Program-made: the position numbers and the translations under genes
Assembly (NCBI RefSeq): GCF_007990505.1
Contig: NZ_AP019822.1
Coordinates: 744,001 to 808,000 of the forward strand
Length of the DNA stretch: 64,000 bases
Reading direction: 5' to 3'
Origin: Pseudoleptotrichia goodfellowii
Lineage (GTDB): Bacteria > Fusobacteriota > Fusobacteriia > Fusobacteriales > Leptotrichiaceae
In this document: positions 1-64,000 of the stretch, piece after piece
Layout: the number at the start of each line of letters is the position of its first letter
Numbering within the stretch: the stretch's first letter is position 1
Notes under the pieces: generated by a model
The model's input: the letters and a program-made list of their open reading frames with translations, nothing else
Databases searched by the model: none
What the model was told of the DNA's origin: nothing

Positions 1-1
1 T

Positions 2-457
2 GTAAAGGTTTTGTTCAAATTGGCAGAAAAAGACTCGAGAGATCAGCTGAAAATATATATCATTGCATTTGCAATATTATATATTTCGCTTACAATCATA
101 TTAAAATTAAGTGCCAACTTTTTAAAAAGTATAAAGTTGAAAAGACTTAACGAGTTTTTTGGAGGGATATTAGGAATAATAAAAACGACTTTTGTAATTT
201 TTATAATATATATAATAGTGTTAATAGGTTCTACTCACAGCAAAAGACTGGAAGAAATAAAACATCAGAGTCTTGCGGTGAAAGGTATAACCCAATATTT
301 ATACGTGTATTCGGAAGTATTTCCGGATTTTATAAAAAATGATGTAAACAGATACAGAAAAAAAAGAGCGGAAGAAAAACTGAAGAGAAATGTATTAAAC
401 GAGCTTAAGGAAAATAACTTGAATGAAGGAATAAAAAATAATGAAAATAATAGATAA
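2..457 (+). CDS. CvpA-family membrane protein, 5'-truncated by window edge
   Basis: The frame is open from base 2, so the gene begins upstream of the window; an internal TTG at 11 is not needed as a start. About 150 residues are visible. They hold two hydrophobic segments, one near the start (IIAFAILYISLTIIL) and one after a GGILGIIKTTFVIF stretch typical of CvpA/colicin V production proteins, followed by a charged Lys/Glu/Asn-rich cytoplasmic tail. CvpA proteins are small inner-membrane proteins linked to envelope maintenance. The 3' end overlaps lptF by 17 bp, so the two are probably co-transcribed. The family call rests on the hydrophobic pattern only and is moderate. Confidence 0.55.
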   Translation, partial: VKVLFKLAEKDSRDQLKIYIIAFAILYISLTIILKLSANFLKSIKLKRLNEFFGGILGIIKTTFVIFIIYIIVLIGSTHSKRLEEIKHQSLAVKGITQYLYVYSEVFPDFIKNDVNRYRKKRAEEKLKRNVLNELKENNLNEGIKNNENNR

Positions 458-1541
458 ATATATTTATAATTCACTGATATTACCGTCAGTATTCGGAATC
501 AGTATATTTACGTTTATTCTGATGCTGAATGTTCTTATTGAGGCTATGGAAAGGCTGTTTGCAAGCGATTTGCCGTTTTTATCGGTAGTAGATTATTTCT
601 TTTATGTAGTTCCGGGAATTTTGGTGCAGACTATACCGATGGGAGCTTTTTTGGGAGTAATGCTTGTTTACGGAGGGCTTTCCGAAACAAATGAAATAAT
701 TGCTATGGAAGGTTCAGGAATAAGTCTTTTCAGAATTATAAGACCGGCATTTATATTCGGGCTTATATTGACTTTTATTGGATTAGGACTGGAAATATAT
801 GTAAATCCGAGAGCGTTGGAAAATATAAATAAACAGACAAAGATGCTTTTAGCTACAAGACCTAACTCTTTGACTGAAGAAAAAATATTTTTGACAAATC
901 CTGAGAAAGGATTCGGATTTTATATAGATAAAGTCGACAATAAAAAAGCCACTGCCAGTCAGTTTTTACTGCTTAATAAACAGGGGAACAATCCTTATCC
1001 GGTTATATTTCTTGCGAAAAGTGCAAGATTTGATCCGGGAGTTATTGTTTTAAGTGATGTGAAAGGCTATTCCTTTGATAAAGAAGGAAACAGTCAGGTA
1101 GCAGCTGAATATAAGGAACAGAATGTTCCTGTTTCTACATTTTTTACTTCTGAAGAAGGAGAGCAAAGACAAAAAAAACGTAGCGAAATGAATCTGAAAG
1201 AATTGAGAGAATTTTACAATAATAATATAGGTAATCCTGAAATGAAGGAGGCTGCATTGAAAGCCCTTATAGAATCCTATCAAAGAGTAATAGGACCTCT
1301 TGCAAGTGTGTTTTTATGCTGGTTGGGAGTTTTGCTGTCGGTAGGGAACAGAAGAAGCGGTAAAGGGATAAGCTTCGGAATAAGTTTGATAGTAATATTC
1401 GGATATATTGCCATTGTCAATTATGCAAAAATTATGATACTTAAAAATAATGTTCCTGTTTCAATAGCAATGTGGATACCTAATTTTATATTATTTTTAC
1501 TTTGCGTTTATTTCTCAATAAAAAAATATAGGAGACATTAA
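441..1541 (+). CDS. lptF: LPS export permease LptF/LptG family (LptF-like)
   Basis: This 366-residue YjgP/YjgQ-type permease is one of the two membrane subunits of the LptB2FG ABC transporter, which pulls lipopolysaccharide from the inner membrane toward the periplasmic bridge. It has the family layout: three N-terminal transmembrane segments (starting IDKYIYNSLILPSVFGI), a periplasmic jellyroll of roughly 160 residues, then three C-terminal segments ending in SIKKYRRH. The start overlaps the upstream CvpA-like gene, and lptG follows after 4 bp, so F and G form a pair. The F/G assignment follows gene order. The pair implies a Gram-negative outer membrane. Confidence 0.88.
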   Translation: MKIIDKYIYNSLILPSVFGISIFTFILMLNVLIEAMERLFASDLPFLSVVDYFFYVVPGILVQTIPMGAFLGVMLVYGGLSETNEIIAMEGSGISLFRIIRPAFIFGLILTFIGLGLEIYVNPRALENINKQTKMLLATRPNSLTEEKIFLTNPEKGFGFYIDKVDNKKATASQFLLLNKQGNNPYPVIFLAKSARFDPGVIVLSDVKGYSFDKEGNSQVAAEYKEQNVPVSTFFTSEEGEQRQKKRSEMNLKELREFYNNNIGNPEMKEAALKALIESYQRVIGPLASVFLCWLGVLLSVGNRRSGKGISFGISLIVIFGYIAIVNYAKIMILKNNVPVSIAMWIPNFILFLLCVYFSIKKYRRH

Positions 1542-1545
1542 TTTA

Positions 1546-2622
1546 ATGAATAAATTGGATAAATATATAATTTTGAATTATATAAAAAGTTTTTTTCTCG
1601 GAATGATGATGTTTTTTCTTATATTTATTCTTGCTGAAAGTATAAATCTGACAGGCTGGATAATGGACGGTAAGTTTACTTTAGGAGAAGCAGTGAAATA
1701 CCTGTCTTACGGAATACCTGAAATAGTAACGAATACTGCTCCATTAGGTATCCTTTTGGGAAGCCTTCTGGCAATAAGCAAAATGGCTAAGCAGCTCGAG
1801 ATAACAGCGATGAAAACAGGCGGAATAAGTTTTTTAAGAATAGCTAAATTTCCTTTAATTTTTTCATTTTTTGTGAGTTTGTCAGTGTTATATGTAAATG
1901 TGGACATACTGGGAAAATCAAACAGTAAAAAAAGTAACATGAAACTTCTTAAACTGGAACAGGCGGAACCTGTAAAAGTGGAAAAAAACTTTATACTTGT
2001 AAAAATCGACAAAAATAGAATACTTTACAGTGGATATGTAAATAAAAAAGACGGAATTATGAGAGAAGTGGAAATAATAGAAATGGCGGATGAATTTAAG
2101 AATGTAAAAACAGTTTACACTGCATCTGAAGGTGCTTTGGAAAAAGGAACTGATAATTGGACTTTTACGAATCTGAAAGAGCATAATATAATGACCAATG
2201 TTTCCAAAAATATTGATCCGGGAGTTTTCAAACTTAAAATTCCTATAGACGATATTTTGGCAGATCCTGTGAAAGCGAAAAATCTTACTATGCCTGAATT
2301 AAGAGAAAAAATAGTATATTTTACTCGGGTAGGGGCGGATTCTATAGATTTGCTTATAGATTTTTATTACAGAATCTCTTTTGCTCTTGCGTCATTTGTG
2401 ATGTGTTTCATAGGACTTTCACTGGGAAGCCGTTACGTGAGAGGGGGAGCAGCTGTAAATATAGGTTTATCGGTAATAATAGGATATTCTTATTACGGAT
2501 TCAGTACCATAATGAAATCTCTTGCTTCTACGGGAACTATACCTGTGTATATAGCCTGTTTTTTGCCGCTTCTGATTTATTTGGGAGTGGGTATTAAGCT
2601 GTTTATGGAGGCGGAATACTAA
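1546..2622 (+). CDS. lptG: LPS export permease LptF/LptG family (LptG-like)
   Basis: A 358-residue second YjgP/YjgQ permease and the predicted partner of the preceding LptF. It has the same architecture: KLDKYIILNYIKSFFLGMMMFF as first membrane segment, ELAEITAM-type cytoplasmic loop between segments 2 and 3 (here QLEITAMKTGGISFLR, the region that contacts the LptB ATPase in this family), a periplasmic domain and three C-terminal helices. A ribosome site (taggag) lies just inside the end of lptF. A palindrome that may stop transcription follows 8 bp after the stop codon. Confidence 0.88.
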   Translation: MNKLDKYIILNYIKSFFLGMMMFFLIFILAESINLTGWIMDGKFTLGEAVKYLSYGIPEIVTNTAPLGILLGSLLAISKMAKQLEITAMKTGGISFLRIAKFPLIFSFFVSLSVLYVNVDILGKSNSKKSNMKLLKLEQAEPVKVEKNFILVKIDKNRILYSGYVNKKDGIMREVEIIEMADEFKNVKTVYTASEGALEKGTDNWTFTNLKEHNIMTNVSKNIDPGVFKLKIPIDDILADPVKAKNLTMPELREKIVYFTRVGADSIDLLIDFYYRISFALASFVMCFIGLSLGSRYVRGGAAVNIGLSVIIGYSYYGFSTIMKSLASTGTIPVYIACFLPLLIYLGVGIKLFMEAEY

Positions 2623-2629
2623 CTTGATA

Positions 2630-2651
2630 CTACTTTTTTAGAAAAAAGTAG
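2630..2651. terminator. 22-bp perfect palindrome after lptG
   Basis: Ten-base arms ctactttttt/aaaaaagtag separated by two bases, 8 bp past the lptG stop. The T-run lies inside the stem rather than after it, so it is either an atypical terminator or part of the adjoining intergenic repeat. It is symmetric and could act in both directions. Confidence 0.4.
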
Positions 2652-2660
2652 CAAAAAATT

Positions 2661-2787
2661 TCCGACTAAAATTTTACTAACTCGAAATAACTCACTGCAC
2701 TATAAAAACAACAAACTCGCTACGCTCAAACAGTTGTTTTTATAACGTTTCGTATCGTATTTCTCGAAGTAAAATTTTAATGTCGGA
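2661..2787. repeat. Composite palindromic intergenic repeat
   Basis: The outer arms (2661-2690 and the reverse complement of 2759-2787) share tccgac...taaaattttact...cgaaata with short indels. Inside them is a perfect 12-bp stem, 2701-2712 with 2733-2744 (tataaaaacaac/gttgtttttata), around a 20-base loop containing actcgctacgctca. The whole unit fills the 241-bp gap between lptG and the M16 peptidase gene. It looks like a REP/MITE-style mobile or structured element. No transposase is present, and I cannot tell its genomic copy number. Confidence 0.5.
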
Positions 2788-2838
2788 GAAAATCAGGAAA
2801 TAGATTTTAAATATACAACTTAAGGAATGTAAAATATA

Positions 2839-2872
2839 GTAGCAGGAGGATGAGGGAAGTAACATGCCCTCA
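2839..2872 (+). repeat. GTAGC-GGAG-ATGAGGG hairpin repeat, copy A
   Basis: The sequence runs gtagcaggaggatgaggg followed by a loop and gccctca, forming a TGAGGG/CCCTCA stem. Related elements occur at 14709-14743 and 45869-45904. This copy ends 18 bp before the ATG I prefer for the M16 peptidase, and its loop contains another in-frame ATG at 2864 that would lie within the hairpin. Confidence 0.5.
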
Positions 2873-2890
2873 AAAAATAAGGGAGGAAAA

Positions 2891-4117
2891 ATGCCGGAAG
2901 AAATAATTACAAATAGAGGAATAAGAGTAATATTTGATAGACTTGAAAATATATCCACATGTTCTGTGGGAGTTTTTGTGAAAACAGGCTCAAAAGATGA
3001 AAGCGATCAGGAAGAAGGAATTTCACATGTGTTGGAACATATGATATTTAAAGGTACATCTAAAAGAGATTATTTTCAGATATCCGAAGAAGTGGATTAT
3101 TTGGGAGCGAGTATAAATGCACATACTACAAAAGAGGAAACAGTATTTTATATAAATGCTTTGACTGAATTTTTAGGGAAATCAGTAGATATTTTGTTTG
3201 ATATCGTAACAAATTCTTTGATTCCTGAAGATGAACTGAAAAAAGAAAAAGATGTAATAGTAGAAGAAATAAAAATGTATCAGGACAGTCCTGATGACCT
3301 TGTTTTTGAGCTTAATTATGCCGACTGCATAAAAGGGCAGTACAGTAAGCCTATTATAGGAACAGAAGAAAGTGTCAGAAGTTTTACTTCGGAAATGATA
3401 AAAAAATATTATAAAGAAAGATATACTAAAGATAATATTTTGATTGTTGTTTCGGGAAATTTTGACAAAAAAGAAATAATAGAAAAAATAGACGAATATT
3501 TTTCAAAATTACAGGAAAATAAAGTTGACAGAAGGGAAAATATAAGTTTTGAATTCAAAGAGGGCAGAGAAACTCATGAAAAAGATATAAATCAGGTAAA
3601 TATTTGTATTTCTTTTGAAGGAAAATCCTATAACAGCAGTGAAAGAATATACACAGACATTCTTGCAAATATTATGGGAGGCTCTATGAGTTCGAGACTT
3701 TTTCAGGAAATAAGGGAAAAGAAAGGACTTGCTTATTCTGTATATACTTATAATCAGTATTATAGAGAAGGCGGAGTTGTAACTACTTATATAGGAACGA
3801 ACATAGAAAGTTACAAAGAAGCAATAGATATTACACTTAAAGAATTTAGTAAAATGCGTAAAGAAGGAATTACGGAAACGGAATTACAAAAAGCGAAAAA
3901 CAAATATTTAAGTAAAATTGCTTTTTCGATGGAAAATCCGAGATCGAGAATGAGCATTCTCGGAAATTATTTCGTGAGAAGAGGAGAAATTATAGATATA
4001 GACAAAATGAAAAAAGAAATTCACGAAGTAAAATCCGAAAATATAAATGAATTTTTGAAAAGTCAGTATTTAAAACCGAATATAACCGTTTTGGGAAATA
4101 TAAAAGGAGATAAATAA
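2891..4117 (+). CDS. M16-family zinc peptidase (processing-peptidase-like)
   Basis: A pitrilysin/insulinase-family peptidase of about 408 residues, the usual length for single-chain bacterial M16B enzymes. The inverted zinc motif HxxEH is present as HVLEH (H46, E49, H50 from the ATG at 2891), with the downstream EEIKMYQDSPDD segment supplying the third acidic ligand region. The C-terminal half carries the family's R/Y-rich GLAYSVYTY motif. I chose 2891 because gggagg lies 5 bp upstream. The alternative ATG at 2864 sits inside a hairpin repeat. rodA begins 1 bp after the stop codon, so the two are translationally close. Substrate unknown. Confidence 0.85.
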   Translation: MPEEIITNRGIRVIFDRLENISTCSVGVFVKTGSKDESDQEEGISHVLEHMIFKGTSKRDYFQISEEVDYLGASINAHTTKEETVFYINALTEFLGKSVDILFDIVTNSLIPEDELKKEKDVIVEEIKMYQDSPDDLVFELNYADCIKGQYSKPIIGTEESVRSFTSEMIKKYYKERYTKDNILIVVSGNFDKKEIIEKIDEYFSKLQENKVDRRENISFEFKEGRETHEKDINQVNICISFEGKSYNSSERIYTDILANIMGGSMSSRLFQEIREKKGLAYSVYTYNQYYREGGVVTTYIGTNIESYKEAIDITLKEFSKMRKEGITETELQKAKNKYLSKIAFSMENPRSRMSILGNYFVRRGEIIDIDKMKKEIHEVKSENINEFLKSQYLKPNITVLGNIKGDK

Positions 4118-4118
4118 T

Positions 4119-5225
4119 ATGTTTCAAAATCAGAGATTGACTGAAATAATAAAAAGTAATATAGTAAAAATGGATAAAATGCTGTTGTTATTTGTTTATG
4201 CTCTTGTGATGATAAGTACAGTTTTTGTATACAGTGCCACAAGGTCAACTAAGTTTGTAGTGCAGAATCTCATATGGATAAGTATCGGAACACTTCTTTG
4301 GATAGGAATATCTTTTATCGATTATAGAGATATGAAAAAACATATATGGAAAATTTACGGATTAAGTGCAGCTCTGTTACTTTTAGTAAGATTTGCAGGG
4401 AAGAAAACATTGGGAGCTCAAAGATGGATAAAATTGGGACCGTTTCAGCTGCAGCCTTCAGAGTTTGTAAAAATAGCGATAATAGTCATTATAGCTTTCT
4501 GGATTGTGGAAAAATATGCCAAAGGGATAAATAATCTTAAAGATATAATAGGTTCTTTTTTACCTGCTATCCCTTTAATATTGCTTATTCTGCTTCAGCC
4601 GGATTTGGGGACAACTCTTATAACTGTGTGTTCTTTTGTATTTATGATATTTTTATACGGAGCGGATATGAAGCCTATATGGGTTATAGCTATAATTGTC
4701 ATTTTATCGGCATATCCTGTTTACAGATTTGTTTTAAGTGATTATCAGAGAACGAGAGTGGAAACATTTCTCGATCCTGAAAAAGACAGAAAAGGAAGCG
4801 GTTGGCACGTAACTCAGTCAAAAATTTCCGTGGGAGCGGGCGGACTTTACGGAAAAGGAGTATTGCAAGGAAGTCAAAGCAGACTTGAATTTTTACCTGA
4901 GCCTCAAACGGACTTTATATTTTCGGTAATTTCCGAAGAGTCGGGATTTATAGGATCTACAACGGTAATTTTACTTTATTTTCTGCTTATATTTAATATA
5001 ATGAGGATAAGCAGACTCACTCAGGACAGATTTGCAAGACTTATTTTATACGGAATATCGGGAATATTTTTTATGCATGTAATAGTAAATATAGGAATGA
5101 CTATAGGACTTGTACCGGTAACAGGAAAACCTCTTTTATTTCTGAGTTATGGAGGAAGTTCATTTTTATCATCTTTTATTATGATAGGACTGGTCGAAAG
5201 TATAAAAATAAATATTGAAGATTAA
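4119..5225 (+). CDS. rodA: FtsW/RodA/SpoVE-family glycosyltransferase (RodA-like)
   Basis: A 368-residue polytopic SEDS protein that polymerises lipid II into glycan strands with a partner PBP. It shows the family signatures GAQRWIKLGPFQLQPSEFVKIA, QPDLGTTLI, the long loop with GLYGKGVLQGSQSRLEFLPEPQTDFIFSVISEE..G, and a C-terminal GMTIGLVPVTGKPLLFLSYGGSS. The length and the lack of an FtsW-type N-terminal extension favour RodA (cell elongation) over FtsW. It is tightly packed behind the M16 gene. The downstream pseudouridine synthase starts 16 bp after its stop. Confidence 0.85.
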   Translation: MFQNQRLTEIIKSNIVKMDKMLLLFVYALVMISTVFVYSATRSTKFVVQNLIWISIGTLLWIGISFIDYRDMKKHIWKIYGLSAALLLLVRFAGKKTLGAQRWIKLGPFQLQPSEFVKIAIIVIIAFWIVEKYAKGINNLKDIIGSFLPAIPLILLILLQPDLGTTLITVCSFVFMIFLYGADMKPIWVIAIIVILSAYPVYRFVLSDYQRTRVETFLDPEKDRKGSGWHVTQSKISVGAGGLYGKGVLQGSQSRLEFLPEPQTDFIFSVISEESGFIGSTTVILLYFLLIFNIMRISRLTQDRFARLILYGISGIFFMHVIVNIGMTIGLVPVTGKPLLFLSYGGSSFLSSFIMIGLVESIKINIED

Positions 5226-5241
5226 GAATTACGGAGAAAAA

Positions 5242-6135
5242 ATGGAAACTTTTGAATATATTGTTGACAGTGAGTCCGAAGGAATGAGATTGGACAGATA
5301 TTTAAAGAAAACTTTCAAAAATGAGTCTTTGAGTAAAATTTTTCAGGCTCTCCGTAAAGGAGATGTGAAAATAAACGGGAAAAAATCAAAAGAAAATTAT
5401 AGACTTTGCTTGGGCGATAAAATAACTGTCAAATATTTGTATTCGGAAAAAGAAGAAAAAACAAAAAAAACATTTGATTTCGATGAAAAAAAATATAAAA
5501 ATATGATAATTTTTGAAAATAACGATTTTTTTATAATAAACAAGCCGGGAAACGTTCCTATGCACAAAGGAACAGGACATAAACACGGTCTTTCTGAAAT
5601 TTTCAAAAAAATCTATGAAAATGATAATATAAATTTTGCAAACAGGTTGGATTATGAAACTTCCGGACTGGTAATAGGATGTAAAAATCTGAAGTTTTTG
5701 AGGTACATCTCTGAAAAAATAAGAAATAACGAAGTTCAAAAAAAATATGTGGCAGCGGTTGACGGAGAAATCGAAAAAGACAAATTTATAATAGAGAATT
5801 ATTTAAAAATTACTGAAAACGGAGTTATACAGTCGTATGTTTCAGATAAAGATGCAAAAAGAAGTATTACAAAATATAAAAAGATAAATAACAGATTTTT
5901 TGATAAAATTTTAAATAATATTAAAAAAGAAAAAGTAACTTTACTTGATATTGATTTGGTAACAGGAAGAAAGCATCAAATAAGAGTACAGCTTTCGAGT
6001 ATAGGAAATCCTGTAATCGGAGACAGAAAGTACGGGAAAAAGAAAGAAGAAAACAAGTTATATTTGTGTTGTTATTCTGTATCTTTTGACGATTATAAAT
6101 TTAAACTGGAAAATGAAAATGAGTATTTTAAGTAA
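5242..6135 (+). CDS. RluA-family RNA pseudouridine synthase with S4 domain
   Basis: About 297 residues. An N-terminal S4 RNA-binding domain (GMRLDRYLKKTF...LRKGDVKINGKKSKENYRL) is followed by the RluA/RluC-type catalytic domain. The catalytic Asp lies in NRLDYETSGLVIG, where most family members have HRLD, and RKHQIRVQLSSIGNPVIGD is the conserved C-terminal motif. It is expected to isomerise uridines in 23S rRNA; the exact site cannot be told from sequence. I prefer the ATG at 5242 (ggag 9 bases upstream) over a TTG at 5215 that overlaps rodA. It is followed by a 126-bp gap in which I see no gene. Confidence 0.82.
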   Translation: METFEYIVDSESEGMRLDRYLKKTFKNESLSKIFQALRKGDVKINGKKSKENYRLCLGDKITVKYLYSEKEEKTKKTFDFDEKKYKNMIIFENNDFFIINKPGNVPMHKGTGHKHGLSEIFKKIYENDNINFANRLDYETSGLVIGCKNLKFLRYISEKIRNNEVQKKYVAAVDGEIEKDKFIIENYLKITENGVIQSYVSDKDAKRSITKYKKINNRFFDKILNNIKKEKVTLLDIDLVTGRKHQIRVQLSSIGNPVIGDRKYGKKKEENKLYLCCYSVSFDDYKFKLENENEYFK

Positions 6136-6261
6136 GATAAGTAAATTTCAAAGTGAAATCTAATACTAATAGAGTAAACTTTGAAATAACGTAAGTTATT
6201 TATTAAATAAAAATTATATAAATTGTAAAACAAACTGTAATTTTCGGAAAGGTGAGAGAAA

Positions 6262-7113
6262 ATGGGACTTTTTTCAAGTAAAAAATCAAAAAATAAATAT
6301 GCAACAGTTACTTCAAAATCAAAGTTGACGATGGATGTTGTAGACGATAACAAATGGAAAAAATGCAGCAGATGTAATGAAATAATATACAACGAAGATT
6401 TAAAAAATAATCTGAATATCTGCCCTAAATGTGGAAACTACTTCAGATTAACAGCTTTTGAGAGAATAGAGCTTCTTGTTGATGAAGATACTTTTATTGA
6501 AGAAGATATGACTTTAAATTCAAAAGATTTTTTAAAGTTCCCGGGATATGAAGAAAAACTTGAAAACTCAAGAGAAAAAAGCAGAATGCTCGACGGGATA
6601 ATAAGCGGAATAGGAAAGATTAACGGAATTGAAGTAAGTATTGCCGCTATGGAATTCAGCTTCATGGGAGGAAGTATGGGATCCGTTGTCGGTGAGAAAG
6701 TAACGAGGGCTTTGGAAAGAGGGATAGAGAAAAAGATTCCTGTTGTTATAGTTTCAAGCTCGGGGGGAGCAAGAATGCAGGAAGGAATAGTTTCTCTTAT
6801 GCAAATGGCAAAGACTTCGGGAGCCGTTAAAAGACTTAATGAAGCGGGATTACCTTTTATATCGGTTCCGGTAGATCCTACAACGGGAGGTGTAACTGCA
6901 TCTTTTGCAATGCTTGGAGATATTATAGTAACCGAGCCTAATGCTTTAATAGCGTTTGCCGGTCCGAGAGTTATAGAACAGACGGTAAATCAGAAGTTAC
7001 CTAAAGGATTTCAAAGAGCTGAATTTTTGCTTGAACACGGTATGGTAGATGTCATAAGTGAAAGAAAAGATTTAAAAATGACAATTTATCGTATACTTGA
7101 AAAACTTATATAA
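6262..7113 (+). CDS. accD: Acetyl-CoA carboxylase carboxyltransferase subunit beta
   Basis: A 283-residue beta subunit of the carboxyltransferase that transfers CO2 from carboxybiotin to acetyl-CoA, the committed step of fatty-acid synthesis. The N-terminal four-Cys zinc ribbon is visible (CSRCNE...CPKCGNYF), followed by the crotonase-like core with SSSGGARMQEG, the acetyl-CoA oxyanion region, and TTGGVTASFAMLGD. The ATG is preceded by aaaggtgag. accA follows after a 34-bp gap. accB and accC are not in this window, so the biotin carrier and carboxylase must be encoded elsewhere. Confidence 0.95.
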   Translation: MGLFSSKKSKNKYATVTSKSKLTMDVVDDNKWKKCSRCNEIIYNEDLKNNLNICPKCGNYFRLTAFERIELLVDEDTFIEEDMTLNSKDFLKFPGYEEKLENSREKSRMLDGIISGIGKINGIEVSIAAMEFSFMGGSMGSVVGEKVTRALERGIEKKIPVVIVSSSGGARMQEGIVSLMQMAKTSGAVKRLNEAGLPFISVPVDPTTGGVTASFAMLGDIIVTEPNALIAFAGPRVIEQTVNQKLPKGFQRAEFLLEHGMVDVISERKDLKMTIYRILEKLI

Positions 7114-7147
7114 GATTATTTATATATTTTACAATTTTGGAGGAAAA

Positions 7148-8122
7148 ATGAGTGTTAAAGAGGAAATAAAAGAATTAGAAGATAAAATAGAAGAATTGAG
7201 ACGCTTTTCCGCTGAACAGAAAATTGATTTCTCAAAACAGATAGGGGAATTGGAAAAAAATCTTGAAGAAAAATATTTAGAATTTAGTGAAAAAGAAATG
7301 GATTCATGGGCGAGAATTCAAATTTCGAGAAATCCCAAAAGACCTTATACTCTTGACTATATAAATGAACTTACTCAGGATTTTGTAGAACTGCATGGAG
7401 ACAGACTGTCCAAAGATGATCATGCGATAATCGGAGGATTGGCTTCTGTAGACGGTTATAATATAATGATAATCGGGCATCAGAAAGGTAGGGATCTGGA
7501 ATCGAATATGTACAGAAATTTCGGCATGGCAAGTCCTGAAGGATACAGAAAAGCATTAAGACTTATGAGAATGGCTGAAAGATTTGAGTTGCCTATACTT
7601 ACTCTTATTGATACTTCGGGAGCATATCCGGGAATAGAAGCTGAAGAAAAAGGTCAGGGAGAAGCTATAGCAAAAAATCTGTCTGAAATGTTCAGTTTAA
7701 GAGTTCCTGTTGTTTCTGTAGTTATTGGAGAAGGAGGAAGCGGAGGAGCTTTGGGAATAGGAGTTGCCGATTCTGTTCTGATGCTTGAAAACAGTGTCTA
7801 TTCCGTTATTTCTCCTGAAGGTTGTGCATCTATACTTTTTAATGATGCAACAAGAGCTGCCGAAGCTGCCAAAAGTCTGAAAATGGATGCTATAAACTTA
7901 AAAGGTTTGAAAATAATAGATGAAATAATTGAAGAGCCTCTCGGAGGTGCTCACAGAAATCTTGAAAAGACTGCTCAAAATTTAAAAGCTGCTGTTTTGA
8001 AAGAGTTTAAGAAAATAGATAAACTGACAGTAGAAGAATTGCTTGAAAGAAGATACGAAAAGTTCAGAAAAATGGGCGAATATTTTGAAAATGAAGAAAA
8101 TATTGAAGAAAATGAGAAATAA
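7148..8122 (+). CDS. accA: Acetyl-CoA carboxylase carboxyltransferase subunit alpha
   Basis: A 324-residue alpha subunit, the partner of AccD in the alpha2-beta2 carboxyltransferase. A coiled N-terminal helix (EEIKELEDKIEELRRF) precedes the crotonase core with GHQKGRD, IDTSGAYPG, IGEGGSGGALGIGVAD and SPEGCASILF, all hallmarks of AccA. I chose the ATG at 7148, with ggagg 7 bases upstream. An upstream in-frame ATG at 7097 overlaps the accD end and would add an Ile/Tyr/Phe-rich tail unlike the family. The C-terminus is Glu/Asn-rich. It probably forms an operon with accD. Confidence 0.95.
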   Translation: MSVKEEIKELEDKIEELRRFSAEQKIDFSKQIGELEKNLEEKYLEFSEKEMDSWARIQISRNPKRPYTLDYINELTQDFVELHGDRLSKDDHAIIGGLASVDGYNIMIIGHQKGRDLESNMYRNFGMASPEGYRKALRLMRMAERFELPILTLIDTSGAYPGIEAEEKGQGEAIAKNLSEMFSLRVPVVSVVIGEGGSGGALGIGVADSVLMLENSVYSVISPEGCASILFNDATRAAEAAKSLKMDAINLKGLKIIDEIIEEPLGGAHRNLEKTAQNLKAAVLKEFKKIDKLTVEELLERRYEKFRKMGEYFENEENIEENEK

Positions 8123-8140
8123 ATTTAAAATTTTAAAATA

Positions 8141-8209
8141 CTGCTTTGTCTTTATATATAGATAAGTGGTATTTTTTATTTTGAATATATAAAAAATTTG
8201 ATAAAGCAG
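8141..8209 (+). terminator. Long hairpin after accA, possible terminator
   Basis: The arms ctgctttgtc (8141-8150) and gataaagcag (8200-8209) pair with one G-T wobble. Inside, ttatatat pairs with atatataa. The sequence downstream is T-rich but has no clean U-run, so termination is uncertain. Confidence 0.4.
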
Positions 8210-8233
8210 CTTTAGGATTGATTTTTTATATAC

Positions 8234-8261
8234 TTGACTTTTATTTATTTTGAGGTATAAC
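8234..8261 (+). promoter_or_regulatory. Sigma70-type promoter for kbl-tdh operon
   Basis: TTGACT, a 16-bp spacer, then TATAAC, about 98 bp upstream of the kbl start codon. It is the only near-consensus pair seen in the 236-bp gap after accA. Confidence 0.65.
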
Positions 8262-8277
8262 ATATTGTTGAAAATTA

Positions 8278-8302
8278 TCAGTATAAAAAATTATTATACT
8301 GA
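8278..8302. promoter_or_regulatory. 9-bp perfect stem-loop in kbl leader
   Basis: tcagtataa/ttatactga around a 7-base loop, starting 17 bp after the proposed -10. It is followed by ctaaattttt, a weak U-run, so it could be an operator or a leaky attenuator for the threonine-degradation genes. Confidence 0.4.
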
Positions 8303-8358
8303 CTAAATTTTTAACGGAAATATTTAAATTTTCTACAAAACATAATGGAGGTATAGAA

Positions 8359-9549
8359 ATGAGTAATGGTGTATTAAAAAAATTTTTGTCTCCCAAACTT
8401 AGGGAATTAAAAGAAAAAGGACTTTATAATGAGATAGATGTCCTTGACGGTGCAAACGGGCCTGAAATTTTTATTAACGGAAGAAAATTGATTAATCTTT
8501 CTTCAAATAACTACTTGGGATTGGCTACAAGAGAAGATGTTAAACAGGCTGAAATAGAAGCTTCCAAAAAATACGGAGCCGGAGCCGGTGCTGTCAGAAC
8601 TATTAACGGAACAATGGTTATTCACAAAGAATTGGAAGAAACTATAGCCAAGTTTAAGCATACTGAAGCTGCTATTGCATTTCAATCGGGATTTAACTGT
8701 AATATGGCTGCAGTATCGGCTATTATGGATAAACAGGATGCGATTTTATCAGATGAGTTAAATCACGCTTCTATTATTGACGGATGCAGACTGTCAGGTG
8801 CAAAAATAATCCGTTGCAAACATCAAGATATGAATGATTTAAGATTGAAGGCGAAAGAAGCTATAGAAAGTGGACTTTATAATAAAATAATGTATATTTC
8901 CGACGGAGTATTTTCTATGGACGGAGATGTAGCAAAAATAAAAGAAATAGTTGAAGTGGCAAAAGAATTCGGATTAATAACTTATATTGATGATGCTCAC
9001 GGTTCGGGAGTAATGGGTGAAGGAGCAGGTACAGTTAAAGAATTTGGATGCTCTGCTGATATAGATATACAGGTAGGAACGCTTTCAAAAGCTGTCGGAG
9101 CTGTTGGAGGTTATGTTGCCGGAAGTAAGGAATTAATCGATTGGTTAAAAGTTAGAGGACGTCCATTTTTATTTTCGACATCTCTTACACCGGGAGCAGC
9201 GGCAGCAGCAAAAAAATCTATAGAAATAATTTCAACTGAAAAAGATTTAGTTAAAAAACTTTGGGAAAACAGTAGATATTTAAAACAGGAATTGAAAAAA
9301 ATAGGTTATGATACAGGTGTATCGGTAACTCCTATAACTCCTGTTATTATTGGAGATGAAAATAAAACTCAATTATTTTCTAAAAGACTTATAGAAGAAG
9401 GAGTATATGCAAAATCTATTACATATCCTACAGTACCTTTAGGAACAGGACGTGTAAGAAATATGCCTCAAGCAAGTCACACAAAAGAGATGCTTGATGA
9501 AGTTGTGAGAATTTATGAAAAAGTAGGAAAAGAACTTAAAGTAATTTAA
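8359..9549 (+). CDS. kbl: 2-amino-3-ketobutyrate CoA ligase (glycine C-acetyltransferase)
   Basis: A 396-residue PLP enzyme of the alpha-oxoamine synthase family. It cleaves 2-amino-3-oxobutyrate with CoA to glycine and acetyl-CoA. Key features are SSNNYLGLA near residue 50, [28 protein letters not shown], the [13 protein letters not shown]-binding motif and the Schiff-base Lys in [17 protein letters not shown] and 5-ALA synthase share this fold, but the adjoining threonine dehydrogenase gene, 47 bp downstream, selects the Kbl function. The start has ggaggt 8 bases upstream. Product glycine can feed the glycine reductase encoded at 55-61 kb. Confidence 0.93.
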
Positions 9550-9596
9550 ATTTTATATGATTAATAAAAATAAAAAATTCAGGGAGGAATTTTATT

Positions 9597-10559
9597 ATGA
9601 AAAAGGTTTTAATTACAGGTGCAACGGGGCAAATAGGTACGGAACTTACAATCAGACTTAGAAAAGATTTGGGAATAGAAAACGTTATAGCAACAGACAT
9701 AAAAACGGGAGAAATAGCCGATGAAGGAATTTTTGAAATATTAGATGTAAAAGATTATGATAAGTTTTTAAAATTGGCTAAAAATAATAAAGTAGACACT
9801 ATTATACATTTAGCATCTATACTTTCGGCAACGGCTGAAAAAAATCCTTTAGGTGCATGGAGATTAAATATGGACGGACTTGTAAATGCTTTGGAAACTG
9901 CAAAAGAATGTCATGCTCAATTATTTGCACCTTCGTCTATTGCAGCATTCGGAGATGATACTCCAAAAGATCATACACCTCAAGACACATTAATGCACCC
10001 AAACACAATATACGGAGTAACAAAAGTTTCAGGAGAATTATTATGTGATTATTATTATACTAAATTCGGTGTAGATACAAGGTCCGTAAGATTTCCGGGA
10101 TTGATTTCTCATAAAACTCTTCCAGGAGGTGGAACTACCGATTATGCAGTTCATATTTATTATGATGCATTGACCAAAGGGGAGTATACAAGTTTTATAG
10201 ATAAAGGAACTTATATGGACATGATGTATATGGATGATGCCATTGATGCTATTATCAATATTTTAAATGCCGATCCTTCACAACTTAAACATAGAAACAG
10301 TTTTAATATTACGGCAACGAGTTTTGAGCCTGAACAGTTGGCGGCTACTATTAAAAAATATATACCGGAATTCAAATTAAAATATGATGTGGATCCTGTA
10401 AGACAAAAAATTGCAGATTCATGGCCTAATTCTTTGGATGACACATGTGCAAGAGAAGAGTGGCATTTCTCTCCTAAATATGATTTAAACAGAATGACTG
10501 AAACTATGTTAAAAGAATTATCCAAAAAACTGGATGTTAAAGTAAACTTGAATTTATAA
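9597..10559 (+). CDS. L-threonine 3-dehydrogenase, SDR/epimerase type
   Basis: A 320-residue extended short-chain dehydrogenase. The NAD-binding GATGQIG is at the extreme N-terminus, IHLASILSA follows, and the catalytic Tyr-Lys pair lies in YGVTKVSGE. The end matches the family (HFSPKYDLNRMTETML). Its position directly behind kbl identifies it as the NAD-dependent threonine dehydrogenase of the SDR class, rather than the zinc MDR type of E. coli. It oxidises L-threonine to 2-amino-3-oxobutyrate, the unstable substrate passed to Kbl. A strong agggagg site precedes the ATG. A symporter gene follows 38 bp later. Confidence 0.9.
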   Translation: MKKVLITGATGQIGTELTIRLRKDLGIENVIATDIKTGEIADEGIFEILDVKDYDKFLKLAKNNKVDTIIHLASILSATAEKNPLGAWRLNMDGLVNALETAKECHAQLFAPSSIAAFGDDTPKDHTPQDTLMHPNTIYGVTKVSGELLCDYYYTKFGVDTRSVRFPGLISHKTLPGGGTTDYAVHIYYDALTKGEYTSFIDKGTYMDMMYMDDAIDAIINILNADPSQLKHRNSFNITATSFEPEQLAATIKKYIPEFKLKYDVDPVRQKIADSWPNSLDDTCAREEWHFSPKYDLNRMTETMLKELSKKLDVKVNLNL

Positions 10560-10597
10560 ATATAAATAAAAACAAATTAAGAGATGAGGAGAGTATT

Positions 10598-11851
10598 ATG
10601 TTAAAAAAAATTCCGTTATTAATTCAAATAATTATAGCAATTCTTTTAGGTATTATACTCGGAAAATTTGCATCTAAGGATTTGGTTATCAGTAAAGCGT
10701 TCAGTATAAATTTTGTCAGAATTCTGGTTACTTTTTCAGATATATTCGGACAGTTACTTAAATTTTTAATACCTTTGATTATCTTGGCTTTTATAGCTCC
10801 CGGTATAGGTGCTTTGGCAAAAGGTGCAGGAAAACTTTTAGGTATTACTACAGCATTTTCTTACGGTTCTACAGTCATTTCAGGATTAACTGCTTTTATT
10901 ACGGCTTCGGTTTTATATCCGATTATATTGCAGGGACAATCAATAGCAAATTTCGGAAATCCCGAAGAGGCTCTTTTGAAAGGTTATTTTATAATAGAAA
11001 TTCCGGCACCTATGCAAGTCATGTCAGCATTGGTTTTATCGTTTGTCTTGGGCTTGGGAATGTCCGTTTTAAAAACAGACGCTTTATTTAAAGTTATGGA
11101 TGAATTCAGGATAATTATTGAGAATATGCTTGAAAAAGTTATAGTTCCGATTTTGCCTTTTTATATTCTTGGTGTATTTGCCAATATGACCGCTGCAGGT
11201 CAGATAACAGGGATAATAAATGTATTTATAAAAGTATTTGTAATGATTCTTATTCTCCATTTGACTATACTTATTTTCCAATATACAGTAGCAGGAATAA
11301 TGACGAAACAAAATCCGTTTAAAATGATTAAAATTATGTTGCCTGCTTATTTTACGGCATTAGGAACTCAATCATCAGCTTCTACGATACCGGTGACATT
11401 GAAATCAGCTAAAAAAATGGGTGTAAAAGAAGAAGTTGCCAATTTTGCTATTCCCTTGTGTGCGACTATTCACTTGTCGGGAAGTACGATAACTTTGGTC
11501 TCATGTTCAACAGCTGTGTTCTTTATGCAGCATGGAATGCTTCCAAGCTGGGGATTGATGATTAAATTTATTTTGTTGTTAGGAGTAACGATGGTAGCTG
11601 CTCCGGGTGTTCCGGGAGGTGCAGTTGTGGCCGCTTTGGGAATTTTGAGTTCTGTATTGGGATTTGATGAAGCAATGCTTTCTCTTATGATAGCTCTTTA
11701 TATTGCTCAGGATTCGCTGGGAACAGCGTGTAACGTCACAGGAGACGGAGCAATAGCTGCAGTAACTGCAGTGTTTGTGAAAAATGAAGAAGAAAAAGAA
11801 AAAGAAAAAGCGACTCAAATAGAAAAGGTTCAGATAAATGAAGTTATCTGA
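10598..11851 (+). CDS. DAACS-family sodium:dicarboxylate/amino-acid symporter
   Basis: A 417-residue polytopic symporter of the glutamate/aspartate/serine-threonine type. Re-entrant-loop features are visible: LGTQSSASTIPVTLKSAKKMG (the serine-rich HP1 region), IPLCATIHLSGSTITLVS, APGVPGGAVVAALGIL (HP2), and DSLGTACNVTGDGAIAAV with the substrate-binding Asp/Asn of TM8. It lies in the threonine degradation operon, so threonine (or serine) is the likeliest cargo, but dicarboxylates cannot be excluded from sequence. The C-terminal tail is Glu/Lys rich. Confidence 0.85.
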   Translation: MLKKIPLLIQIIIAILLGIILGKFASKDLVISKAFSINFVRILVTFSDIFGQLLKFLIPLIILAFIAPGIGALAKGAGKLLGITTAFSYGSTVISGLTAFITASVLYPIILQGQSIANFGNPEEALLKGYFIIEIPAPMQVMSALVLSFVLGLGMSVLKTDALFKVMDEFRIIIENMLEKVIVPILPFYILGVFANMTAAGQITGIINVFIKVFVMILILHLTILIFQYTVAGIMTKQNPFKMIKIMLPAYFTALGTQSSASTIPVTLKSAKKMGVKEEVANFAIPLCATIHLSGSTITLVSCSTAVFFMQHGMLPSWGLMIKFILLLGVTMVAAPGVPGGAVVAALGILSSVLGFDEAMLSLMIALYIAQDSLGTACNVTGDGAIAAVTAVFVKNEEEKEKEKATQIEKVQINEVI

Positions 11852-11911
11852 AATTTAATAAAGAGAAGATTTTTAATTATCAGAAAATAGCAGTTTTAAT
11901 AATCGATCATA

Positions 11912-12011
11912 AAAAAGAAGTTTAAAAAAATTATTCATTGCTCTTAATTTGAAAGAGAGAGAGTAAAAAGAATACGAGCTCTTGTATGAATATTTTTAAA
12001 AACTTCTTTTT
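11912..12011. repeat. Long inverted repeat in the pfkA upstream gap
   Basis: The arms 11912-11938 and 11986-12011 are near-perfect complements (aaaaagaagttt...ttattcat against atgaata...aaacttcttttt). The roughly 47-base centre carries a smaller ctctt/aagag stem. This accounts for part of the 324-bp gap 11852-12178. The rest holds no gene or convincing promoter. It could be a terminator for the symporter operon, a leader structure for pfkA or a non-autonomous repeat. Confidence 0.45.
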
Positions 12012-12178
12012 GTTGTTCAATAATAAAAGTAAAATTCTTTGTTGCTGAAAAGAGAGCAAAAGTGCTAATCCTTATAACTTTAATATAAATATCAAAATAT
12101 CCATTGAAAAAAATCCGAAAAAATGGTACTATTTAGTCGTTAAAGAATTAGAAAGAAGAGAAGGTAGGAGAAAAGATG

Positions 12179-13144
12179 ATGAGAAGAATTGCAGTTTTAA
12201 CAAGTGGAGGAGACTCTCAAGGGATGAATACTGCTGTGAGAGCTGTTGCGAAAACAGCTATGACTAAAGGAATAGATGTTTTCGGTATTAAAAGAGGATA
12301 TAAGGGGATGCTTGAAGACCAGATATTTGAGATGAGTCCTTTAAGTGTGAGCGGAATAGCCGATCAGGGAGGAACAATACTTCTTTCTGCAAGATTACCC
12401 GAATTTAAAGATCCGGCTGTAAGAGCTGTTGCTGCAGATAATTTGAAAAAAAGAGGAATAGACGGTCTTGTTGTAATAGGCGGAGACGGTTCTTTTCACG
12501 GGGCACATTATTTGTATGAGGAACATGGAATAAAGACAATAGGAATACCGGGAACAATAGATAACGACGTAGCGGGAACTGATTATACAATAGGATATGA
12601 TACAGCTTTGAATATAATACTTGATGCTATATCAAGAATAAAAGATACTGCGATTTCCCATGAAAGAACTTATTTATTGGAAGTTATGGGAAGAAATTGC
12701 GGAGATTTGGCTCTGTATTCAGCAATAGCCGGAGGAGCGAGCGGAGTTCTTATACCTGAAGTTGAAAATTCCATAGATGATATTGCGGAAGTAATAAAAT
12801 ACAGAAGATCCGAAGGAAAACTGTATGATATAATAGTAGTTGCCGAAGGTGTAGGAAATGTAATGGAAATACAGAAAGAACTTGCTAAAAAAGTAGATAC
12901 AAGTATAAGAGTAACAATATTGGGGCATGTACAAAGAGGAGGAGCACCTACTGCGTTTGACAGAATACTTGCGACAAGATTGGGAGTTAAGGCTGTAGAG
13001 CTTCTTGTAGAAGGAAAAGGAGGACTTATGGTAGGACTTCAAAGTGAAAAAGTTACTACTCATCCTTTGTCTTATGCGTGGGAAAATTACTATACTAAGA
13101 CTTCTTTTAACGATTATGCTATAGCTAATATGCTTTCATTATAA
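12179..13144 (+). CDS. pfkA: 6-phosphofructokinase
   Basis: A 321-residue ATP-dependent phosphofructokinase that makes fructose 1,6-bisphosphate. Motifs in order: AVLTSGGDSQGMN (ATP site), VVIGGDGSFHGA, the catalytic GIPGTIDNDVAGTDYTIGYDTA, EVMGRNCGDLA and LGHVQRGG (effector/substrate site). The Gly in GGDGS marks ATP rather than pyrophosphate use. Two adjacent ATG codons (12176 and 12179) are available; 12179 gives the family start MRRIAVLTSGGD and an 8-base spacing from aggag. Pyruvate kinase follows after 32 bp, so two control steps of glycolysis are co-expressed. Confidence 0.95.
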   Translation: MRRIAVLTSGGDSQGMNTAVRAVAKTAMTKGIDVFGIKRGYKGMLEDQIFEMSPLSVSGIADQGGTILLSARLPEFKDPAVRAVAADNLKKRGIDGLVVIGGDGSFHGAHYLYEEHGIKTIGIPGTIDNDVAGTDYTIGYDTALNIILDAISRIKDTAISHERTYLLEVMGRNCGDLALYSAIAGGASGVLIPEVENSIDDIAEVIKYRRSEGKLYDIIVVAEGVGNVMEIQKELAKKVDTSIRVTILGHVQRGGAPTAFDRILATRLGVKAVELLVEGKGGLMVGLQSEKVTTHPLSYAWENYYTKTSFNDYAIANMLSL

Positions 13145-13176
13145 TAAATTAAGGAATATTTTAAAGGAGGATAAAT

Positions 13177-14604
13177 ATGAAAATAAAAATGACGAAAGTT
13201 GTCTGTACAATAGGACCAAAAACTGAGAGTGTGGAAATGCTGACAAAGTTAGTTGAAAGCGGAATGAATGTAATGAGATTGAATTTCTCACACGGAGATT
13301 TTGAGGAACATGGAACAAGAATTAAAAGAATAAGAGAAGTAATGGAAAAAACAGGTAAAAATATAGGAATATTACTTGATACTAAAGGACCTGAAATAAG
13401 AACAGGAAAATTGGAAGGCGGAAAAGATATATTACTTGAAGCGGGTAATACTATAGCAATAACTACTGATTATTCTCATGTAGGAAATAAAGATAAAATA
13501 TCGGTTTCCTACCCTGGAATAGTTGATGACTTGAAGCCGGGAAATACAGTTTTGCTTGATGACGGACTTGTAGGACTTGAAGTTACGGAAATAAAAGGAA
13601 ATGAAATAATATGTAAAGTAATAAATACAGGGGAACTCGGAGAAACTAAAGGAGTTAATTTGCCTGGAGTTTCAGTAGGATTGCCTGCATTATCGGAAAA
13701 AGATATTGCTGATTTGAAATTCGGATGCGAACAGGGTGTAGACTTTGTTGCTGCCTCATTTATAAGAAAGGCTTCGGACGTTGCAGAAGTAAGAAAAGTG
13801 TTGGATGAAAACGGAGGAGCAAATATAAAAATCATTCCTAAAATAGAAAATCAGGAAGGTGTAGATAATTTTGACGAGATATTGGAATTAAGTGACGGAA
13901 TAATGGTTGCCAGAGGAGATTTGGGAGTGGAAATTCCTGCTGAAGAAGTTCCTTTCGTACAGAAAATGATGATCAGAAAATGTAATGCTGCAGGAAAGCC
14001 TGTAATTACAGCTACACAAATGTTGGATTCAATGATTAGAAATCCGAGACCTACAAGAGCCGAAGCGGGAGACGTTGCCAATGCAATATTGGACGGAACT
14101 GATGCGGTTATGTTATCGGGAGAATCTGCAAAAGGTAAATATCCTGTAGAAGCAGTACAAATGATGGCAAGTATTTCTAAAAGAACAGATGAATTTAAGA
14201 AATTTAAAAATATAGTAGTTCCTCAAGTAGGATCAGTAACAGTTACAGAAGCTATATCTTTGGGAGCTGTTGAATCTACTCAGTTATTAGATGCGAAAAT
14301 GATAATTTGCTGGACAAAAACAGGAAGAGCTGCAAGAATGCTTAGAAAATACGGACCTACTGTACCTATAATAGCTCTTACAGACAGTGAACAGACAGCG
14401 AGACAGTTGGCATTGGTAAGAGGTGTCAGAGCTTATGTTGAGAAAAATCTTGATAAAACTGACGATTTCTTTAGAAAAGCTAAAGAAGTAGCTTCTAAAC
14501 ACGAAGAAGTAAAAAGAGGAGAACTGGTTGTCCTAGTAACAGGAATTTCTGAAACAGGAACAACTAATACATTTAAAGTAGCAAGAATAGGTGAAGATTA
14601 TTAA
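13177..14604 (+). CDS. pyk: Pyruvate kinase
   Basis: A 475-residue pyruvate kinase converting PEP and ADP to pyruvate and ATP. It shows [10 protein letters not shown] at the N-terminus, [22 protein letters not shown], a B-domain from about residue 70 to 165, then [28 protein letters not shown] and [10 protein letters not shown] with the catalytic Lys and Mg ligands, and a C-terminal allosteric domain ending [12 protein letters not shown]. The ribosome site aaaggagg is 8 bases before the ATG. It is paired with pfkA upstream. A structured region that probably terminates transcription follows. Confidence 0.96.
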
Positions 14605-14708
14605 TTATATGATTATGAGGGTTCATTGTGTTCCTTTGTTAATCTGTTATCAGATACTTTAAGACAGAACCTGCATTTTGAGTTGATTTGTTTTGACTAA
14701 AAAAGCAG

Positions 14709-14743
14709 GTAGCGGGAGTATGAGGGCTGAAATAAGCTCTCAT
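14709..14743 (+). repeat. GTAGC-GGAG-ATGAGGG hairpin repeat, copy B
   Basis: gtagcgggagtatgagggc, an 8-base loop, then gctctcat. The 8-bp stem ATGAGGGC/GCTCTCAT has one G-T pair. It matches copies at 2839 and 45869. An outer AGCGG/CCGCT stem encloses it. Confidence 0.55.
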
Positions 14744-14762
14744 TGAACTTTCCGCTTTTTTT
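14712..14762 (+). terminator. Probable intrinsic terminator after pyk
   Basis: The outer stem agcgg/ccgct encloses hairpin copy B and is followed by seven T residues (14756-14762). It lies 107 bp after pyk and ends 24 bp before recR. Two smaller hairpins (14642-14655 and the acctgc/gcaggt arms 14669-14710) lie in the same gap. Confidence 0.55.
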
Positions 14763-14786
14763 ATAGAACAGGAGAAAAAGTTAAAA

Positions 14787-15374
14787 ATGAAAAAATTGGA
14801 TGATTTGGTAAATGTTTTTGCAAAATTGCCGGGAATAGGCAGAAAAAGTGCAATGAGGATAGCCTTTGATATTCTTGAAAAAGATGAAAAAGAAATAGAT
14901 GATATTCTTCATACAATAAAAGATTCTTATGACAATATAAAGCACTGTTCTGTTTGCGGGAATTTATCCGAAAAGGATGTATGCGAAATCTGCATCGATG
15001 AAAAAAGAAACAAAAATGTGATATGTGTAGTAGAAGGAGTAAGAGATATAATAGCTTTTGAAAAATCCGAAACATACAACGGACTTTATCATGTTTTGGG
15101 AGGAAAAATAGATCCGTTGAACGGGGTTACTATTGATGATCTGAATATCGAAAAATTAACGGAAAGACTTGACGGAACGGTGTCTGAAATAATACTCGCT
15201 TTAAATCCTGATTTGGAGGGAGAAACTACAAATCTGTATTTGACTAAAATACTGAAAGGAAAAAATATAAAAATTTCCAAAATCGCGAGCGGAATACCTA
15301 TGGGTGGAAATATCGAATATACGGATATGGCTACATTGGGAAAATCTCTGGAAGGAAGAGTCGAAGTGGAGTAG
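14787..15374 (+). CDS. recR: Recombination mediator protein RecR
   Basis: A 195-residue RecR, close to the usual 198. It has the N-terminal helix-hairpin-helix (LPGIGRKSAMRIAFDIL), the C4 zinc finger (CSVCGNLSEKDVCEIC), and a Toprim domain (VICVVEGVRDIIAFE ... ALNPDLEGETTNLYL). With RecF/RecO it loads RecA at single-strand gaps. It lacks its usual dnaX/yaaB neighbours, since dnaX is 20 kb away. The start has caggag 10 bases upstream. The C-terminus (GIPMGGNIEYTDMATLGKSLEGR) matches the family. Confidence 0.95.
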   Translation: MKKLDDLVNVFAKLPGIGRKSAMRIAFDILEKDEKEIDDILHTIKDSYDNIKHCSVCGNLSEKDVCEICIDEKRNKNVICVVEGVRDIIAFEKSETYNGLYHVLGGKIDPLNGVTIDDLNIEKLTERLDGTVSEIILALNPDLEGETTNLYLTKILKGKNIKISKIASGIPMGGNIEYTDMATLGKSLEGRVEVE

Positions 15375-15419
15375 TGGGATTTTTGATTTTCTAATGTAGT
15401 GATTAAGGAGTAATTTTTG

Positions 15420-16607
15420 ATGAATAAAGAAAAAGATTATAAAAAAATAAATTTAATGTATAGTTTTATAATTATATGCTATGTTATTTGTGAAGGTTTT
15501 TTCGGATACGGTTTTACGTCATTTATATTTAAAAAAGGGATAAATTTGGCTAAAATAGGATTATTAATGGGTTTAACAAATTTTGCAATAATGCTTTTTG
15601 ATTATCCTTCAGGAAATATAGCGGATAAATACGGTAGAAAAAAGATATGCAGTTCAGGTTTTATAATATACGGTATAGGATTAATAGTCTTTGGATTTTC
15701 AAATAATTTTGCTCTCTTTTTAATTTCAGGTATTGTAAGAGCTTTCGGAAGTTCCTTAATTAGCGGAACACCTGAAGCATGGTATCTTGGCGAACTTTCT
15801 AAAATTAATAAATTTTCTTATAAAGATAAGTTTTTACCTATTATAAGGGGAATAGGGTTGTTTTTCGGTTCGGTTAGCGGTATAATGGCAGGAAAAGTAT
15901 CGGAAATTAATATTTCACTTCCAATATATATCGGAGGAATTATAATGATAGTTTCCGGAGTAATTATCGGAATATTATTTGTAGAAAATTACGGAAATAG
16001 AGAAGGAAATTTAATAAAAACTATTAATAAAAATTCAGTGAATTTTTTCAGAAATTCAAAAATGAGAATATTATCAGTATTTGAAGTGTTAAAAACTATA
16101 ATGTTTACAATTTTTATACTGTTATGGCAAATTTTTACTACAAAAGTTATCGGGCTATCTCACAGTAAACTTGGATATTTTTATACAGCAATGTTGTTAC
16201 TCATGAGTTTATCAAGTTTTTTTTCAAGATACTTAATGAAAAAATTAAATAAAATAACAGTTACGATATTAGGATTATTTTTTATAAGCTTTGGATTGAT
16301 AATTTTTATATATAGTAAAAATATATATTTATTTATATTGGGGTTTGTAATATTTGAATTTAGCTTAGGCATAGCTAATACTTCATATTTTACTTGGGTA
16401 TATGATTACATCCCTGAAGAAGTCAGAGCGACATATTCATCAGCATTAAATTCTGTACGGGCTTTTTCAGGTTTTATTATGTCGGTATTCTTGGGAAAAG
16501 TAATACAGGATTTGGGATATAATACAGGATGGATAATTGCTCTAGTATCTACTTTAATTTCGATAATTTGGTTACTAAAAATACACAAAAATGATAAGAA
16601 TTTTTGA
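15420..16607 (+). CDS. MFS transporter, drug-efflux-like
   Basis: About 395 residues and 12 predicted membrane segments. It has an MFS motif-A-like loop, DYPSGNIADKYGRKKIC, between segments 2 and 3, and GIVRAFGSSLISGTPEAWYLGEL, a pattern seen in MFS permeases annotated as multidrug or tetracycline-like. Substrate cannot be deduced. The ATG at 15420 follows aaggag by 7 bases. The gene looks slightly more AT-rich than its neighbours and sits alone between recR and the metK promoter, whose -35 overlaps its stop codon. Confidence 0.75.
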   Translation: MNKEKDYKKINLMYSFIIICYVICEGFFGYGFTSFIFKKGINLAKIGLLMGLTNFAIMLFDYPSGNIADKYGRKKICSSGFIIYGIGLIVFGFSNNFALFLISGIVRAFGSSLISGTPEAWYLGELSKINKFSYKDKFLPIIRGIGLFFGSVSGIMAGKVSEINISLPIYIGGIIMIVSGVIIGILFVENYGNREGNLIKTINKNSVNFFRNSKMRILSVFEVLKTIMFTIFILLWQIFTTKVIGLSHSKLGYFYTAMLLLMSLSSFFSRYLMKKLNKITVTILGLFFISFGLIIFIYSKNIYLFILGFVIFEFSLGIANTSYFTWVYDYIPEEVRATYSSALNSVRAFSGFIMSVFLGKVIQDLGYNTGWIIALVSTLISIIWLLKIHKNDKNF

Positions 16608-16632
16608 CAAAATAAAAAAAATGTATTATAAT
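16604..16632 (+). promoter_or_regulatory. Consensus promoter of the SAM-riboswitch transcript
   Basis: TTGACA, a 17-bp spacer, then TATAAT, an exact consensus pair. The -35 overlaps the stop codon of the upstream MFS gene. Transcription would start about 16640, 15 bases before the riboswitch. Confidence 0.88.
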
Positions 16633-16654
16633 AAATTAACAATTAAATATGCAA

Positions 16655-16756
16655 CTTATCAAGAGAGGTATGAGAGACGCGGCTCGTTATTAGTACCCGG
16701 CAACCTGTATAAAAATACAAGGTGCCAATTCCCGGCATATTAAATGCGAAGATAAG
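16655..16756 (+). ncRNA. SAM-I (S-box) riboswitch
   Basis: P1 arms cttatc (16655-16660) and gataag (16751-16756) pair perfectly. Between them lie the S-box core elements agagagg, the central ggctcg...tacccggcaacc block, and the aggtgcc stretch followed by ccaattcccgg. These match the conserved SAM-I aptamer. It binds S-adenosylmethionine. Its location upstream of metK, the SAM synthetase, gives feedback control; in this family ligand binding normally turns expression off. Confidence 0.92.
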
Positions 16757-16765
16757 AATTAATTT

Positions 16766-16789
16766 CTCTTCTTTGCCGAAGAGTTTTTT
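16766..16789 (+). terminator. Riboswitch-controlled terminator
   Basis: ctcttc/gaagag stem with loop tttgcc followed by six T residues. A competing hairpin pairs ccgaag (16776-16781) plus the T-run with aaaaacttcgg (16800-16810) and would disrupt the terminator. Together they form a plausible on/off expression platform. Confidence 0.75.
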
Positions 16790-16840
16790 ATTTATCGTGA
16801 AAAACTTCGGAATTGTAAATTTAAAATGAAGGAGGAAAAA

Positions 16841-17023
16841 ATGGATTTAGAGGAAGTATTGGTATCAATCGCAGGAATAGCAGGTACTTTATGTGGAATA
16901 GGACTTGCGGTTTATATTGCGATCATTGTAAGACGAAAGACGGAAGAGGCCGTTAAAAAACGGCTTAAAAATAGAGAGAAATCAGAAGATGAAAACAAAA
17001 ATCAGGGAGGAAAAAATGTCTAA
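16841..17023 (+). CDS. Small single-span membrane protein under SAM riboswitch
   Basis: About 60 residues. An acidic start (MDLEEVLV) precedes one hydrophobic, Gly/Ala-rich helix ([22 protein letters not shown]), then a highly charged cytoplasmic tail ([17 protein letters not shown]...). I do not recognise the family. The ATG at 16841 has a perfect aaggagg 5 bases upstream. The stop codon overlaps the metK start by 8 bp, so it is translationally coupled to metK and shares its SAM control. It may be a Leptotrichia-type lineage-specific protein; function unknown. Confidence 0.7.
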
Positions 17024-18167
17024 AAAAATTTATTTTACATCGGAATTTGTATCTCCGGGACATCCCGACAAAATATGTGATCAGATTTCAGATGCCGTGC
17101 TTGATGCGTGTTTAAAAGAGGATCCTAATGCAAGAGTGGCTTGTGAAACATTTGCTACAACAGGGCTTGTAATAGTAGGGGGAGAAATTACAACAACGAC
17201 TTATGTGGATATACAAAGTATAGTGAGAAGTAAAATAGAAGAAATCGGATACAGACCGGGAATGGGATTTGATTCGGATTGCGGAGTAATGAATACAGTT
17301 CATTCTCAATCGCCTGATATTTCAATGGGAGTGGATACAGGAGGAGCAGGAGATCAGGGAATAATGTTTGGAGGTGCTGTCAATGAAACCGAAGAATTAA
17401 TGCCTTTAGCTATGACTTTGGCACGTGAAATTATAATACAGCTCACAAAGCTGACAAGAAATAAAACTCTCACTTGGGCAAGACCCGATGCAAAAGCACA
17501 GGTAACACTGGCTTACGATGAAACAGGGAAAAAAGTGTTAAATGTGGATACGGTAGTACTTTCAGTTCAGCATGATGAAGACATAACAAGAGAGAAAATC
17601 GAAAAGGATTTAAAAAAACTTGTTATAAAACCTGTGCTTGAAAAGTACAATTTGAATCCTGATGAAGTTGAAAAATATCATATAAACCCTACAGGAAGAT
17701 TTGTGATAGGGGGACCTCACGGAGATTCGGGACTTACAGGAAGAAAAATAATAATAGACACTTACGGAGGATATTTCAGACACGGAGGAGGAGCATTTTC
17801 AGGAAAAGATCCTTCTAAAGTGGACAGATCGGCTGCATATGCTGCAAGATGGATAGCTAAAAATATCGTAGCTTCGGGAATTGCCGATAAATGTGAAGTT
17901 CAGCTTTCTTATGCTATAGGTGTAATAGAGCCTGTGTCTGTGAGAGTGGAAACATTCGGAACGTCAAAAGTCGAAGAAAGCAAAATAGAAGAAATTGTTG
18001 AAAAAATATTTGATCTTACTCCTAGAGGAATTGAAAAAGAACTCGAATTAAGAAATCCAAAATTCAGATATCAGGATCTGGCGGCATTCGGACATATCGG
18101 AAGAACTGATATAGACTTGCCTTGGGAAAGATTAAATAAAGTAGAAGAAATAAAAAAATATTTATAA
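17016..18167 (+). CDS. metK: S-adenosylmethionine synthetase
   Basis: A 383-residue methionine adenosyltransferase making SAM from methionine and ATP. Signatures: [40 protein letters not shown], the P-loop-like [21 protein letters not shown], and [29 protein letters not shown] chose the ATG at 17016 (agggagg 6 bases upstream), which overlaps the end of the small membrane-protein gene; an earlier in-frame ATG at 16989 lies inside that gene. Feedback control comes from the S-box riboswitch at 16655. Confidence 0.96.
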
Positions 18168-18187
18168 TTGGGAAAAAGGATAAGACA

Positions 18188-19798
18188 ATGGAAAAAAATA
18201 TGAAAAAAAAGTTGTTGCTTCTGGTCGGAATAATTGCAATATTTTCGATATTGTTCTATTATTTCACAAATAAGAAGAAGAGCGACAGTCATGCTCCGAT
18301 AGTATTTAATCTGGGGAGTGATTATAATACTTTAGATCCCCATTTGTTTACAGAAATGATAGCTGCACAGGTAGATTCCACTATTTATGAGGGGTTGCTG
18401 ATACTTGATGAGAAAGATAATTATACAGGAGGAGTAGCCGAAAGTTTTACCGAAACAGGAAATAAAATGATTTTTAAAATCAGAGATAATGCAAAATGGA
18501 GTGACGGAAGTAAAATAACTGCAAAGGATTTTGTGTTTGCATTTAAAAGAGTTCTTAATCCTAAGACGGCAGCTCAATTTTCGGAAATGCTGTTTCCTGT
18601 AAAAAATGCCGAGAAATATTATGAAGGTAAAGTAACAGAAGATGAACTCGGAATAAAATCAATAACTGATAATATACTCGAAATAGAGCTTGAACATCCT
18701 GCCCCTTATTTTAAATATATACTTACATTGCCGATTGCAGTTCCTTTGAAAGAGGAATTTTATAAATCGAGAGAAAACAAATATGCGGTAAAACTTGAAG
18801 ATTTTCTTTTTAACGGACCTTATAAAATAAGCAGTTTGAAAAAAGAGGAAATCCTGCTCGAAAAAAATCCTTATTATTGGAATGCTGATAAAATAAAAAT
18901 TTCCCGCATAAAATATGTTGTATCCAAAAATTTTAAAACAGTAGACGATCTTATAAAAAATAAAGAGCTGGATATGTCAAGAGTGGAAAATTATAATTTG
19001 AAGCAGTATAAGAAAAACGGTACATTAGACACTTTTTCAAACGGGAGAGTATGGTATCTTGACTTTAATTTGGATAACTCATATCTCAAAAACAGAAAAA
19101 TAAGACAGGCGATTTCCCTTGTGATTGACAGAGATAAGTATGTAAAAGAAATCAAAAAAGACGGTTCTGTTGTTGCAAAATCAGCTATAAGCAGTATAAT
19201 CAGCGGATATAACGGAAATTACAGAAAAAATTATCCTGATACTTATTATTTCAAGGACGGAGATGTTGAAAAAGCTAAAAAGCTTTATGAAGAAGGACTG
19301 AAAGAATTAGGAGTAGAAAAAATAAATTTAAGACTTTTGTCGGGAAACTCCGATCCTGAAAGACTTGAAATACAGTTTTTACAGGAAGAGTTAAGGGTCA
19401 AGCTAGGATTGGAAACGGAAGTAACCATAGTTCCTTTTAAAGAAAGACTCACAAAGACAAGAGAAGGAAATTATGATATAGTTTTGAATACATGGTCACC
19501 TAAATATGATGACTCTCTGTCATATTTAGAAAGGTGGAAAAAAGAGGACGGAAAAAATGAGGATATATGGTCAAAAAGAAAATATAATTTACTGGTAAAT
19601 GAAATAGCATCTATGGGATATGCGAAAGAAAGAGACAGAAAAATAAATGAAGCAGAGCGTATATTAATCGATGAGGCTGTAATATCTCCTTTATATTTTT
19701 CTGTGGAAAATCATTATAGAGATTCTGCAATAAAAGGAATTATAAGAAGACCGATTACCGGAATAGCAACATTTAATTACGGATATTTGAAAAAGTAA
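18188..19798 (+). CDS. ABC-type peptide (OppA-like) substrate-binding protein
   Basis: A 536-residue family-5 extracellular solute-binding protein. The N-terminus has a positively charged start and one hydrophobic helix (KKKLLLLVGIIAIFSILFYYF) but no lipobox cysteine, so it is probably membrane-anchored or cleaved by signal peptidase I rather than a lipoprotein. The mature domain shows LGSDYNTLDPHLF, IYEGLLILDEKDNYTGGVAESF and WSDGSKITAKDFVFAFKRVLNPKTAAQFSEML, all classic OppA motifs. No permease or ATPase genes adjoin it, so it must use a transporter encoded elsewhere. It follows metK by 20 bp and may be in the same transcript. A strong terminator follows. Confidence 0.88.
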   Translation: MEKNMKKKLLLLVGIIAIFSILFYYFTNKKKSDSHAPIVFNLGSDYNTLDPHLFTEMIAAQVDSTIYEGLLILDEKDNYTGGVAESFTETGNKMIFKIRDNAKWSDGSKITAKDFVFAFKRVLNPKTAAQFSEMLFPVKNAEKYYEGKVTEDELGIKSITDNILEIELEHPAPYFKYILTLPIAVPLKEEFYKSRENKYAVKLEDFLFNGPYKISSLKKEEILLEKNPYYWNADKIKISRIKYVVSKNFKTVDDLIKNKELDMSRVENYNLKQYKKNGTLDTFSNGRVWYLDFNLDNSYLKNRKIRQAISLVIDRDKYVKEIKKDGSVVAKSAISSIISGYNGNYRKNYPDTYYFKDGDVEKAKKLYEEGLKELGVEKINLRLLSGNSDPERLEIQFLQEELRVKLGLETEVTIVPFKERLTKTREGNYDIVLNTWSPKYDDSLSYLERWKKEDGKNEDIWSKRKYNLLVNEIASMGYAKERDRKINEAERILIDEAVISPLYFSVENHYRDSAIKGIIRRPITGIATFNYGYLKK

Positions 19799-19831
19799 GA
19801 TTGGGATTTTTCAAAATACGAAAGAAAAACT

Positions 19832-19879
19832 TAAAAAAGACTGTAAGATAAAGAAAACTTTATTTTAACGGTCTTTTTT
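19832..19879 (+). terminator. Intrinsic terminator after the OppA-like gene
   Basis: aaaaaagactgt pairs with acggtctttttt (one G-T). The stem is extended by ataaag/ctttat around an aaaa loop. The T6 run serves + strand transcripts and the matching A6 would serve minus-strand ones. Confidence 0.8.
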
Positions 19880-19896
19880 GTTACTTTCAGATTTTA

Positions 19897-19924
19897 AAAT
19901 ATAAAAAAGAGGGCAAAAGCCCTC
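19897..19924 (-). terminator. Displaced terminator of the psuKG operon
   Basis: Read on the minus strand this is gagggc, a tttt loop, gccctc and then six T residues: a textbook intrinsic terminator. It sits 6 bp beyond the left target duplication of the insertion sequence. Without that element it would lie shortly after the psuG stop codon, so it was probably the original psuKG terminator. Confidence 0.72.
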
Positions 19925-19929
19925 ATAAC

Positions 19930-19935
19930 TTATAT
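19930..19935. repeat. Target-site duplication, left (TTATAT)
   Basis: Six-base direct repeat identical to 21666-21671, directly outside the inverted repeats of the insertion sequence. Confidence 0.75.
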
Positions 19936-21665
19936 CCTAAATTTCCGAAGAATTATACATATGAAAAAAGGACATAGAATTAGTCTTTTTCTATAATAAT
20001 TCTTCAGGAAATTTAATATCCATATATTTAAATATTTCTTTCTGTTTCTTTGTTACTTCTCCCAATTTAAGTTTTTCATTACCTCTTTCATAACTTTCTA
20101 TCAAGTCCAATTCATCAAGAAGTTCCTGTGTTGTGTATTTCTTATATAATTCTTTTTCACTCATCTTATTTTTTATATACGATAGCATTACTAATGACAC
20201 GAATGTTACAAATATTTTTCCATCCATTGTAGGTTTTGATGATACTCTTAATCTTCTTGCATCAAGTCGGTCTTTTATATTATGAAATGCTTTCTCTGCT
20301 ACATCTTTTGTCTATATATACTTAATATTTCTCTTGCTTCAAGATTTTCATTACTTATCAAACTGAAATAACCATATTTTTTCATATGTTTTCTATAATA
20401 TCATCTTTGCTACAGCAATTATATTTTCTTTTCAACTTTAATATCGAAATATTTCCTATAGTCTTCGACTCTTTTTTCATTTTCTACATTATTTTCTATA
20501 TCTGTTTTAATTTAATCAGGTATTCTGTAAAATCTTTATCTTCTTTTAAAGCTTTTTCATCATCAAAAACACATACAAGTAAAGATACTTCTTATTTTCC
20601 TTGTCTGTATCGTCCCACATAAGTATTTCTTTTTTACCATATATATTATATTCAGCTATATAATTAGTAAATTTCTTAATATCTTTTACTTTTTTCTATT
20701 CTTTTCTTTTATTATTTTTGATGATGACTTTGTTCCTACAATAAATTTAAATTTATTATTCATGAGTTCATCTATATTGTTTTACTGTAGAATCCTCTAT
20801 CCATCACTAATTTAGGTTTCTTAACTCCTATATACTGAACATCTTTTATTAATCTTCTAACTGTTGACACATCAACAATGTTTCCTGGTAAAACTCTATA
20901 GTAAAAAGGCAATCTTGACTTTTCTCCATACAAAATTGCAAGATTGATTTGTGCTAATGTATCATTTTCCTTATTATATCCGTATCTCATTTGATTAATA
21001 GCTTTTGAATAAGATGATATGCTTGTTGTATCATAAGCCCAATACTCATCTTCTTTCAACTGTTCAGCCTGTAATTTAAAGAAATTGTTTTTTCCGCTTT
21101 CATTTATTTCTGAAAACATTTCACTTATTCTTTGAGAAGTTAGTTCACTTCTGTTAAATGTTTTATGAATTTTACTCCATTTTTCATATCTTGATATAGG
21201 ACTATCTTTTCTAATATCAGATATTGTGCAACAGATAAAATTTCTTTGTACAAATCAGGAAAACATTCTTTAAGATTAGAAGTCAGTCCCAATTTTTTAG
21301 CAATAAGATTTAAAAGCAGATTAGCACCATAAAATTTACGCTTATCATTTTGAGCTTTATTTTCTTCCAATTTCTTTTTTTTGAGTGGAAGTAGGTACAA
21401 TTTGTCCAGTAAGAGGGTCCTTAATACCGATTAATTTTCTTTTAGATTTAGATTTTTTTTCAGATTTATCCCAATAGTTAATAGATTCATAAACATAAGT
21501 TTTATTGTATTTTTTATTATATAGAAAAACTAAAGAAGCCATAAGATTATCACCTATGTATAATTATACATAGAAATAAAGAAAAAGTCAAGAAAAAAAT
21601 GTAGAAAAAAGCAATAAAATTAATCTTTTTTCTACTTCATATGTTTATTTCTTCGGAAATTTAGG
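19936..21665 (-). mobile_element. IS1634-like insertion sequence, decayed
   Basis: A 1730-bp element bounded by 30-bp terminal inverted repeats, 19936-19965 and 21636-21665, which match at 28 of 30 positions and begin CCTAAATTTCCGAAGAA. TTATAT direct repeats flank it. The single transposase frame on the minus strand is broken by several frameshifts. The right end abuts the psuG stop codon exactly. The intact repeats and target duplication argue for a single insertion that later lost activity by point mutation. The family name rests on transposase similarity recognised by eye (IS4-superfamily, IS1634 group). Confidence 0.82.
19991..21542 (-). pseudogene. IS1634-family transposase, multiply frameshifted
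   Basis: The N-terminus is MASLVFLYNKKYNKTYVYESINYW, typical of this group. The reading frame breaks near 21375-21382 (an eight-T run), again near 21145 (a TAA interrupts ...HLTEVN, and the next frame resumes as LTSQRISEMFSEI), and again near 20785 after ...VMDRGFYSK. More breaks occur between 20228 and 20770, with the C-terminal piece (19991-20227) ending KYMDIKFPEELL. The DDE-type segments survive as fragments, for example EDEYWAYDTTSISSYS and LPFYYRVLPGNIVD. It cannot encode an active protein. Confidence 0.85.
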
Positions 21666-21671
21666 TTATAT
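21666..21671. repeat. Target-site duplication, right (TTATAT)
   Basis: Second copy of the six-base direct repeat. The next three bases (21672-21674) are the psuG stop codon on the minus strand. Confidence 0.75.
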
Positions 21672-22595
21672 CTATTTTCCTAAATTAGACAATTCTTTTG
21701 CGATTTCAGTAGCAAGTTTTGTATTATTGAATACAAGTTTAATGTTTGCTTCCAAACTTGATCCGCCTGTTAATTTCTGAATTTTATCGAGTAAGAAAGG
21801 TGTAGATGCTTTTCCTTTTATTCCTAATTTTTCAGCTTCTTCAACAGCATCATTGATAACTTTGGAAATAACATTATTATCCATTGAATATTCTTCAGGA
21901 ATAGGATTTGCTATAACTACTCCTCCTTTTAAGCCTAATTTCCATTTTGTATTAAGTATTTCTGCAAATTCTTTAGGGGTATCAATAGCATAGTCAAGAT
22001 TAAATCCGCTGTTTCTCGTATAAAAAGCCGGCAATTCTTTAGTTTTATATCCTAAAACGGGAACTCCGTTAGTTTCTAAATATTCCAGTGTCAATCCTAA
22101 ATCAAGGATAGATTTTGCTCCTGCACAGATAACCGCTACATTTGTATTGGAAAGTTCCTGTAAATCGGCAGAAATGTCCATAGTATGTTCAGCACCTCTG
22201 TGAACTCCTCCGATTCCTCCTGTTGCAAAGATTTTGATTCCTGCCATATTTGCTATGATCATAGTAGAAGCAACAGTTGTTGCACCGTTTAATTTATTTG
22301 CCACAATGTACGGAATATCTCTTCTGCTGACTTTAATAACTTTTTCCCCTTCTTTTCCTAGAAGCTTGATTTCCTGAGGAGATAATCCTACTTTGAGTTT
22401 TCCGCCTATAATAGCAATAGTTGCAGGAATTCCTCCGTTTTCTCTCACGATACTCTCAACTTTTAATGCAGTTTTGGCATTTTGAGGATAAGGCATTCCG
22501 TGAGAAATGATAGTAGATTCCAAAGCTACTACAGGTTGATTATTTTTCAGGGCATTTTGTACTTCTTCGCTTATTTCAAGATATTTTTCAAACAT
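21672..22595 (-). CDS. psuG: Pseudouridine-5'-phosphate glycosidase
   Basis: A 307-residue PsuG that reversibly splits pseudouridine 5'-phosphate into uracil and ribose 5-phosphate. It shows the family N-terminus VVALESTIISHGMPYPQN, GLSPQEIKLLG, the manganese/active-site stretch TTVASTMIIANMAGIKIFATGGIGGVHRGAEHTMDISADLQEL, and VICAGAKSILDLGLTLEYLETNGVPVLGY. The start codon touches the stop codon of the kinase gene with no gap, so the two are coupled. The insertion sequence lies immediately after its stop. The kinase and glycosidase together form a complete pseudouridine salvage route. Confidence 0.94.
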   Translation of the reverse strand: MFEKYLEISEEVQNALKNNQPVVALESTIISHGMPYPQNAKTALKVESIVRENGGIPATIAIIGGKLKVGLSPQEIKLLGKEGEKVIKVSRRDIPYIVANKLNGATTVASTMIIANMAGIKIFATGGIGGVHRGAEHTMDISADLQELSNTNVAVICAGAKSILDLGLTLEYLETNGVPVLGYKTKELPAFYTRNSGFNLDYAIDTPKEFAEILNTKWKLGLKGGVVIANPIPEEYSMDNNVISKVINDAVEEAEKLGIKGKASTPFLLDKIQKLTGGSSLEANIKLVFNNTKLATEIAKELSNLGK

Positions 22596-23687
22596 TTATA
22601 TTTCCATCTCCTTAATAATATTTTCTACATTTTTAACACTTATATGATCGCTTACTGTTTTTTCATTCAATGAAGTAAGGATAGCAGCTCCCAAACCGAA
22701 TTTTGAAGCTTCTTCTATATCATAATCATTGTATTCTCCGTATGCCAGTCCAGCAACAAAGGCATCTCCCGCTCCTGTGGAGCTTACAGTATTTATTCTC
22801 GGTATTTTTATAATTCCCTGTTTATCCTGAGTCATATAAAATACTCCTTTTGCTCCTAAAGAAATAAGGACTTTTTTAACTCCTTTGTGAAGGAAGTATT
22901 CTCCTGCTCTTTCAAGATCGTCATTACTGTAAATTGTGATACCTGATAAAATTTCCGCTTCAAGTTTATTAGGCTTTATAGTATGGAATCTTCCTATAAA
23001 TTCTTTTGCTTTTAACGATTTTTTTGTAGAGACCGTATCAAGTATAAGGTTAGGTTTTCTTCTTAAGAAAGCAATGTATCTCAATGCTTCTTCTTCCAAA
23101 TTTGTATCCAACACAAGAAGTTTTGCATTAGTTATTTTTTTTCTTATTGTTTCCAAAAATTCAGGAGTAATATTTTTACATATATCTGTAGATGAAACTG
23201 CCATTTCCATTTCTTTATCGTCGTTTAAGATAGATACATACATTGATGTCTGCTGATTTTTCAAAAATAACGAATCGGAAATATCAAGATTTTGATTATT
23301 CAAATATTCTTTAATGTTTTTTCCGTATATGTCATCTCCCAAAGCTGTTACAAATTTTGAATTTATCCCCAATTTATTTATATTTTCCGCAATATTTTTT
23401 CCAACACCGCCGAAAGAAATAGTGACCGAACCGGGATTTGAATCGTAACGTACAACAGTACTGTAAGATTTACCCTGAATATCCACATTCGTTCCCCCGA
23501 TAGTAAGAATGTAAGGATCTTCATTAATGATGTATTTTTTTCCCAAAATAATACCTTTTTTCATAAGATTACTTATGTGAACGGCGATGGAAGTTCTCGC
23601 ACAATTTAACGTAGCTGCGATTTCTTCCTGAGTAATGAGGGGATTTTCTTTGATTAAATTAATAATCTGCTTTTCACGTTCTGTCAT
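22596..23687 (-). CDS. psuK: HTH-PfkB pseudouridine kinase
   Basis: 363 residues in two parts. Residues 1-55 form a winged helix-turn-helix (TEREKQIINLIKENPLITQEEIAATLNCARTSIAVHISNLMKKGII). Residues 60-360 are a PfkB/ribokinase-family kinase with GGTNVDIQGKS, SFGGVGKNIAENINKLG and the catalytic SSTGAGDAFVAGLAYG. The neighbouring psuG identifies the substrate as pseudouridine. The fused DNA-binding domain suggests that it may also autoregulate the operon, which is inference. Two consensus-like promoters lie upstream on the same strand. Confidence 0.88.
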   Translation of the reverse strand: MTEREKQIINLIKENPLITQEEIAATLNCARTSIAVHISNLMKKGIILGKKYIINEDPYILTIGGTNVDIQGKSYSTVVRYDSNPGSVTISFGGVGKNIAENINKLGINSKFVTALGDDIYGKNIKEYLNNQNLDISDSLFLKNQQTSMYVSILNDDKEMEMAVSSTDICKNITPEFLETIRKKITNAKLLVLDTNLEEEALRYIAFLRRKPNLILDTVSTKKSLKAKEFIGRFHTIKPNKLEAEILSGITIYSNDDLERAGEYFLHKGVKKVLISLGAKGVFYMTQDKQGIIKIPRINTVSSTGAGDAFVAGLAYGEYNDYDIEEASKFGLGAAILTSLNEKTVSDHISVKNVENIIKEMEI

Positions 23688-23790
23688 TTTTGTTTTTCCT
23701 TTCTTTTCATAAAATTAAAATCTATTTCAATAAAAACCTATTTTCTTAAACTTAAATAAAGCAACTTTAATTATGTTTACCGATACTTGA

Positions 23791-23819
23791 ATAATACTAT
23801 ATAAAACTGCAAAAGTCAA
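23791..23819 (-). promoter_or_regulatory. Second promoter for psuKG
   Basis: On the minus strand: TTGACT, a 17-bp spacer, then TATTAT, about 104 bp before the psuK start and downstream of a stronger promoter. Confidence 0.5.
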
Positions 23820-23852
23820 TATTTCTAAACAACTTTTTTCACTTTTAAATAA

Positions 23853-23880
23853 ATTATACCTTATTAATGTCAGTTGTCAA
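23853..23880 (-). promoter_or_regulatory. Consensus promoter for psuKG
   Basis: On the minus strand: TTGACA, a 16-bp spacer, then TATAAT. The 321-bp gap 23688-24008 is thus a divergent regulatory region between psuK and polA, with no further gene seen. Confidence 0.75.
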
Positions 23881-23960
23881 GAGATTTGAAGCAATATTTT
23901 CGAATTTTTTTTAAAAAAAGTTGAAAAAGAAAAATAAGTATAACAGTCCCCCTTTAAATA

Positions 23961-23969
23961 TGATATAAT
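23961..23969 (+). promoter_or_regulatory. Extended -10 for polA
   Basis: TGATATAAT, an extended -10 element (TG-n-TATAAT) 40 bp before the polA start. No clear -35 precedes it. Confidence 0.5.
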
Positions 23970-24008
23970 ACAAAAAATAGAGAAAGATTTAAAAATGAGA
24001 GGAAATAT

Positions 24009-26717
24009 ATGAAAAAAGCGGTAATACTTGATACGAGTGCTGTTATGTACAGAACACATTTTGCACTTATGGGAATGAGAAATTCCAAAGGAATGGCGAC
24101 AGGGGCAACTTACGGTTTTGTGAACACTCTTGAAGGAATAATAAAAGAGTTTAATCCCGATTATCTGGTTGCATGTCTTGATATAAAAAGAAGTGAACTT
24201 AAAAGATCTGAGGAACTTGAAACATATAAGGCTCACAGAGAAAGTATGCCCGATGATTTGGTAGCTCAGCAGGATATGATTATGTCCGTTCTTGACAGCT
24301 ATAAAATACCTAAATATAAAATAAACGGCTATGAAGCCGATGATGTAATAGCTACTCTTGCTACAAAATTTTCCGAAGATAAAGAAGAGGAAATAGAAGT
24401 ATATATAGTGACCGGAGATAAAGATTTGGCACAGCTCGTAAACGGTAAGATAAATATAGCTTTATTGGGAAAAGGAGATAAAAAATCTTTATTCAGATAT
24501 ATAAGAAATGATAATGATGTTATAGAGTATTTAGGGGTTACTCCCGATAAAATACCGGATTTATTCGGATTAATGGGGGATAGTTCCGACGGAATACCGG
24601 GAGTTTCGGGAATAGGTCCTAAAACAGGGGTAGAACTTATTTTAAAATACGGTAATTTGGAAAGTCTTTATGAAAATATTGACGAGATAAAAGGGAAAAG
24701 AAAAGAAAAACTTATAGAAGATAAGGAAAAAGCTTTTCTCAGCAGAAAACTCGCAACAGTACACAGAAATATCGAAATGGAATATGATAAAGATAAACTG
24801 AAAATGGAAAGTAAAGATACGGAGAAACTGCTTTCAATATATAGAACAATGGAATTTAAAAAATTTGCAGCAACAATCGAAAATGAAATGAAAAAACAGG
24901 GGAAAGCCGTAAATGATGAAAGTAACGGTAAAATTTCTCTTTTCGGAGGAATAGTTAATCATCCCGATGCCTCTGATAACAAGATTTCTAATGAAAATAG
25001 ACAAACTGAAGATAAAACAACCAGAGAAAAGATTGAATGGTCTGACGCGGAAAATGTTTTAAACGGAATGAAAGAGGAAGTATCGATTTTCGGAAATGAA
25101 TTCGGATTTGCAATATGCGACGGTGAAAGAAATATTGTATTGCTGAATCATGAAAATACCGATTACGGCTCGATAAATAAAGTGTATGAAAAATTAAAAG
25201 AAAAGTCCGTAATAGGTTATAATATAAAAGAATACCTGAAAAAAGGTATGGGATATAGACAGTATTTTGATATAATGCTTGCCTGGTATGTTTTAGGGAC
25301 TGAAAGCTCTCAAGATTTGGAAAATATCATTTTTTCCGAATTGGGAGTAAATCTTGAAAAATTTGAAGAGCAGTTTAAAAAGCGAAAACCTGAAGAAATA
25401 AGTGAAGAAGAGAAAACTCAATTTTTATGGGAAAGAGCCTTTTATGTAAAAGAACTGAAAGAAATATTGGAAAATAGATTGAAAAGTGAAGACCTGACAA
25501 ATGTTTTTGAAAATCTTGAAAATAAACTTGTGCCCGTATTGGCAAGTATGGAAATGTATGGAATAAAAATTAATAAAGAATATTTTGAAAATTATAAAAA
25601 AGAATTGCAGGAAAATATTGAAAAACTTGAAGGAGAGATATATTCTCTTTCGGGAGAGGCTTTTAATATAGGATCGCCTAAACAGTTGGCAGAAATATTA
25701 TTCGATAAAATGGGGATAGAGCCTGTGAAAAAAACGAAAACGGGATATTCTACAGATGTGGAAGTATTGGAAGAACTGGCTTTAAGAGGAATAGAAATAG
25801 CGGAAAAACTTCTTGAATACAGAGGATTTACAAAACTGCTTTCCACTTATGTAGAGCCGTTGCCGAAGTTGGCAGACGAAAAAGACAGAATACACACTAC
25901 ATTTAATCAGAACGGTACATCTACAGGAAGACTTTCTTCAACAAATCCGAATATTCAAAATATTCCCGTGAGAACAGATGAAGGGATAAAAATAAGAAAA
26001 GGATTTATTTCGGAAGAGGGTTGGAGCCTTGTATCTTTTGATTATTCACAAATAGAATTGAGAGTTTTGGCAGAATTGTCTAAAGATGAGAATTTGGTAC
26101 TTGCATATAAAAAAGACAAAGATTTGCATGATTTGACAGCGAGAAAAATATTTTTTAAAGCTGATGAAGAACAGGTTACGAGAGAAGAAAGAAGCATAGC
26201 AAAGGTTATAAATTTCAGTATTTTATACGGAAAAACTCCTTTCGGATTGTCGAAAGAGCTGAAAATACCTGTGGCAGATGCTTCGTTATATATAAAAACT
26301 TATTTTGAGCAGTATCCGAAAGTAAAAAGATTCCTCGAAAATATTTTGGAAAATGCAAAATTGAACGGATTTGTGGAAACACTATACGGGACAAGAAGAT
26401 ATATAAAAGGAATAAATTCAAGTAATAAAAATTTACAGGCACAGGCAAACAGAATGGCTGTAAACACTGTTGTTCAAGGAACAGCTGCAAACATTATAAA
26501 AAAAGTAATGATAAAACTGTATGATGAGTTTAAAAATAAGGATGATATAAAAATGTTGCTTCAAGTACACGATGAACTTATTTTTGAAGTGAAAGACGAT
26601 GCAATAGAAAAATATACAGATAAAATCAAAGAAATAATGGAAAATACTGTAAATTTTGAAGACATAAAATTAAGTGCAAACGGATCTGTGGCGAAGGATT
26701 GGGGGGCATTGAAATAA
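24009..26717 (+). CDS. polA: DNA polymerase I
   Basis: A 902-residue DNA polymerase I for Okazaki-fragment maturation and repair. Residues 1 to about 290 form the 5' nuclease (LDTSAVMYRTHFAL, GYEADDVIATLA, VTGDKDLAQLV, GLMGDSSDGIPGVSGIGPKT). The middle third occupies the 3'-5' exonuclease position but shows no DxE metal-binding pair (EEVSIFGNEFGFAICDGE), so proofreading is probably lost. The polymerase domain has motif A DYSQIELRVLAELS, motif B RSIAKVINFSILYGKTPFGLS and motif C QVHDELIFEV. An extended -10 promoter lies just upstream. Confidence 0.95.
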   Translation: MKKAVILDTSAVMYRTHFALMGMRNSKGMATGATYGFVNTLEGIIKEFNPDYLVACLDIKRSELKRSEELETYKAHRESMPDDLVAQQDMIMSVLDSYKIPKYKINGYEADDVIATLATKFSEDKEEEIEVYIVTGDKDLAQLVNGKINIALLGKGDKKSLFRYIRNDNDVIEYLGVTPDKIPDLFGLMGDSSDGIPGVSGIGPKTGVELILKYGNLESLYENIDEIKGKRKEKLIEDKEKAFLSRKLATVHRNIEMEYDKDKLKMESKDTEKLLSIYRTMEFKKFAATIENEMKKQGKAVNDESNGKISLFGGIVNHPDASDNKISNENRQTEDKTTREKIEWSDAENVLNGMKEEVSIFGNEFGFAICDGERNIVLLNHENTDYGSINKVYEKLKEKSVIGYNIKEYLKKGMGYRQYFDIMLAWYVLGTESSQDLENIIFSELGVNLEKFEEQFKKRKPEEISEEEKTQFLWERAFYVKELKEILENRLKSEDLTNVFENLENKLVPVLASMEMYGIKINKEYFENYKKELQENIEKLEGEIYSLSGEAFNIGSPKQLAEILFDKMGIEPVKKTKTGYSTDVEVLEELALRGIEIAEKLLEYRGFTKLLSTYVEPLPKLADEKDRIHTTFNQNGTSTGRLSSTNPNIQNIPVRTDEGIKIRKGFISEEGWSLVSFDYSQIELRVLAELSKDENLVLAYKKDKDLHDLTARKIFFKADEEQVTREERSIAKVINFSILYGKTPFGLSKELKIPVADASLYIKTYFEQYPKVKRFLENILENAKLNGFVETLYGTRRYIKGINSSNKNLQAQANRMAVNTVVQGTAANIIKKVMIKLYDEFKNKDDIKMLLQVHDELIFEVKDDAIEKYTDKIKEIMENTVNFEDIKLSANGSVAKDWGALK

Positions 26718-26916
26718 TGTTTGTTGAGGGATCGTTGACATTCTAATACTCTTGTTGACAGCATTTTACGCGACTTTGTTGACTGGGAAAATATAGTAAG
26801 GGGATATTTTTACTCACTGACACATTTTTTAGTTGTAAAATTCAAAAGTCGGGTAAGAAGTTAAAATCGGAATTGGCAGACAGCAATTATAATTATGGAA
26901 AGGAATAAATTTTAAA

Positions 26917-27627
26917 GTGGGACATAAAGGAAAATTGGAAAATTATTTAAAAGGAGTAAAAGACGGATTGGGGATAGGTATAGCCTATATTCCGTCAGGG
27001 ATGACATTAGGACTGATTTCAAACAGTTTCGGAATGAAATCGATATTAATGGCATTGATGTCATTGACTTTGTATGCGGGAAGTGCTCAGACGATATTGT
27101 TGAAAGCATTGTATATATCAAAATCGACTTTTATAGAAATAGCAGTTTCTGTATTTATGATTAATTTGAGATATTCTTTGCTGAACTTAATAATATACAG
27201 AGAAATCAAAAATCATACTACATTGGGAGAAAGAATCTTCGTAGGATTGGGACTTACAGATGAAACTGTAGCTTATTTGAGAATAAGAAAGGCTAAAAAT
27301 CCTTATTATATAAAGGGAGTAAACACTCTTCCCTATTTACTTTTCGGTGCCGGATCGGTAATAGGAAGTTTATTCGGAGATTTAATACCGGAAATCTTTT
27401 CTGCAAGCATGAATTTTATATTGTATGCAGCATTTTTAAGCCTTCTTGTAAGTGCCCTGAAAGCGAATTTTAAATATATAAAAGTCGTACTGATAGTTAT
27501 AGTATTTAAAAAAATATTTGAATATATACCCGTAAGTAACGGATGGGCCATGATTTTTATTATGTTTTTATCGAGTTTGGTATATGCTCTTATGACTTAT
27601 AAAGAAGGAGTGAAGGAAAATGAATAA
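26917..27627 (+). CDS. azlC: AzlC-family branched-chain amino-acid exporter, large subunit
   Basis: 236 residues starting at GTG with ggaaagga 16 bases upstream. It shows the AzlC family opening GLGIGIAYIPSGMTLGLISNSFG, SLTLYAGSAQTILLKAL and the NLRYSLLNLIIYREI motif. With AzlD it forms a two-subunit exporter of branched-chain amino acids or their analogues. The 3' end overlaps azlD by 8 bp. The start could be further downstream, but the visible one gives the expected length. Confidence 0.87.
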   Translation: MGHKGKLENYLKGVKDGLGIGIAYIPSGMTLGLISNSFGMKSILMALMSLTLYAGSAQTILLKALYISKSTFIEIAVSVFMINLRYSLLNLIIYREIKNHTTLGERIFVGLGLTDETVAYLRIRKAKNPYYIKGVNTLPYLLFGAGSVIGSLFGDLIPEIFSASMNFILYAAFLSLLVSALKANFKYIKVVLIVIVFKKIFEYIPVSNGWAMIFIMFLSSLVYALMTYKEGVKENE

Positions 27628-27949
27628 TTTTACAATAGTGCTTTTGATTCTGGTTACAGCTTTAATAACGGCTTTTATTAAACTGGCTCCGTTATTTATA
27701 AAAATTCCTGATGATAATCCGATAATAAATAAATTTTTTGAGGCATTGCCTTACACGGTTTTAACAATACTGATTTTTCCCGATATCTTTACATCTACAG
27801 GAACGGGAACTTTCAATCTGATAAAGGTTTTGGCAGGAATAGTTATAATAGTTTGGCTTTCACTGAAAAAATTCAGTTTGGGAATAGTTGTTCCCGTGTC
27901 GATTGCGGCAATATTTATGTTTGATATAGTAAAGCTGTTTATTAAATAA
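27620..27949 (+). CDS. azlD: AzlD-family branched-chain amino-acid exporter, small subunit
   Basis: 109 residues with four hydrophobic segments, matching the small AzlD subunit (ALITAFIKLAPLFI, FFEALPYTVLTILIFPDIF, VVIWLSLKKFSLGIVVPVSIA). It overlaps azlC by 8 bp and has an aaggag-type site in the azlC tail, so the pair is translationally coupled. Confidence 0.85.
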   Translation: MNNFTIVLLILVTALITAFIKLAPLFIKIPDDNPIINKFFEALPYTVLTILIFPDIFTSTGTGTFNLIKVLAGIVIIVWLSLKKFSLGIVVPVSIAAIFMFDIVKLFIK

Positions 27950-27970
27950 CAGGTGGAGAAAATCGAAAAA

Positions 27971-28420
27971 ATGAATATAAATAAAATTATAGAAAAATAT
28001 ATAGAAACATTAACAGAAGAAGAAAGAAAAAATATTTATATATCCAAGTTCAGCTTCGGAGATGAAAATGATATTCAAATGCAGAATGATTTGGCACAAC
28101 TTGTATTGAAAGGAGAAAAGACTGCAACGACTTCGTTGTATTCTCTGTATGACTTTGAAAATGAAAGAATACCCCAAGTTGGAGATATTAATGTAATTTT
28201 GGATGGTAACAGTAACGAGGTTTGTGTAACTGTAAATACAAAAGTTTATAGTCTTCCTTTTAAAGATATATCTGAAGAATATGCTTACAAAGAAGGAGAA
28301 GGAGATAAAAGTCTTGAATACTGGAAAAAAGTTCATAAAGACTTTTTCATAAAAGAAGCTGAAGGAAATTTTAATGAAAGTATGGAAGTATTGTGTGAGG
28401 AATTTGAATTATTAAAATAA
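27971..28420 (+). CDS. ASCH-domain protein
   Basis: About 149 residues. The ASCH fold signature is present: LVLKGEKTATTSLYSLYDFENERIPQVGDINVILDGNSNEVCVTVN, followed by W..VH.DFF near the C-terminus. ASCH proteins resemble the PUA fold and are thought to bind RNA or act as small amidohydrolases; bacterial YqfB is an N4-acetylcytidine amidohydrolase. A GTG at 27953 is an alternative start. I prefer ATG 27971 because ggtggag precedes it, although at a long spacing. It sits between azlD and treC. Confidence 0.72.
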   Translation: MNINKIIEKYIETLTEEERKNIYISKFSFGDENDIQMQNDLAQLVLKGEKTATTSLYSLYDFENERIPQVGDINVILDGNSNEVCVTVNTKVYSLPFKDISEEYAYKEGEGDKSLEYWKKVHKDFFIKEAEGNFNESMEVLCEEFELLK

Positions 28421-28444
28421 AAATAAACGAAAGGCAGAAAATGT

Positions 28445-30145
28445 ATGAAAAAAGATTTTAGAGAACAATGGTGGCATAAATCGACAGTGTATCAGATTTA
28501 TCCTAAAAGTTTTAATGACACTACAGGAAACGGACAAGGGGATATTAAAGGGATTATTGAAAAGCTTGATTATTTAAAAGAGTTGGGTGTGGAAGTGCTG
28601 TGGCTTACACCGATGTACAAATCTCCTCAGGCTGATAACGGTTACGATATAAGTGATTACTATAATATAGACGAAAATTACGGAACAATGGAGGATTTTG
28701 AAAAACTACTGGAGGAAGCCCATAAAAGAGGATTAAAAATAGTAATGGACATAGTTGTAAATCATTCTTCCACGGAAAATGAATGGTTTAAAAAGTCCGA
28801 AGCGGGAGATCCTGAATATAAGGATTTCTATATTTGGAAAGATGCTGTAGACGGTAAAGAGCCTACAAACTGGCAGTCCAAATTTGGCGGAAACGCTTGG
28901 AAATACAGTGAAAAAAGAGGACAATACTATTTACATTTGTTTGATGTAACACAGGCAGATTTGAACTGGGAAAATGAAAATGTCAGAAAAAAAGTGTACG
29001 AGATGATAAGATTTTGGCTGAATAAGGGAGTAGACGGATTCAGACTGGATGTTATAAATCTTATTTCCAAAGATCAGAGATTTTTAAATGATGACGGAAG
29101 TGATAAAAGATTTGTTCCCGACGGAAGAAGATTTTACACGGACGGTCCGAGAATTCACGAATTTTTGAAAGAACTGAATAAAGAAGCATTCGGCGGAGGG
29201 GAACTTATTACTGTGGGAGAAATGTCGTCTACAAGCATTGATAATTGTATAAGATATTCAAATCCTGATGAAAAAGAATTGTCCATGGCATTTTCATTCC
29301 ATCATTTGAAAGTAGATTATCCTAACGGCGAAAAATGGGTAAAAGCTCCTTTTGATTTTGTTGAATTGAAGAAAATATTTTCTAAATGGCAAAAAGGAAT
29401 GTATGACGGAAATGGATGGAATGCTACATTCTGGAATAATCATGATCAGCCGAGAGCAATATCGAGATTCGGAAATGACGGGAAGTATCACAATGAGTCG
29501 GGAAAAATGCTTGCTACTGTTCTTCACGGATTGCAGGGAACACCTTATGTATATCAGGGAGAGGAATTCGGAATGACTAATCCTTACTTTGATAATATTA
29601 ATAAATATCGTGATGTGGAATCTCATAATATTTATAAAATCAAGGAAAAAGAAGGACTTTCGGATAAAGAAATACTCGATATATTGATGCAGAAATCAAG
29701 AGATAATTCGAGAACTCCGATGCAATGGAATGACAGTAAAAATGCAGGATTTAGTGAAGGAACTCCTTGGATTGGAATACCTGGAAATTACAAATTTATT
29801 AATGCCGAAACGGCTTTAAAAGATAAAAATTCGATATTTTATCATTATAAAAAACTGATAGAACTTAGAAAAAATGAAGATTTATTAGTAACTGGAAAAT
29901 ACGAAGATATTGATTTGGAAAATAAAAGTGTATATGCATACAAAAGAGTAGGAGATAACGGAGAGCTAATCGTAATAAGTAACTTTTATGAAAATGAAGT
30001 TCCGTTTGAGTTGGAAAATAACGAAATTGGTGATTTGGAAAAAACTGAAATATTATTATCGAATTATGAAACGAATCCTGAATTTAAAGACGGAAAAATT
30101 GTTTTGAAACCTTATGAAAGTATTATTTTTAAGAAAGTGTTTTAG
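28445..30145 (+). CDS. treC: Trehalose-6-phosphate hydrolase (GH13)
   Basis: A 566-residue GH13 enzyme releasing glucose and glucose 6-phosphate from trehalose 6-phosphate in the cytoplasm. The catalytic triad is visible: nucleophile D202 in VDGFRLDVINL, acid/base E259 in VGEMSS, and the third Asp in NNHDQPRAI. GRRFYTDGPRIHEFL, SSTSIDNCIRYSNPD and SFHHLKVDYPNGEKW match the TreA/TreC branch rather than oligo-1,6-glucosidases. No trehalose PTS gene adjoins it, so uptake is encoded elsewhere. MalL-type activity is the main alternative. Confidence 0.85.
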   Translation: MKKDFREQWWHKSTVYQIYPKSFNDTTGNGQGDIKGIIEKLDYLKELGVEVLWLTPMYKSPQADNGYDISDYYNIDENYGTMEDFEKLLEEAHKRGLKIVMDIVVNHSSTENEWFKKSEAGDPEYKDFYIWKDAVDGKEPTNWQSKFGGNAWKYSEKRGQYYLHLFDVTQADLNWENENVRKKVYEMIRFWLNKGVDGFRLDVINLISKDQRFLNDDGSDKRFVPDGRRFYTDGPRIHEFLKELNKEAFGGGELITVGEMSSTSIDNCIRYSNPDEKELSMAFSFHHLKVDYPNGEKWVKAPFDFVELKKIFSKWQKGMYDGNGWNATFWNNHDQPRAISRFGNDGKYHNESGKMLATVLHGLQGTPYVYQGEEFGMTNPYFDNINKYRDVESHNIYKIKEKEGLSDKEILDILMQKSRDNSRTPMQWNDSKNAGFSEGTPWIGIPGNYKFINAETALKDKNSIFYHYKKLIELRKNEDLLVTGKYEDIDLENKSVYAYKRVGDNGELIVISNFYENEVPFELENNEIGDLEKTEILLSNYETNPEFKDGKIVLKPYESIIFKKVF

Positions 30146-30237
30146 GTTCAGATAATTTTTAAATTTTTAATAAATCGTTTTAATTTGTATTAACAAATTT
30201 AAAAAAGATTAAAAGATGGGGTTAGAAAAGGAGTTTT

Positions 30238-30645
30238 ATGATTATTTTTAAAGAGTTTTCTTATGATGATTTTCATGAAAATGTGAAGCAGATATATGAA
30301 AAAGAGGAATGGAGTGCTTATTTAGGTAATGATTTGAAGCTCAAACGGGCATTTGATAATTCTTTATATAAATTAGGAGCTTTTGACGGAAACCGATTAA
30401 TTGGATTTATCCGTTGTGTAGGTGACGGCGAACATGTTGTTCTAATACAGGATTTGATTATAGATAATGAGTATCGGAAACAGGGAACAGGTTCGGAACT
30501 TTTTAGAAGAATTTATAAAAAATACAAGGATGTAAGAATGCTTGTTCTTATTACAGATATTGCCGATGAAGCTGCCAATCATTTTTATCAGTCACTTAAT
30601 ATGAAAAAACTTGAAAAAGGCGGAATGATTTCTTATTTCAGGTAA
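30238..30645 (+). CDS. GNAT-family N-acetyltransferase
   Basis: 135 residues with the GNAT core: LIGFIRCVGDGEHVVLIQDLIIDNEYRKQGTGSELFRRI, where RKQGTGSEL is the acetyl-CoA pyrophosphate-binding motif A, and the C-terminal ANHFYQSLNMKKLEKGG strand-helix. Acceptor unknown. Preceded by aaaggag at 7 bases. Confidence 0.82.
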   Translation: MIIFKEFSYDDFHENVKQIYEKEEWSAYLGNDLKLKRAFDNSLYKLGAFDGNRLIGFIRCVGDGEHVVLIQDLIIDNEYRKQGTGSELFRRIYKKYKDVRMLVLITDIADEAANHFYQSLNMKKLEKGGMISYFR

Positions 30646-30680
30646 GACGATAAAACAGAAATTTATGAAAGGAAGTAAAT

Positions 30681-31121
30681 ATGAATAAAATAACGTGTAT
30701 TTGTTTAGGTGTAAGAGATATGGAAAAAGCTGTAAAATTCTATAGAGATAAATTAGGATTTCAAACAGAAGAAAAATCTGACTATCCTCCTGTAATATTT
30801 TTCAATACACCTGGAACAAAGTTTGAGCTTTATCCGCTTGATTTATTGGTAACGGATATTTCGGAAGCGAATGATATTAAAATAAAAAAGGGTTTCGGAG
30901 GATTTACATTGGCTTATAATGTTCCGAATAAAGAAGATGTAGATTTAACAATTGAACTTGTGAGAAAAGCCGGAGGAACAATAGTTAAAGAACCTCAAGA
31001 AGTATTTTGGGGCGGTTATCATGCATATTTCTCAGATTTGGACGGATACTACTGGGAAGTGGTGTGGGGATCGAATTTTGAATTTGATGAAAATGGTCTT
31101 TTAGTAATTCAAAAGGATTAA
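30681..31121 (+). CDS. VOC-superfamily (glyoxalase/bleomycin-resistance fold) protein
   Basis: 146 residues with two betaalphabetabetabeta halves: LGVRDMEKAVKFYRDKLGFQTEE...FELYPL and AGGTIVKEPQEVFWGGYHAYFSDLDGYYWEVVW. Potential metal ligands (H/E) are present in the second half (YHAYF, WEVVW). Function cannot be named; the family includes dioxygenases, lyases and drug-binding proteins. The site gaaaggaag precedes the ATG. Confidence 0.8.
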   Translation: MNKITCICLGVRDMEKAVKFYRDKLGFQTEEKSDYPPVIFFNTPGTKFELYPLDLLVTDISEANDIKIKKGFGGFTLAYNVPNKEDVDLTIELVRKAGGTIVKEPQEVFWGGYHAYFSDLDGYYWEVVWGSNFEFDENGLLVIQKD

Positions 31122-31145
31122 ACTGACAAAGAAAGAGTGGACAAA

Positions 31146-31919
31146 ATGAAAGCAGAAATTATATGTGTAGGAACTGAATTGCTGGTAGGAGATATTGTAA
31201 ATACCAATGCTCAGTATATTTCGGAAAAATTGACAAGTATAGGAGTGGACTTATATTATCAGACAACTGTAGGAGATAATTTTGAAAGATTGAAGAACTG
31301 TATAGAAGCAGCTTTTAACAGAGTAGATCTCGTAATAACTACGGGAGGATTGGGACCTACAGGTGACGATATTACAAAAGAAGTTATTGCGGAATATTTT
31401 AATGAAAAATTGGAAGTTTCAGAAAAGCATTATAAAGAAATAGCTAAAAGGTATAAAGACAGAGGTTATGAAGTTTCTACGGGAGGAGAAAAAGAGGCAT
31501 CGATATTAATAAATTCCAAACTTCTTGAAAATGAAAACGGTCTTGCACCGGGATTTTTCTATGAAAAAGAAAATAAGAAAATAATTGTACTTCCCGGACC
31601 TCCGAAAGAATTGACATGGATGGTGGATAATGAAGTTTTACCTCTGTTAAGTAAGTGTTCGGATAGTGTACTGTTAATGAAAACACTGGAAATATCAGGA
31701 GTTCCCGAAGGGAAAATAGATGACAGATTGAAAGAATATTGTGAAATGTCCAATCCGACAGTAGCTCCTTATGCTAAAGATAAATGTGTCCATTTAAGAA
31801 TCGCAATGAAAGGTTCGAGAACTGACACTGAAAATATTAAAAAAGAAATTGAGAGAATAGCAGAGGAAATAAAAGAAATTTATCCTCAAGCTGTTGAAAT
31901 TGATAAACAGAAGTTATAA
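31146..31919 (+). CDS. CinA-like molybdopterin-binding-domain protein lacking PncC
   Basis: About 257 residues. It has the COG1058/CinA N-terminal domain: AEIICVGTELLVGDIVNTNAQYISEKL, TTGGLGPTGDDITKEVI, GLAPGFFYEKENKKIIVLPGPPKELTWM. Full-length CinA is about 410 residues and ends in a nicotinamide-mononucleotide deamidase (PncC) domain. Here the frame stops cleanly after VEIDKQKL and I find no PncC remnant in the next 100 bp. It may be a natural single-domain form (ADP-ribose pyrophosphatase-like). A GTG at 31137 is an alternative start. Confidence 0.8.
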   Translation: MKAEIICVGTELLVGDIVNTNAQYISEKLTSIGVDLYYQTTVGDNFERLKNCIEAAFNRVDLVITTGGLGPTGDDITKEVIAEYFNEKLEVSEKHYKEIAKRYKDRGYEVSTGGEKEASILINSKLLENENGLAPGFFYEKENKKIIVLPGPPKELTWMVDNEVLPLLSKCSDSVLLMKTLEISGVPEGKIDDRLKEYCEMSNPTVAPYAKDKCVHLRIAMKGSRTDTENIKKEIERIAEEIKEIYPQAVEIDKQKL

Positions 31920-31971
31920 AGAATGATTGCTGAACTTAATTTAAAGTATTTATAAAAATATTAAATCATAC

Positions 31972-32000
31972 TGGACTTATGTGTATATTTTTTATATAAT
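31972..32000 (+). promoter_or_regulatory. Promoter for glyA
   Basis: TGGACT, a 17-bp spacer, then TATAAT, 32 bp before the glyA ATG. This makes for a short leader with no visible regulatory RNA. Confidence 0.7.
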
Positions 32001-32032
32001 AAAAACAAAGTGAAGTAATCGGGAGGTCATGA

Positions 32033-33265
32033 ATGAGCTATATAAAGGAATTTGATTCGGAAGTTTACAATGCAATAGTCAGTGAAGAAAAGAGACAGGA
32101 AGAAGGGATAGAACTCATAGCTTCGGAAAACTTTGTGTCAAAAGCTGTAATGGAAGCGGCAGGTTCGGTTTTTACAAATAAATATGCAGAAGGTTATCCT
32201 GAAAAGAGATATTACGGCGGTTGCAGAAATGCCGATACGGTTGAGCAGTTGGCAATAAACAGACTTAAAGAAATATTCGGTGCAAAGTATGCAAATGTTC
32301 AGCCTCATTCAGGTTCTCAGGCAAATATGGGAGTGTATGTTGCACTGCTTGAACCGGGAGATACAATTTTAGGAATGGGGTTAAGTTCGGGAGGACATTT
32401 AACTCATGGCTATAAAGTTAATTTTTCAGGTAAAAACTATAAAGGAATAGAATACGGATTACATCCCGAAACTGAAATGATAGACTATGAAGCGGTCAGA
32501 AATCTTGCGTTGGAAAATAAACCGAAAATAATAGTTGCAGGGGCAAGTGCCTATTCGAGAATAATAGATTTTAAGAAATTCAAAGAAATAGCCGATGAAG
32601 TCGGAGCGTATTTAATGGTAGATATGGCACATATTGCCGGACTTGTAGCGGCAGGAGAACATCCTAATCCACTGAAATATGCAGATGTTGTAACTTCTAC
32701 AACTCATAAAACGTTAAAAGGTCCTCGTGGAGGAATAATATTGACAAATAACGAGGAAATAGCTCAAAAAATCGACAAGGTTATATTTCCGGGAATACAG
32801 GGAGGACCTTTAATGCACATAATTGCTGCTAAAGCTGTTGCATTTAAAGAAGCCTTAAGTCCCGAATTTAAAGAATATCAAAGGCAGGTAGTGAAAAATG
32901 CCGAAGTATTATCTGAAGAACTTGTAAAAGGCGGACTTAGAATAGTCAGCGGAGGTACTGACAATCATTTGATGCTTGTGGATTTGAGACCGAAAGGAGT
33001 TACGGGTAAATTAGCCGAAGAGAAACTTGAAGAGGCGGGAATTACATGTAATAAAAATGCTATTCCGAACGATCCCGAAAAACCTTTTATTACAAGCGGT
33101 ATAAGACTGGGAACACCTGCAATTACAGCAAGAGGAATGAAAGAAAAGGAAACTGCCGAAATAGCACGAATGATATTAAAAGTTCTTGAGAATGTAAATG
33201 ATAAAGAAAAAATAAAAGAAGTAAAAAATGAAGTTTACGAATTGACAAAAAAATTTCCCTTATAG
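32033..33265 (+). CDS. glyA: Serine hydroxymethyltransferase
   Basis: A 410-residue PLP enzyme interconverting serine plus tetrahydrofolate with glycine plus methylene-THF. It has [56 protein letters not shown], and the PLP-Lys motif [15 protein letters not shown]. The start follows gggaggtc by 7 bases. It supplies one-carbon units and glycine, a second internal glycine source beside the Thr route. rph begins 30 bp downstream. Confidence 0.96.
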
Positions 33266-33295
33266 AGAAGCTGAATAGTTAAAAGGAGAGTACAA

Positions 33296-33988
33296 GTGAG
33301 AGTAAATAGAAAAAACGATGAAATGAGAGAAGTAAAAGTAACAAAAAATTATATTATGCATCCTGAAGGCTCGGTTTTAATAGAGTTCGGAAATACAAAA
33401 GTAATCTGTAATGCCACAGTTGAAGAAAAAGTTCCGCCTTTTTTGAGAGGAACTAACTCGGGTTGGATTACAGCAGAGTACAGTATGCTTCCGAGAGCCA
33501 CGAATAACAGAGTGCAAAGAGAAGCAAACAAAGGAAGACTTTCGGGAAGAACTATGGAAATTCAGCGATTGATCGGAAGAGCATTGAGAGCAGCAGTAAA
33601 TTTGGAAAAATTGGGAGAAAGAACTGTAATTATCGACTGTGATGTGATACAGGCAGACGGAGGAACAAGAACAGCTTCTATTACAGGAGGATATCTGGCT
33701 TTGGAACTTGCTATTGAAAAGCTTATTGATAAAGGGAAATTAAATGAAATACCGATTAATTCAAGAGTTGCGGCAGTGAGTGTGGGAAAAATAAAGAATG
33801 AAATACTTCTTGATTTAGAATATGAGGAAGATTTTCGTGCAGATGTGGATATGAATATAATAATGAACGATAAAGGTGAATTTATAGAATTACAGGGAAC
33901 AGGTGAAGAAGCTACATTTACACAGGAAGAGCTTTTAAAATTTATCGAAATTTCAAAAAAAGGATTTGAGAAATTATTTAATTTATAA
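33296..33988 (+). CDS. rph: Ribonuclease PH
   Basis: A 230-residue phosphorolytic 3'-5' exoribonuclease that trims tRNA 3' ends. It starts at GTG with aaaggag 7 bases upstream. Motifs: [38 protein letters not shown], the basic R-rich strand [22 protein letters not shown], and [17 protein letters not shown] for phosphate binding. Length is slightly short of the common 240. It shares a short unit with glyA and ends before a bidirectional terminator. Confidence 0.95.
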
Positions 33989-34073
33989 TTGAAAAATTAA
34001 GTAGTGTCCTGTTTTATTAAAGATGAAGTTCAAGAAGTAATAGAGTTTTTGAAAGTATAAATAGTAATAAAAT

Positions 34074-34099
34074 TAGAGCAGCTTGATTGCTGCTCTTTT
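34074..34099. terminator. Bidirectional terminator between rph and hicB
   Basis: gagcagc/gctgctc stem (7 bp) around ttgatt, followed by tttt on the plus side and by taattttatt when read on the minus side. It serves convergent rph and hicAB. Confidence 0.85.
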
Positions 34100-34128
34100 C
34101 ATATAATCTTTTAAATTCAGTTTTTAAA

Positions 34129-34542
34129 CTACAGATTTAATTCTTTTTTTAATGCTTTTTGAAGAACATTTGAAAAATTTATATTATTGTTCATAGCTAT
34201 TTCATTTAACCAACTTGGAATGGATACATTTTTTCTAACAACCTGTTTTTTAGATTCATTTACATATTTTTTCATATCTAAACTTACTAATGATTTGAAA
34301 CTTTCACCTTTAATTATAAAATCATTGTCAGTTATTTGAATTTCAGATATATCTGTTGCTTTAGGTATTGCATTACCTTTAACGAAATCATCATAAAGCC
34401 ATGTACCGATATAATCTTGTGCTGCCTCAACAGCCTCTTCTAATGTTTCACCTTGAGTTGCTCCATTATTTAAATCGGGAAATTCAACGACATAACCACC
34501 TTCAATAGCTTTATGAAATATGGCGGGATAAATAACTAACAT
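34129..34542 (-). CDS. hicB: HicB-family antitoxin
   Basis: 137 residues. The N-terminal HicB partial RNase-H-like fold (YPAIFHKAIEGGYVVEFPDLNNGATQGETLEEAVEAAQDYIGTW) is followed by a C-terminal ribbon-helix-helix-like DNA-binding tail (VSIPSWLNEIAMNNNINFSNVLQKALK). It neutralises HicA and represses its own promoter in known systems. It lies 40 bp downstream of hicA on the same strand. Confidence 0.9.
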   Translation of the reverse strand: MLVIYPAIFHKAIEGGYVVEFPDLNNGATQGETLEEAVEAAQDYIGTWLYDDFVKGNAIPKATDISEIQITDNDFIIKGESFKSLVSLDMKKYVNESKKQVVRKNVSIPSWLNEIAMNNNINFSNVLQKALKKELNL

Positions 34543-34582
34543 ATAAAATCACCTCTAATTTTAGTTTTGAGGACAAGCAAGA

Positions 34583-34777
34583 TTATTTTTTTAATCCTGC
34601 CTGTTTTAAAATAGTCTGTTCCGTGAATTTTTTCAACTCTTTGGAATGAGTGGCTACTTCGGTAATTCTACCATTTGTAGGATTAAAAAAACGTCTGTGT
34701 GAGCCTTTACCGCCTTTTATCTCTACAAAACCGTTTTTTAAAAGAAATCGGATCATTTCTTTTGGTTTCATTGGCAT
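34583..34777 (-). CDS. hicA: HicA-family mRNA interferase toxin
   Basis: 64 residues with the dsRBD-like HicA fold: KPKEMIRFLLKNGFVEIKGGKGSHRRFFNP, including the catalytic His in GSHRRF, and a basic C-terminus KKFTEQTILKQAG. Toxin precedes antitoxin, the standard hicAB order. The ATG has gaggtgg upstream; a second ATG two codons later is equally possible. Confidence 0.9.
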   Translation of the reverse strand: MPMKPKEMIRFLLKNGFVEIKGGKGSHRRFFNPTNGRITEVATHSKELKKFTEQTILKQAGLKK

Positions 34778-34794
34778 TTAACCACCTCAACAGT

Positions 34795-34823
34795 ATTATA
34801 CATAATATTAAGTATAAAATCAA
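34795..34823 (-). promoter_or_regulatory. Promoter for hicAB
   Basis: Minus strand: TTGATT, a 17-bp spacer, then TATAAT, 18 bp before hicA. The spacer contains atactta/taatat-type partial symmetry that could be a HicB operator (inference). Confidence 0.65.
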
Positions 34824-34843
34824 CAAAAAATAAAAAAAGACAA

Positions 34844-34872
34844 TTGAGAAATAGTCAAAAAAATGATATAAT
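34844..34872 (+). promoter_or_regulatory. Promoter for dnaX
   Basis: TTGAGA, a 17-bp spacer, then TATAAT with an extended TG-n at 34864. It diverges from the hicAB promoter with about 20 bp between the two -35 boxes. Confidence 0.75.
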
Positions 34873-34945
34873 TTTATACTAATTTTGTTATTAAATAAAT
34901 CAAAGCCCGTAAAATAAGATTTATTTATATATGAAGGTGAGAATA

Positions 34946-36436
34946 TTGAATATAACACTGTACAGAAAATACAGACCGCAAAATTTTGATGAGATTGCGG
35001 GACAGGAATTTGTAACGAGAGCTATAAAAAATTCATTGAGAGAAGATAAACTTTCTCATGCCTATTTATTTACAGGGCCTAGAGGAGTAGGGAAAACTAC
35101 TATTGCCAGACTGATTGCCAAAGGAGTAAACTGTCTGAATAACGGTATTACTGATAATCCTTGCGGCGTGTGCGACAACTGTCGCGAAATTGCTCAGGGG
35201 ATCTCAATGGATATGATTGAAATTGATGCCGCATCAAACAGAGGTATTGATGAAATAAGAGAGCTTAAAGAGAAAATAAATTATCAGCCTGTAAAAGGCA
35301 GAAGAAAAATATATATAATAGACGAAGTACATATGCTTACCAAAGAAGCTTTTAATGCCCTTCTGAAAACTTTGGAAGAGCCGCCTGCACATGTAATATT
35401 TATATTGGCGACAACGGAAATAGATAAAATACCGGATACGGTAATTTCCCGTTGTCAGAGATATGATTTTTTGCCCATTGACGAAAAAGATATTACGAAA
35501 TTATTAAAAGAAGTGGCAGAAAAGGAAAATATAACGATAGATGATGAAAGTCTGGATTTGATTTACAGAAAATCCGAAGGAAGTGCAAGGGATAGTTTTT
35601 CTATATTTGAGCAGGTTATTTCCAATTTTAACGGAGAAGATATTGATATTTCCAAGACGCAGAAAGCGTTGGGAGTAGTTCCCGATATTGTATTAAACCA
35701 GTTTTTGGAGCTTATTCAAAAAGGAAATAAAGAAGAATTACTTGATTTTATGGACAAAATATGGGAAGAAGGTCTTGTTATAGAAACTTTTTTGAAGGAT
35801 TTTGCTTATTATCTGAAAGAGCAGTTTAAGAAAGACAGAGGATTGTCGATAGATTTTATACTGAATACTGTAAGTTCCATATTTTTTATACTGAATGAAT
35901 TTAAATATGAAGAAGATAAAAGGCTTTTGGGATATGTTCTTGTACATGAGTTTTATAAAGATAAAGTAAAGAAAACGGTTTATACAGAACAACCTGTGCA
36001 AAAATCGGAGTCGATTTCTTCAATTAATCCTGTAATGTCTGATAAAAGCGAAAAAATTTCAGAGAAAAAGTCTGAAAATGTTATTACAGAACAGCAGAAT
36101 CATGATATTTCATTGTTTGAAAGTAAATGGAAAGAGATAAAAAAGGGGATAAAAAAGGAAAGCGTCATGATAGAAGCATTAATGGCAGACACATATCCTG
36201 AAAAACTTGAAGGAAATACTTTGACAATAAGATTTCCCGAGGGTCATAAGTTCCACAGCAGCAGAATTATGGAAACGGAGAATAAGTTAAAAATCGAAAA
36301 AATTATAAATAAACTTTGTAATTCGTACATCCTTATAAATACGACTTTCGGAGGAAATGACGGAAACAGTTCCGAAGACGAATTTGTAAATAAAGTAATA
36401 GATTTTTTCGAAGGAACAATAATTGATAGTAAATAG
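34946..36436 (+). CDS. dnaX: DNA polymerase III subunit gamma/tau
   Basis: About 496 residues; clamp-loader ATPase of the replisome. It shows YRKYRPQNFDEIAGQ, Walker A GPRGVGKTTIARL, the zinc cluster CGVCDNC with an upstream Cys, Walker B IDEVHMLTKEAFNALLKTLEEPP and the sensor SRCQRYDF. The likely start is TTG 34946: aaggtgag precedes it by 4 bases, whereas the ATG at 34931 has no ribosome site and adds MKVRI. Two in-frame A AAA AAG heptamers (36139 and 36154) lie in the linker to the tau domain; see findings. Confidence 0.92.
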   Translation: MNITLYRKYRPQNFDEIAGQEFVTRAIKNSLREDKLSHAYLFTGPRGVGKTTIARLIAKGVNCLNNGITDNPCGVCDNCREIAQGISMDMIEIDAASNRGIDEIRELKEKINYQPVKGRRKIYIIDEVHMLTKEAFNALLKTLEEPPAHVIFILATTEIDKIPDTVISRCQRYDFLPIDEKDITKLLKEVAEKENITIDDESLDLIYRKSEGSARDSFSIFEQVISNFNGEDIDISKTQKALGVVPDIVLNQFLELIQKGNKEELLDFMDKIWEEGLVIETFLKDFAYYLKEQFKKDRGLSIDFILNTVSSIFFILNEFKYEEDKRLLGYVLVHEFYKDKVKKTVYTEQPVQKSESISSINPVMSDKSEKISEKKSENVITEQQNHDISLFESKWKEIKKGIKKESVMIEALMADTYPEKLEGNTLTIRFPEGHKFHSSRIMETENKLKIEKIINKLCNSYILINTTFGGNDGNSSEDEFVNKVIDFFEGTIIDSK

Positions 36437-36474
36437 TCATATTTAGAAAATTAATATAAAAACGGGAGGCAGAA

Positions 36475-36930
36475 ATGAAAGTAAAAGTAATATTAAAAGA
36501 AAATATAAAAGGTGTAGGGAAAAAAGACGAGATAGTGGAAGTGAAAGACGGATATGCAAATAACTTTTTATTTGCTCAAAATAAGGGAATACCTGCAACA
36601 CCTGAAAATATAAATAAATTGAAAAGTAAAAATGAAAAGATAAAAAAGACTCACGATAATGATGTGAAAAAAGCCAATGAATTAAAAGAACTGTTAAGTT
36701 CAAAAGAAATACTGTTAAAAGTAAAAGCGGGAAATAACGGAAAAGTATTCGGTTCGGTAGGAGGAAAAGAAATAGCCGATGCCATAAAAGAGCAGTTAAA
36801 TCTTGAAGTGGATAAAAAGAAAGTGTCTACAGATGCTAGAATGAAAGAATTGGGAGAACACTTTATAGAAATAAAATTACATCCTGAAGTAAAAGCCGTT
36901 ATAAAAGTAAAATTGGAAGGACAGGAATAA
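36475..36930 (+). CDS. rplI: 50S ribosomal protein L9
   Basis: 151 residues; binds domain V of 23S rRNA. The N-terminal signature is VKVILKENIKGVGKKDEIVEVKDGYANNFL, and a long central helix leads to the C-terminal domain (GSVGGKEIADAIKEQL...LGEHFIEIKLHPEV). dnaB begins 6 bp later, a pairing seen in many bacteria. The start has gggaggc 6 bases upstream. Confidence 0.97.
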   Translation: MKVKVILKENIKGVGKKDEIVEVKDGYANNFLFAQNKGIPATPENINKLKSKNEKIKKTHDNDVKKANELKELLSSKEILLKVKAGNNGKVFGSVGGKEIADAIKEQLNLEVDKKKVSTDARMKELGEHFIEIKLHPEVKAVIKVKLEGQE

Positions 36931-36936
36931 AAAATC

Positions 36937-38388
36937 ATGGCATTATTTGATGAAAGTAAAAGTGAAAATGATTTAAAAATACCTTACAGTATTGAGGCTG
37001 AAGAGGCATTGTTAGGTTCGATTTTTATAAAGCCGGACGTTATCGGAGATATTGTGGAAATTATAACGCCGAATGATTTTTATAAAAACAATTATCGGAT
37101 AATATTCGGTGAAATGCTGAATGTTTACAATACAGGAAAAATCGTAGATGCTCTTGTAATCAAGGATTCTCTTGAATATCAGAATTTGCTTGACGAAATA
37201 GGCGGAGAAGATATACTTTACGGATTGACTGATGTAGTGCCTACCGCTGCAAATGCTGTAACTTATGCTCAAATTATTAAAGAACGTTCGGTTCAGCGAC
37301 AACTGATAGAAACAGGAGAAAGAATCACGAGAATGGCTTATCGGGGCTATGATGATGTGGAAAAAATGCTCGATAAAGCTGAAAGTATGATATTTAAAAT
37401 CGCCGAGTCAAAACAGAAAAAAGATGTAGTTTCTTTAAAGGAACTGGCAGGATTGAAAATTTCCAGTTTGGATGAAATGTCTAAATATAAAGGCGGATTG
37501 AGAGGATTAAGTTCGGGATTTACCGATTATGATTCTCTTACAAGCGGATTTCACGGCTCAGATCTGATAATACTCGCAGCCAGACCTGCTATGGGGAAAA
37601 CGGCTTTTGCCCTGAATTTGGCATTGAATGTGGCAAAAAGAGGGAAACACGTATTGATATTCAGTCTGGAAATGGGAAATGAGCAGCTTTTTGAAAGACT
37701 TCTTTCCATAGACTCAAAAATAAAGTTAAAGTCTATAAAAGACGGAACTTTAGCCGATGATGACTATACTCTTTTGGGAAACAGCATGGGTAGACTGTCG
37801 GAGTTGCCTTTATATATTTCGGATTCGTCAAGTGTGAATATACTTGAGATAAAGGCAGTAGCAAGAAGATTGAAAGCCGAAGGAAAACTTGATTTTCTGT
37901 TGATTGACTATTTGCAGTTAATAACCCCTTCAGAAGGCTCTAAAAAGAGCAGAGAACAGGAAATCTCGGAAATTTCCAGATCACTTAAAATTATTGCCAA
38001 AGAACTGGATATACCTGTTATAACATTATCACAATTATCGAGGGGTGTAGAGTCGAGAAATGATAAAAGACCTATACTTTCAGACTTAAGAGAATCGGGA
38101 GCCATAGAACAGGATGCCGATATGGTAATGTTCCTGTATAGAGAGGCTTATTATGCGTCAAAAGTCGGAATGCAGCCGAACGGTCAAAATCCTAATGAGT
38201 CGAATATGCCTCAGCAGTATACAAGCCAACCGACAGTAAGTTCTACACCTGAACTGGAAGAAGTAGAAGTAATAATAGGAAAACACAGAAGCGGACCTAC
38301 AGGTACGATAAGATTGGGATTCAGACCGAGTTATCAGCAATTTGTAAATATAATAAGCGATGCCCGTGTAAATCAGTATCCTGAATAA
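36937..38388 (+). CDS. dnaB: Replicative DNA helicase DnaB
   Basis: A 483-residue hexameric helicase. The N-terminal primase-interacting domain (IPYSIEAEEALLGSIFIKPDVIGDIVE) is followed by a linker and the RecA-like motor with Walker A AARPAMGKTAFALN, Walker B LLIDYLQLI, and HRSGPTGTIRLGF at the C-terminus. A proline/glutamine/serine-rich insert (QPNGQNPNESNMPQQYTSQP) sits before the last motif and is longer than usual. I see no intein. It is co-transcribed with rplI. Confidence 0.97.
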   Translation: MALFDESKSENDLKIPYSIEAEEALLGSIFIKPDVIGDIVEIITPNDFYKNNYRIIFGEMLNVYNTGKIVDALVIKDSLEYQNLLDEIGGEDILYGLTDVVPTAANAVTYAQIIKERSVQRQLIETGERITRMAYRGYDDVEKMLDKAESMIFKIAESKQKKDVVSLKELAGLKISSLDEMSKYKGGLRGLSSGFTDYDSLTSGFHGSDLIILAARPAMGKTAFALNLALNVAKRGKHVLIFSLEMGNEQLFERLLSIDSKIKLKSIKDGTLADDDYTLLGNSMGRLSELPLYISDSSSVNILEIKAVARRLKAEGKLDFLLIDYLQLITPSEGSKKSREQEISEISRSLKIIAKELDIPVITLSQLSRGVESRNDKRPILSDLRESGAIEQDADMVMFLYREAYYASKVGMQPNGQNPNESNMPQQYTSQPTVSSTPELEEVEVIIGKHRSGPTGTIRLGFRPSYQQFVNIISDARVNQYPE

Positions 38389-38452
38389 AATTTTAAATCT
38401 GTATACAAAAAATTGTATAAATAATTAATTAATATAAACTCAAGGAGGGAAA

Positions 38453-39727
38453 ATGCAGCAAAAAAGAAAAGTTGAGTTACTTGCACCTGCGGGTAATATG
38501 GAAAAACTCAAAACAGCTTTTCATTTCGGAGCAGATGCCTGCTTTGTCGGCGGCAGTGCTTTTAATTTAAGAGGAATGTCCTCGAATTTTAAAAATAGCG
38601 AATTAAGACAAGCTATAGATTATGTTCACAGTTTAGGAAAAAAAATATTCGTAACATTGAATATATTTGCACATAACTCGGAAATAGAATATATGCCGAG
38701 ATTTATAAAGTTACTTGATGAATATGGAGCCGATGCGGTAATAGTAGCTGATTTGGGAGTGTTTCAGCTTGTAAGAGAACACGCTCCGAATTTACCTATT
38801 CACGTGAGTACACAGGCGAATAATGTCAACTGGATGAGTGTAAAAACATGGAGAGATATGGGGGCTAAAAGAGTAATTTTGGCAAGGGAAATGTCTTTAA
38901 AGGAAATAAAGACTATTAAAGAGAAAGTTCCTGATGTGGAAATAGAAGTCTTTATACACGGTGCAATGTGTATGGCTATTTCGGGAAGATGTCTTTTAAG
39001 TAATTATTTTACTTCACGTGATGCCAACAGAGGTATATGTGCACAGGATTGCAGATGGAATTATAAAGTAATCGCAGAAGGGCATGAGGAAACAGGAGCT
39101 CACGATATTATCGAAGAGCACGGAAGTACGTTTATCTTTAATGCGAAAGACTTATGTACTATAGAATTTATAGATAAAGTCCTTGAAACTGGAGTAGATT
39201 CCTTAAAAATAGAAGGAAGAATGAAAAGTATCTATTACAATTCCACAGTAGTAAAACAATACAGACAGGCTCTCGACTCATATTATTCGGGGAATTACAA
39301 ATATGATCCGAAATGGTTGTACGAGCTTCAAACTATAAGTCACAGACTTTATTCCAAAGGATTTTATCTCGGAGTAACTACTGAAGAGGATCAGAACTAT
39401 AATACAGGTTCGTCTTACAGTCAGACTTATCAGCTTGTAGCCAAAGTAGCTGAAAAACTGGATGATAACAAATATGTGTGGCAAATAAGAAACCGTGTTT
39501 TTGCAAGTAATGAACTGGAATTGGTGAGACCTCATCAGGATCCTGTGAAGTTTAAAATAAAGAATTTTTTGAATACAAAAAATAATGAATACATAGATGT
39601 TGCTCATCCGAATACTGTAGCAATAATAGAAACTGATGTAGAAATGGAGCCGATGGATCTGATAAGGGTAAAACTTCCCGAAGGAAAGTCGGACAGTGAC
39701 ATGGAAATGGGAGAAAATACCCTTTAA
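38453..39727 (+). CDS. U32-family peptidase / TrhP-like tRNA hydroxylation protein
   Basis: 424 residues. U32 signature EVFIHGAMCMAISGRCLLSNYFTSRDANRGICAQDCRW with the conserved cysteines, opening with VELLAPAGNMEKLKTAFHFGADACFVGG. U32 proteins of this length (YegQ/TrhP type) are needed for prephenate-dependent 5-hydroxyuridine formation on tRNA, and others are annotated as collagenases. The C-terminal beta domain (ELVRPHQDPVKFKIKNFL) is present. Strong aaggaggg site. Confidence 0.87.
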   Translation: MQQKRKVELLAPAGNMEKLKTAFHFGADACFVGGSAFNLRGMSSNFKNSELRQAIDYVHSLGKKIFVTLNIFAHNSEIEYMPRFIKLLDEYGADAVIVADLGVFQLVREHAPNLPIHVSTQANNVNWMSVKTWRDMGAKRVILAREMSLKEIKTIKEKVPDVEIEVFIHGAMCMAISGRCLLSNYFTSRDANRGICAQDCRWNYKVIAEGHEETGAHDIIEEHGSTFIFNAKDLCTIEFIDKVLETGVDSLKIEGRMKSIYYNSTVVKQYRQALDSYYSGNYKYDPKWLYELQTISHRLYSKGFYLGVTTEEDQNYNTGSSYSQTYQLVAKVAEKLDDNKYVWQIRNRVFASNELELVRPHQDPVKFKIKNFLNTKNNEYIDVAHPNTVAIIETDVEMEPMDLIRVKLPEGKSDSDMEMGENTL

Positions 39728-39831
39728 AGTGAATTTTATAAAGAATTTAAGTTTTTTCAAAGTTAATCTAAAAATAAATCAAAGCCTCATAACATATACT
39801 CTAAGTTGAAGAGGTAAATACACGATTTTTA

Positions 39832-39863
39832 AATAGTAGAGTGTTAGACTCTACTATTTTTTC
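39832..39863 (+). terminator. Intrinsic terminator after the U32 gene
   Basis: aatagtagagt/actctactatt (11 bp) around gttag, followed by a run of T residues. It lies 45 bp before the two-component operon. Confidence 0.85.
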
Positions 39864-39910
39864 ATAAAGTGTAGTATAATAAAAAAAATATAAAATAAGT
39901 TGGTGATATG

Positions 39911-40585
39911 ATGAGAGAGAAAATATTAGTAATTGAAGATGATCCTAAGATTTCAAGATTATTGGAAATCGAATTAAAATTTGAAGGATTTGACGTATTT
40001 TTCGCTTATGACGGAAAAGAAGGTCTTAACATGGCAAAATACGGTTCATATGATTTGATTTTGCTTGATGTAATGCTGCCTAAAATGAGCGGAATGGAAG
40101 TTTGTAAAAGAATAAGAGAAGGTTCTCAGGTACCTATTATTATGCTTACTGCTAAAGATGAGATAAGTGATAAAATAGTTGGATTTGACTACGGTGCAGA
40201 TGATTATATGACAAAACCGTTCTCAAATGAAGAACTTCTTGCGAGAATAAAAGCACTTTTGAGAAGAACGAAAAAAACAGTAGATCATAAAGGAATATTT
40301 GAATTTGAAGATTTAAAAATTAATTATTCTACATACGAAGTATTCAGAGGAGAAACTTTGATATCTCTTTCCAAAAGAGAATTTGAATTATTGGATTTCC
40401 TTGTGTTAAATAAAGGAATAGTTTTATCGAGAGATAAAATACTGGAAGAAGTTTGGGGATTTGACTATATAGGAAATGACAACATCCTGGACTTGTATAT
40501 CAAGTACTTGAGAGATAAGGTAGATAAACCTTATGAAAGAAAATTTATCCAAACTGTAAGAGGAATAGGATTCATTTTTAAATAA
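39911..40585 (+). CDS. OmpR-family response regulator
   Basis: A 224-residue two-component regulator. Receiver domain: KILVIEDDPKISRLLE, phospho-acceptor Asp in DLILLDVMLPKMSG (residue 53), MLTAKD and TKPFSNEELLARI. DNA-binding winged helix: LISLSKREFELLDFLVLNKGIVLSRDKILEEVWGF...TVRGIGFIF. Two adjacent ATG codons (39908 and 39911) are possible starts. The sensor kinase follows after 11 bp. The signal is unknown. Confidence 0.93.
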   Translation: MREKILVIEDDPKISRLLEIELKFEGFDVFFAYDGKEGLNMAKYGSYDLILLDVMLPKMSGMEVCKRIREGSQVPIIMLTAKDEISDKIVGFDYGADDYMTKPFSNEELLARIKALLRRTKKTVDHKGIFEFEDLKINYSTYEVFRGETLISLSKREFELLDFLVLNKGIVLSRDKILEEVWGFDYIGNDNILDLYIKYLRDKVDKPYERKFIQTVRGIGFIFK

Positions 40586-40596
40586 GGAGATAACCT

Positions 40597-42189
40597 ATGA
40601 AAAAAGTAAAATTAGAAGATCGTATTTCAATAAGTTACGTTCTTCTATTTTTAGCATTAATACTGATTTCCAATTTTGTGCTGGTTTATATCTTGAAAAA
40701 AGAGAATACAAAATCGATTCAAATGGCGGCTACAGCTAAAGAGGAAGAACTTAATGAATATCTGGATAAGTGGGAGATTTATTCGAGATCAGATCAGTTC
40801 CAGTGGGAATCTCCTGCAGGACAACTTCAGGGAGAAAGAATTGTATATCTCAGAAAACCTTTTAATCCCGGAGATAACGAATATCTCTATTTGATGCAGG
40901 TAAGCTCTGAAGATTCAAGGCAGATTCTTATAAACAGTATAACTCCTGTAGAAATACTGGAAACAGGTATTGACAGAGAAAATATGGTAACCAAAGGAAA
41001 AGAAATTATAGATGTTGTTGAGAAAAATAATATCAAGGATAATAGCATTAAAGGAAAAGATATTAAACTCGAAGATAAAACCTCGGAAAATGAGAAGACT
41101 AACGATATTTATCATGTGTTTAAAGTCAGCAGAACAATAAAATCAAGAGCAAGAGATTATAAAGTCGAGATTTATGTGCTGAAAAACATAAGTCAGGAAA
41201 CGAAAATATACAGTCGTCTTCAATGGCTGATAGTACTGTTTTCATTAATCGGAGTAATCGTAACTGTGCTTGTATCGAGCTTTTTAAGTAAAAGAATCTT
41301 AAGACCGGTAAACAGTATAATAAAAACTGCAAAAACGATTAATACCGATGATTTGAGTAAAAGAATAGACGTTCCGAAAACCGAAGATGAACTTCAGAAT
41401 CTGACACTGATAATAAATGAAATGCTTGACAGACTTGAGTTTTCCTTTGATAATCAGTCAAAATTCGTGTCGGATGCTTCTCATGAGTTGAGAACACCTT
41501 TGGCAATAATAAAAGGATATGCCGAGATTATAAAGAAAAGAAGGCTTACTGATGAAGAGATCTTTGAAGAGTCGATAGACTCTATAATTAATGAAGCGGA
41601 AAATATGAAAAGTCTGGTTCAGAAACTTCTTTTCCTTGCAAAAGGTGAAATTACAAAAATAAATACGAATTTCAGTGAAATAGACGCAGGAGAACTGGTT
41701 CATCAGATATATACAGATACTGTAGTTTCAGTAAAAGATCATGTATTCAATCTTGAAAAATCCGAAGAATACAAAATTAAAGCCGATACGACATTGTTAC
41801 AGCAGGCAATAAGAGCATTAATAGAAAATGCGACAAAATATTCGGATAAAAATACTAATATATATCTTATTTCCCAAAAAGAGGGAGATTTCGGAAGGAT
41901 AACCGTAAAAGATGAAGGCGTGGGAATGACTCCCGAAGACTCCAAAAGAGTATTTGAAAGATTTTACCGTGTGGATGTGTCGAGAACTAAAGCTACAGGA
42001 GGTACGGGACTCGGTCTTGCTATTGTAAAAAGAATAGTGGAAATACATAACGGTAAAATAGAAGTAAATTCGGAACTCGGTAAAGGAACGGAAATATCGA
42101 TTATATTACCTTTAGTAAAGGAAAAAACCGAAGAAAAACCGAAAAGCGGTAAATCAATATTAAAAATAGGAAATAATAAAAATAAATAA
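40597..42189 (+). CDS. Sensor histidine kinase
   Basis: 530 residues. TM1 near 14-34, an extracytoplasmic domain of about 170 residues, TM2 (WLIVLFSLIGVIVTVLVSSF), HAMP linker (LRPVNSIIKTAKTINTDDLSKRI), HisKA with phospho-acceptor H296 in SDASHELRTPL, and HATPase_c with N box NATKYSDKN, G1 DEGVGM and G2 GGTGLGLAIVKRI. A Lys-rich tail ends it. The sensor domain has no recognisable ligand fold. It pairs with the OmpR-type regulator directly upstream. glmM follows, so a cell-envelope role is possible. Confidence 0.92.
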   Translation: MKKVKLEDRISISYVLLFLALILISNFVLVYILKKENTKSIQMAATAKEEELNEYLDKWEIYSRSDQFQWESPAGQLQGERIVYLRKPFNPGDNEYLYLMQVSSEDSRQILINSITPVEILETGIDRENMVTKGKEIIDVVEKNNIKDNSIKGKDIKLEDKTSENEKTNDIYHVFKVSRTIKSRARDYKVEIYVLKNISQETKIYSRLQWLIVLFSLIGVIVTVLVSSFLSKRILRPVNSIIKTAKTINTDDLSKRIDVPKTEDELQNLTLIINEMLDRLEFSFDNQSKFVSDASHELRTPLAIIKGYAEIIKKRRLTDEEIFEESIDSIINEAENMKSLVQKLLFLAKGEITKINTNFSEIDAGELVHQIYTDTVVSVKDHVFNLEKSEEYKIKADTTLLQQAIRALIENATKYSDKNTNIYLISQKEGDFGRITVKDEGVGMTPEDSKRVFERFYRVDVSRTKATGGTGLGLAIVKRIVEIHNGKIEVNSELGKGTEISIILPLVKEKTEEKPKSGKSILKIGNNKNK

Positions 42190-42216
42190 AAATGTAAAAA
42201 AATATCGGGAGGAAAA

Positions 42217-43578
42217 ATGGCAAGAAAATATTTCGGAACTGACGGAATGCGTGGAGAAGCAAATAAAGATTTAACAATTGAGCTTGTTACAAATTTAGGA
42301 CTGGCATTGGGATATTATTTGAAAAAAAATAAAGAAGGTACTGTAAAGCCTAAGATTATTCTCGGTACAGACACAAGAATATCGGGATATATGATAAGAT
42401 CAGCATTGTCTGCGGGACTTACTTCTATGGGAGTTCATATAGATTTTGTAGGAGTTTTGCCTACTCCGGGAGTTTCTTATTTGACAAGAAAATTAAATGC
42501 CGATGCCGGAATAATGATATCTGCATCACATAATCCTGTAAAAGATAACGGAATAAAAATTTTCAGCCAAAACGGATATAAATTACCTGACAGTGTAGAA
42601 GAAGAATTGGAAACACTTATGGAAAATACTGACGAGCTTTTGAAGCATCAGGTTTCAGGTGATGATTTGGGAAGATTCAAATATGTTGAAGACGATATGA
42701 GAATATATTTGGACTTTTTGAGTTCAACAGTGAAAAAAAGTTTTAAAGGTACAAAAATTGTCATTGATGCGGCAAACGGTGCTGCTTACAGAGTTGCATC
42801 GAAAATCTTCCAAAGACTTGGTGCCGATATAATAGTTATAAATAACATACCTAACGGTAAAAATATAAATGTAGACTGCGGTTCTACTCATCCTGAATTG
42901 TTGCAGGAGATAGTACAGGTTTATAAAGCCGATTTGGGACTCGCTTATGACGGAGATGCCGATAGACTCATAGCTGTAGACCATACAGGAAAAATAATAG
43001 ACGGAGACCTTATAATCGGAATAATTGCCAAAAACTTTAAAAGTAAAGGGCTTTTAAATAACAATAAAGTGGTAACTACGGTTTTGAGTAATATGGGATT
43101 TGAGAAATATCTGGAAGAAAACGGAATAGGCTTGATAAGAGCCAACGTAGGAGACAGATATGTTCTTGAAAAAATGAAAGAATTCGGATTAAATCTTGGA
43201 GGAGAACAGTCAGGGCACATTTTAATGCTTGATTACAATACTACAGGAGATGGAGTGCTATCGTCTATTCAGCTTGTTTCGGCAATGATAGAAAGCGGAA
43301 AAACATTGAGTGAACTCGTAAAAGATATAAAATTATGGCCTCAGGATATGAAAAATATTACAGTTTCCAAAGAGAAAAAAGCCGATTGGAAAAATAATAA
43401 GGCATTGACAGAGTTTATTAAAGAAAAAGAACAGGAAATAAACGGAAAAGGTCGTATACTTGTCAGAGCATCGGGAACAGAACCTTTAATAAGAGTTATG
43501 GTTGAAGCGGAAACTGAAGAAATAGTCGATAAATATGTAAATGAATTGGTAAATAAAGTTAAAGAAGAATTATTATAA
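42217..43578 (+). CDS. glmM: Phosphoglucosamine mutase
   Basis: 453 residues; converts glucosamine 6-phosphate to the 1-phosphate for UDP-GlcNAc and peptidoglycan/LPS synthesis. Signatures: RKYFGTDGMRGEANKDLT, phosphoserine loop ISASHNPVKDNGIK (S104), metal-binding AYDGDADRLIAVD, GGEQSGHILMLDYNTTGDG and the phosphate-binding RASGTEPLIRVMVE. Preceded by gggagg at 7 bases. Confidence 0.96.
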   Translation: MARKYFGTDGMRGEANKDLTIELVTNLGLALGYYLKKNKEGTVKPKIILGTDTRISGYMIRSALSAGLTSMGVHIDFVGVLPTPGVSYLTRKLNADAGIMISASHNPVKDNGIKIFSQNGYKLPDSVEEELETLMENTDELLKHQVSGDDLGRFKYVEDDMRIYLDFLSSTVKKSFKGTKIVIDAANGAAYRVASKIFQRLGADIIVINNIPNGKNINVDCGSTHPELLQEIVQVYKADLGLAYDGDADRLIAVDHTGKIIDGDLIIGIIAKNFKSKGLLNNNKVVTTVLSNMGFEKYLEENGIGLIRANVGDRYVLEKMKEFGLNLGGEQSGHILMLDYNTTGDGVLSSIQLVSAMIESGKTLSELVKDIKLWPQDMKNITVSKEKKADWKNNKALTEFIKEKEQEINGKGRILVRASGTEPLIRVMVEAETEEIVDKYVNELVNKVKEELL

Positions 43579-43604
43579 TTAAAAAGATAAAACAGGAGGG
43601 ATGT

Positions 43605-44489
43605 ATGCTTAATGAAATTTACGAATTTTTTCTTAAAGTGTCTGAAATGGGAAGTATTTCCAAAGCTGCGGATAAATTATATATTTCCCAACCTGCTTTA
43701 TCTCAGCAATTAAAAAATCTTGAAAAAGAACTTGATGCTTCTTTATTTATAAGAAGTAATAAGGGAATAGAATTAACCGGAGAAGGGAAAATCGTTTACA
43801 AATACTTTTCCATGTCGGAAAAACTTTTGCAGGAGATGAAAAAAGAAATAAGGGATAAGAAAAATAATGTAAAAAAGATAAGGATTTCTGCGGTCCCTAC
43901 AATGTGTAATTATTCGCTGCCTTGTATGATTTATCATTTGAAGCAGCACTATCCTAATACATCGGTAGAGCTTTACAGCAGAAGTGACAGCTTTAAAATC
44001 GAAGAGGAGCTGGTAAGCGAAAGATGTGATATAGGCTTTGTTGCCGAAGACATTAAAAATGATCTTGTTCTTACAAGTAAAAAAATATTTGAAGAAGAAA
44101 TTTTGCTTGTCGCTTCAAATATATCTATCAATTATCCCGATTTTATAACTGAAAGGGAATTAAGCCGATATGACTTGATAAATATGGCTACTGAAAACGA
44201 AATTACAAGAACAGTTTCCAGATATATAAATGATTTTGAAAGTTATAAAATTACATATAATCTTGAAAGCATAGATGCAATAAAGTCTTGTGTGGTAAAC
44301 GGCTATGGATTGGCTTTTTTGCCTTATTCTACAATAAAAAAGGAACTTTATAATAAAGAAATGAAAATTATTAATATTGATAATTTGTCAATCGTTCAAA
44401 ATATCAGTTTGGTAAAAAGAGTTTCGGAAACTGACGGATTGAAAAAAATTATTTCCTATATAGAAAAGCATGTTTCCAAATTTATTTAG
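43605..44489 (+). CDS. LysR-family transcriptional regulator
   Basis: 294 residues. N-terminal winged HTH (FFLKVSEMGSISKAADKLYISQPALSQQLKNLEKELDASLFIRSNKGIELT) and a periplasmic-binding-like effector domain (IRISAVPTMCNYSLPCMIYHLKQHYPNTSVELYSR). Its 3' end overlaps the minus-strand tusA-like gene by 8 bp, so it converges on the sulfur-transport cluster. CysB/CbL-type LysR proteins control sulfur genes, so this regulator may control that cluster (inference from location). A strong caggaggg site precedes the ATG. Confidence 0.9.
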   Translation: MLNEIYEFFLKVSEMGSISKAADKLYISQPALSQQLKNLEKELDASLFIRSNKGIELTGEGKIVYKYFSMSEKLLQEMKKEIRDKKNNVKKIRISAVPTMCNYSLPCMIYHLKQHYPNTSVELYSRSDSFKIEEELVSERCDIGFVAEDIKNDLVLTSKKIFEEEILLVASNISINYPDFITERELSRYDLINMATENEITRTVSRYINDFESYKITYNLESIDAIKSCVVNGYGLAFLPYSTIKKELYNKEMKIINIDNLSIVQNISLVKRVSETDGLKKIISYIEKHVSKFI

Positions 44490-44697
44490 AAACAGTAATT
44501 TCCCACACACCTTTAAGAACTTCTTCGGATTTATATTCAAGGTTATTTAAAGAACAGTAATATTCAATATTTTGGACTGCCAGATTGTGATCGGTTACGA
44601 GAAGAATTTTTTTTCCGCTCATGATCAGAGGATATTTTTCTCTCAGCATTATTACTGGCAAGGGACAATTATAACCCATACAGTTTATTTTAATCAT
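44482..44697 (-). CDS. TusA/SirA-like (YedF-type) sulfur-carrier protein
   Basis: 71 residues. The catalytic Cys is in CMGYNCPLPVIMLRE, the CPxP motif of TusA/YeeD/YedF proteins, followed by KKILLVTDHNLAVQNIEYYC. Such proteins carry persulfide (or selenium) and partner with YeeE/YedE membrane channels; in TsuAB the TusA-like TsuB handles thiosulfate delivery. It is the last gene of the minus-strand cluster and overlaps the lysR 3' end. Confidence 0.85.
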   Translation of the reverse strand: MIKINCMGYNCPLPVIMLREKYPLIMSGKKILLVTDHNLAVQNIEYYCSLNNLEYKSEEVLKGVWEITVSK

Positions 44698-44844
44698 AAA
44701 AATTTCCTTTCATAAATAGAAGACTATTCGATAATCTGTTAATAAAGTTATTATACAACAGAATATTCAAATAGTCTATATAAATACACAGAATATCTCC
44801 TGATAATACAGGAGATATTTTTAAATACTTAATAACGAAATCTG

Positions 44845-45789
44845 TTATTCCGATTCGCTGATATATTTTTCTGCATAATAAGCAGCAACAGCACCGTCAC
44901 CGACAGCAGTAGTGACTTGTCTTAAAGGCTTATCCCGAACATCTCCTGCACAAAATACACCATTTATATTTGTTTCCATTTTTTCATTTGTTATTATATA
45001 TCCGCCCGAATTCATATTTACAGAGTTTTTAAAAATTTCCGTATCGGGATTATATCCGATAAAAAGAAAACATGTATCTATATTAAAAGGTATCAATTCT
45101 TCGGTTTTCGTATTTTTCAATATAACTTTTTCCAATAATTCGCCCTCGCTCTCAAAAGAATGTACACATGTATTCCATATAAATTCCATTTTTCTATTGT
45201 TGAGAGCCTGTTCTCTTGCGGCTTTATGACATTTCAGATTTCCTGTATCACGAGTTACCGAAACGATGACCTTTTTAGCAAATTTAGTTAAAAAAATTCC
45301 TTCTTCAATAGCCGAATCACCATTTCCGACAACCATGACAGTTTTATCAATATTTGCAGCTGCATCACATGTAGCACAAAAAGAAATCCCTTTTCCGTAT
45401 AAAAATTTCTCTTCATTGAGTGAATTTGTCAGTTTGGGGTTTCCGCCTGTCGCGATTATTACAGCTTTAGCTTCATATATATTTCTGAAAGTTTCAATAA
45501 CTTTTTTCTCGTTACTTAAACTGACAGATTTTACAGGAACTTGTTTAAATTTAACTCCGAATTTTTTAGCCTGTTTATGAAATAGATTCATTAAATCAAG
45601 TCCTGTAATTCCTTCGGGAAAACCGGGATAATTTTCTATCTCGTTTGTATATGTTGCCAAACCTCCGATTAGAGATTTTTCGAGAATAAGAGTATTCAGT
45701 TTGGACCGTCCGCAGTAAATTCCGGCAGTAAGTCCGGCACTTCCTCCGCCTATAATTATAACATCGTAAAATTCTTTTATTTTTTCCAT
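44845..45789 (-). CDS. Thioredoxin reductase-like flavoprotein
   Basis: 314 residues with the TrxB layout: FAD motif [29 protein letters not shown], redox-active pair CATC in [15 protein letters not shown], NADPH motif [15 protein letters not shown] and C-terminal [32 protein letters not shown]. It is a paralog of the TrxB encoded at 51773. Located in the sulfur-transport cluster, it could reduce the TusA or rhodanese persulfides, or a selenium compound (inference). Confidence 0.88.
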   Translation of the reverse strand: [314 protein letters not shown]

Positions 45790-45827
45790 TTTTCACATTC
45801 CAATATATGATTTAAAAAAATTACCCT

Positions 45828-45904
45828 CCCCCGCATTTTCGTAGTCGACGTAGTCGCGAAGAACGCGGGTAGCGGGAGTATGAGGGCGGCAATGAGCCCT
45901 CATG
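45828..45904. repeat. GC-rich double hairpin with repeat copy C
   Basis: First hairpin: ccccgc...ttcg pairs with cgaa...gcggg around a direct repeat gtagtcg-ac-gtagtcg. Second hairpin (45881-45904): atgagggc/gccctcat, a perfect 8-bp stem preceded by gtagcgggagt, the same element as at 2839 and 14709. It sits between yeeE and the trxB-like gene inside the minus-strand cluster. It is far more GC-rich than its surroundings. Confidence 0.55.
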
Positions 45905-45908
45905 TATT

Positions 45909-46469
45909 TTATTCATTTATTATATAAGTTACCAGTATCTTACTTCCGATAATAGCTCCTATTAAAAGTGAAGCTGCGAAGAACCATCCTGTCAACGATA
46001 ATGCCGATAATGCCGAAAATAGGGCGGCAATGTTACAGCCTGCTGCAAGTCTGGCACCAAATCCCATAAGAAATCCGCCGATAACAGCTCCTATAAGTTG
46101 CCTTTTTCCTTTAATCTTCTTAATCTTAAATTCTGAAGCATAAAGAGTAGCCAAAGTTGCACCGACTATAATTCCGATATTTCTTATTGAGCCTCCGCTT
46201 CTTAAAATAGGTGTCATTATTGCTCTTTTTAAACCGGGATGAGCTATAAAATAACTCCATCGGGTAGTATTTATTCCTATTAATTGAAATATTTTTGCTC
46301 CCCATACAGTAATGGGACCTGTAACGCCCCAAGCTTCTTTAAAAATCATTAAGTGTGCAGTAGCTGTAATACCTAATAATGCAGCACCTGCACTGTATGA
46401 AAGGGGAGTTTTCATTATTCTTTTATAAATTTCGTTTTGACTGAGTTTATTAAAAAAAGTCATTTGCAA
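45909..46469 (-). CDS. YeeE/YedE (TsuA-like) half-size sulfur transport protein
   Basis: 186 residues, about half a full YeeE. It has four to five hydrophobic segments and the family cysteine motif GFGARLAAGCNIAALFSALSALSLTGWFFAASLLIGA. TsuA (YeeE) imports thiosulfate; related YedE proteins are implicated in selenium metabolism. The C-terminal 85 residues are identical to those of the neighbouring copy at 48014, while the N-terminal half differs. It follows the rhodanese lipoprotein gene by 15 bp. Confidence 0.85.
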   Translation of the reverse strand: MQMTFFNKLSQNEIYKRIMKTPLSYSAGAALLGITATAHLMIFKEAWGVTGPITVWGAKIFQLIGINTTRWSYFIAHPGLKRAIMTPILRSGGSIRNIGIIVGATLATLYASEFKIKKIKGKRQLIGAVIGGFLMGFGARLAAGCNIAALFSALSALSLTGWFFAASLLIGAIIGSKILVTYIINE

Positions 46470-46484
46470 ATTCTCCTTTTATAA

Positions 46485-47882
46485 TTAGGCTTTACAAGAT
46501 CCGCCTGATTTTTTGTTTGCTTTTCCGTAATCGTTTTTAGCATCAGGTTTTTTCATATTATTCGGTGCTCCTTTTTGTACAGGAAACTTAGAATCCATTT
46601 GCCAGGCATTCCATCCTCCGTCATAAATATAGCTGTTTTTCCATCCTGCCATTTGAGTCATAAACCAAGGTACTGTAGCACGCCAACCTGTTCCGCAGTA
46701 AAATGCAAGTTTATCATTTTGATGAATATTTTGAGTTGCCCATAATTCAAATATTTCTTTAGGATTACGTAAAGTTCCGTCAGGATCATAGTAATCTGCA
46801 ACGTTTGAAGAATCTGTCCCTGCAAATCCCCAAATTGCACCTTGAGGTTCACCTTTTCCCGGGATGTAATCATAACCGCTGACTTTTCCTGTATATTCAT
46901 CCCATGAACGGTTACTTATGAGTTTCAATCCTTCTTTTTGCTGCATTTCCATAGCCTGTTCAGGAGTAGTTATTGTAACACTTGTATCTGCAGGAATTTG
47001 AGTTCCGAAGTTTGTTTCAGGTTTCGGAGTATTAACTTTAGTTTCAGTAGGAAGACCTGCATCCATCCATGTAACAAGATTACCGTCAAGTACTCTTATA
47101 TCCTGTACTCCTGCCCATTTCAAAGCCCAAAATACACGGTAAGCGGCAAGCTGATTTTCTGCCGAATAAAGTATGACAGTTTTATCTTTTGTAATTCCGT
47201 TTTTCAATAAATTCTGTTCGATAACTTTAGGGTCACTTAAATTCCATACCGGACCGTTTTCTATCCAGTCTGTGTCAAAGTGATAAGCACCTGTAATGTG
47301 TTGAACATATCCTTTACTTTTTTCTAAAGGACCCCATGAAACTTCAAATAACATAAATTTATCGTTATTATAAGTTTCAGGTTTTCCTCCTTGAAGAAGA
47401 GTATTCAACCATTGAGGTGAAACACTGAGTTCAAAGTTCGGGAAAGATTCCATGGGATTGTTTTTATTATTTGCATAATTTATAAAGTCGGTATATGTTC
47501 TTACTTTATAACCTCTTGATGCAAATTCTGCACTCACACAGTTAAGATTATCCAAATTTGTATCATAAAATACAAGAGTTTTCTTTTTAGTAATTCCTTT
47601 GCCTGCGGCAAAACTTTCAAATTTATCATCCTGTATATAATTCATCCATGAACAGCTGAATTGAATTGCATTTTTAATATGTCCGCCTCTTTCAGCTTTT
47701 CCGTCTTTAAATCCGTTATATAAGCTGTCTTCACGCGTATCTATAATAACGTATTCAGGATTATCAAGGTTTTTAATAAGTTCCTCTGTTTTAATTTCTT
47801 TGACGGAATTATTGTTACAAGCGGTAAAAATCCCTAAAATAATAATTAATATAAGTAAAATTGATTTTGATTTTGTTTTCAT
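46485..47882 (-). CDS. Triple-rhodanese-domain lipoprotein (thiosulfate sulfurtransferase-like)
   Basis: 465 residues. Signal peptide with lipobox IFTAC (Cys22), so it is a periplasmic or surface lipoprotein. Three rhodanese modules follow: one at about 30-140 whose active-site position reads DTNLDN, one at about 160-290 (SAENQ), both lacking the catalytic Cys, and a C-terminal one with an intact loop FYCGTGWRATVPWF. It also ends GGSCKA. A YeeE gene lies on each side, so it probably transfers sulfane sulfur (thiosulfate) outside the membrane ahead of import (inference). Confidence 0.87.
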   Translation of the reverse strand: MKTKSKSILLILIIILGIFTACNNNSVKEIKTEELIKNLDNPEYVIIDTREDSLYNGFKDGKAERGGHIKNAIQFSCSWMNYIQDDKFESFAAGKGITKKKTLVFYDTNLDNLNCVSAEFASRGYKVRTYTDFINYANNKNNPMESFPNFELSVSPQWLNTLLQGGKPETYNNDKFMLFEVSWGPLEKSKGYVQHITGAYHFDTDWIENGPVWNLSDPKVIEQNLLKNGITKDKTVILYSAENQLAAYRVFWALKWAGVQDIRVLDGNLVTWMDAGLPTETKVNTPKPETNFGTQIPADTSVTITTPEQAMEMQQKEGLKLISNRSWDEYTGKVSGYDYIPGKGEPQGAIWGFAGTDSSNVADYYDPDGTLRNPKEIFELWATQNIHQNDKLAFYCGTGWRATVPWFMTQMAGWKNSYIYDGGWNAWQMDSKFPVQKGAPNNMKKPDAKNDYGKANKKSGGSCKA

Positions 47883-48013
47883 CAGATATTTCTCCTTGTT
47901 TTTAATATAATGTTTGACAGTTTTGCTATTTCATAAAAGTTTCCCGTGTTATTCGAGTCTGCATAGTTACAAAATCGGGATTAACGGGAATATGAAAGTA
48001 TTATTTAATATTG

Positions 48014-48568
48014 TTATTCGTTCATAATGTAGCCTACCAATATTTTGCTTCCGATAATAGCTCCTATTAAAAGTGAAGCTGCAAAGAACCATCCTGTCAA
48101 TGATAATGCCGATAATGCCGAAAATAAAGCGGCAATATTACAGCCTGCTGCAAGTCTGGCACCGAATCCCATAAGAAATCCTCCGATAACAGCTCCTATA
48201 AGTTGCCTTTTTCCTTTAATCTTTTTAATCTTAAATTCTGAAGCATAAAGAGTAGCCAAAGTTGCACCGACTATAATTCCGATATTTCTTAATGATCCTC
48301 CGTCTTTCAGGATAGGAGTAGCAATAGATTTTCCCAATCCTTTGTGAGCAATAAAGTACGCTCATTTTGCAGTGTCAATACCTGCAAGGTTAAATAATTT
48401 TGCTCCCCAGACAGTAATAGAGCCTGTAACTCCCCATGCTTTTTTAAATATTACAAGATAAGCTGTTACGGCAATACCGAGGAGCATAGCTCCTGCACCG
48501 TAAGAAAGAGGTGTTTTCATTATTCTTTTATAAGTTTCGTTTTGACTGAGTTTATTAAAAAATTCCAT
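48014..48568 (-). pseudogene. YeeE/YedE half-size transport gene with in-frame TGA
   Basis: One continuous frame of 185 codons, interrupted only by TGA at 48362-48364 (minus strand) after ...LFNLAGIDTAK, continuing AYFIAHKGLGKSIATPIL. In the paralog at 45909 the same position is Trp (TTRWSYFIAH), so a single TGG-to-TGA change explains it. No GGT-loop SECIS-like hairpin follows, unlike grdB. It is therefore most likely a recent nonsense mutation, although this organism does decode UGA as selenocysteine elsewhere in the window. The rest of the gene, including GARLAAGCNIAA, is intact. Confidence 0.7.
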
Positions 48569-48582
48569 TTGTTTGCCTCCGA

Positions 48583-48810
48583 TTATTTACTTTTTTCTAC
48601 GATGATATTCCATTCTCCTTCGGAGACTTCTTCAACTTCGCAGTTATATCCCACTTCCTGAGCCCATTCCGGAATGTTTTTTATAGCACAGGAATGATCT
48701 ACGTTTATTATAAGTACATCTCCTGTTTCCATAGTTTCAAATTTTTTTTGAGTTTTTATTAAAGGGATAGGACAAGCTTCTCCTAAACAGTCTAAAGTAT
48801 ATTCTTTCAT
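48583..48810 (-). CDS. TusA-like (YeeD/TsuB-type) sulfur-carrier protein
   Basis: 75 residues. DCLGEACPIPLIKTQKKFE contains the CPxP active Cys, and VLIINVDHSCAIKNIPEWAQEVGY is the typical second half. It lies between two YeeE-type genes, the arrangement of the TsuA/TsuB thiosulfate uptake pair. An aggagg-type site precedes the ATG. Confidence 0.9.
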   Translation of the reverse strand: MKEYTLDCLGEACPIPLIKTQKKFETMETGDVLIINVDHSCAIKNIPEWAQEVGYNCEVEEVSEGEWNIIVEKSK

Positions 48811-48847
48811 TTTTTTACCTCCAAATTTTTAGTTTTTTAAATTTATT

Positions 48848-49516
48848 TTATTTATCTGAACCTATTTTTTTCTTTTGCCACTTGAGGGCAATAATATAGA
48901 GAATCAATATAATAGAAAATTGGAAAACCAGAGCACCAATCCAACCTAAATGCTCAGGTAAATATATTGCAAATTTTTTGTTACTGAAAACAGGTTCCAG
49001 AAATCCCATTGCCCATGCTCCTGCAACAGATCCCAACATAAAAAATATAAATGAAACCCATTGTAATTCAAATCCTTCACCGAATCTCATCAGAGTTCCA
49101 GAAGCACAACCTCCTGCCATAACCATACCTATTCCGAAGATAATTCCTCCTGCAATAGTTAATAAAGATAAAGGTTCGACAGAATCCACTCCGATAAATT
49201 TTCCTCCGGAAAGAACGGATCCGAAACTGATAGCTGTAAATCCTATTGTTCCTATAGAAATGGCGAGTAAAACACCTCTTGTAAGGGAAGTGCTGCCTGT
49301 TAAAATCGGATCCCGAAACGCTGCTGTAAAGCAAAATCTTGAACGCTGCAAAATGATTCCGAAAGCAAGACCGAAAATCCAGAATGTTACTAATTTCACA
49401 TCTTTCAAATAAAAACCGAATACTACTACTAATGCAGTTAAAGCCAATGCAAAAGGAATTTGTGATTTGAAAGGTTTCCTTTGTGTTCGTGTTTTTATTT
49501 TTGTTTCTGTGTTCAT
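48848..49516 (-). CDS. YeeE/YedE-family sulfur (thiosulfate/selenium) transport protein
   Basis: 222 residues with six hydrophobic segments and family motifs GIILQRSRFCFTAAFRDPILTG (Cys), GIGMVMAGGCASGTLMRFGEG (Cys) and LEPVF. It is longer than, and distinct from, the two half-size copies downstream. It is first in the minus-strand cluster, so the order is yeeE, tusA, yeeE(TGA), rhodanese, yeeE, trxB-like, tusA. A TATACT -10-like box lies about 45 bp upstream. Confidence 0.88.
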   Translation of the reverse strand: MNTETKIKTRTQRKPFKSQIPFALALTALVVVFGFYLKDVKLVTFWIFGLAFGIILQRSRFCFTAAFRDPILTGSTSLTRGVLLAISIGTIGFTAISFGSVLSGGKFIGVDSVEPLSLLTIAGGIIFGIGMVMAGGCASGTLMRFGEGFELQWVSFIFFMLGSVAGAWAMGFLEPVFSNKKFAIYLPEHLGWIGALVFQFSIILILYIIALKWQKKKIGSDK

Positions 49517-49607
49517 ATGTATCCTCCTTAAACTAAAATAAAAATGTTTTCAATACAAAGTATACCTCTAAAAAAAAATATAAATGAAGAATAAAAAAAG
49601 AATACAA

Positions 49608-49624
49608 TATTCAAAATTTGAATA
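49608..49624. promoter_or_regulatory. 17-bp perfect palindrome, candidate LysR operator
   Basis: tattcaaa-a-tttgaata in the 260-bp divergent gap between the sulfur cluster and the acyl-CoA-dehydrogenase-like gene, about 90 bp from the cluster start. It fits the T-N11-A pattern of LysR sites. Otherwise the gap is featureless AT-rich DNA. Confidence 0.5.
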
Positions 49625-49776
49625 ACGAAAAAAGAAATTAAACTCTTAATACAGTAAAATAAACTAAAAGCAAAAATTTTTCAGTCAAAAACAAAAAATT
49701 ACTCATATATTGACTTTTATTATAAAAAAACGTAAGATTATAGAAAATTTTCACATACAACTTTAGGAGGTAATTA

Positions 49777-50910
49777 ATGAAAGATTATTACAAATGGGCG
49801 AAGGAATTTGCTGATAAAAACATAGCACCTTATGCTGAAGAGATTGACAGAACAGGTAAATTTCCTGAAGAAATTTTTAAAAAGATTTCTCAAGAGGGAT
49901 TCTTTAAGATTGTAATACCGGAAGAGTTAGGAGGAGAAGGACAGGGGATATATGCTCACGCAAAAGTTACTCAAGCATTCGCTGAAGCTTGTGCAACGGC
50001 AGGGCTTTGTTATACAATGCACAATGTTGCGTTGAAGTTTACTCTTACTTTCGGACGTGAAGAAATAAAACAACAGGTAGTAAAAGATATAATTGAAAAT
50101 AATAAATTTATGACTTTGGCAAGAAGTGAATTCGGTACAGGAGTTCACGTGTTCAATTCTCAGCTGGAAGTAGAAAATCATGATGATTACAGCGTTATAA
50201 CAGGAGCAAAAAGTATGATTACTTCTGCTAATTATGCTTCTTATTACTTGATTTCAGTTCCTGCTGACGAAAAAAGAGGACCTGTAAATTGGTTGATACC
50301 TTACGGTGCTGAAGGACTTTCGTTTAAAGAAAGCGACTGGAACGGATTAGGAATGAGAGGAAATAACTCTTGTCCTATGTTCATGGAAAAAATGAAACTT
50401 GACAATAAATATGCTATTTATATAGATAGACAAAAAGCAAATCAAAAATACCCTGTAAATATAGATGTTATATTCTTTATGGCGGGACTTGCTTCAGTAT
50501 ATGCAGGATTAAGTAAAACTATATATGAAGCTGCCAAAGAACATGCTTTAAACAGAAAATATCCGGGAGATAAATCATTGGCGGATATTGAAACTGTACA
50601 ATTACATTTAGGTCAACTTTACAGCAATGCTTTTGCAGGTGAAAGTATGATAGATGCCGCTACAAGAGCAATAGAAAATGAAGAAAAAGACGGATTTGAA
50701 AAAATTATGTCTGCCAGAGTAGTGTCATCATTAAATTGTGTGGATTCTGCAACATTAGGAATGAGAATAGGTGGAGGACAGGCTTATAATAATAAAGGAC
50801 CTCTTGCAAGACTTTTACGTGACGCTTTTGCTGCTCCTGTTATGTTCCCGAGTGTAGACGTTTTACGTAACTGGATTGCTAAAGTAATTACAGGAAAAAG
50901 TTTGGTGTAG
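49777..50910 (+). CDS. Acyl-CoA dehydrogenase-fold protein, atypical
   Basis: 377 residues with the three-part ACAD fold: N-terminal helices (KDYYKWAKEFADKNIAPYAEEIDRTGKFPEEIFKKI), the beta domain (MTLARSEFGTGVHVFNSQLEVE, ITGAKSMITSANYASYYL) and C-terminal helices (GLASVYAGLSKTIYEAAKEHAL). The usual C-terminal catalytic Glu region (...GGxGY..E) is replaced by GGGQAYNNKGPLARLLRDAFAAPVMFP with no Glu, so ordinary acyl-CoA oxidation is doubtful. It is monocistronic, has taggagg 5 bases upstream, and sits between the chalcogen cluster and the grd operon. No electron-transfer-flavoprotein genes adjoin it. Confidence 0.75.
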   Translation: MKDYYKWAKEFADKNIAPYAEEIDRTGKFPEEIFKKISQEGFFKIVIPEELGGEGQGIYAHAKVTQAFAEACATAGLCYTMHNVALKFTLTFGREEIKQQVVKDIIENNKFMTLARSEFGTGVHVFNSQLEVENHDDYSVITGAKSMITSANYASYYLISVPADEKRGPVNWLIPYGAEGLSFKESDWNGLGMRGNNSCPMFMEKMKLDNKYAIYIDRQKANQKYPVNIDVIFFMAGLASVYAGLSKTIYEAAKEHALNRKYPGDKSLADIETVQLHLGQLYSNAFAGESMIDAATRAIENEEKDGFEKIMSARVVSSLNCVDSATLGMRIGGGQAYNNKGPLARLLRDAFAAPVMFPSVDVLRNWIAKVITGKSLV

Positions 50911-51096
50911 TAATAATTAATATTTGAAAAATTATTAAAACTTAAAAAGGGGGGCTTCAAGCTTTTAATAAATTTATATTTGAGAGAAATATTTAAAATT
51001 AAAAAAATATTATTTTTTCGGACGGAAATTATTTTCTGACTTGTGTTCCTTGATTTTTAAGGATTTGTAAAGTAAAATGAAAATATTATTTTTTAT

Positions 51097-51125
51097 TTGC
51101 TTTTTATATAAAATCGAGGTATAAT
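51097..51125 (+). promoter_or_regulatory. Promoter of the glycine-reductase operon
   Basis: TTGCTT, a 17-bp spacer, then TATAAT, about 55 bp before the riboswitch. The gap 50911-51371 (461 bp) contains this promoter, the glycine riboswitch and its terminator. Bases 50911-51090 hold nothing I recognise beyond a weak hairpin near 50950. Confidence 0.78.
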
Positions 51126-51182
51126 TAAAATAGAAAATAGCAGTAATCAAAAATAAAGAATATTTAAAATATTTGGATGAAA

Positions 51183-51296
51183 AATGCGTGAGAGCCTCTT
51201 AGATATTATCAGAGCACCGAAGGGACAAGTTGATAATCTGCAATTATTGATGAAATTCTCAGGTAAACAGAACGTATTTGGACAAAACTCTGAAAT
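51183..51296 (+). ncRNA. Glycine riboswitch (single aptamer)
   Basis: Aptamer core: gtgagagc..., a P3-type stem agatattatc/gataatct, the signature gcaccgaaggg-acaag, then attctcaggtaaacagaacg and ggacaaaactctga. These match the conserved glycine aptamer. P1 is gtgagag with attctca. Only one full aptamer is evident. It precedes grdX and the whole grd operon. Glycine riboswitches upstream of glycine-degrading genes normally switch expression on when glycine is abundant. Confidence 0.9.
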
Positions 51297-51301
51297 TTTA
51301 T

Positions 51302-51337
51302 GACAGGGATAAGTGCAGGGCATTTTTCCTGTTTTTT
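51302..51337 (+). terminator. Expression-platform terminator of the glycine riboswitch
   Basis: acaggga...aagtg pairs with catttttcctgt, followed by a T6 run, starting 6 bases after the aptamer. It ends 35 bp before grdX. Glycine binding would be expected to prevent its formation. Confidence 0.75.
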
Positions 51338-51371
51338 ATTTATAAATTAAATTTTAAAGGAGAATTACAAA

Positions 51372-51743
51372 GTGAAACTAATAACAAACAATCCGAATTT
51401 TTTGAATTATAAAAAGAAAGATATAGAAGTGGATTACAGAGATGTCGATTATCTCAAAATATTGGAGATTGCGAGGGACTACATACATGTAAATTATGAG
51501 TTGCTTACTCATCCTTTGTATGGAAGTGTAAAGCCCAATGAAACCATATACAGATCAATAGTTTTGAAATCAAACGATAATCTTGATCATAATTCTGTTG
51601 TAATGATATCCGAAGCAATAGAAACTTTTGTAAAGTTCAGAAAAAATAAGGAAACTCCTTTATGGACAGATACTGTAAAAGAAGATTTCGGAGTGATAGA
51701 CTATGATTTGATTACTAACGCTATAGAAAGAATTATAAAATAG
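51372..51743 (+). CDS. grdX: GrdX family protein
   Basis: 123 residues, starting at GTG with aaaggag 9 bases upstream. GrdX signatures: LITNNPNFL, ARDYIHVNYELLTHPLYGSVKPNETIYRSIVL, and the DFGVIDYDLI ending. It is a conserved small protein of unknown function found at the head of glycine-reductase operons. It is first in this riboswitch-controlled unit. Confidence 0.9.
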   Translation: MKLITNNPNFLNYKKKDIEVDYRDVDYLKILEIARDYIHVNYELLTHPLYGSVKPNETIYRSIVLKSNDNLDHNSVVMISEAIETFVKFRKNKETPLWTDTVKEDFGVIDYDLITNAIERIIK

Positions 51744-51772
51744 TATATTAAAAAATAAGGAGGATAATAATT

Positions 51773-52717
51773 ATGGCAGAGCATTTTGATTTAGTAATTA
51801 TAGGGTCGGGACCTGCAGGTTTGTCATCGGCACTATATGCTTCAAGAGGTAAACTTAAGACACTTGTTCTTGAGAAAGGACAAAACGGAGGACAGGCTGC
51901 GATTACTCACTTAATAGAAAATTATCCGGGTGCTATTGAAGATCCGACAGGTCCGAAACTTACTCAAAGAATGTTGGAGCAGGCTAAAAATTTCGGTACA
52001 GAAGTTAGAAAAGAAGAAGTAGTGGAAGTAGATTTTTCAGGTAAAGAAAAAGTTATCAAATGTAAAGATAACGAGTATACTGCAAAAGCTGTAGTAATAG
52101 CTACAGGAGCTACTCCTAGAAAACTTGATGCTCCGGGAATCAAAGAACTTTCAGGAAAAGGAATATCCTATTGTGCAACTTGTGATGCTGATTTCTTTAA
52201 AGGATTGGAAGTTTACGTAGTAGGTGGAGGAAACAGTGCTGTAGAAGAAGCTATTTATCTTACAAAATTTGCAAGACAGGTTCATATAGTTCATATGTTA
52301 GATAATTTCCAATGTGAAAATATTACATTGGAAAAAGCTAAGAGTGTTCCTAATCTTGACATCAGATTGAGAACAGTAGTTCAGGAAGTAAAAGGAGACG
52401 GAATACTTGAATCAATAGTATTTAAAAATCTTGATACAAATGAAGTATATGAAGTTGAAGCCGACGAAGAAGACGGAACTATGGGATTGTTTGTATTTAT
52501 AGGATATCAGCCTCAAACAGAATTGTTTAAAGGAAAAGTTGAAATAAACCAATACGGATATATAGTAGCCGGAGAAAATACAGAAACAAGCGTACCGGGA
52601 GTATTTGTAGCAGGAGACTGCAGAGTCAAAGAAGTACGTCAGGTAATTACAGCTGCTGCTGACGGTGCTGTATCGGCGATAGCTGCTGAAAAATATATCA
52701 GTAAAGAATTTGAATAA
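51773..52717 (+). CDS. trxB: Thioredoxin reductase (glycine-reductase associated)
   Basis: 314 residues. FAD motif DLVIIGSGPAGLSSALYASRG, redox CATC in GISYCATCDADFF, NADPH motif VVGGGNSAVEEAIYL, and AGDCRVKEVRQVITAAADGAVSAIAAEKYI. It passes electrons from NAD(P)H to the grd thioredoxin, which in turn reduces selenoprotein A. Located second in the operon, as in clostridial grd clusters. Confidence 0.95.
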   Translation: MAEHFDLVIIGSGPAGLSSALYASRGKLKTLVLEKGQNGGQAAITHLIENYPGAIEDPTGPKLTQRMLEQAKNFGTEVRKEEVVEVDFSGKEKVIKCKDNEYTAKAVVIATGATPRKLDAPGIKELSGKGISYCATCDADFFKGLEVYVVGGGNSAVEEAIYLTKFARQVHIVHMLDNFQCENITLEKAKSVPNLDIRLRTVVQEVKGDGILESIVFKNLDTNEVYEVEADEEDGTMGLFVFIGYQPQTELFKGKVEINQYGYIVAGENTETSVPGVFVAGDCRVKEVRQVITAAADGAVSAIAAEKYISKEFE

Positions 52718-52739
52718 TATAAAATACTTGGAGGGCTGA

Positions 52740-54032
52740 ATGAATACGAATGATATTGAAAAGAGCAGGCAAATAAAAAAAGTGGAAAGTTACAGATGGA
52801 TAGTGTGGCTGATACTTGCAGCAACTTATGTATTTGTTACCTTTCACAGAATGAGTGCGGGTGTAGTAAGAAGTGATTTGGAAGAAGCATTCAAGATAGG
52901 TGCGGCACAATTTGCCAATATAGGATCGATGTATTTTTATGCATATTTTATAATGCAAATACCGTCAGGTATACTTGCAGATAAAATCGGACCTAAAAAA
53001 ACAGTTTTTATATTTTCGATAATAGCTGCATTAGGTTCTATATGTTTTGGACTTGCACCTGCTTTAGGAGTAGCTTATATTTCAAGGTTTTTCGTAGGAA
53101 TCGGAGTATCTGTAGTTTTTGTTTGTTTGATTAAAATACAGTCACGTTGGTTTTATTCAAGAAATTTTGCATTAATGATCGGTTTTGCAGGATTAGCTGC
53201 AAATCTTGGGGCTATAATTGCACAAACGCCTTTAGTTATAGCAGTTGAAACTTTTGGATGGCGTAGAACTTTCATATATATGGGTATCATAATGGTAATA
53301 TTTGCAATTTTAACTTTATTATTTGTAAGAGATGATCCGACAGAAATGGGACTACCAGGAATGGATGAGATTGAAAATAGACCGATTGCAACTTCAAATA
53401 TAAATGTTATGAAAGCCTTAGGTTCTATATTGTCAAATCCTAAGACATGGACAATATCTCTAGTATACATAGGGCTTTATACAGGGTATACGGTATTTTT
53501 AGGAACTTTCGGAGTTTCTTTTCTTATGAGCAATTATTCTATTACAAAAATACAGGCTGCAAATTATATTATTGCAACTGTAATCGGTTCTGCGGTGAGC
53601 GGTCTTGTGATAGGATATTTATCCGATAAAATTAAAAGAAGAAAATCTATTCTTATATTTTCTTCAATTGCCACTTTGATTCTTTGGATAGTTTTAATTT
53701 ATGTGAAACTTCCTTTAGGTTTATTAACTTCATATCTGTTTGTATTCGGATTTTTAATGACGGCATTTACTCTCTGCTGGACAGTAGGTAATGAAGTAAA
53801 TGACAGAAGATTGTCAGGAATGTCTACAGGAGTAGTAAACTGTATAGGATTTTTAGGAGCAGCGGTGATTCCTGTGATTATGGGAAAAGTACTTGATACT
53901 TATAAAAATATGCCTGAAATAGGGTATAAAAAAGCTTATTTTGTACTGATTATTCTGGTTGGATTAAGTACTGTATTCTCGTTTTTTTCAACTGAAACTT
54001 ACGCTACTAATGTATACAAAGAAAAAGAATAA
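52740..54032 (+). CDS. MFS transporter within the glycine-reductase operon
   Basis: 430 residues with about 12 membrane segments. It has the MFS motif IPSGILADKIGPKKTVFIF between TM2 and TM3 and RWVFYSR-type loop QSRWFYSRNFALMIGFAG, resembling the anion:cation and hexuronate/organic-acid branch. It lies 22 bp after trxB and 15 bp before an M20 amidohydrolase gene, so it likely imports that enzyme's substrate (inference: an N-acyl amino acid such as an acyl-glycine). It is not a standard member of described grd operons. Confidence 0.85.
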   Translation: MNTNDIEKSRQIKKVESYRWIVWLILAATYVFVTFHRMSAGVVRSDLEEAFKIGAAQFANIGSMYFYAYFIMQIPSGILADKIGPKKTVFIFSIIAALGSICFGLAPALGVAYISRFFVGIGVSVVFVCLIKIQSRWFYSRNFALMIGFAGLAANLGAIIAQTPLVIAVETFGWRRTFIYMGIIMVIFAILTLLFVRDDPTEMGLPGMDEIENRPIATSNINVMKALGSILSNPKTWTISLVYIGLYTGYTVFLGTFGVSFLMSNYSITKIQAANYIIATVIGSAVSGLVIGYLSDKIKRRKSILIFSSIATLILWIVLIYVKLPLGLLTSYLFVFGFLMTAFTLCWTVGNEVNDRRLSGMSTGVVNCIGFLGAAVIPVIMGKVLDTYKNMPEIGYKKAYFVLIILVGLSTVFSFFSTETYATNVYKEKE

Positions 54033-54047
54033 AGGAGGCGGAGAATT

Positions 54048-55217
54048 ATGTCGAATGTACTTGATAAAGCTAAAAAATACGAAGATTATATAATAAAAAT
54101 AAGACGTAAATTACATGAAAATCCAGAACTCAGTTGTCAGGAATTTGAAACGAAAAAATTGATAGTTGAAGAATTAAAAAAATTAGGTCTTGAAATAAAA
54201 GAAACAAGCGGTACAAGTCTTATAGCTGTACTGAAAGGCGGCAAGCCGGGTAAAACTATAGCTTTAAGAGCAGATTTTGATGCTTTGCCTATTATAGAAC
54301 AGTCCGATGTAGAATTTATTTCAAAAAATCATGGAGTTATGCATGCGTGCGGTCATGACGGACATACTGCAATGCTTTTAGGAGCGGCAAATATTCTGTC
54401 CGAAATGAAAGAAGAAATAAACGGAGAAATAAGATTTTTCTTTCAGGAAGGTGAAGAAATTTTTGCAGGAGCGAAAAAGATTATAGAAGCAGGCGGAATG
54501 AAAGGTGTAGATGCATGTTTCGGTATGCACGGAATGCCTATACCTACAGGGACTGTGAATATTGAATCAGGGTACAGACTTTCAGGATGTGATACAATAT
54601 ATGTGAATTTTGAAGGAGTTTCAGGACATGGTTCGGCTCCGCATCTTGCAAAAGATACAATTCATCCTGCATGCCTTTTTGTGACGGACCTTCAGTCAAT
54701 AATTACGAAAAACTTGAATCCTCAAGAAGCAGTAGTTGTTTCTGTAGGAAAATTCAACGGTGGAACTAAAGCCAATATTATTTCAAAATATACTGAATTG
54801 GAAATATCGATGAGATATTTTAATCCTGAAGCAAGAAAAACAGTTCATGAAGCAATAATAAGACATACAAAATCTATTGCAGAAGCCTATGAGATAAAAG
54901 TGGATGTTCGTATAGAAGAAAGTACACTTAGCCTTTATAATTCGCCTGAAATGGTGGAACTTGCAAAAAAGGTCGCTACGGAAATACTGGGAGAAAATTG
55001 TAATGTTCCAATACCGAGACCTATGGCATCGGAAGATATGTCTTATTACTTTGAACATGCCAAAGGTGTATACATTTTTATCGGATATAAAAATGAAGAA
55101 AAAGGAAGTATTTATTTCCCGCATCATGAAAAATTTAAACTTGATGAAGACTATTTCAAATATGGGGCAGCAATATTTGTAGAATTTGCTCTTGATTATT
55201 TAAAAAGTAATTTATAG
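54048..55217 (+). CDS. M20-family amidohydrolase (hippurate hydrolase-like)
   Basis: 389 residues. M20 aminoacylase/carboxypeptidase signatures: RRKLHENPELSCQEFETK, ALRADFDALPI, HACGHDGHTAMLLGAA (metal His/Asp), FFQEGEEIFAGAKKIIEAG (catalytic Glu pair), the dimerisation lobe VSGHGSAPHLAKDTIHPA, and RPMASEDMSYYF near the end. Such enzymes split N-acyl-amino acids. Inside a glycine-reductase operon the natural product would be glycine, for example from hippurate or other acyl-glycines (inference). aaaggaggcgg precedes the ATG. Confidence 0.88.
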   Translation: MSNVLDKAKKYEDYIIKIRRKLHENPELSCQEFETKKLIVEELKKLGLEIKETSGTSLIAVLKGGKPGKTIALRADFDALPIIEQSDVEFISKNHGVMHACGHDGHTAMLLGAANILSEMKEEINGEIRFFFQEGEEIFAGAKKIIEAGGMKGVDACFGMHGMPIPTGTVNIESGYRLSGCDTIYVNFEGVSGHGSAPHLAKDTIHPACLFVTDLQSIITKNLNPQEAVVVSVGKFNGGTKANIISKYTELEISMRYFNPEARKTVHEAIIRHTKSIAEAYEIKVDVRIEESTLSLYNSPEMVELAKKVATEILGENCNVPIPRPMASEDMSYYFEHAKGVYIFIGYKNEEKGSIYFPHHEKFKLDEDYFKYGAAIFVEFALDYLKSNL

Positions 55218-55291
55218 ATCGATAAATTTATTAAATAATAATTATATATATATTATTTAAAAAATCTTTGAAAAAGAAAGGAGGGAGAAAA

Positions 55292-55609
55292 ATGTTAGAA
55301 TTAAATAAAGATAACTTTGAAGCTGAAGTATTGCAAGCTGACGGGTATGTATTTGTAGATTTCTGGAGTCAAGGATGCGAACCTTGTAAAGCATTAATGC
55401 CTGATGTTCATAAATTAGCTGAAAAATATGAAGGTAAAATGAAATTTACTTCTTTGGATACTACAACAGCAAGACGTCTTGCTATTAAACAAAGAGTATT
55501 GGGATTACCTACATTAGCTGTTTACAAAGGCGGAGAAAAAATTGACGAAGTAACAAAAGAAGATGCAACTGTAGAAAATGTAGAAGCATTAATCAAAAAA
55601 TATATCTAA
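55292..55609 (+). CDS. trxA: Thioredoxin of the glycine-reductase system
   Basis: 105 residues. The usual WCGPC active site is replaced by GCEPC (C29, C32 in [14 protein letters not shown]). Similar non-canonical motifs occur in glycine-reductase thioredoxins, which reduce selenoprotein A. It has the cis-Pro ([12 protein letters not shown]) and a thioredoxin C-terminus. The start at 55292 has aaaggaggg 6 bases upstream; an in-frame ATG at 55268 has no ribosome site. Confidence 0.93.
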
Positions 55610-55632
55610 ATTAAAGCAAAGGAGGAGTCATT

Positions 55633-56919
55633 ATGCGTCTTGAGTTAGGCAAGATTTTCATAAAGGACATTCAGTTTGCTTCAGAATCAAAGATTGAAAA
55701 TAATGTATTGTATGTTAACAAAGAAGAGTTAATCAAAGCAATTTGGGATGATGAAGCGATAGTATCGGTAGACCTTGATATAGCGAAGCCGGGAGAGAGT
55801 GTTCGTATTACACCGGTAAAAGATGTAATAGAACCTCGTGTTAAGGTAGAAGGAAGAGGAGGAATTTTTCCGGGAATTTTATCGAAAGTTGACACAGTAG
55901 GAGAAGGAAAAACAATAGCATTGAAAGGTATAGCTGTAGTAACTACAGGAAAAATCGTAGGATTCCAGGAAGGAATCATAGATATGACAGGACCGGGAGC
56001 AGAATATACACCTTTTTCTAAATTAAACAATTTAGTAATAATTGCTGAACCTGCTGAAGGTATTAAACAGCATGAGCATGAAAAAGCGGTTCGTTATATA
56101 GGATTTAAAGCGGCTAAATATATAGGAGAATTGGCTAAAGACTTAAAACCTGAAGAAACAAAAGTATACGAAACGAAACCGTTGCTTGAACAAATAGCTC
56201 AATATCCTGATTTACCTAAAGTAGGATATGTGTATATGTTACAAACTCAAGGATTGTTACATGATACTTATGTTTACGGAGTAGATGCTAAACAAATAGT
56301 TCCTACACTTCTTTATCCAACTGAAATAATGGATGGAGCAATAGTAAGCGGAAACTGCGTGTCTGCATGTGATAAAAACCCTACTTACGTTCATTTGAAC
56401 AACGGAGTAATAGAAGAATTGTATGAAAAACACGGAAAAGAAATCAACTTCTTAGGTGTAATCATAACAAATGAAAATGTATATTTGGCTGACAAAGAAA
56501 GATCTTCAAACTGGACAGCAAAATTCACTAAATATTTAGGACTTGATGCAGCTATCGTTTCTCAGGAAGGATTCGGAAACCCTGATACTGACTTGATAAT
56601 GAACTGTAAAAAAATTGAAAATGAAGGTGTTAAAACTGTTATCGTTACTGATGAATATGCAGGACAAAACGGAGCGAGCCAAAGCTTGGCAGATGCCGAT
56701 CCTAAAGCTGATGCAGTTGTAACAGGAGGAAACGCTAACCAATTAATTACATTGCCTAAATTAGATAAAGTAATCGGACATATAGATGTAGTTAATGTAA
56801 TTGCAGGAGGAAATCATGATTCGTTACAAGCAGACGGAAGTATCGTGTTGGAAATTCAGGCAATCACAGGAGCAACAAATGAAACAGGATTCGGTTATTT
56901 AAGTGCAAAAACTTACTAA
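55633..56919 (+). CDS. grdE: Glycine reductase component B, proprotein GrdE
   Basis: 428 residues. GrdE is cleaved autocatalytically at an internal Cys to give the 25- and 22-kDa subunits of the glycine-binding component B. The cleavage-site motif is present: IVSGNCVSACDKNPTY with C242, the position known from characterised GrdE proteins. N-terminus MRLELGKIFIKDIQFASES. The product, with GrdB, activates glycine as a Schiff base. aaaggaggag precedes the ATG. A paralogous N-terminus starts at 63879. Confidence 0.95.
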   Translation: MRLELGKIFIKDIQFASESKIENNVLYVNKEELIKAIWDDEAIVSVDLDIAKPGESVRITPVKDVIEPRVKVEGRGGIFPGILSKVDTVGEGKTIALKGIAVVTTGKIVGFQEGIIDMTGPGAEYTPFSKLNNLVIIAEPAEGIKQHEHEKAVRYIGFKAAKYIGELAKDLKPEETKVYETKPLLEQIAQYPDLPKVGYVYMLQTQGLLHDTYVYGVDAKQIVPTLLYPTEIMDGAIVSGNCVSACDKNPTYVHLNNGVIEELYEKHGKEINFLGVIITNENVYLADKERSSNWTAKFTKYLGLDAAIVSQEGFGNPDTDLIMNCKKIENEGVKTVIVTDEYAGQNGASQSLADADPKADAVVTGGNANQLITLPKLDKVIGHIDVVNVIAGGNHDSLQADGSIVLEIQAITGATNETGFGYLSAKTY

Positions 56920-56982
56920 AGATTTAACAGAATAAAAATAAGTTGATTTTCAAATAAAAAAATAATAAATGGAGGAAAGATA

Positions 56983-57444
56983 ATGAGTAGTTTAAAAAAT
57001 AAAAAAGTAATCATTATCGGAGATAGAGACGGTATACCCGGACTTGCTATCGAAGAGTGTGTAAAAACTATTGAAGGAACAGAAGTAGTATTTTCATCTA
57101 CTGAATGCTTTGTCTGAACGGCTGCAGGTGCGATGGACTTAGAAAATCAAAAACGTGTTAAAGAAGCTGCCGAAAAATTCGGTAATGAAAACGTTGCGGT
57201 TTTATTAGGTGCGTCAGAAGCCGAAGCTGCTGGTCTAGCAGCTGAAACAGTTACTGTAGGAGATCCGACTTTTGCAGGGCCGTTGGCAGGAGTGGCATTA
57301 AATCTTGCAGTATATCATATAGTAGAAGAAGCAGTAAAAGAACAGGTTGATCCGGCTGTTTATGAAGAACAGGTTGGAATGATGGAAATGGTATTGGATG
57401 TAGATGCAATCTCTGAAGAAATGAAAGAAGTACGTGGAGACTAA
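56983..57444 (+). CDS. grdA: Selenoprotein A of glycine reductase (Sec codon TGA at 57115)
   Basis: 153 residues when TGA 57115-57117 is read as selenocysteine (residue 45). Around it the protein reads [19 protein letters not shown], the hallmark of GrdA (C-F-V-U). N-terminus [40 protein letters not shown]; the C-terminal half is rich in Ala/Glu. Component A carries the carboxymethyl group as a selenoether from component B to component C. Start: atggaggaaagataATG. An annotation that stops at TGA would split or miss this gene. Confidence 0.96.
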
Positions 57445-57474
57445 TCCAACTTACAGATAACTAGGAGGTAAAAA

Positions 57475-58785
57475 ATGTCTAAAATAAGAGCAGTGCATTA
57501 TATTAATCAGTTTTTTGCTGGAGTTGGAGGGGAAGAAAAAGCTCATATAGAGCCTGAATTAAGAAAAGAATTGCCGCCAATATCACAGCAATTACAAGCA
57601 CAATTAGGAGACGAATTTGAAATAGTGGCTGCAGTAGTATGCGGAGACAGCTATTTCAATGAAAATCTGGAAAAAGCACAGGCAACTTTATTGAAAATGA
57701 TTAAAGGTTTAGAACCTCAATTATTTATAGCAGGACCGGCATTTAATGCAGGACGTTACGGAGTTGCTGCGGGAACAATTACAAAATTAATTCAAGATGA
57801 GTTACATATACCGGCTGTAACAGCTATGTATATTGAAAATCCGGGTGTAGATATGTACAGAAAAGATGTATATATAGTAGAAGCATCCGACAGTGCAGCA
57901 GGAATGAGAAAAGTTTTACCTAAATTAGCTAAATTAGCAACAAAATTGGCTAAAGGAGAAGAAATACTTTCTCCTGCAGAAGAAGGATATATCCCTAAAG
58001 GAGTAAGGGTAAACTTCTTCCATAAAGAAACAGGATCCAAACGTGCTGTAGATATGTTAATCAAAAAAATTAAAGGTGAGCCTTTTGAAACTGAATATCC
58101 TATGCCTAATTTCGATCGTGTAGATCCTAATCCGGCAGTTAAAGATTTAACTAAAGCAACAATCGCATTGGTTACATCAGGAGGAATAGTACCTAAAGGA
58201 AACCCTGATCACATTGAATCATCTTCAGCATCAAAATATGGAGAATACAGTATAGCAGGAGTTAATGACTTGACAGCTGATACATTTGAAACAGCTCATG
58301 GAGGATACGACCCTGTGTACGCAAATGAAGATGCAGACCGTGTGTTACCTGTAGATATAATGAGAGAATTGGAAAAAGCAGGAAAAATCGGTAAATTACA
58401 CGATAAATTCTACACTACAGTAGGTAACGGTACAGCGGTAGCGAGTGCAAAAGGATTTGCAGCAGAGTATGCACAAAAATTAAAAGCTGACGGGGTAGAT
58501 GCAGTTATCTTAACATCTACTTGAGGAACTTGTACACGTTGCGGTGCAACGATGGTTAAAGAAATTGAGAGAGCAGGAATCCCTGTAGTACATATGTGTA
58601 CAGTAGTACCTATATCTCTTACAGTTGGAGCAAACAGAATCGTTCCGACTATAGCAATACCTCATCCGTTAGGAAATCCTAAATTGGACAGCATAGAAGA
58701 AGAAAGAAAAATAAGAAGAAAATTAATAGATAAGGCGTTAAAAGCATTAACGACAGAAGTAGACGGTCAAACAGTATTTGAATAA
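57475..58785 (+). CDS. grdB: Selenoprotein B of glycine reductase (Sec codon TGA at 58522)
   Basis: 436 residues when TGA 58522-58524 is read as selenocysteine at residue 350, matching known GrdB. The active site reads TSTUGTCTRCGATMVKEIER. N-terminus IRAVHYINQFFAGVGGEEKAH; AAVVCGDSYFNEN, AGPAFNAGRYGVA and TSGGIVPKGNPDHIESSSA are family motifs. With processed GrdE it is the glycine-specific component B. An aggaggt site precedes the ATG by 6 bases. Confidence 0.96.
58537..58551 (+). promoter_or_regulatory. SECIS-like hairpin in grdB
   Basis: cgttgc/gcaacg stem with loop ggt; the loop lies 21 nt after the first base of the UGA. Size, distance and loop GGU fit a bacterial SECIS recognised by SelB. 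The same hairpin design occurs at 63657-63671. Confidence 0.65.
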
Positions 58786-58812
58786 TTAACTTAGTTAATT
58801 CAGAAAGGAGAC

Positions 58813-58856
58813 GGAGCGGTCTTGATTAGAGAAAACAGTCTTTTTAAGACTGCTCC
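58813..58856 (+). promoter_or_regulatory. Strong hairpin at the grdB-grdC junction
   Basis: ggagcggtctt (58813-58823) pairs with aagactgctcc (58846-58856) with one G-T. It separates the aaaggag at 58804 from the conserved ATG at 58867. It may control grdC translation or transcript processing. Confidence 0.6.
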
Positions 58857-60393
58857 AAATAAAAATATGAATTATCCAGTATTTAAAGGAGCAGGATATG
58901 TTCTGGTTCATACACCTGACATGATTGAAAACGGTTCTACATGTTCTATAGAAAGAGAAACAAATCCTGATTCTGAATTTTTAAAAGAAATAAAAAATCA
59001 TATAAGATCATACGAAGAAGTAGTGAATTACTTGCCGAACCAGGTTTATATAGGAAGAAAAACTCCCGAAGAGTTAAATACATTCCCTATGCCTTGGTAC
59101 AATATAAAAGATCAGAAAGGTGATCGTCACGGTAAATTCGGAGAAATAGTTCCTCAGGATGAATTTTTGGGAATAATGCAAATATCGGATGCTTTTGATT
59201 TAGTAAAATTATCCGAAGAATTTGTAGCATCAGTACGTCCGAAAATAGAGGAAAACTATAAAGAATTGGCTCCGTTTTTTGGACAGTTGAAAGGTTCCGA
59301 TATAAGCGAAATCGATCCTAAAGATCAAAAATTAATTCATGAAGGAAAAGTTGTAGGATATGTAAAAAGAGCACATGACGTAGACCCTAACTTAAATGCT
59401 CACGTAATGGCTGAAAATCTTGTAGTTAAAGCGTCAGGAGTTATTTCTGCATTGCAATTATTAAGAAATGCAAAAATCAATCCTGAAGAAATAGATTATG
59501 TAATAGAATGTTCTGAAGAAGCGTGCGGAGATATAAACCAACGTGGAGGAGGAAACTTTGCAAAATCTATAGCTGAAATCGCAGGATTGACAAATGCTAC
59601 AGGATCGGATTTACGTGGATTCTGTGCTGCACCTACTCATGCGTTAATAAGCGGTGCATCATTGGTTAAAGCGGGAATCTATAAAAACGTAATGGTAGTT
59701 GCCGGAGGAGCAACTGCAAAATTGGGAATGAATGCAAAAGATCACGTTAAAAAAGGAATTCCTGTATTGGAAGATGTGTTGGGAGGATTTGCAGTACTTA
59801 TTTCTGAAAATGACGGAGTAAACCCTGTAATAAGAACCGACTTGGTCGGAAAACATAATGTAGGAACAGGTTCTTCACCTCAAAAAGTTATTTCTGCATT
59901 GGTAACACCGGGCTTGGATAAAGCAGGATTGAAAATTACCGATATTGATGTATTCTCTGTAGAAATGCAGAATCCTGACATCACAATGGCTGCAGGAGCA
60001 GGGAATGTACCTGAGGCTAACTATAAAATGATCGGTGCATTGGCTGTAATGCGTGGAGACATAGCAAAAGCCGGTTTGAAATCGTTTATAGAAGAAAAAG
60101 GATTGCCTGGATGGGCTCCGACACAAGGTCATATTCCTTCAGGAGTACCTTATGTAGGATTCTTGCGTGAGGATTTGACTACAGGAAATAAAAACAGAGC
60201 GATGATTGTAGGTAAAGGAAGCTTGTTCTTAGGAAGAATGACAAACTTATTTGACGGTGTTTCGTTCGTTGCTGAAAGAAATACAGGAGAAAAATCTTCT
60301 GAAGAAGGAGCAGTTTCTAAAGAAGAAATAAGAAAAATAATAGCAGAATCAATTAAAAAACTTGCTCAAAATATCGCAGATGCAGAAGAGTAG
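58822..60393 (+). CDS. grdC: Glycine reductase component C, beta subunit
   Basis: 523 residues from TTG 58822 (aaaggag 11 bases upstream), or 508 from ATG 58867, where the family-like sequence MNYPVFKGAGYVLVHTPDMI begins but no ribosome site is adjacent. Component C forms acetyl phosphate from the protein-bound acetyl thioester. It shows thiolase/KAS-like features: IECSEEACGDINQRGGGNFAKSIAEIAG, GFCAAPTHALISGASLVKAG, MQNPDITMAAGAGNVPEANYK and GHIPSGVPY. The C-terminus is Glu/Lys-rich. Confidence 0.93.
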   Translation: MIRENSLFKTAPNKNMNYPVFKGAGYVLVHTPDMIENGSTCSIERETNPDSEFLKEIKNHIRSYEEVVNYLPNQVYIGRKTPEELNTFPMPWYNIKDQKGDRHGKFGEIVPQDEFLGIMQISDAFDLVKLSEEFVASVRPKIEENYKELAPFFGQLKGSDISEIDPKDQKLIHEGKVVGYVKRAHDVDPNLNAHVMAENLVVKASGVISALQLLRNAKINPEEIDYVIECSEEACGDINQRGGGNFAKSIAEIAGLTNATGSDLRGFCAAPTHALISGASLVKAGIYKNVMVVAGGATAKLGMNAKDHVKKGIPVLEDVLGGFAVLISENDGVNPVIRTDLVGKHNVGTGSSPQKVISALVTPGLDKAGLKITDIDVFSVEMQNPDITMAAGAGNVPEANYKMIGALAVMRGDIAKAGLKSFIEEKGLPGWAPTQGHIPSGVPYVGFLREDLTTGNKNRAMIVGKGSLFLGRMTNLFDGVSFVAERNTGEKSSEEGAVSKEEIRKIIAESIKKLAQNIADAEE

Positions 60394-60408
60394 GGGGTGT
60401 ATGCTATA

Positions 60409-61554
60409 ATGAGTAAAAAAATAATTTCCGAAGTATTACTTGAGTTAGCCGATGCTATTGAAACAGGAAATTTCGGGAAAAAAATAAAAGTAGGAGTAAC
60501 AACTTTAGGAAGTGAACACGGTAGTGAAAATATCATAAAAGGTGCAATAGCAGCTAAAAATGATTTGTTTGATATAGTTCTTATAGGAAAAGGGCATGAG
60601 GATTTTGAAAGTTATGAAACAGAATCTGAAGATGAAGCTCACAAAATAATGGAAGAATTATTGGATAAAGGCGAAATAGCTTCATGTGTTACTATGCACT
60701 ATAATTTTCCTATAGGAGTTTCCACAGTAGGAAGAGTAGTAACTCCCGGAAAAGGAAACGAAATGTTTATAGCTACGACTACCGGAACGTCGGCAACTGA
60801 CAGAGTGGAAGCTATGGTCAGAAATGCGATATACGGTATAGCAGCTGCAAAATCAGTAGGCATTAAAAAACCGACAGTAGGTATAATAAATATAGAAGGT
60901 GCAAGACAAACAGAAAAATTATTGTCCGAACTTCAAAAAAACGGATATGATTTTGAATTTACAGAATCTCAAAGAGCCGACGGCGGAGCGGTAATGAGAG
61001 GAAATGACTTGTTGATGGGTACGCCTGATGTGATGGTAACAGATTCATTAACAGGAAATTTACTTATGAAAATATTCTCGTCATTTACTACAGGAGGAGA
61101 TTACGAAGCCCAAGGATACGGATACGGTCCGGGAGTGGGAGAAAATTATGACAGAAGAATATTGATTCTTTCAAGAGCATCGGGTTCACCTGTGGTTGCA
61201 AAGGCATTGAAATATGCTTATGAAGTGGCTACAGGAGAAGTAAACGAAAAAGCCAGAGAAGAATACAAAAAAGCTCAAGCGGCAGGATTGGATAAAATTT
61301 TTGCCGAATTGAAAAATAAAAAACAGGAAAGTAAACCTTCGGAAGAAGTAAAAGTTCCTGAAAAAGAAGCGGTAACATCTCAAATAGCAGGTGTAGATAT
61401 TATGGATCTGGAAGATGCTGCAAAAGCTATCTGGAAACACGGTATATATGCTGAAAGCGGAATGGGATGTACAGGACCGATTATTCTTGTAAGTAAAGCA
61501 AATAAAGAAAAAGCCAAAGAAATATTGAAAGCGGACGGTTTTTTATCAGAATAA
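60409..61554 (+). CDS. grdD: Glycine reductase component C, alpha subunit
   Basis: About 381 residues. Opens SKKIISEVLLELADAIETGNFGKKIKVGVTTLGSEHG; contains VIINIEGARQTEKLL-type core (GIINIEGARQTEKLLSELQKNG), MRGNDLLMGTPDVMVTDSLTGNLLMKIFSSFTTGG and the fatty-acid-synthesis PlsX-like fold of GrdD; ends HGIYAESGMGCTGPIILVSKANKEKAKEIL. The conserved Cys in GMGCTGP is present. I chose ATG 60409, 11 bases after ggggg, rather than GTG 60397. Last gene of the operon, followed by a terminator. Confidence 0.93.
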   Translation: MSKKIISEVLLELADAIETGNFGKKIKVGVTTLGSEHGSENIIKGAIAAKNDLFDIVLIGKGHEDFESYETESEDEAHKIMEELLDKGEIASCVTMHYNFPIGVSTVGRVVTPGKGNEMFIATTTGTSATDRVEAMVRNAIYGIAAAKSVGIKKPTVGIINIEGARQTEKLLSELQKNGYDFEFTESQRADGGAVMRGNDLLMGTPDVMVTDSLTGNLLMKIFSSFTTGGDYEAQGYGYGPGVGENYDRRILILSRASGSPVVAKALKYAYEVATGEVNEKAREEYKKAQAAGLDKIFAELKNKKQESKPSEEVKVPEKEAVTSQIAGVDIMDLEDAAKAIWKHGIYAESGMGCTGPIILVSKANKEKAKEILKADGFLSE

Positions 61555-61578
61555 AAAATAATATTCCATATAAATAAG

Positions 61579-61620
61579 GCCTATAAATTTTATTCGGAAT
61601 ATTTATAGGCTGTTATTTTT
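61579..61620 (+). terminator. Terminator of the grd operon
   Basis: gcctataaat/atttataggc (10 bp) around a 12-base loop, followed by tgttattttt. It lies 25 bp after grdD. Confidence 0.72.
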
Positions 61621-61663
61621 GGATTATAATTATAATATTGCTATTTTAAATTTATATTATACT

Positions 61664-61681
61664 TTGTTAATTTTTTAACAA
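61664..61681. promoter_or_regulatory. 18-bp perfect palindrome upstream of the AGCS gene
   Basis: ttgttaa-tttt-ttaacaa, directly after a tatattatac -10-like stretch. It is a candidate operator for the symporter gene. The remainder of the gap 61621-61849 is AT-rich with no other feature I can support. Confidence 0.45.
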
Positions 61682-61867
61682 GATATAGGAAGTTTTTATA
61701 AATTATATAGTTATTACTATACGGAAGTACAATAATAGTGATTTTGGGTACTTTGTAAATATTCTGATTAATATGTAAATTATTTAAAGAATAAAATAGG
61801 ATTTTTATGAAGACGGTAATTATTATTTGCTTGTGTATTAAATTTCAATATGCAGGGAGTGAAAAAA

Positions 61868-63292
61868 ATGGGTTATGAAAAATTAGTAGATTTAATAAAC
61901 ACAATAAATAGTTTTATTGCAAGTAATATTTTGATGTGGGGATTATTGGGAGCGGGAGCATTTCTTACTCTTTTTTTAGGATTTCCACAGATAACTAAAA
62001 TGTCAAGAGCATTTGGAATGGTATTTGGAGGGCTGTTTAAGAAAAAAGCAAATTCAAAAGAAGGTTCTATGTCTTCATTTCAAGCACTTGCTACAGCTAT
62101 TGCGGCACAAGTGGGAACAGGTAACGTAGCCGGAGTTGCCACTGCCATAACTGCAGGAGGACCGGGAGCTATTTTTTGGATGTGGGTTTCAGCATTTTTA
62201 GGAATGGGAACAATTTTTACAGAAGCAACTTTGGCACAAAAGTACAGAAAAAAAATTCATGGAGAACTTGTAGGAGGACCGGCTTATTATATTTCTTACG
62301 GATTAAAAAAAGCAGGAATTTTAAGTAAATTTTTAGCAGGATTTTTTGCAGTGTCTATTATTTTAGCTCTCGGTTTTATGGGAAATGCCGTACAGTCAAA
62401 TTCTATAGCATCGGGAATTAAAGGAATAAGTGGACTGGAAAATATAAATGCAGGAATAATCGGTGTTATAGTGGCAGTTTTGGCAGCCTTGATATTCTGG
62501 GGAGGAATGCAAAGAATAGCAAAATTTGCAGAACTCGTAGTTCCTATTATGGCGGCAGTTTATATATTGGCAAGTATTATAGTTTTAATTATATTTCATA
62601 AAGAAATAATACCTACAGTAATTTGGATATTTGAAAGTGCCTTTACACCTCATGCAGCAGTCGGAGGAATTGCAGGTTCAATAGTTAAAGTAGCAGTTCA
62701 GAAAGGTATCGCAAGAGGATTGTTTTCGAATGAGGCAGGAATGGGATCTACTCCTCACGCTCATGCCGTAGCACATGTAAATCATCCGGCAGAACAGGGA
62801 TTATCAGCTATGGTAGGAGTATTTATAGATACTATACTTGTTTGCTCAGCTACAGCTTTATCTATCTTGGTTACAGGAGCATATAACCTTAAAGATGCAG
62901 GCGATAAATATTTAAGAGGAGCACAGCTTACTCAAGGTGCATTTAAAAATGCCTTTGGAGAGCCGGGAGCAATTTTACTTGCTATCTGTCTTGCATTTTT
63001 CGCATTTACAACTATAGTAGGATGGTATTATTTCGGAGAATCAAATATTAAATATCTGTTCGGTAAATCGGCTTTGCTTCCTTACAGAATAATAGTAATA
63101 GTTTGTATAATTGTAGGAGCATTACAGGAAGTTGATATAGTATGGTCATTGGCTGATATATTTAACAGTTTAATGGTTATTCCGAACTTGATAGCAATCG
63201 TATGGTTATCAGGAGAAGCAAAAGAGTTACTGGCAGATTATAATAAAAAATATGAAAAAAATGATGTCTATTATGATTATGAAGATAAGTAA
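61868..63292 (+). CDS. AGCS-family sodium:alanine/glycine symporter
   Basis: About 474 residues with 10-11 membrane segments. AGCS motifs: FQALATAIAAQVGTGNVAGVATAITAGGPGAIFWMWVSAFLGMG, FTEATLAQKYR, GGPAYYISYGL, and GLFSNEAGMGSTPHAHAVAHVNHPAEQG. It imports alanine or glycine with Na+. Its place between the grd operon and a second Grd-type operon suggests glycine (or sarcosine/betaine-like) uptake (inference). Start chosen at ATG 61868 with agggag 7 bases upstream; ATG 61850 lacks a site. Confidence 0.9.
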   Translation: MGYEKLVDLINTINSFIASNILMWGLLGAGAFLTLFLGFPQITKMSRAFGMVFGGLFKKKANSKEGSMSSFQALATAIAAQVGTGNVAGVATAITAGGPGAIFWMWVSAFLGMGTIFTEATLAQKYRKKIHGELVGGPAYYISYGLKKAGILSKFLAGFFAVSIILALGFMGNAVQSNSIASGIKGISGLENINAGIIGVIVAVLAALIFWGGMQRIAKFAELVVPIMAAVYILASIIVLIIFHKEIIPTVIWIFESAFTPHAAVGGIAGSIVKVAVQKGIARGLFSNEAGMGSTPHAHAVAHVNHPAEQGLSAMVGVFIDTILVCSATALSILVTGAYNLKDAGDKYLRGAQLTQGAFKNAFGEPGAILLAICLAFFAFTTIVGWYYFGESNIKYLFGKSALLPYRIIVIVCIIVGALQEVDIVWSLADIFNSLMVIPNLIAIVWLSGEAKELLADYNKKYEKNDVYYDYEDK

Positions 63293-63346
63293 TTAGACAA
63301 AATTGAAAAGAAGCGATTTTAAAATTGAAATTGAAAGAAGTTAAAA

Positions 63347-63403
63347 ATGTACCGAAGAACGGGAATGTAAAAATTGCATGTTTGGAGGTACATATTTTTA
63401 TAT
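63347..63403 (+). terminator. Terminator after the AGCS symporter
   Basis: atgtacc (63347-63353) pairs with ggtacat (63387-63393), followed by atttttatattt. It isolates the symporter from the downstream unit. Confidence 0.65.
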
Positions 63404-63450
63404 TTGAAAAATAAAGATTCTAACAGAAAATTAAAAAATCGTAAACTGAC

Positions 63451-63478
63451 TTGACAAATCAAAAAATGAGGTTATACT
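63451..63478 (+). promoter_or_regulatory. Promoter of the double-TGA ORF / second Grd unit
   Basis: TTGACA, a 16-bp spacer, then TATACT, giving a transcript start near 63485 and an 85-base leader before the small ORF. No riboswitch is recognised in the leader. Confidence 0.8.
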
Positions 63479-63569
63479 ATAAACATAAGATAGGTGAGAA
63501 ATTAATAAACAGTAATTTAATTTAAGTTATCAGCTTTTTAAATTAATGAAGATTGAAAGGAGAATTATT

Positions 63570-63731
63570 GTGAAAATAGTAGTTAATAACTTTAATACAA
63601 AAATAAAGAATGATAATTTGAATAATATGTACTTTTGAAGCTGAGAAGTATGTAATCATTGCGGTGCAATGAAATTACAGAATATGAATAACTTTTTATG
63701 CACAAGGCATTTTTATGCTCTAAATTTTTGA
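63570..63731 (+). CDS. Candidate small selenoprotein / leader peptide with two in-frame TGA (U-x-U) codons
   Basis: GTG start with aaaggag 7 bases upstream. If the TGA codons at 63636 and 63642 are read as selenocysteine, the product is 53 residues: MKIVVNNFNTKIKNDNLNNMYF, then U-S-U-E-V-C-N-H-C-G-A-M-K, then LQNMNNFLCTRHFYALNF, ending at TGA 63729 (a TAA lies four codons later). The UxxCxxCGAM core matches the GrdB active site (UGTCTRCGATM), also at base level (tga-g.a-...-tgt-...-tgcggtgca). A SECIS-like hairpin and a terminator follow. I do not recognise a named family. Conventional gene calling would miss it. Confidence 0.62.
63651..63679 (+). promoter_or_regulatory. SECIS-like hairpin behind the double TGA
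   Basis: tgtaat-cattgc, loop ggt, gcaatg-aa-attaca: two 6-bp stems with an AA bulge. The loop begins 21 nt after the first base of the second TGA, exactly the grdB distance, and 27 nt after that of the first TGA. Confidence 0.65.
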
Positions 63732-63754
63732 GTTGGAGTATAAGAATGCTTTTT
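63707..63754 (+). terminator. Intrinsic terminator overlapping the small ORF end
   Basis: gcatttttatgctc (63707-63720) pairs with gagtataagaatgc (63736-63749) over 14 bp with two G-T pairs, followed by T5. The 5' arm lies within the last codons of the double-TGA ORF, so a ribosome reaching the ORF end would block it. Confidence 0.75.
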
Positions 63755-63878
63755 GTATTTTATTATAGTTTATAAACATTAGATATATAAATCTGGAAAT
63801 AAGGAGGTGGCGTATAAAAATATAATTTTGATAAAATTCTAAAAATGGTTATAAAATATTGAAGGAGGTAACATCTTA

Positions 63879-64000
63879 TGAAATTAGAATTAGGAAAAAT
63901 TAAAATCAACGATATACAGTTTTCCGATAAAACTTATGTCGAAAATCACATTCTTTATGTTAATAAAGAAGAAGTAGAAAAACTTGTTTTGGAAGATGAC
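63879..64000 (+). CDS. GrdE-family component B proprotein (GrdG/GrdI-like), 3'-truncated by window edge
   Basis: The first 40 residues (MKLELGKIKINDIQFSDKT...ILYVNKEEVEKLVLEDD) align with the GrdE N-terminus encoded at 55633 (MRLELGKIFIKDIQFASES...VLYVNKEELIKAIWDDE). A strong gaaggaggtaac site precedes the ATG. It is therefore the start of a second substrate-specific component B, probably for sarcosine (GrdG), betaine (GrdI) or another amine; the substrate cannot be told from this piece. Confidence 0.82.

Follow-up and report, generated by a model that had tools for sequence, protein, structure and literature searches.

The window, by which we mean the whole stretch of 64,000 nucleotides analysed here, closes inside grdG (PF09338), which runs past the window end and is followed by grdF. 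Between grdG and an upstream gene for an AgcS amino-acid carrier lies a short leader ORF with two in-frame UGA codons. The features that matter for what follows are these:

57475..58785, + strand: grdB selenoprotein gene, with the reference SECIS_4 at 58525-58562
61850..63292, + strand: AgcS amino-acid carrier gene, upstream of the leader
63451..63478, + strand: leader promoter TTGACA-16-TATACT, 11 of 12 consensus bases, with different flanks in the second copy
63556..63562, + strand: ribosome-binding site AAAGGAG, 7 nt 5' of the start codon, in both copies
63570..63731, + strand: leader ORF, starting with GTG and interrupted in frame by two UGAs; reading both as selenocysteine (Sec) gives 53 residues
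63626..63654, + strand: hairpin of 11 bp around both UGAs, competing with the lower stem of the SECIS-like hairpin
63636..63638, + strand: UGA1, first putative Sec codon
63642..63644, + strand: UGA2, second putative Sec codon
63651..63679, + strand: SECIS-like hairpin with apex CATTGC-GGT-GCAATG and lower stem UGUAA/UUACA
63698..63758, + strand: terminator-like hairpin, 25 bp, -27 kcal/mol, z -5.6 to -6.8
63729..63731, + strand: UGA3, the stop of the read-through frame, lying in the terminator-like hairpin's loop at 63724-63732
63747..63761, + strand: U-rich tract following or overlapping the terminator-like hairpin
63762..63809, + strand: stretch after the hairpin with AAGGAGGTG at its end, kept in both copies and possibly the leftover ribosome site of an ancestral leader
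63878..64000, + strand: grdG, first gene of the operon that the leader is predicted to govern

An initial annotation had described a promoter, a ribosome site, GTG at 63570, 22 codons, TGA-AGC-TGA and a third TGA, and all of these are present. The tail EVCNHCGAMK is present too, although 18 codons follow it and not 19 as had been stated. The other two forward frames have 8 stops each across the leader ORF. In shuffled sequences the 28 codons after UGA2 are open in 12% of cases and the 22 codons before UGA1 in 5%; the openness of the ORF alone is weak evidence for coding.

The leader and its second copy

A second copy of the leader, absent from the initial annotation, occurs elsewhere in this genome. 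It is situated 4.8 kb downstream (C1:812340-812504; L005:6341-6505), ahead of a BCCT transporter gene and the betaine-reductase genes grdI-grdH, just as the window copy stands ahead of grdG-grdF. Across a 3-nt indel it retains the promoter, ribosome site, start codon, both UGAs, the SECIS-like hairpin and UGA3. Conservation of both TGAs and of the CxxCGAM codons, on which the earlier reading had been staked, is seen in the twin copy of the same genome only; no homologous loci were found in the other genomes searched (see below).

Over the stretch from UGA1 to AAGGAGGTG their identity is 98%, and a single codon out of about 32 differs, by a synonymous change. The C-terminal 33 positions of the ORF are identical. 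Before UGA1, 27 of 66 aligned bases differ in addition to the indel, the substitutions falling 11, 5 and 11 at the three codon positions. Here the ribosome site, start and frame are kept, and about 8 of the 22 N-terminal residues are common to both copies. The promoters, spacer included, match at 30 of 32 positions (94%), and the 5' UTRs between promoter and ORF align poorly. Two explanations of this mosaic can be suggested. The promoter and the part from the UGAs to the terminator may have been held while the rest was free to change, or the 3' part may have been converted recently; both may be true. The identity of 98% could, in other words, stem from a recent conversion event and need not reflect selection.

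The initial annotation took the ORF to encode a 53-residue selenoprotein with a GrdB-like redox centre. Comparison did not support this. The peptide has no match in Pfam, NCBIfam or PDB and does not match the GrdB family model (PF07355), and it has no homologue in the other genomes searched; structure prediction gives no confident fold (pLDDT 40), a result that is uninformative with 2 sequences. One may still imagine a small redox protein with two Sec residues, U-x-U-x-x-C-x-x-C, co-expressed with the sarcosine and betaine reductases and perhaps acting as a selenium or electron carrier, for which the hairpin would merely be the terminator. Closely spaced Sec pairs are known elsewhere, for instance UxxU in the FmdB family (listed in a table in PMC13188914). 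Furthermore, the retained ribosome site, start and frame and the identical C-terminal positions of the two copies would suit such a protein. However, it would belong to no known family, its 22 N-terminal residues have diverged through substitutions that do not favour third codon positions, and the non-coding terminator and tail are almost as conserved as the codons. It would also have its stop codon in the loop of a terminator, which is odd for an ordinary gene, and would leave the operon without a separate promoter after that terminator. On balance such a protein seems distinctly unlikely. A regulatory leader fits the succession of promoter, leader ORF, stop in the terminator loop and structural genes better than a redox selenoprotein does. 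The CxxCGAM residues are for the most part a translation of the SECIS hairpin in the frame of the ORF.

The SECIS-like hairpin and predicted decoding of UGA

It had been noted earlier that a GGT-loop hairpin follows the UGAs at the same distance as in grdB, and this is indeed the case: the apex lies 18 nt after UGA2, a spacing shared with grdB, grdF and grdH. A scan for this geometry (UGA, 18 nt, GGT loop) recovers the Sec codons of grdB, grdF and grdH in five related genomes, each at 18 nt, and covers nearly all such codons in the loci scanned. Relative to grdB, the stem in the leader carries one compensatory pair change, G-C to A-U. When the whole 2.29 Mb genome is searched with SECIS_4 (RF01990), the matches above threshold are grdB, grdF and grdH only. 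With E up to 10, only the leader ORF and its twin are added; each scores 18.4 bits (E 0.25), short of the gathering score of 38. When the 35 nt that follow each of the window's 2,245 TGA sites are compared with those after UGA2, the Sec codon of grdB comes out as most similar (22 of 35 positions; the runner-up has 19 of 35). The covariance model built from the leader matches grdB SECIS sites in other genomes as well. The genes for SelB and tRNA-Sec lie about 30 kb downstream of the leader. Spacing, SECIS_4 matches, similarity around UGA2 and the matches of the leader model all support the initial annotation in taking the UGAs for Sec codons with a SECIS derived from grdB, and the machinery for Sec insertion is there. 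We conclude that the hairpin is a SECIS by origin, descended from a grdB-type gene, and that it probably works as one.

UGA1 is separated from the GGT loop by 24 nt, more than in any grd gene here, and may for this reason be decoded poorly. In the hairpin around the UGAs, pairing is kept at the two positions of the 5' arm that differ between the copies.

The leader has the GGT apex, the TTGC/GCAA stem, the 18 nt from UGA and the upstream ribosome site and frame of SECIS_4 elements; it differs from them in its score and in being located in a 53-codon leader rather than a reductase gene. With GrdB, GrdF and GrdH (PF07355) it shares the U-x-x-C-x-x-C-G-A stretch together with its SECIS. However, it has no other similarity to them, and it contains two UGAs where they have one.

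The main sceptical reading is that we are looking at a scrap of a duplicated grdB-type gene, or at a small repeat, that is decaying and open by chance. The SECIS part is homologous to grdB, the leader has no homologues elsewhere, and one relative (G018) has in the same betaine locus a pseudogene-like grdH fragment with UGA and SECIS. The homology to grdB is, however, limited to about 40-60 nt. Moreover, a decaying scrap would hardly keep promoter, ribosome site, start, UGAs, SECIS and terminator in two copies while the rest diverged, nor preserve pairing in the UGA hairpin. We regard this reading as unlikely.

A different possibility is that SelB loaded with Sec-tRNA binds the leader SECIS and acts directly on the terminator or on translation, with no read-through. 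SelB is present and the SECIS apex is kept. E. coli selAB resembles the leader in having a SECIS-like element in the 5' leader of selenium genes, but it is not known to have a UGA-containing leader ORF or to overlap a terminator. Autoregulation by SelB at selAB, noted in PMC8124441, would be comparable. Such binding needs no ribosome site, no frame that stays open for 28 codons beyond the UGAs, no UGA at exactly 18 nt and no stop in the terminator loop, all of which the leader possesses, and we find it very unlikely to be the explanation.

A proposed attenuator that senses selenocysteine

Directly 3' of the SECIS, between the ORF and the operon, lies a terminator-like hairpin that the initial annotation did not mention. 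It is rich in A-U pairs with a loop of 9 nt, and a simple terminator scan did not call it. Its layout is that of a predicted intrinsic terminator placed between leader and structural gene and within reach of a ribosome translating the leader. The frame remains open along the whole 5' arm and ends with UGA3 in the loop. When folding is constrained by a ribosome placed at UGA1 or UGA2, the terminator core keeps a probability of 0.96; when the ribosome is on the 5' arm the probability falls to 0.14-0.00, and it is 0.36 when the ribosome is at UGA3. In neither copy did a promoter scan detect a usable promoter downstream of this hairpin and ahead of the operon's first gene. The window copy has one candidate there, but its transcript would begin at the ribosome site of grdG.

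We propose that the leader is a transcription attenuator that senses selenocysteine. If Sec-tRNA and SelB are plentiful, ribosomes would decode both UGAs and continue. The reading ribosome would cover the 5' arm of the terminator up to UGA3 in the loop, and the hairpin could not form. With the terminator blocked, RNA polymerase would proceed into the operon. If selenium is scarce, release factor 2 would terminate translation at the UGAs, the terminator would form about 55 nt downstream, and costly enzymes that depend on Sec would not be transcribed. The presence of two UGAs might sharpen the response, as do the paired Trp codons of trpL, though with the sign reversed, since the operon would be on when the amino acid is present. 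We give this reading about an even chance: its parts can be read from the sequence, and the switching is what we infer from their arrangement.

Several observations speak for such a leader. The parts come in the same order in two copies ahead of two Sec-dependent operons; in both, a promoter is followed by a translatable leader ORF in which the codons for the sensed residue are clustered (UGA-AGC-UGA). Changes in the SECIS stem (relative to grdB) and in the UGA hairpin (between copies) preserve pairs. The promoter and the stretch from UGA to terminator are conserved, the latter even at synonymous sites, against strong divergence of the 5' UTR and the N-terminal codons. The SECIS spacing of the grd genes, the shift in folding, the lack of a later promoter and the presence of selB and tRNA-Sec point in the same direction. 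Control by leader RNA would also be normal for the grd locus, since the sister glycine module of this window carries a glycine riboswitch (51177-51284) before the GrdX-family gene (51372-51743) that heads the glycine-reductase region. Other observations count against the proposal: the leader is absent from all other genomes searched, its SECIS_4 score falls below the gathering score, UGA1 is far from the GGT loop, the high identity of the copies could be due to conversion, and the A-U-rich terminator escaped the simple scan.

In attenuators such as trpL and hisL, a promoter is followed by a brief leader ORF in which codons for the sensed amino acid recur, by hairpins surrounding those codons and by a terminator ahead of the operon, and the leader described here has the same composition. 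It would differ in that the sensed residue is Sec, specified by UGA and SECIS, in that starvation leads to termination of translation instead of stalling, and in being on when the amino acid is present. In pyrL of pyrBI, UTP is sensed through polymerase pausing, and the leader ORF enters the terminator. Here, too, the ORF runs into the terminator, where a translating ribosome would block termination, but the proposed gate is Sec decoding at UGA and not UTP or polymerase pausing.

Classical attenuators sense ordinary amino acids. We found no description of a leader peptide sensing Sec, or of transcription attenuation with selenocysteine, in the open-access papers searched, which cover older work only in part. 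A 2026 review of prokaryotic selenoproteins mentions neither leaders nor attenuation nor riboswitches. Whether this would be the first leader peptide that senses Sec, with UGA recoding as the on-switch for selenoprotein operons, we judge a little short of evenly balanced. If true, the decision between stop and Sec at a UGA would be coupled directly to transcription, which would explain how the bacterium avoids making truncated, useless selenoenzymes during selenium shortage. It would also offer a ready selenium reporter, and UGA-containing leaders would be worth seeking before other selenoprotein operons, since gene callers are blind to such ORFs.

Occurrence in relatives and neighbouring elements

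The initial annotation had suggested a search for UxxCxxCGAM mini-ORFs upstream of grdE/grdG genes. Protein searches of 98 genomes of the phylum and peptide and motif searches of genome contigs from 85,000 species returned no family of UxUxxCxxCGAM proteins and no relative of the leader peptide. Of 47 motif matches, none combined an upstream frame, a SECIS and a grd context. Plasmids and phages gave no leader match either, and the weak DNA matches in relatives are short, with E near the limit. Neither the protein nor the RNA model finds the leader in the 98 genomes apart from its own two copies; this search covers the phylum. The RNA model (R1) additionally picks up grdB SECIS sites in three genomes (G088, G089, G091) and one terminator in G074, which precedes a BCCT gene and is accompanied by neither UGA nor SECIS. 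In four genomes of another family, apparent sites of a UGA with a hairpin ahead of grd genes turned out to be TTGACT promoters.

The leader is missing from every other genome searched, among them two members of the genus with otherwise similar operons. It is lacking in G018, G020, G021 and G022, relatives that carry these operons too. Only short spacers of 97-258 bp precede grdG and the BCCT gene in G020-G022, and the operons there have no need of such an element. The lack of matches outside its own genome in the searches made suggests that the leader is young or confined to this species, and this is the main weakness of the attenuator reading.

Some further observations were made along the way. 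A SAM riboswitch aptamer above the Rfam threshold is located at 16653-16758 of the window. Beyond the window, a frame of 10 codons, GTGATTGATAACAATCATACAACAAAAATATGA (L005:6668-6700), overlaps the start codon of the BCCT gene (ATGA), which suggests that this frame and the BCCT gene are translationally coupled; the region of its ribosome site looks similar in related genomes. Directly after grdH (L005:11105-13417) come a gene resembling cysteine desulfurase or selenocysteine lyase and one for a putative selenium transporter of the YedE family.

The grdH fragment of G018 mentioned above (L072, ~8380-8740, between grdX and the BCCT gene) is C-terminal, has its own ribosome site and ATG, and keeps UGA and SECIS, with the outer SECIS pair changed from C-G to A-T; an ordinary terminator follows. 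Its substitutions are spread evenly over codon positions (13, 11, 13). It is probably a pseudogene and does not have the layout of the leader. The same genome has a different leader common to grdG (upstream, L072 ~3510-3610) and the BCCT gene (~9670-9770), consisting of a TTGACA promoter, then ATATCATGAT and TTGTAATAA..TTGCCGGTAA, which is a candidate for another regulatory element. Upstream of grd genes in the four genomes of another family (L255, L257, L260, L261) there is a conserved TTGACTTATA promoter followed by TTAATCGCGATTAG repeats, as well as AATCGCGATTAG, which also occurs in L249; this region is probably an operator to which a regulator of the grd genes binds.
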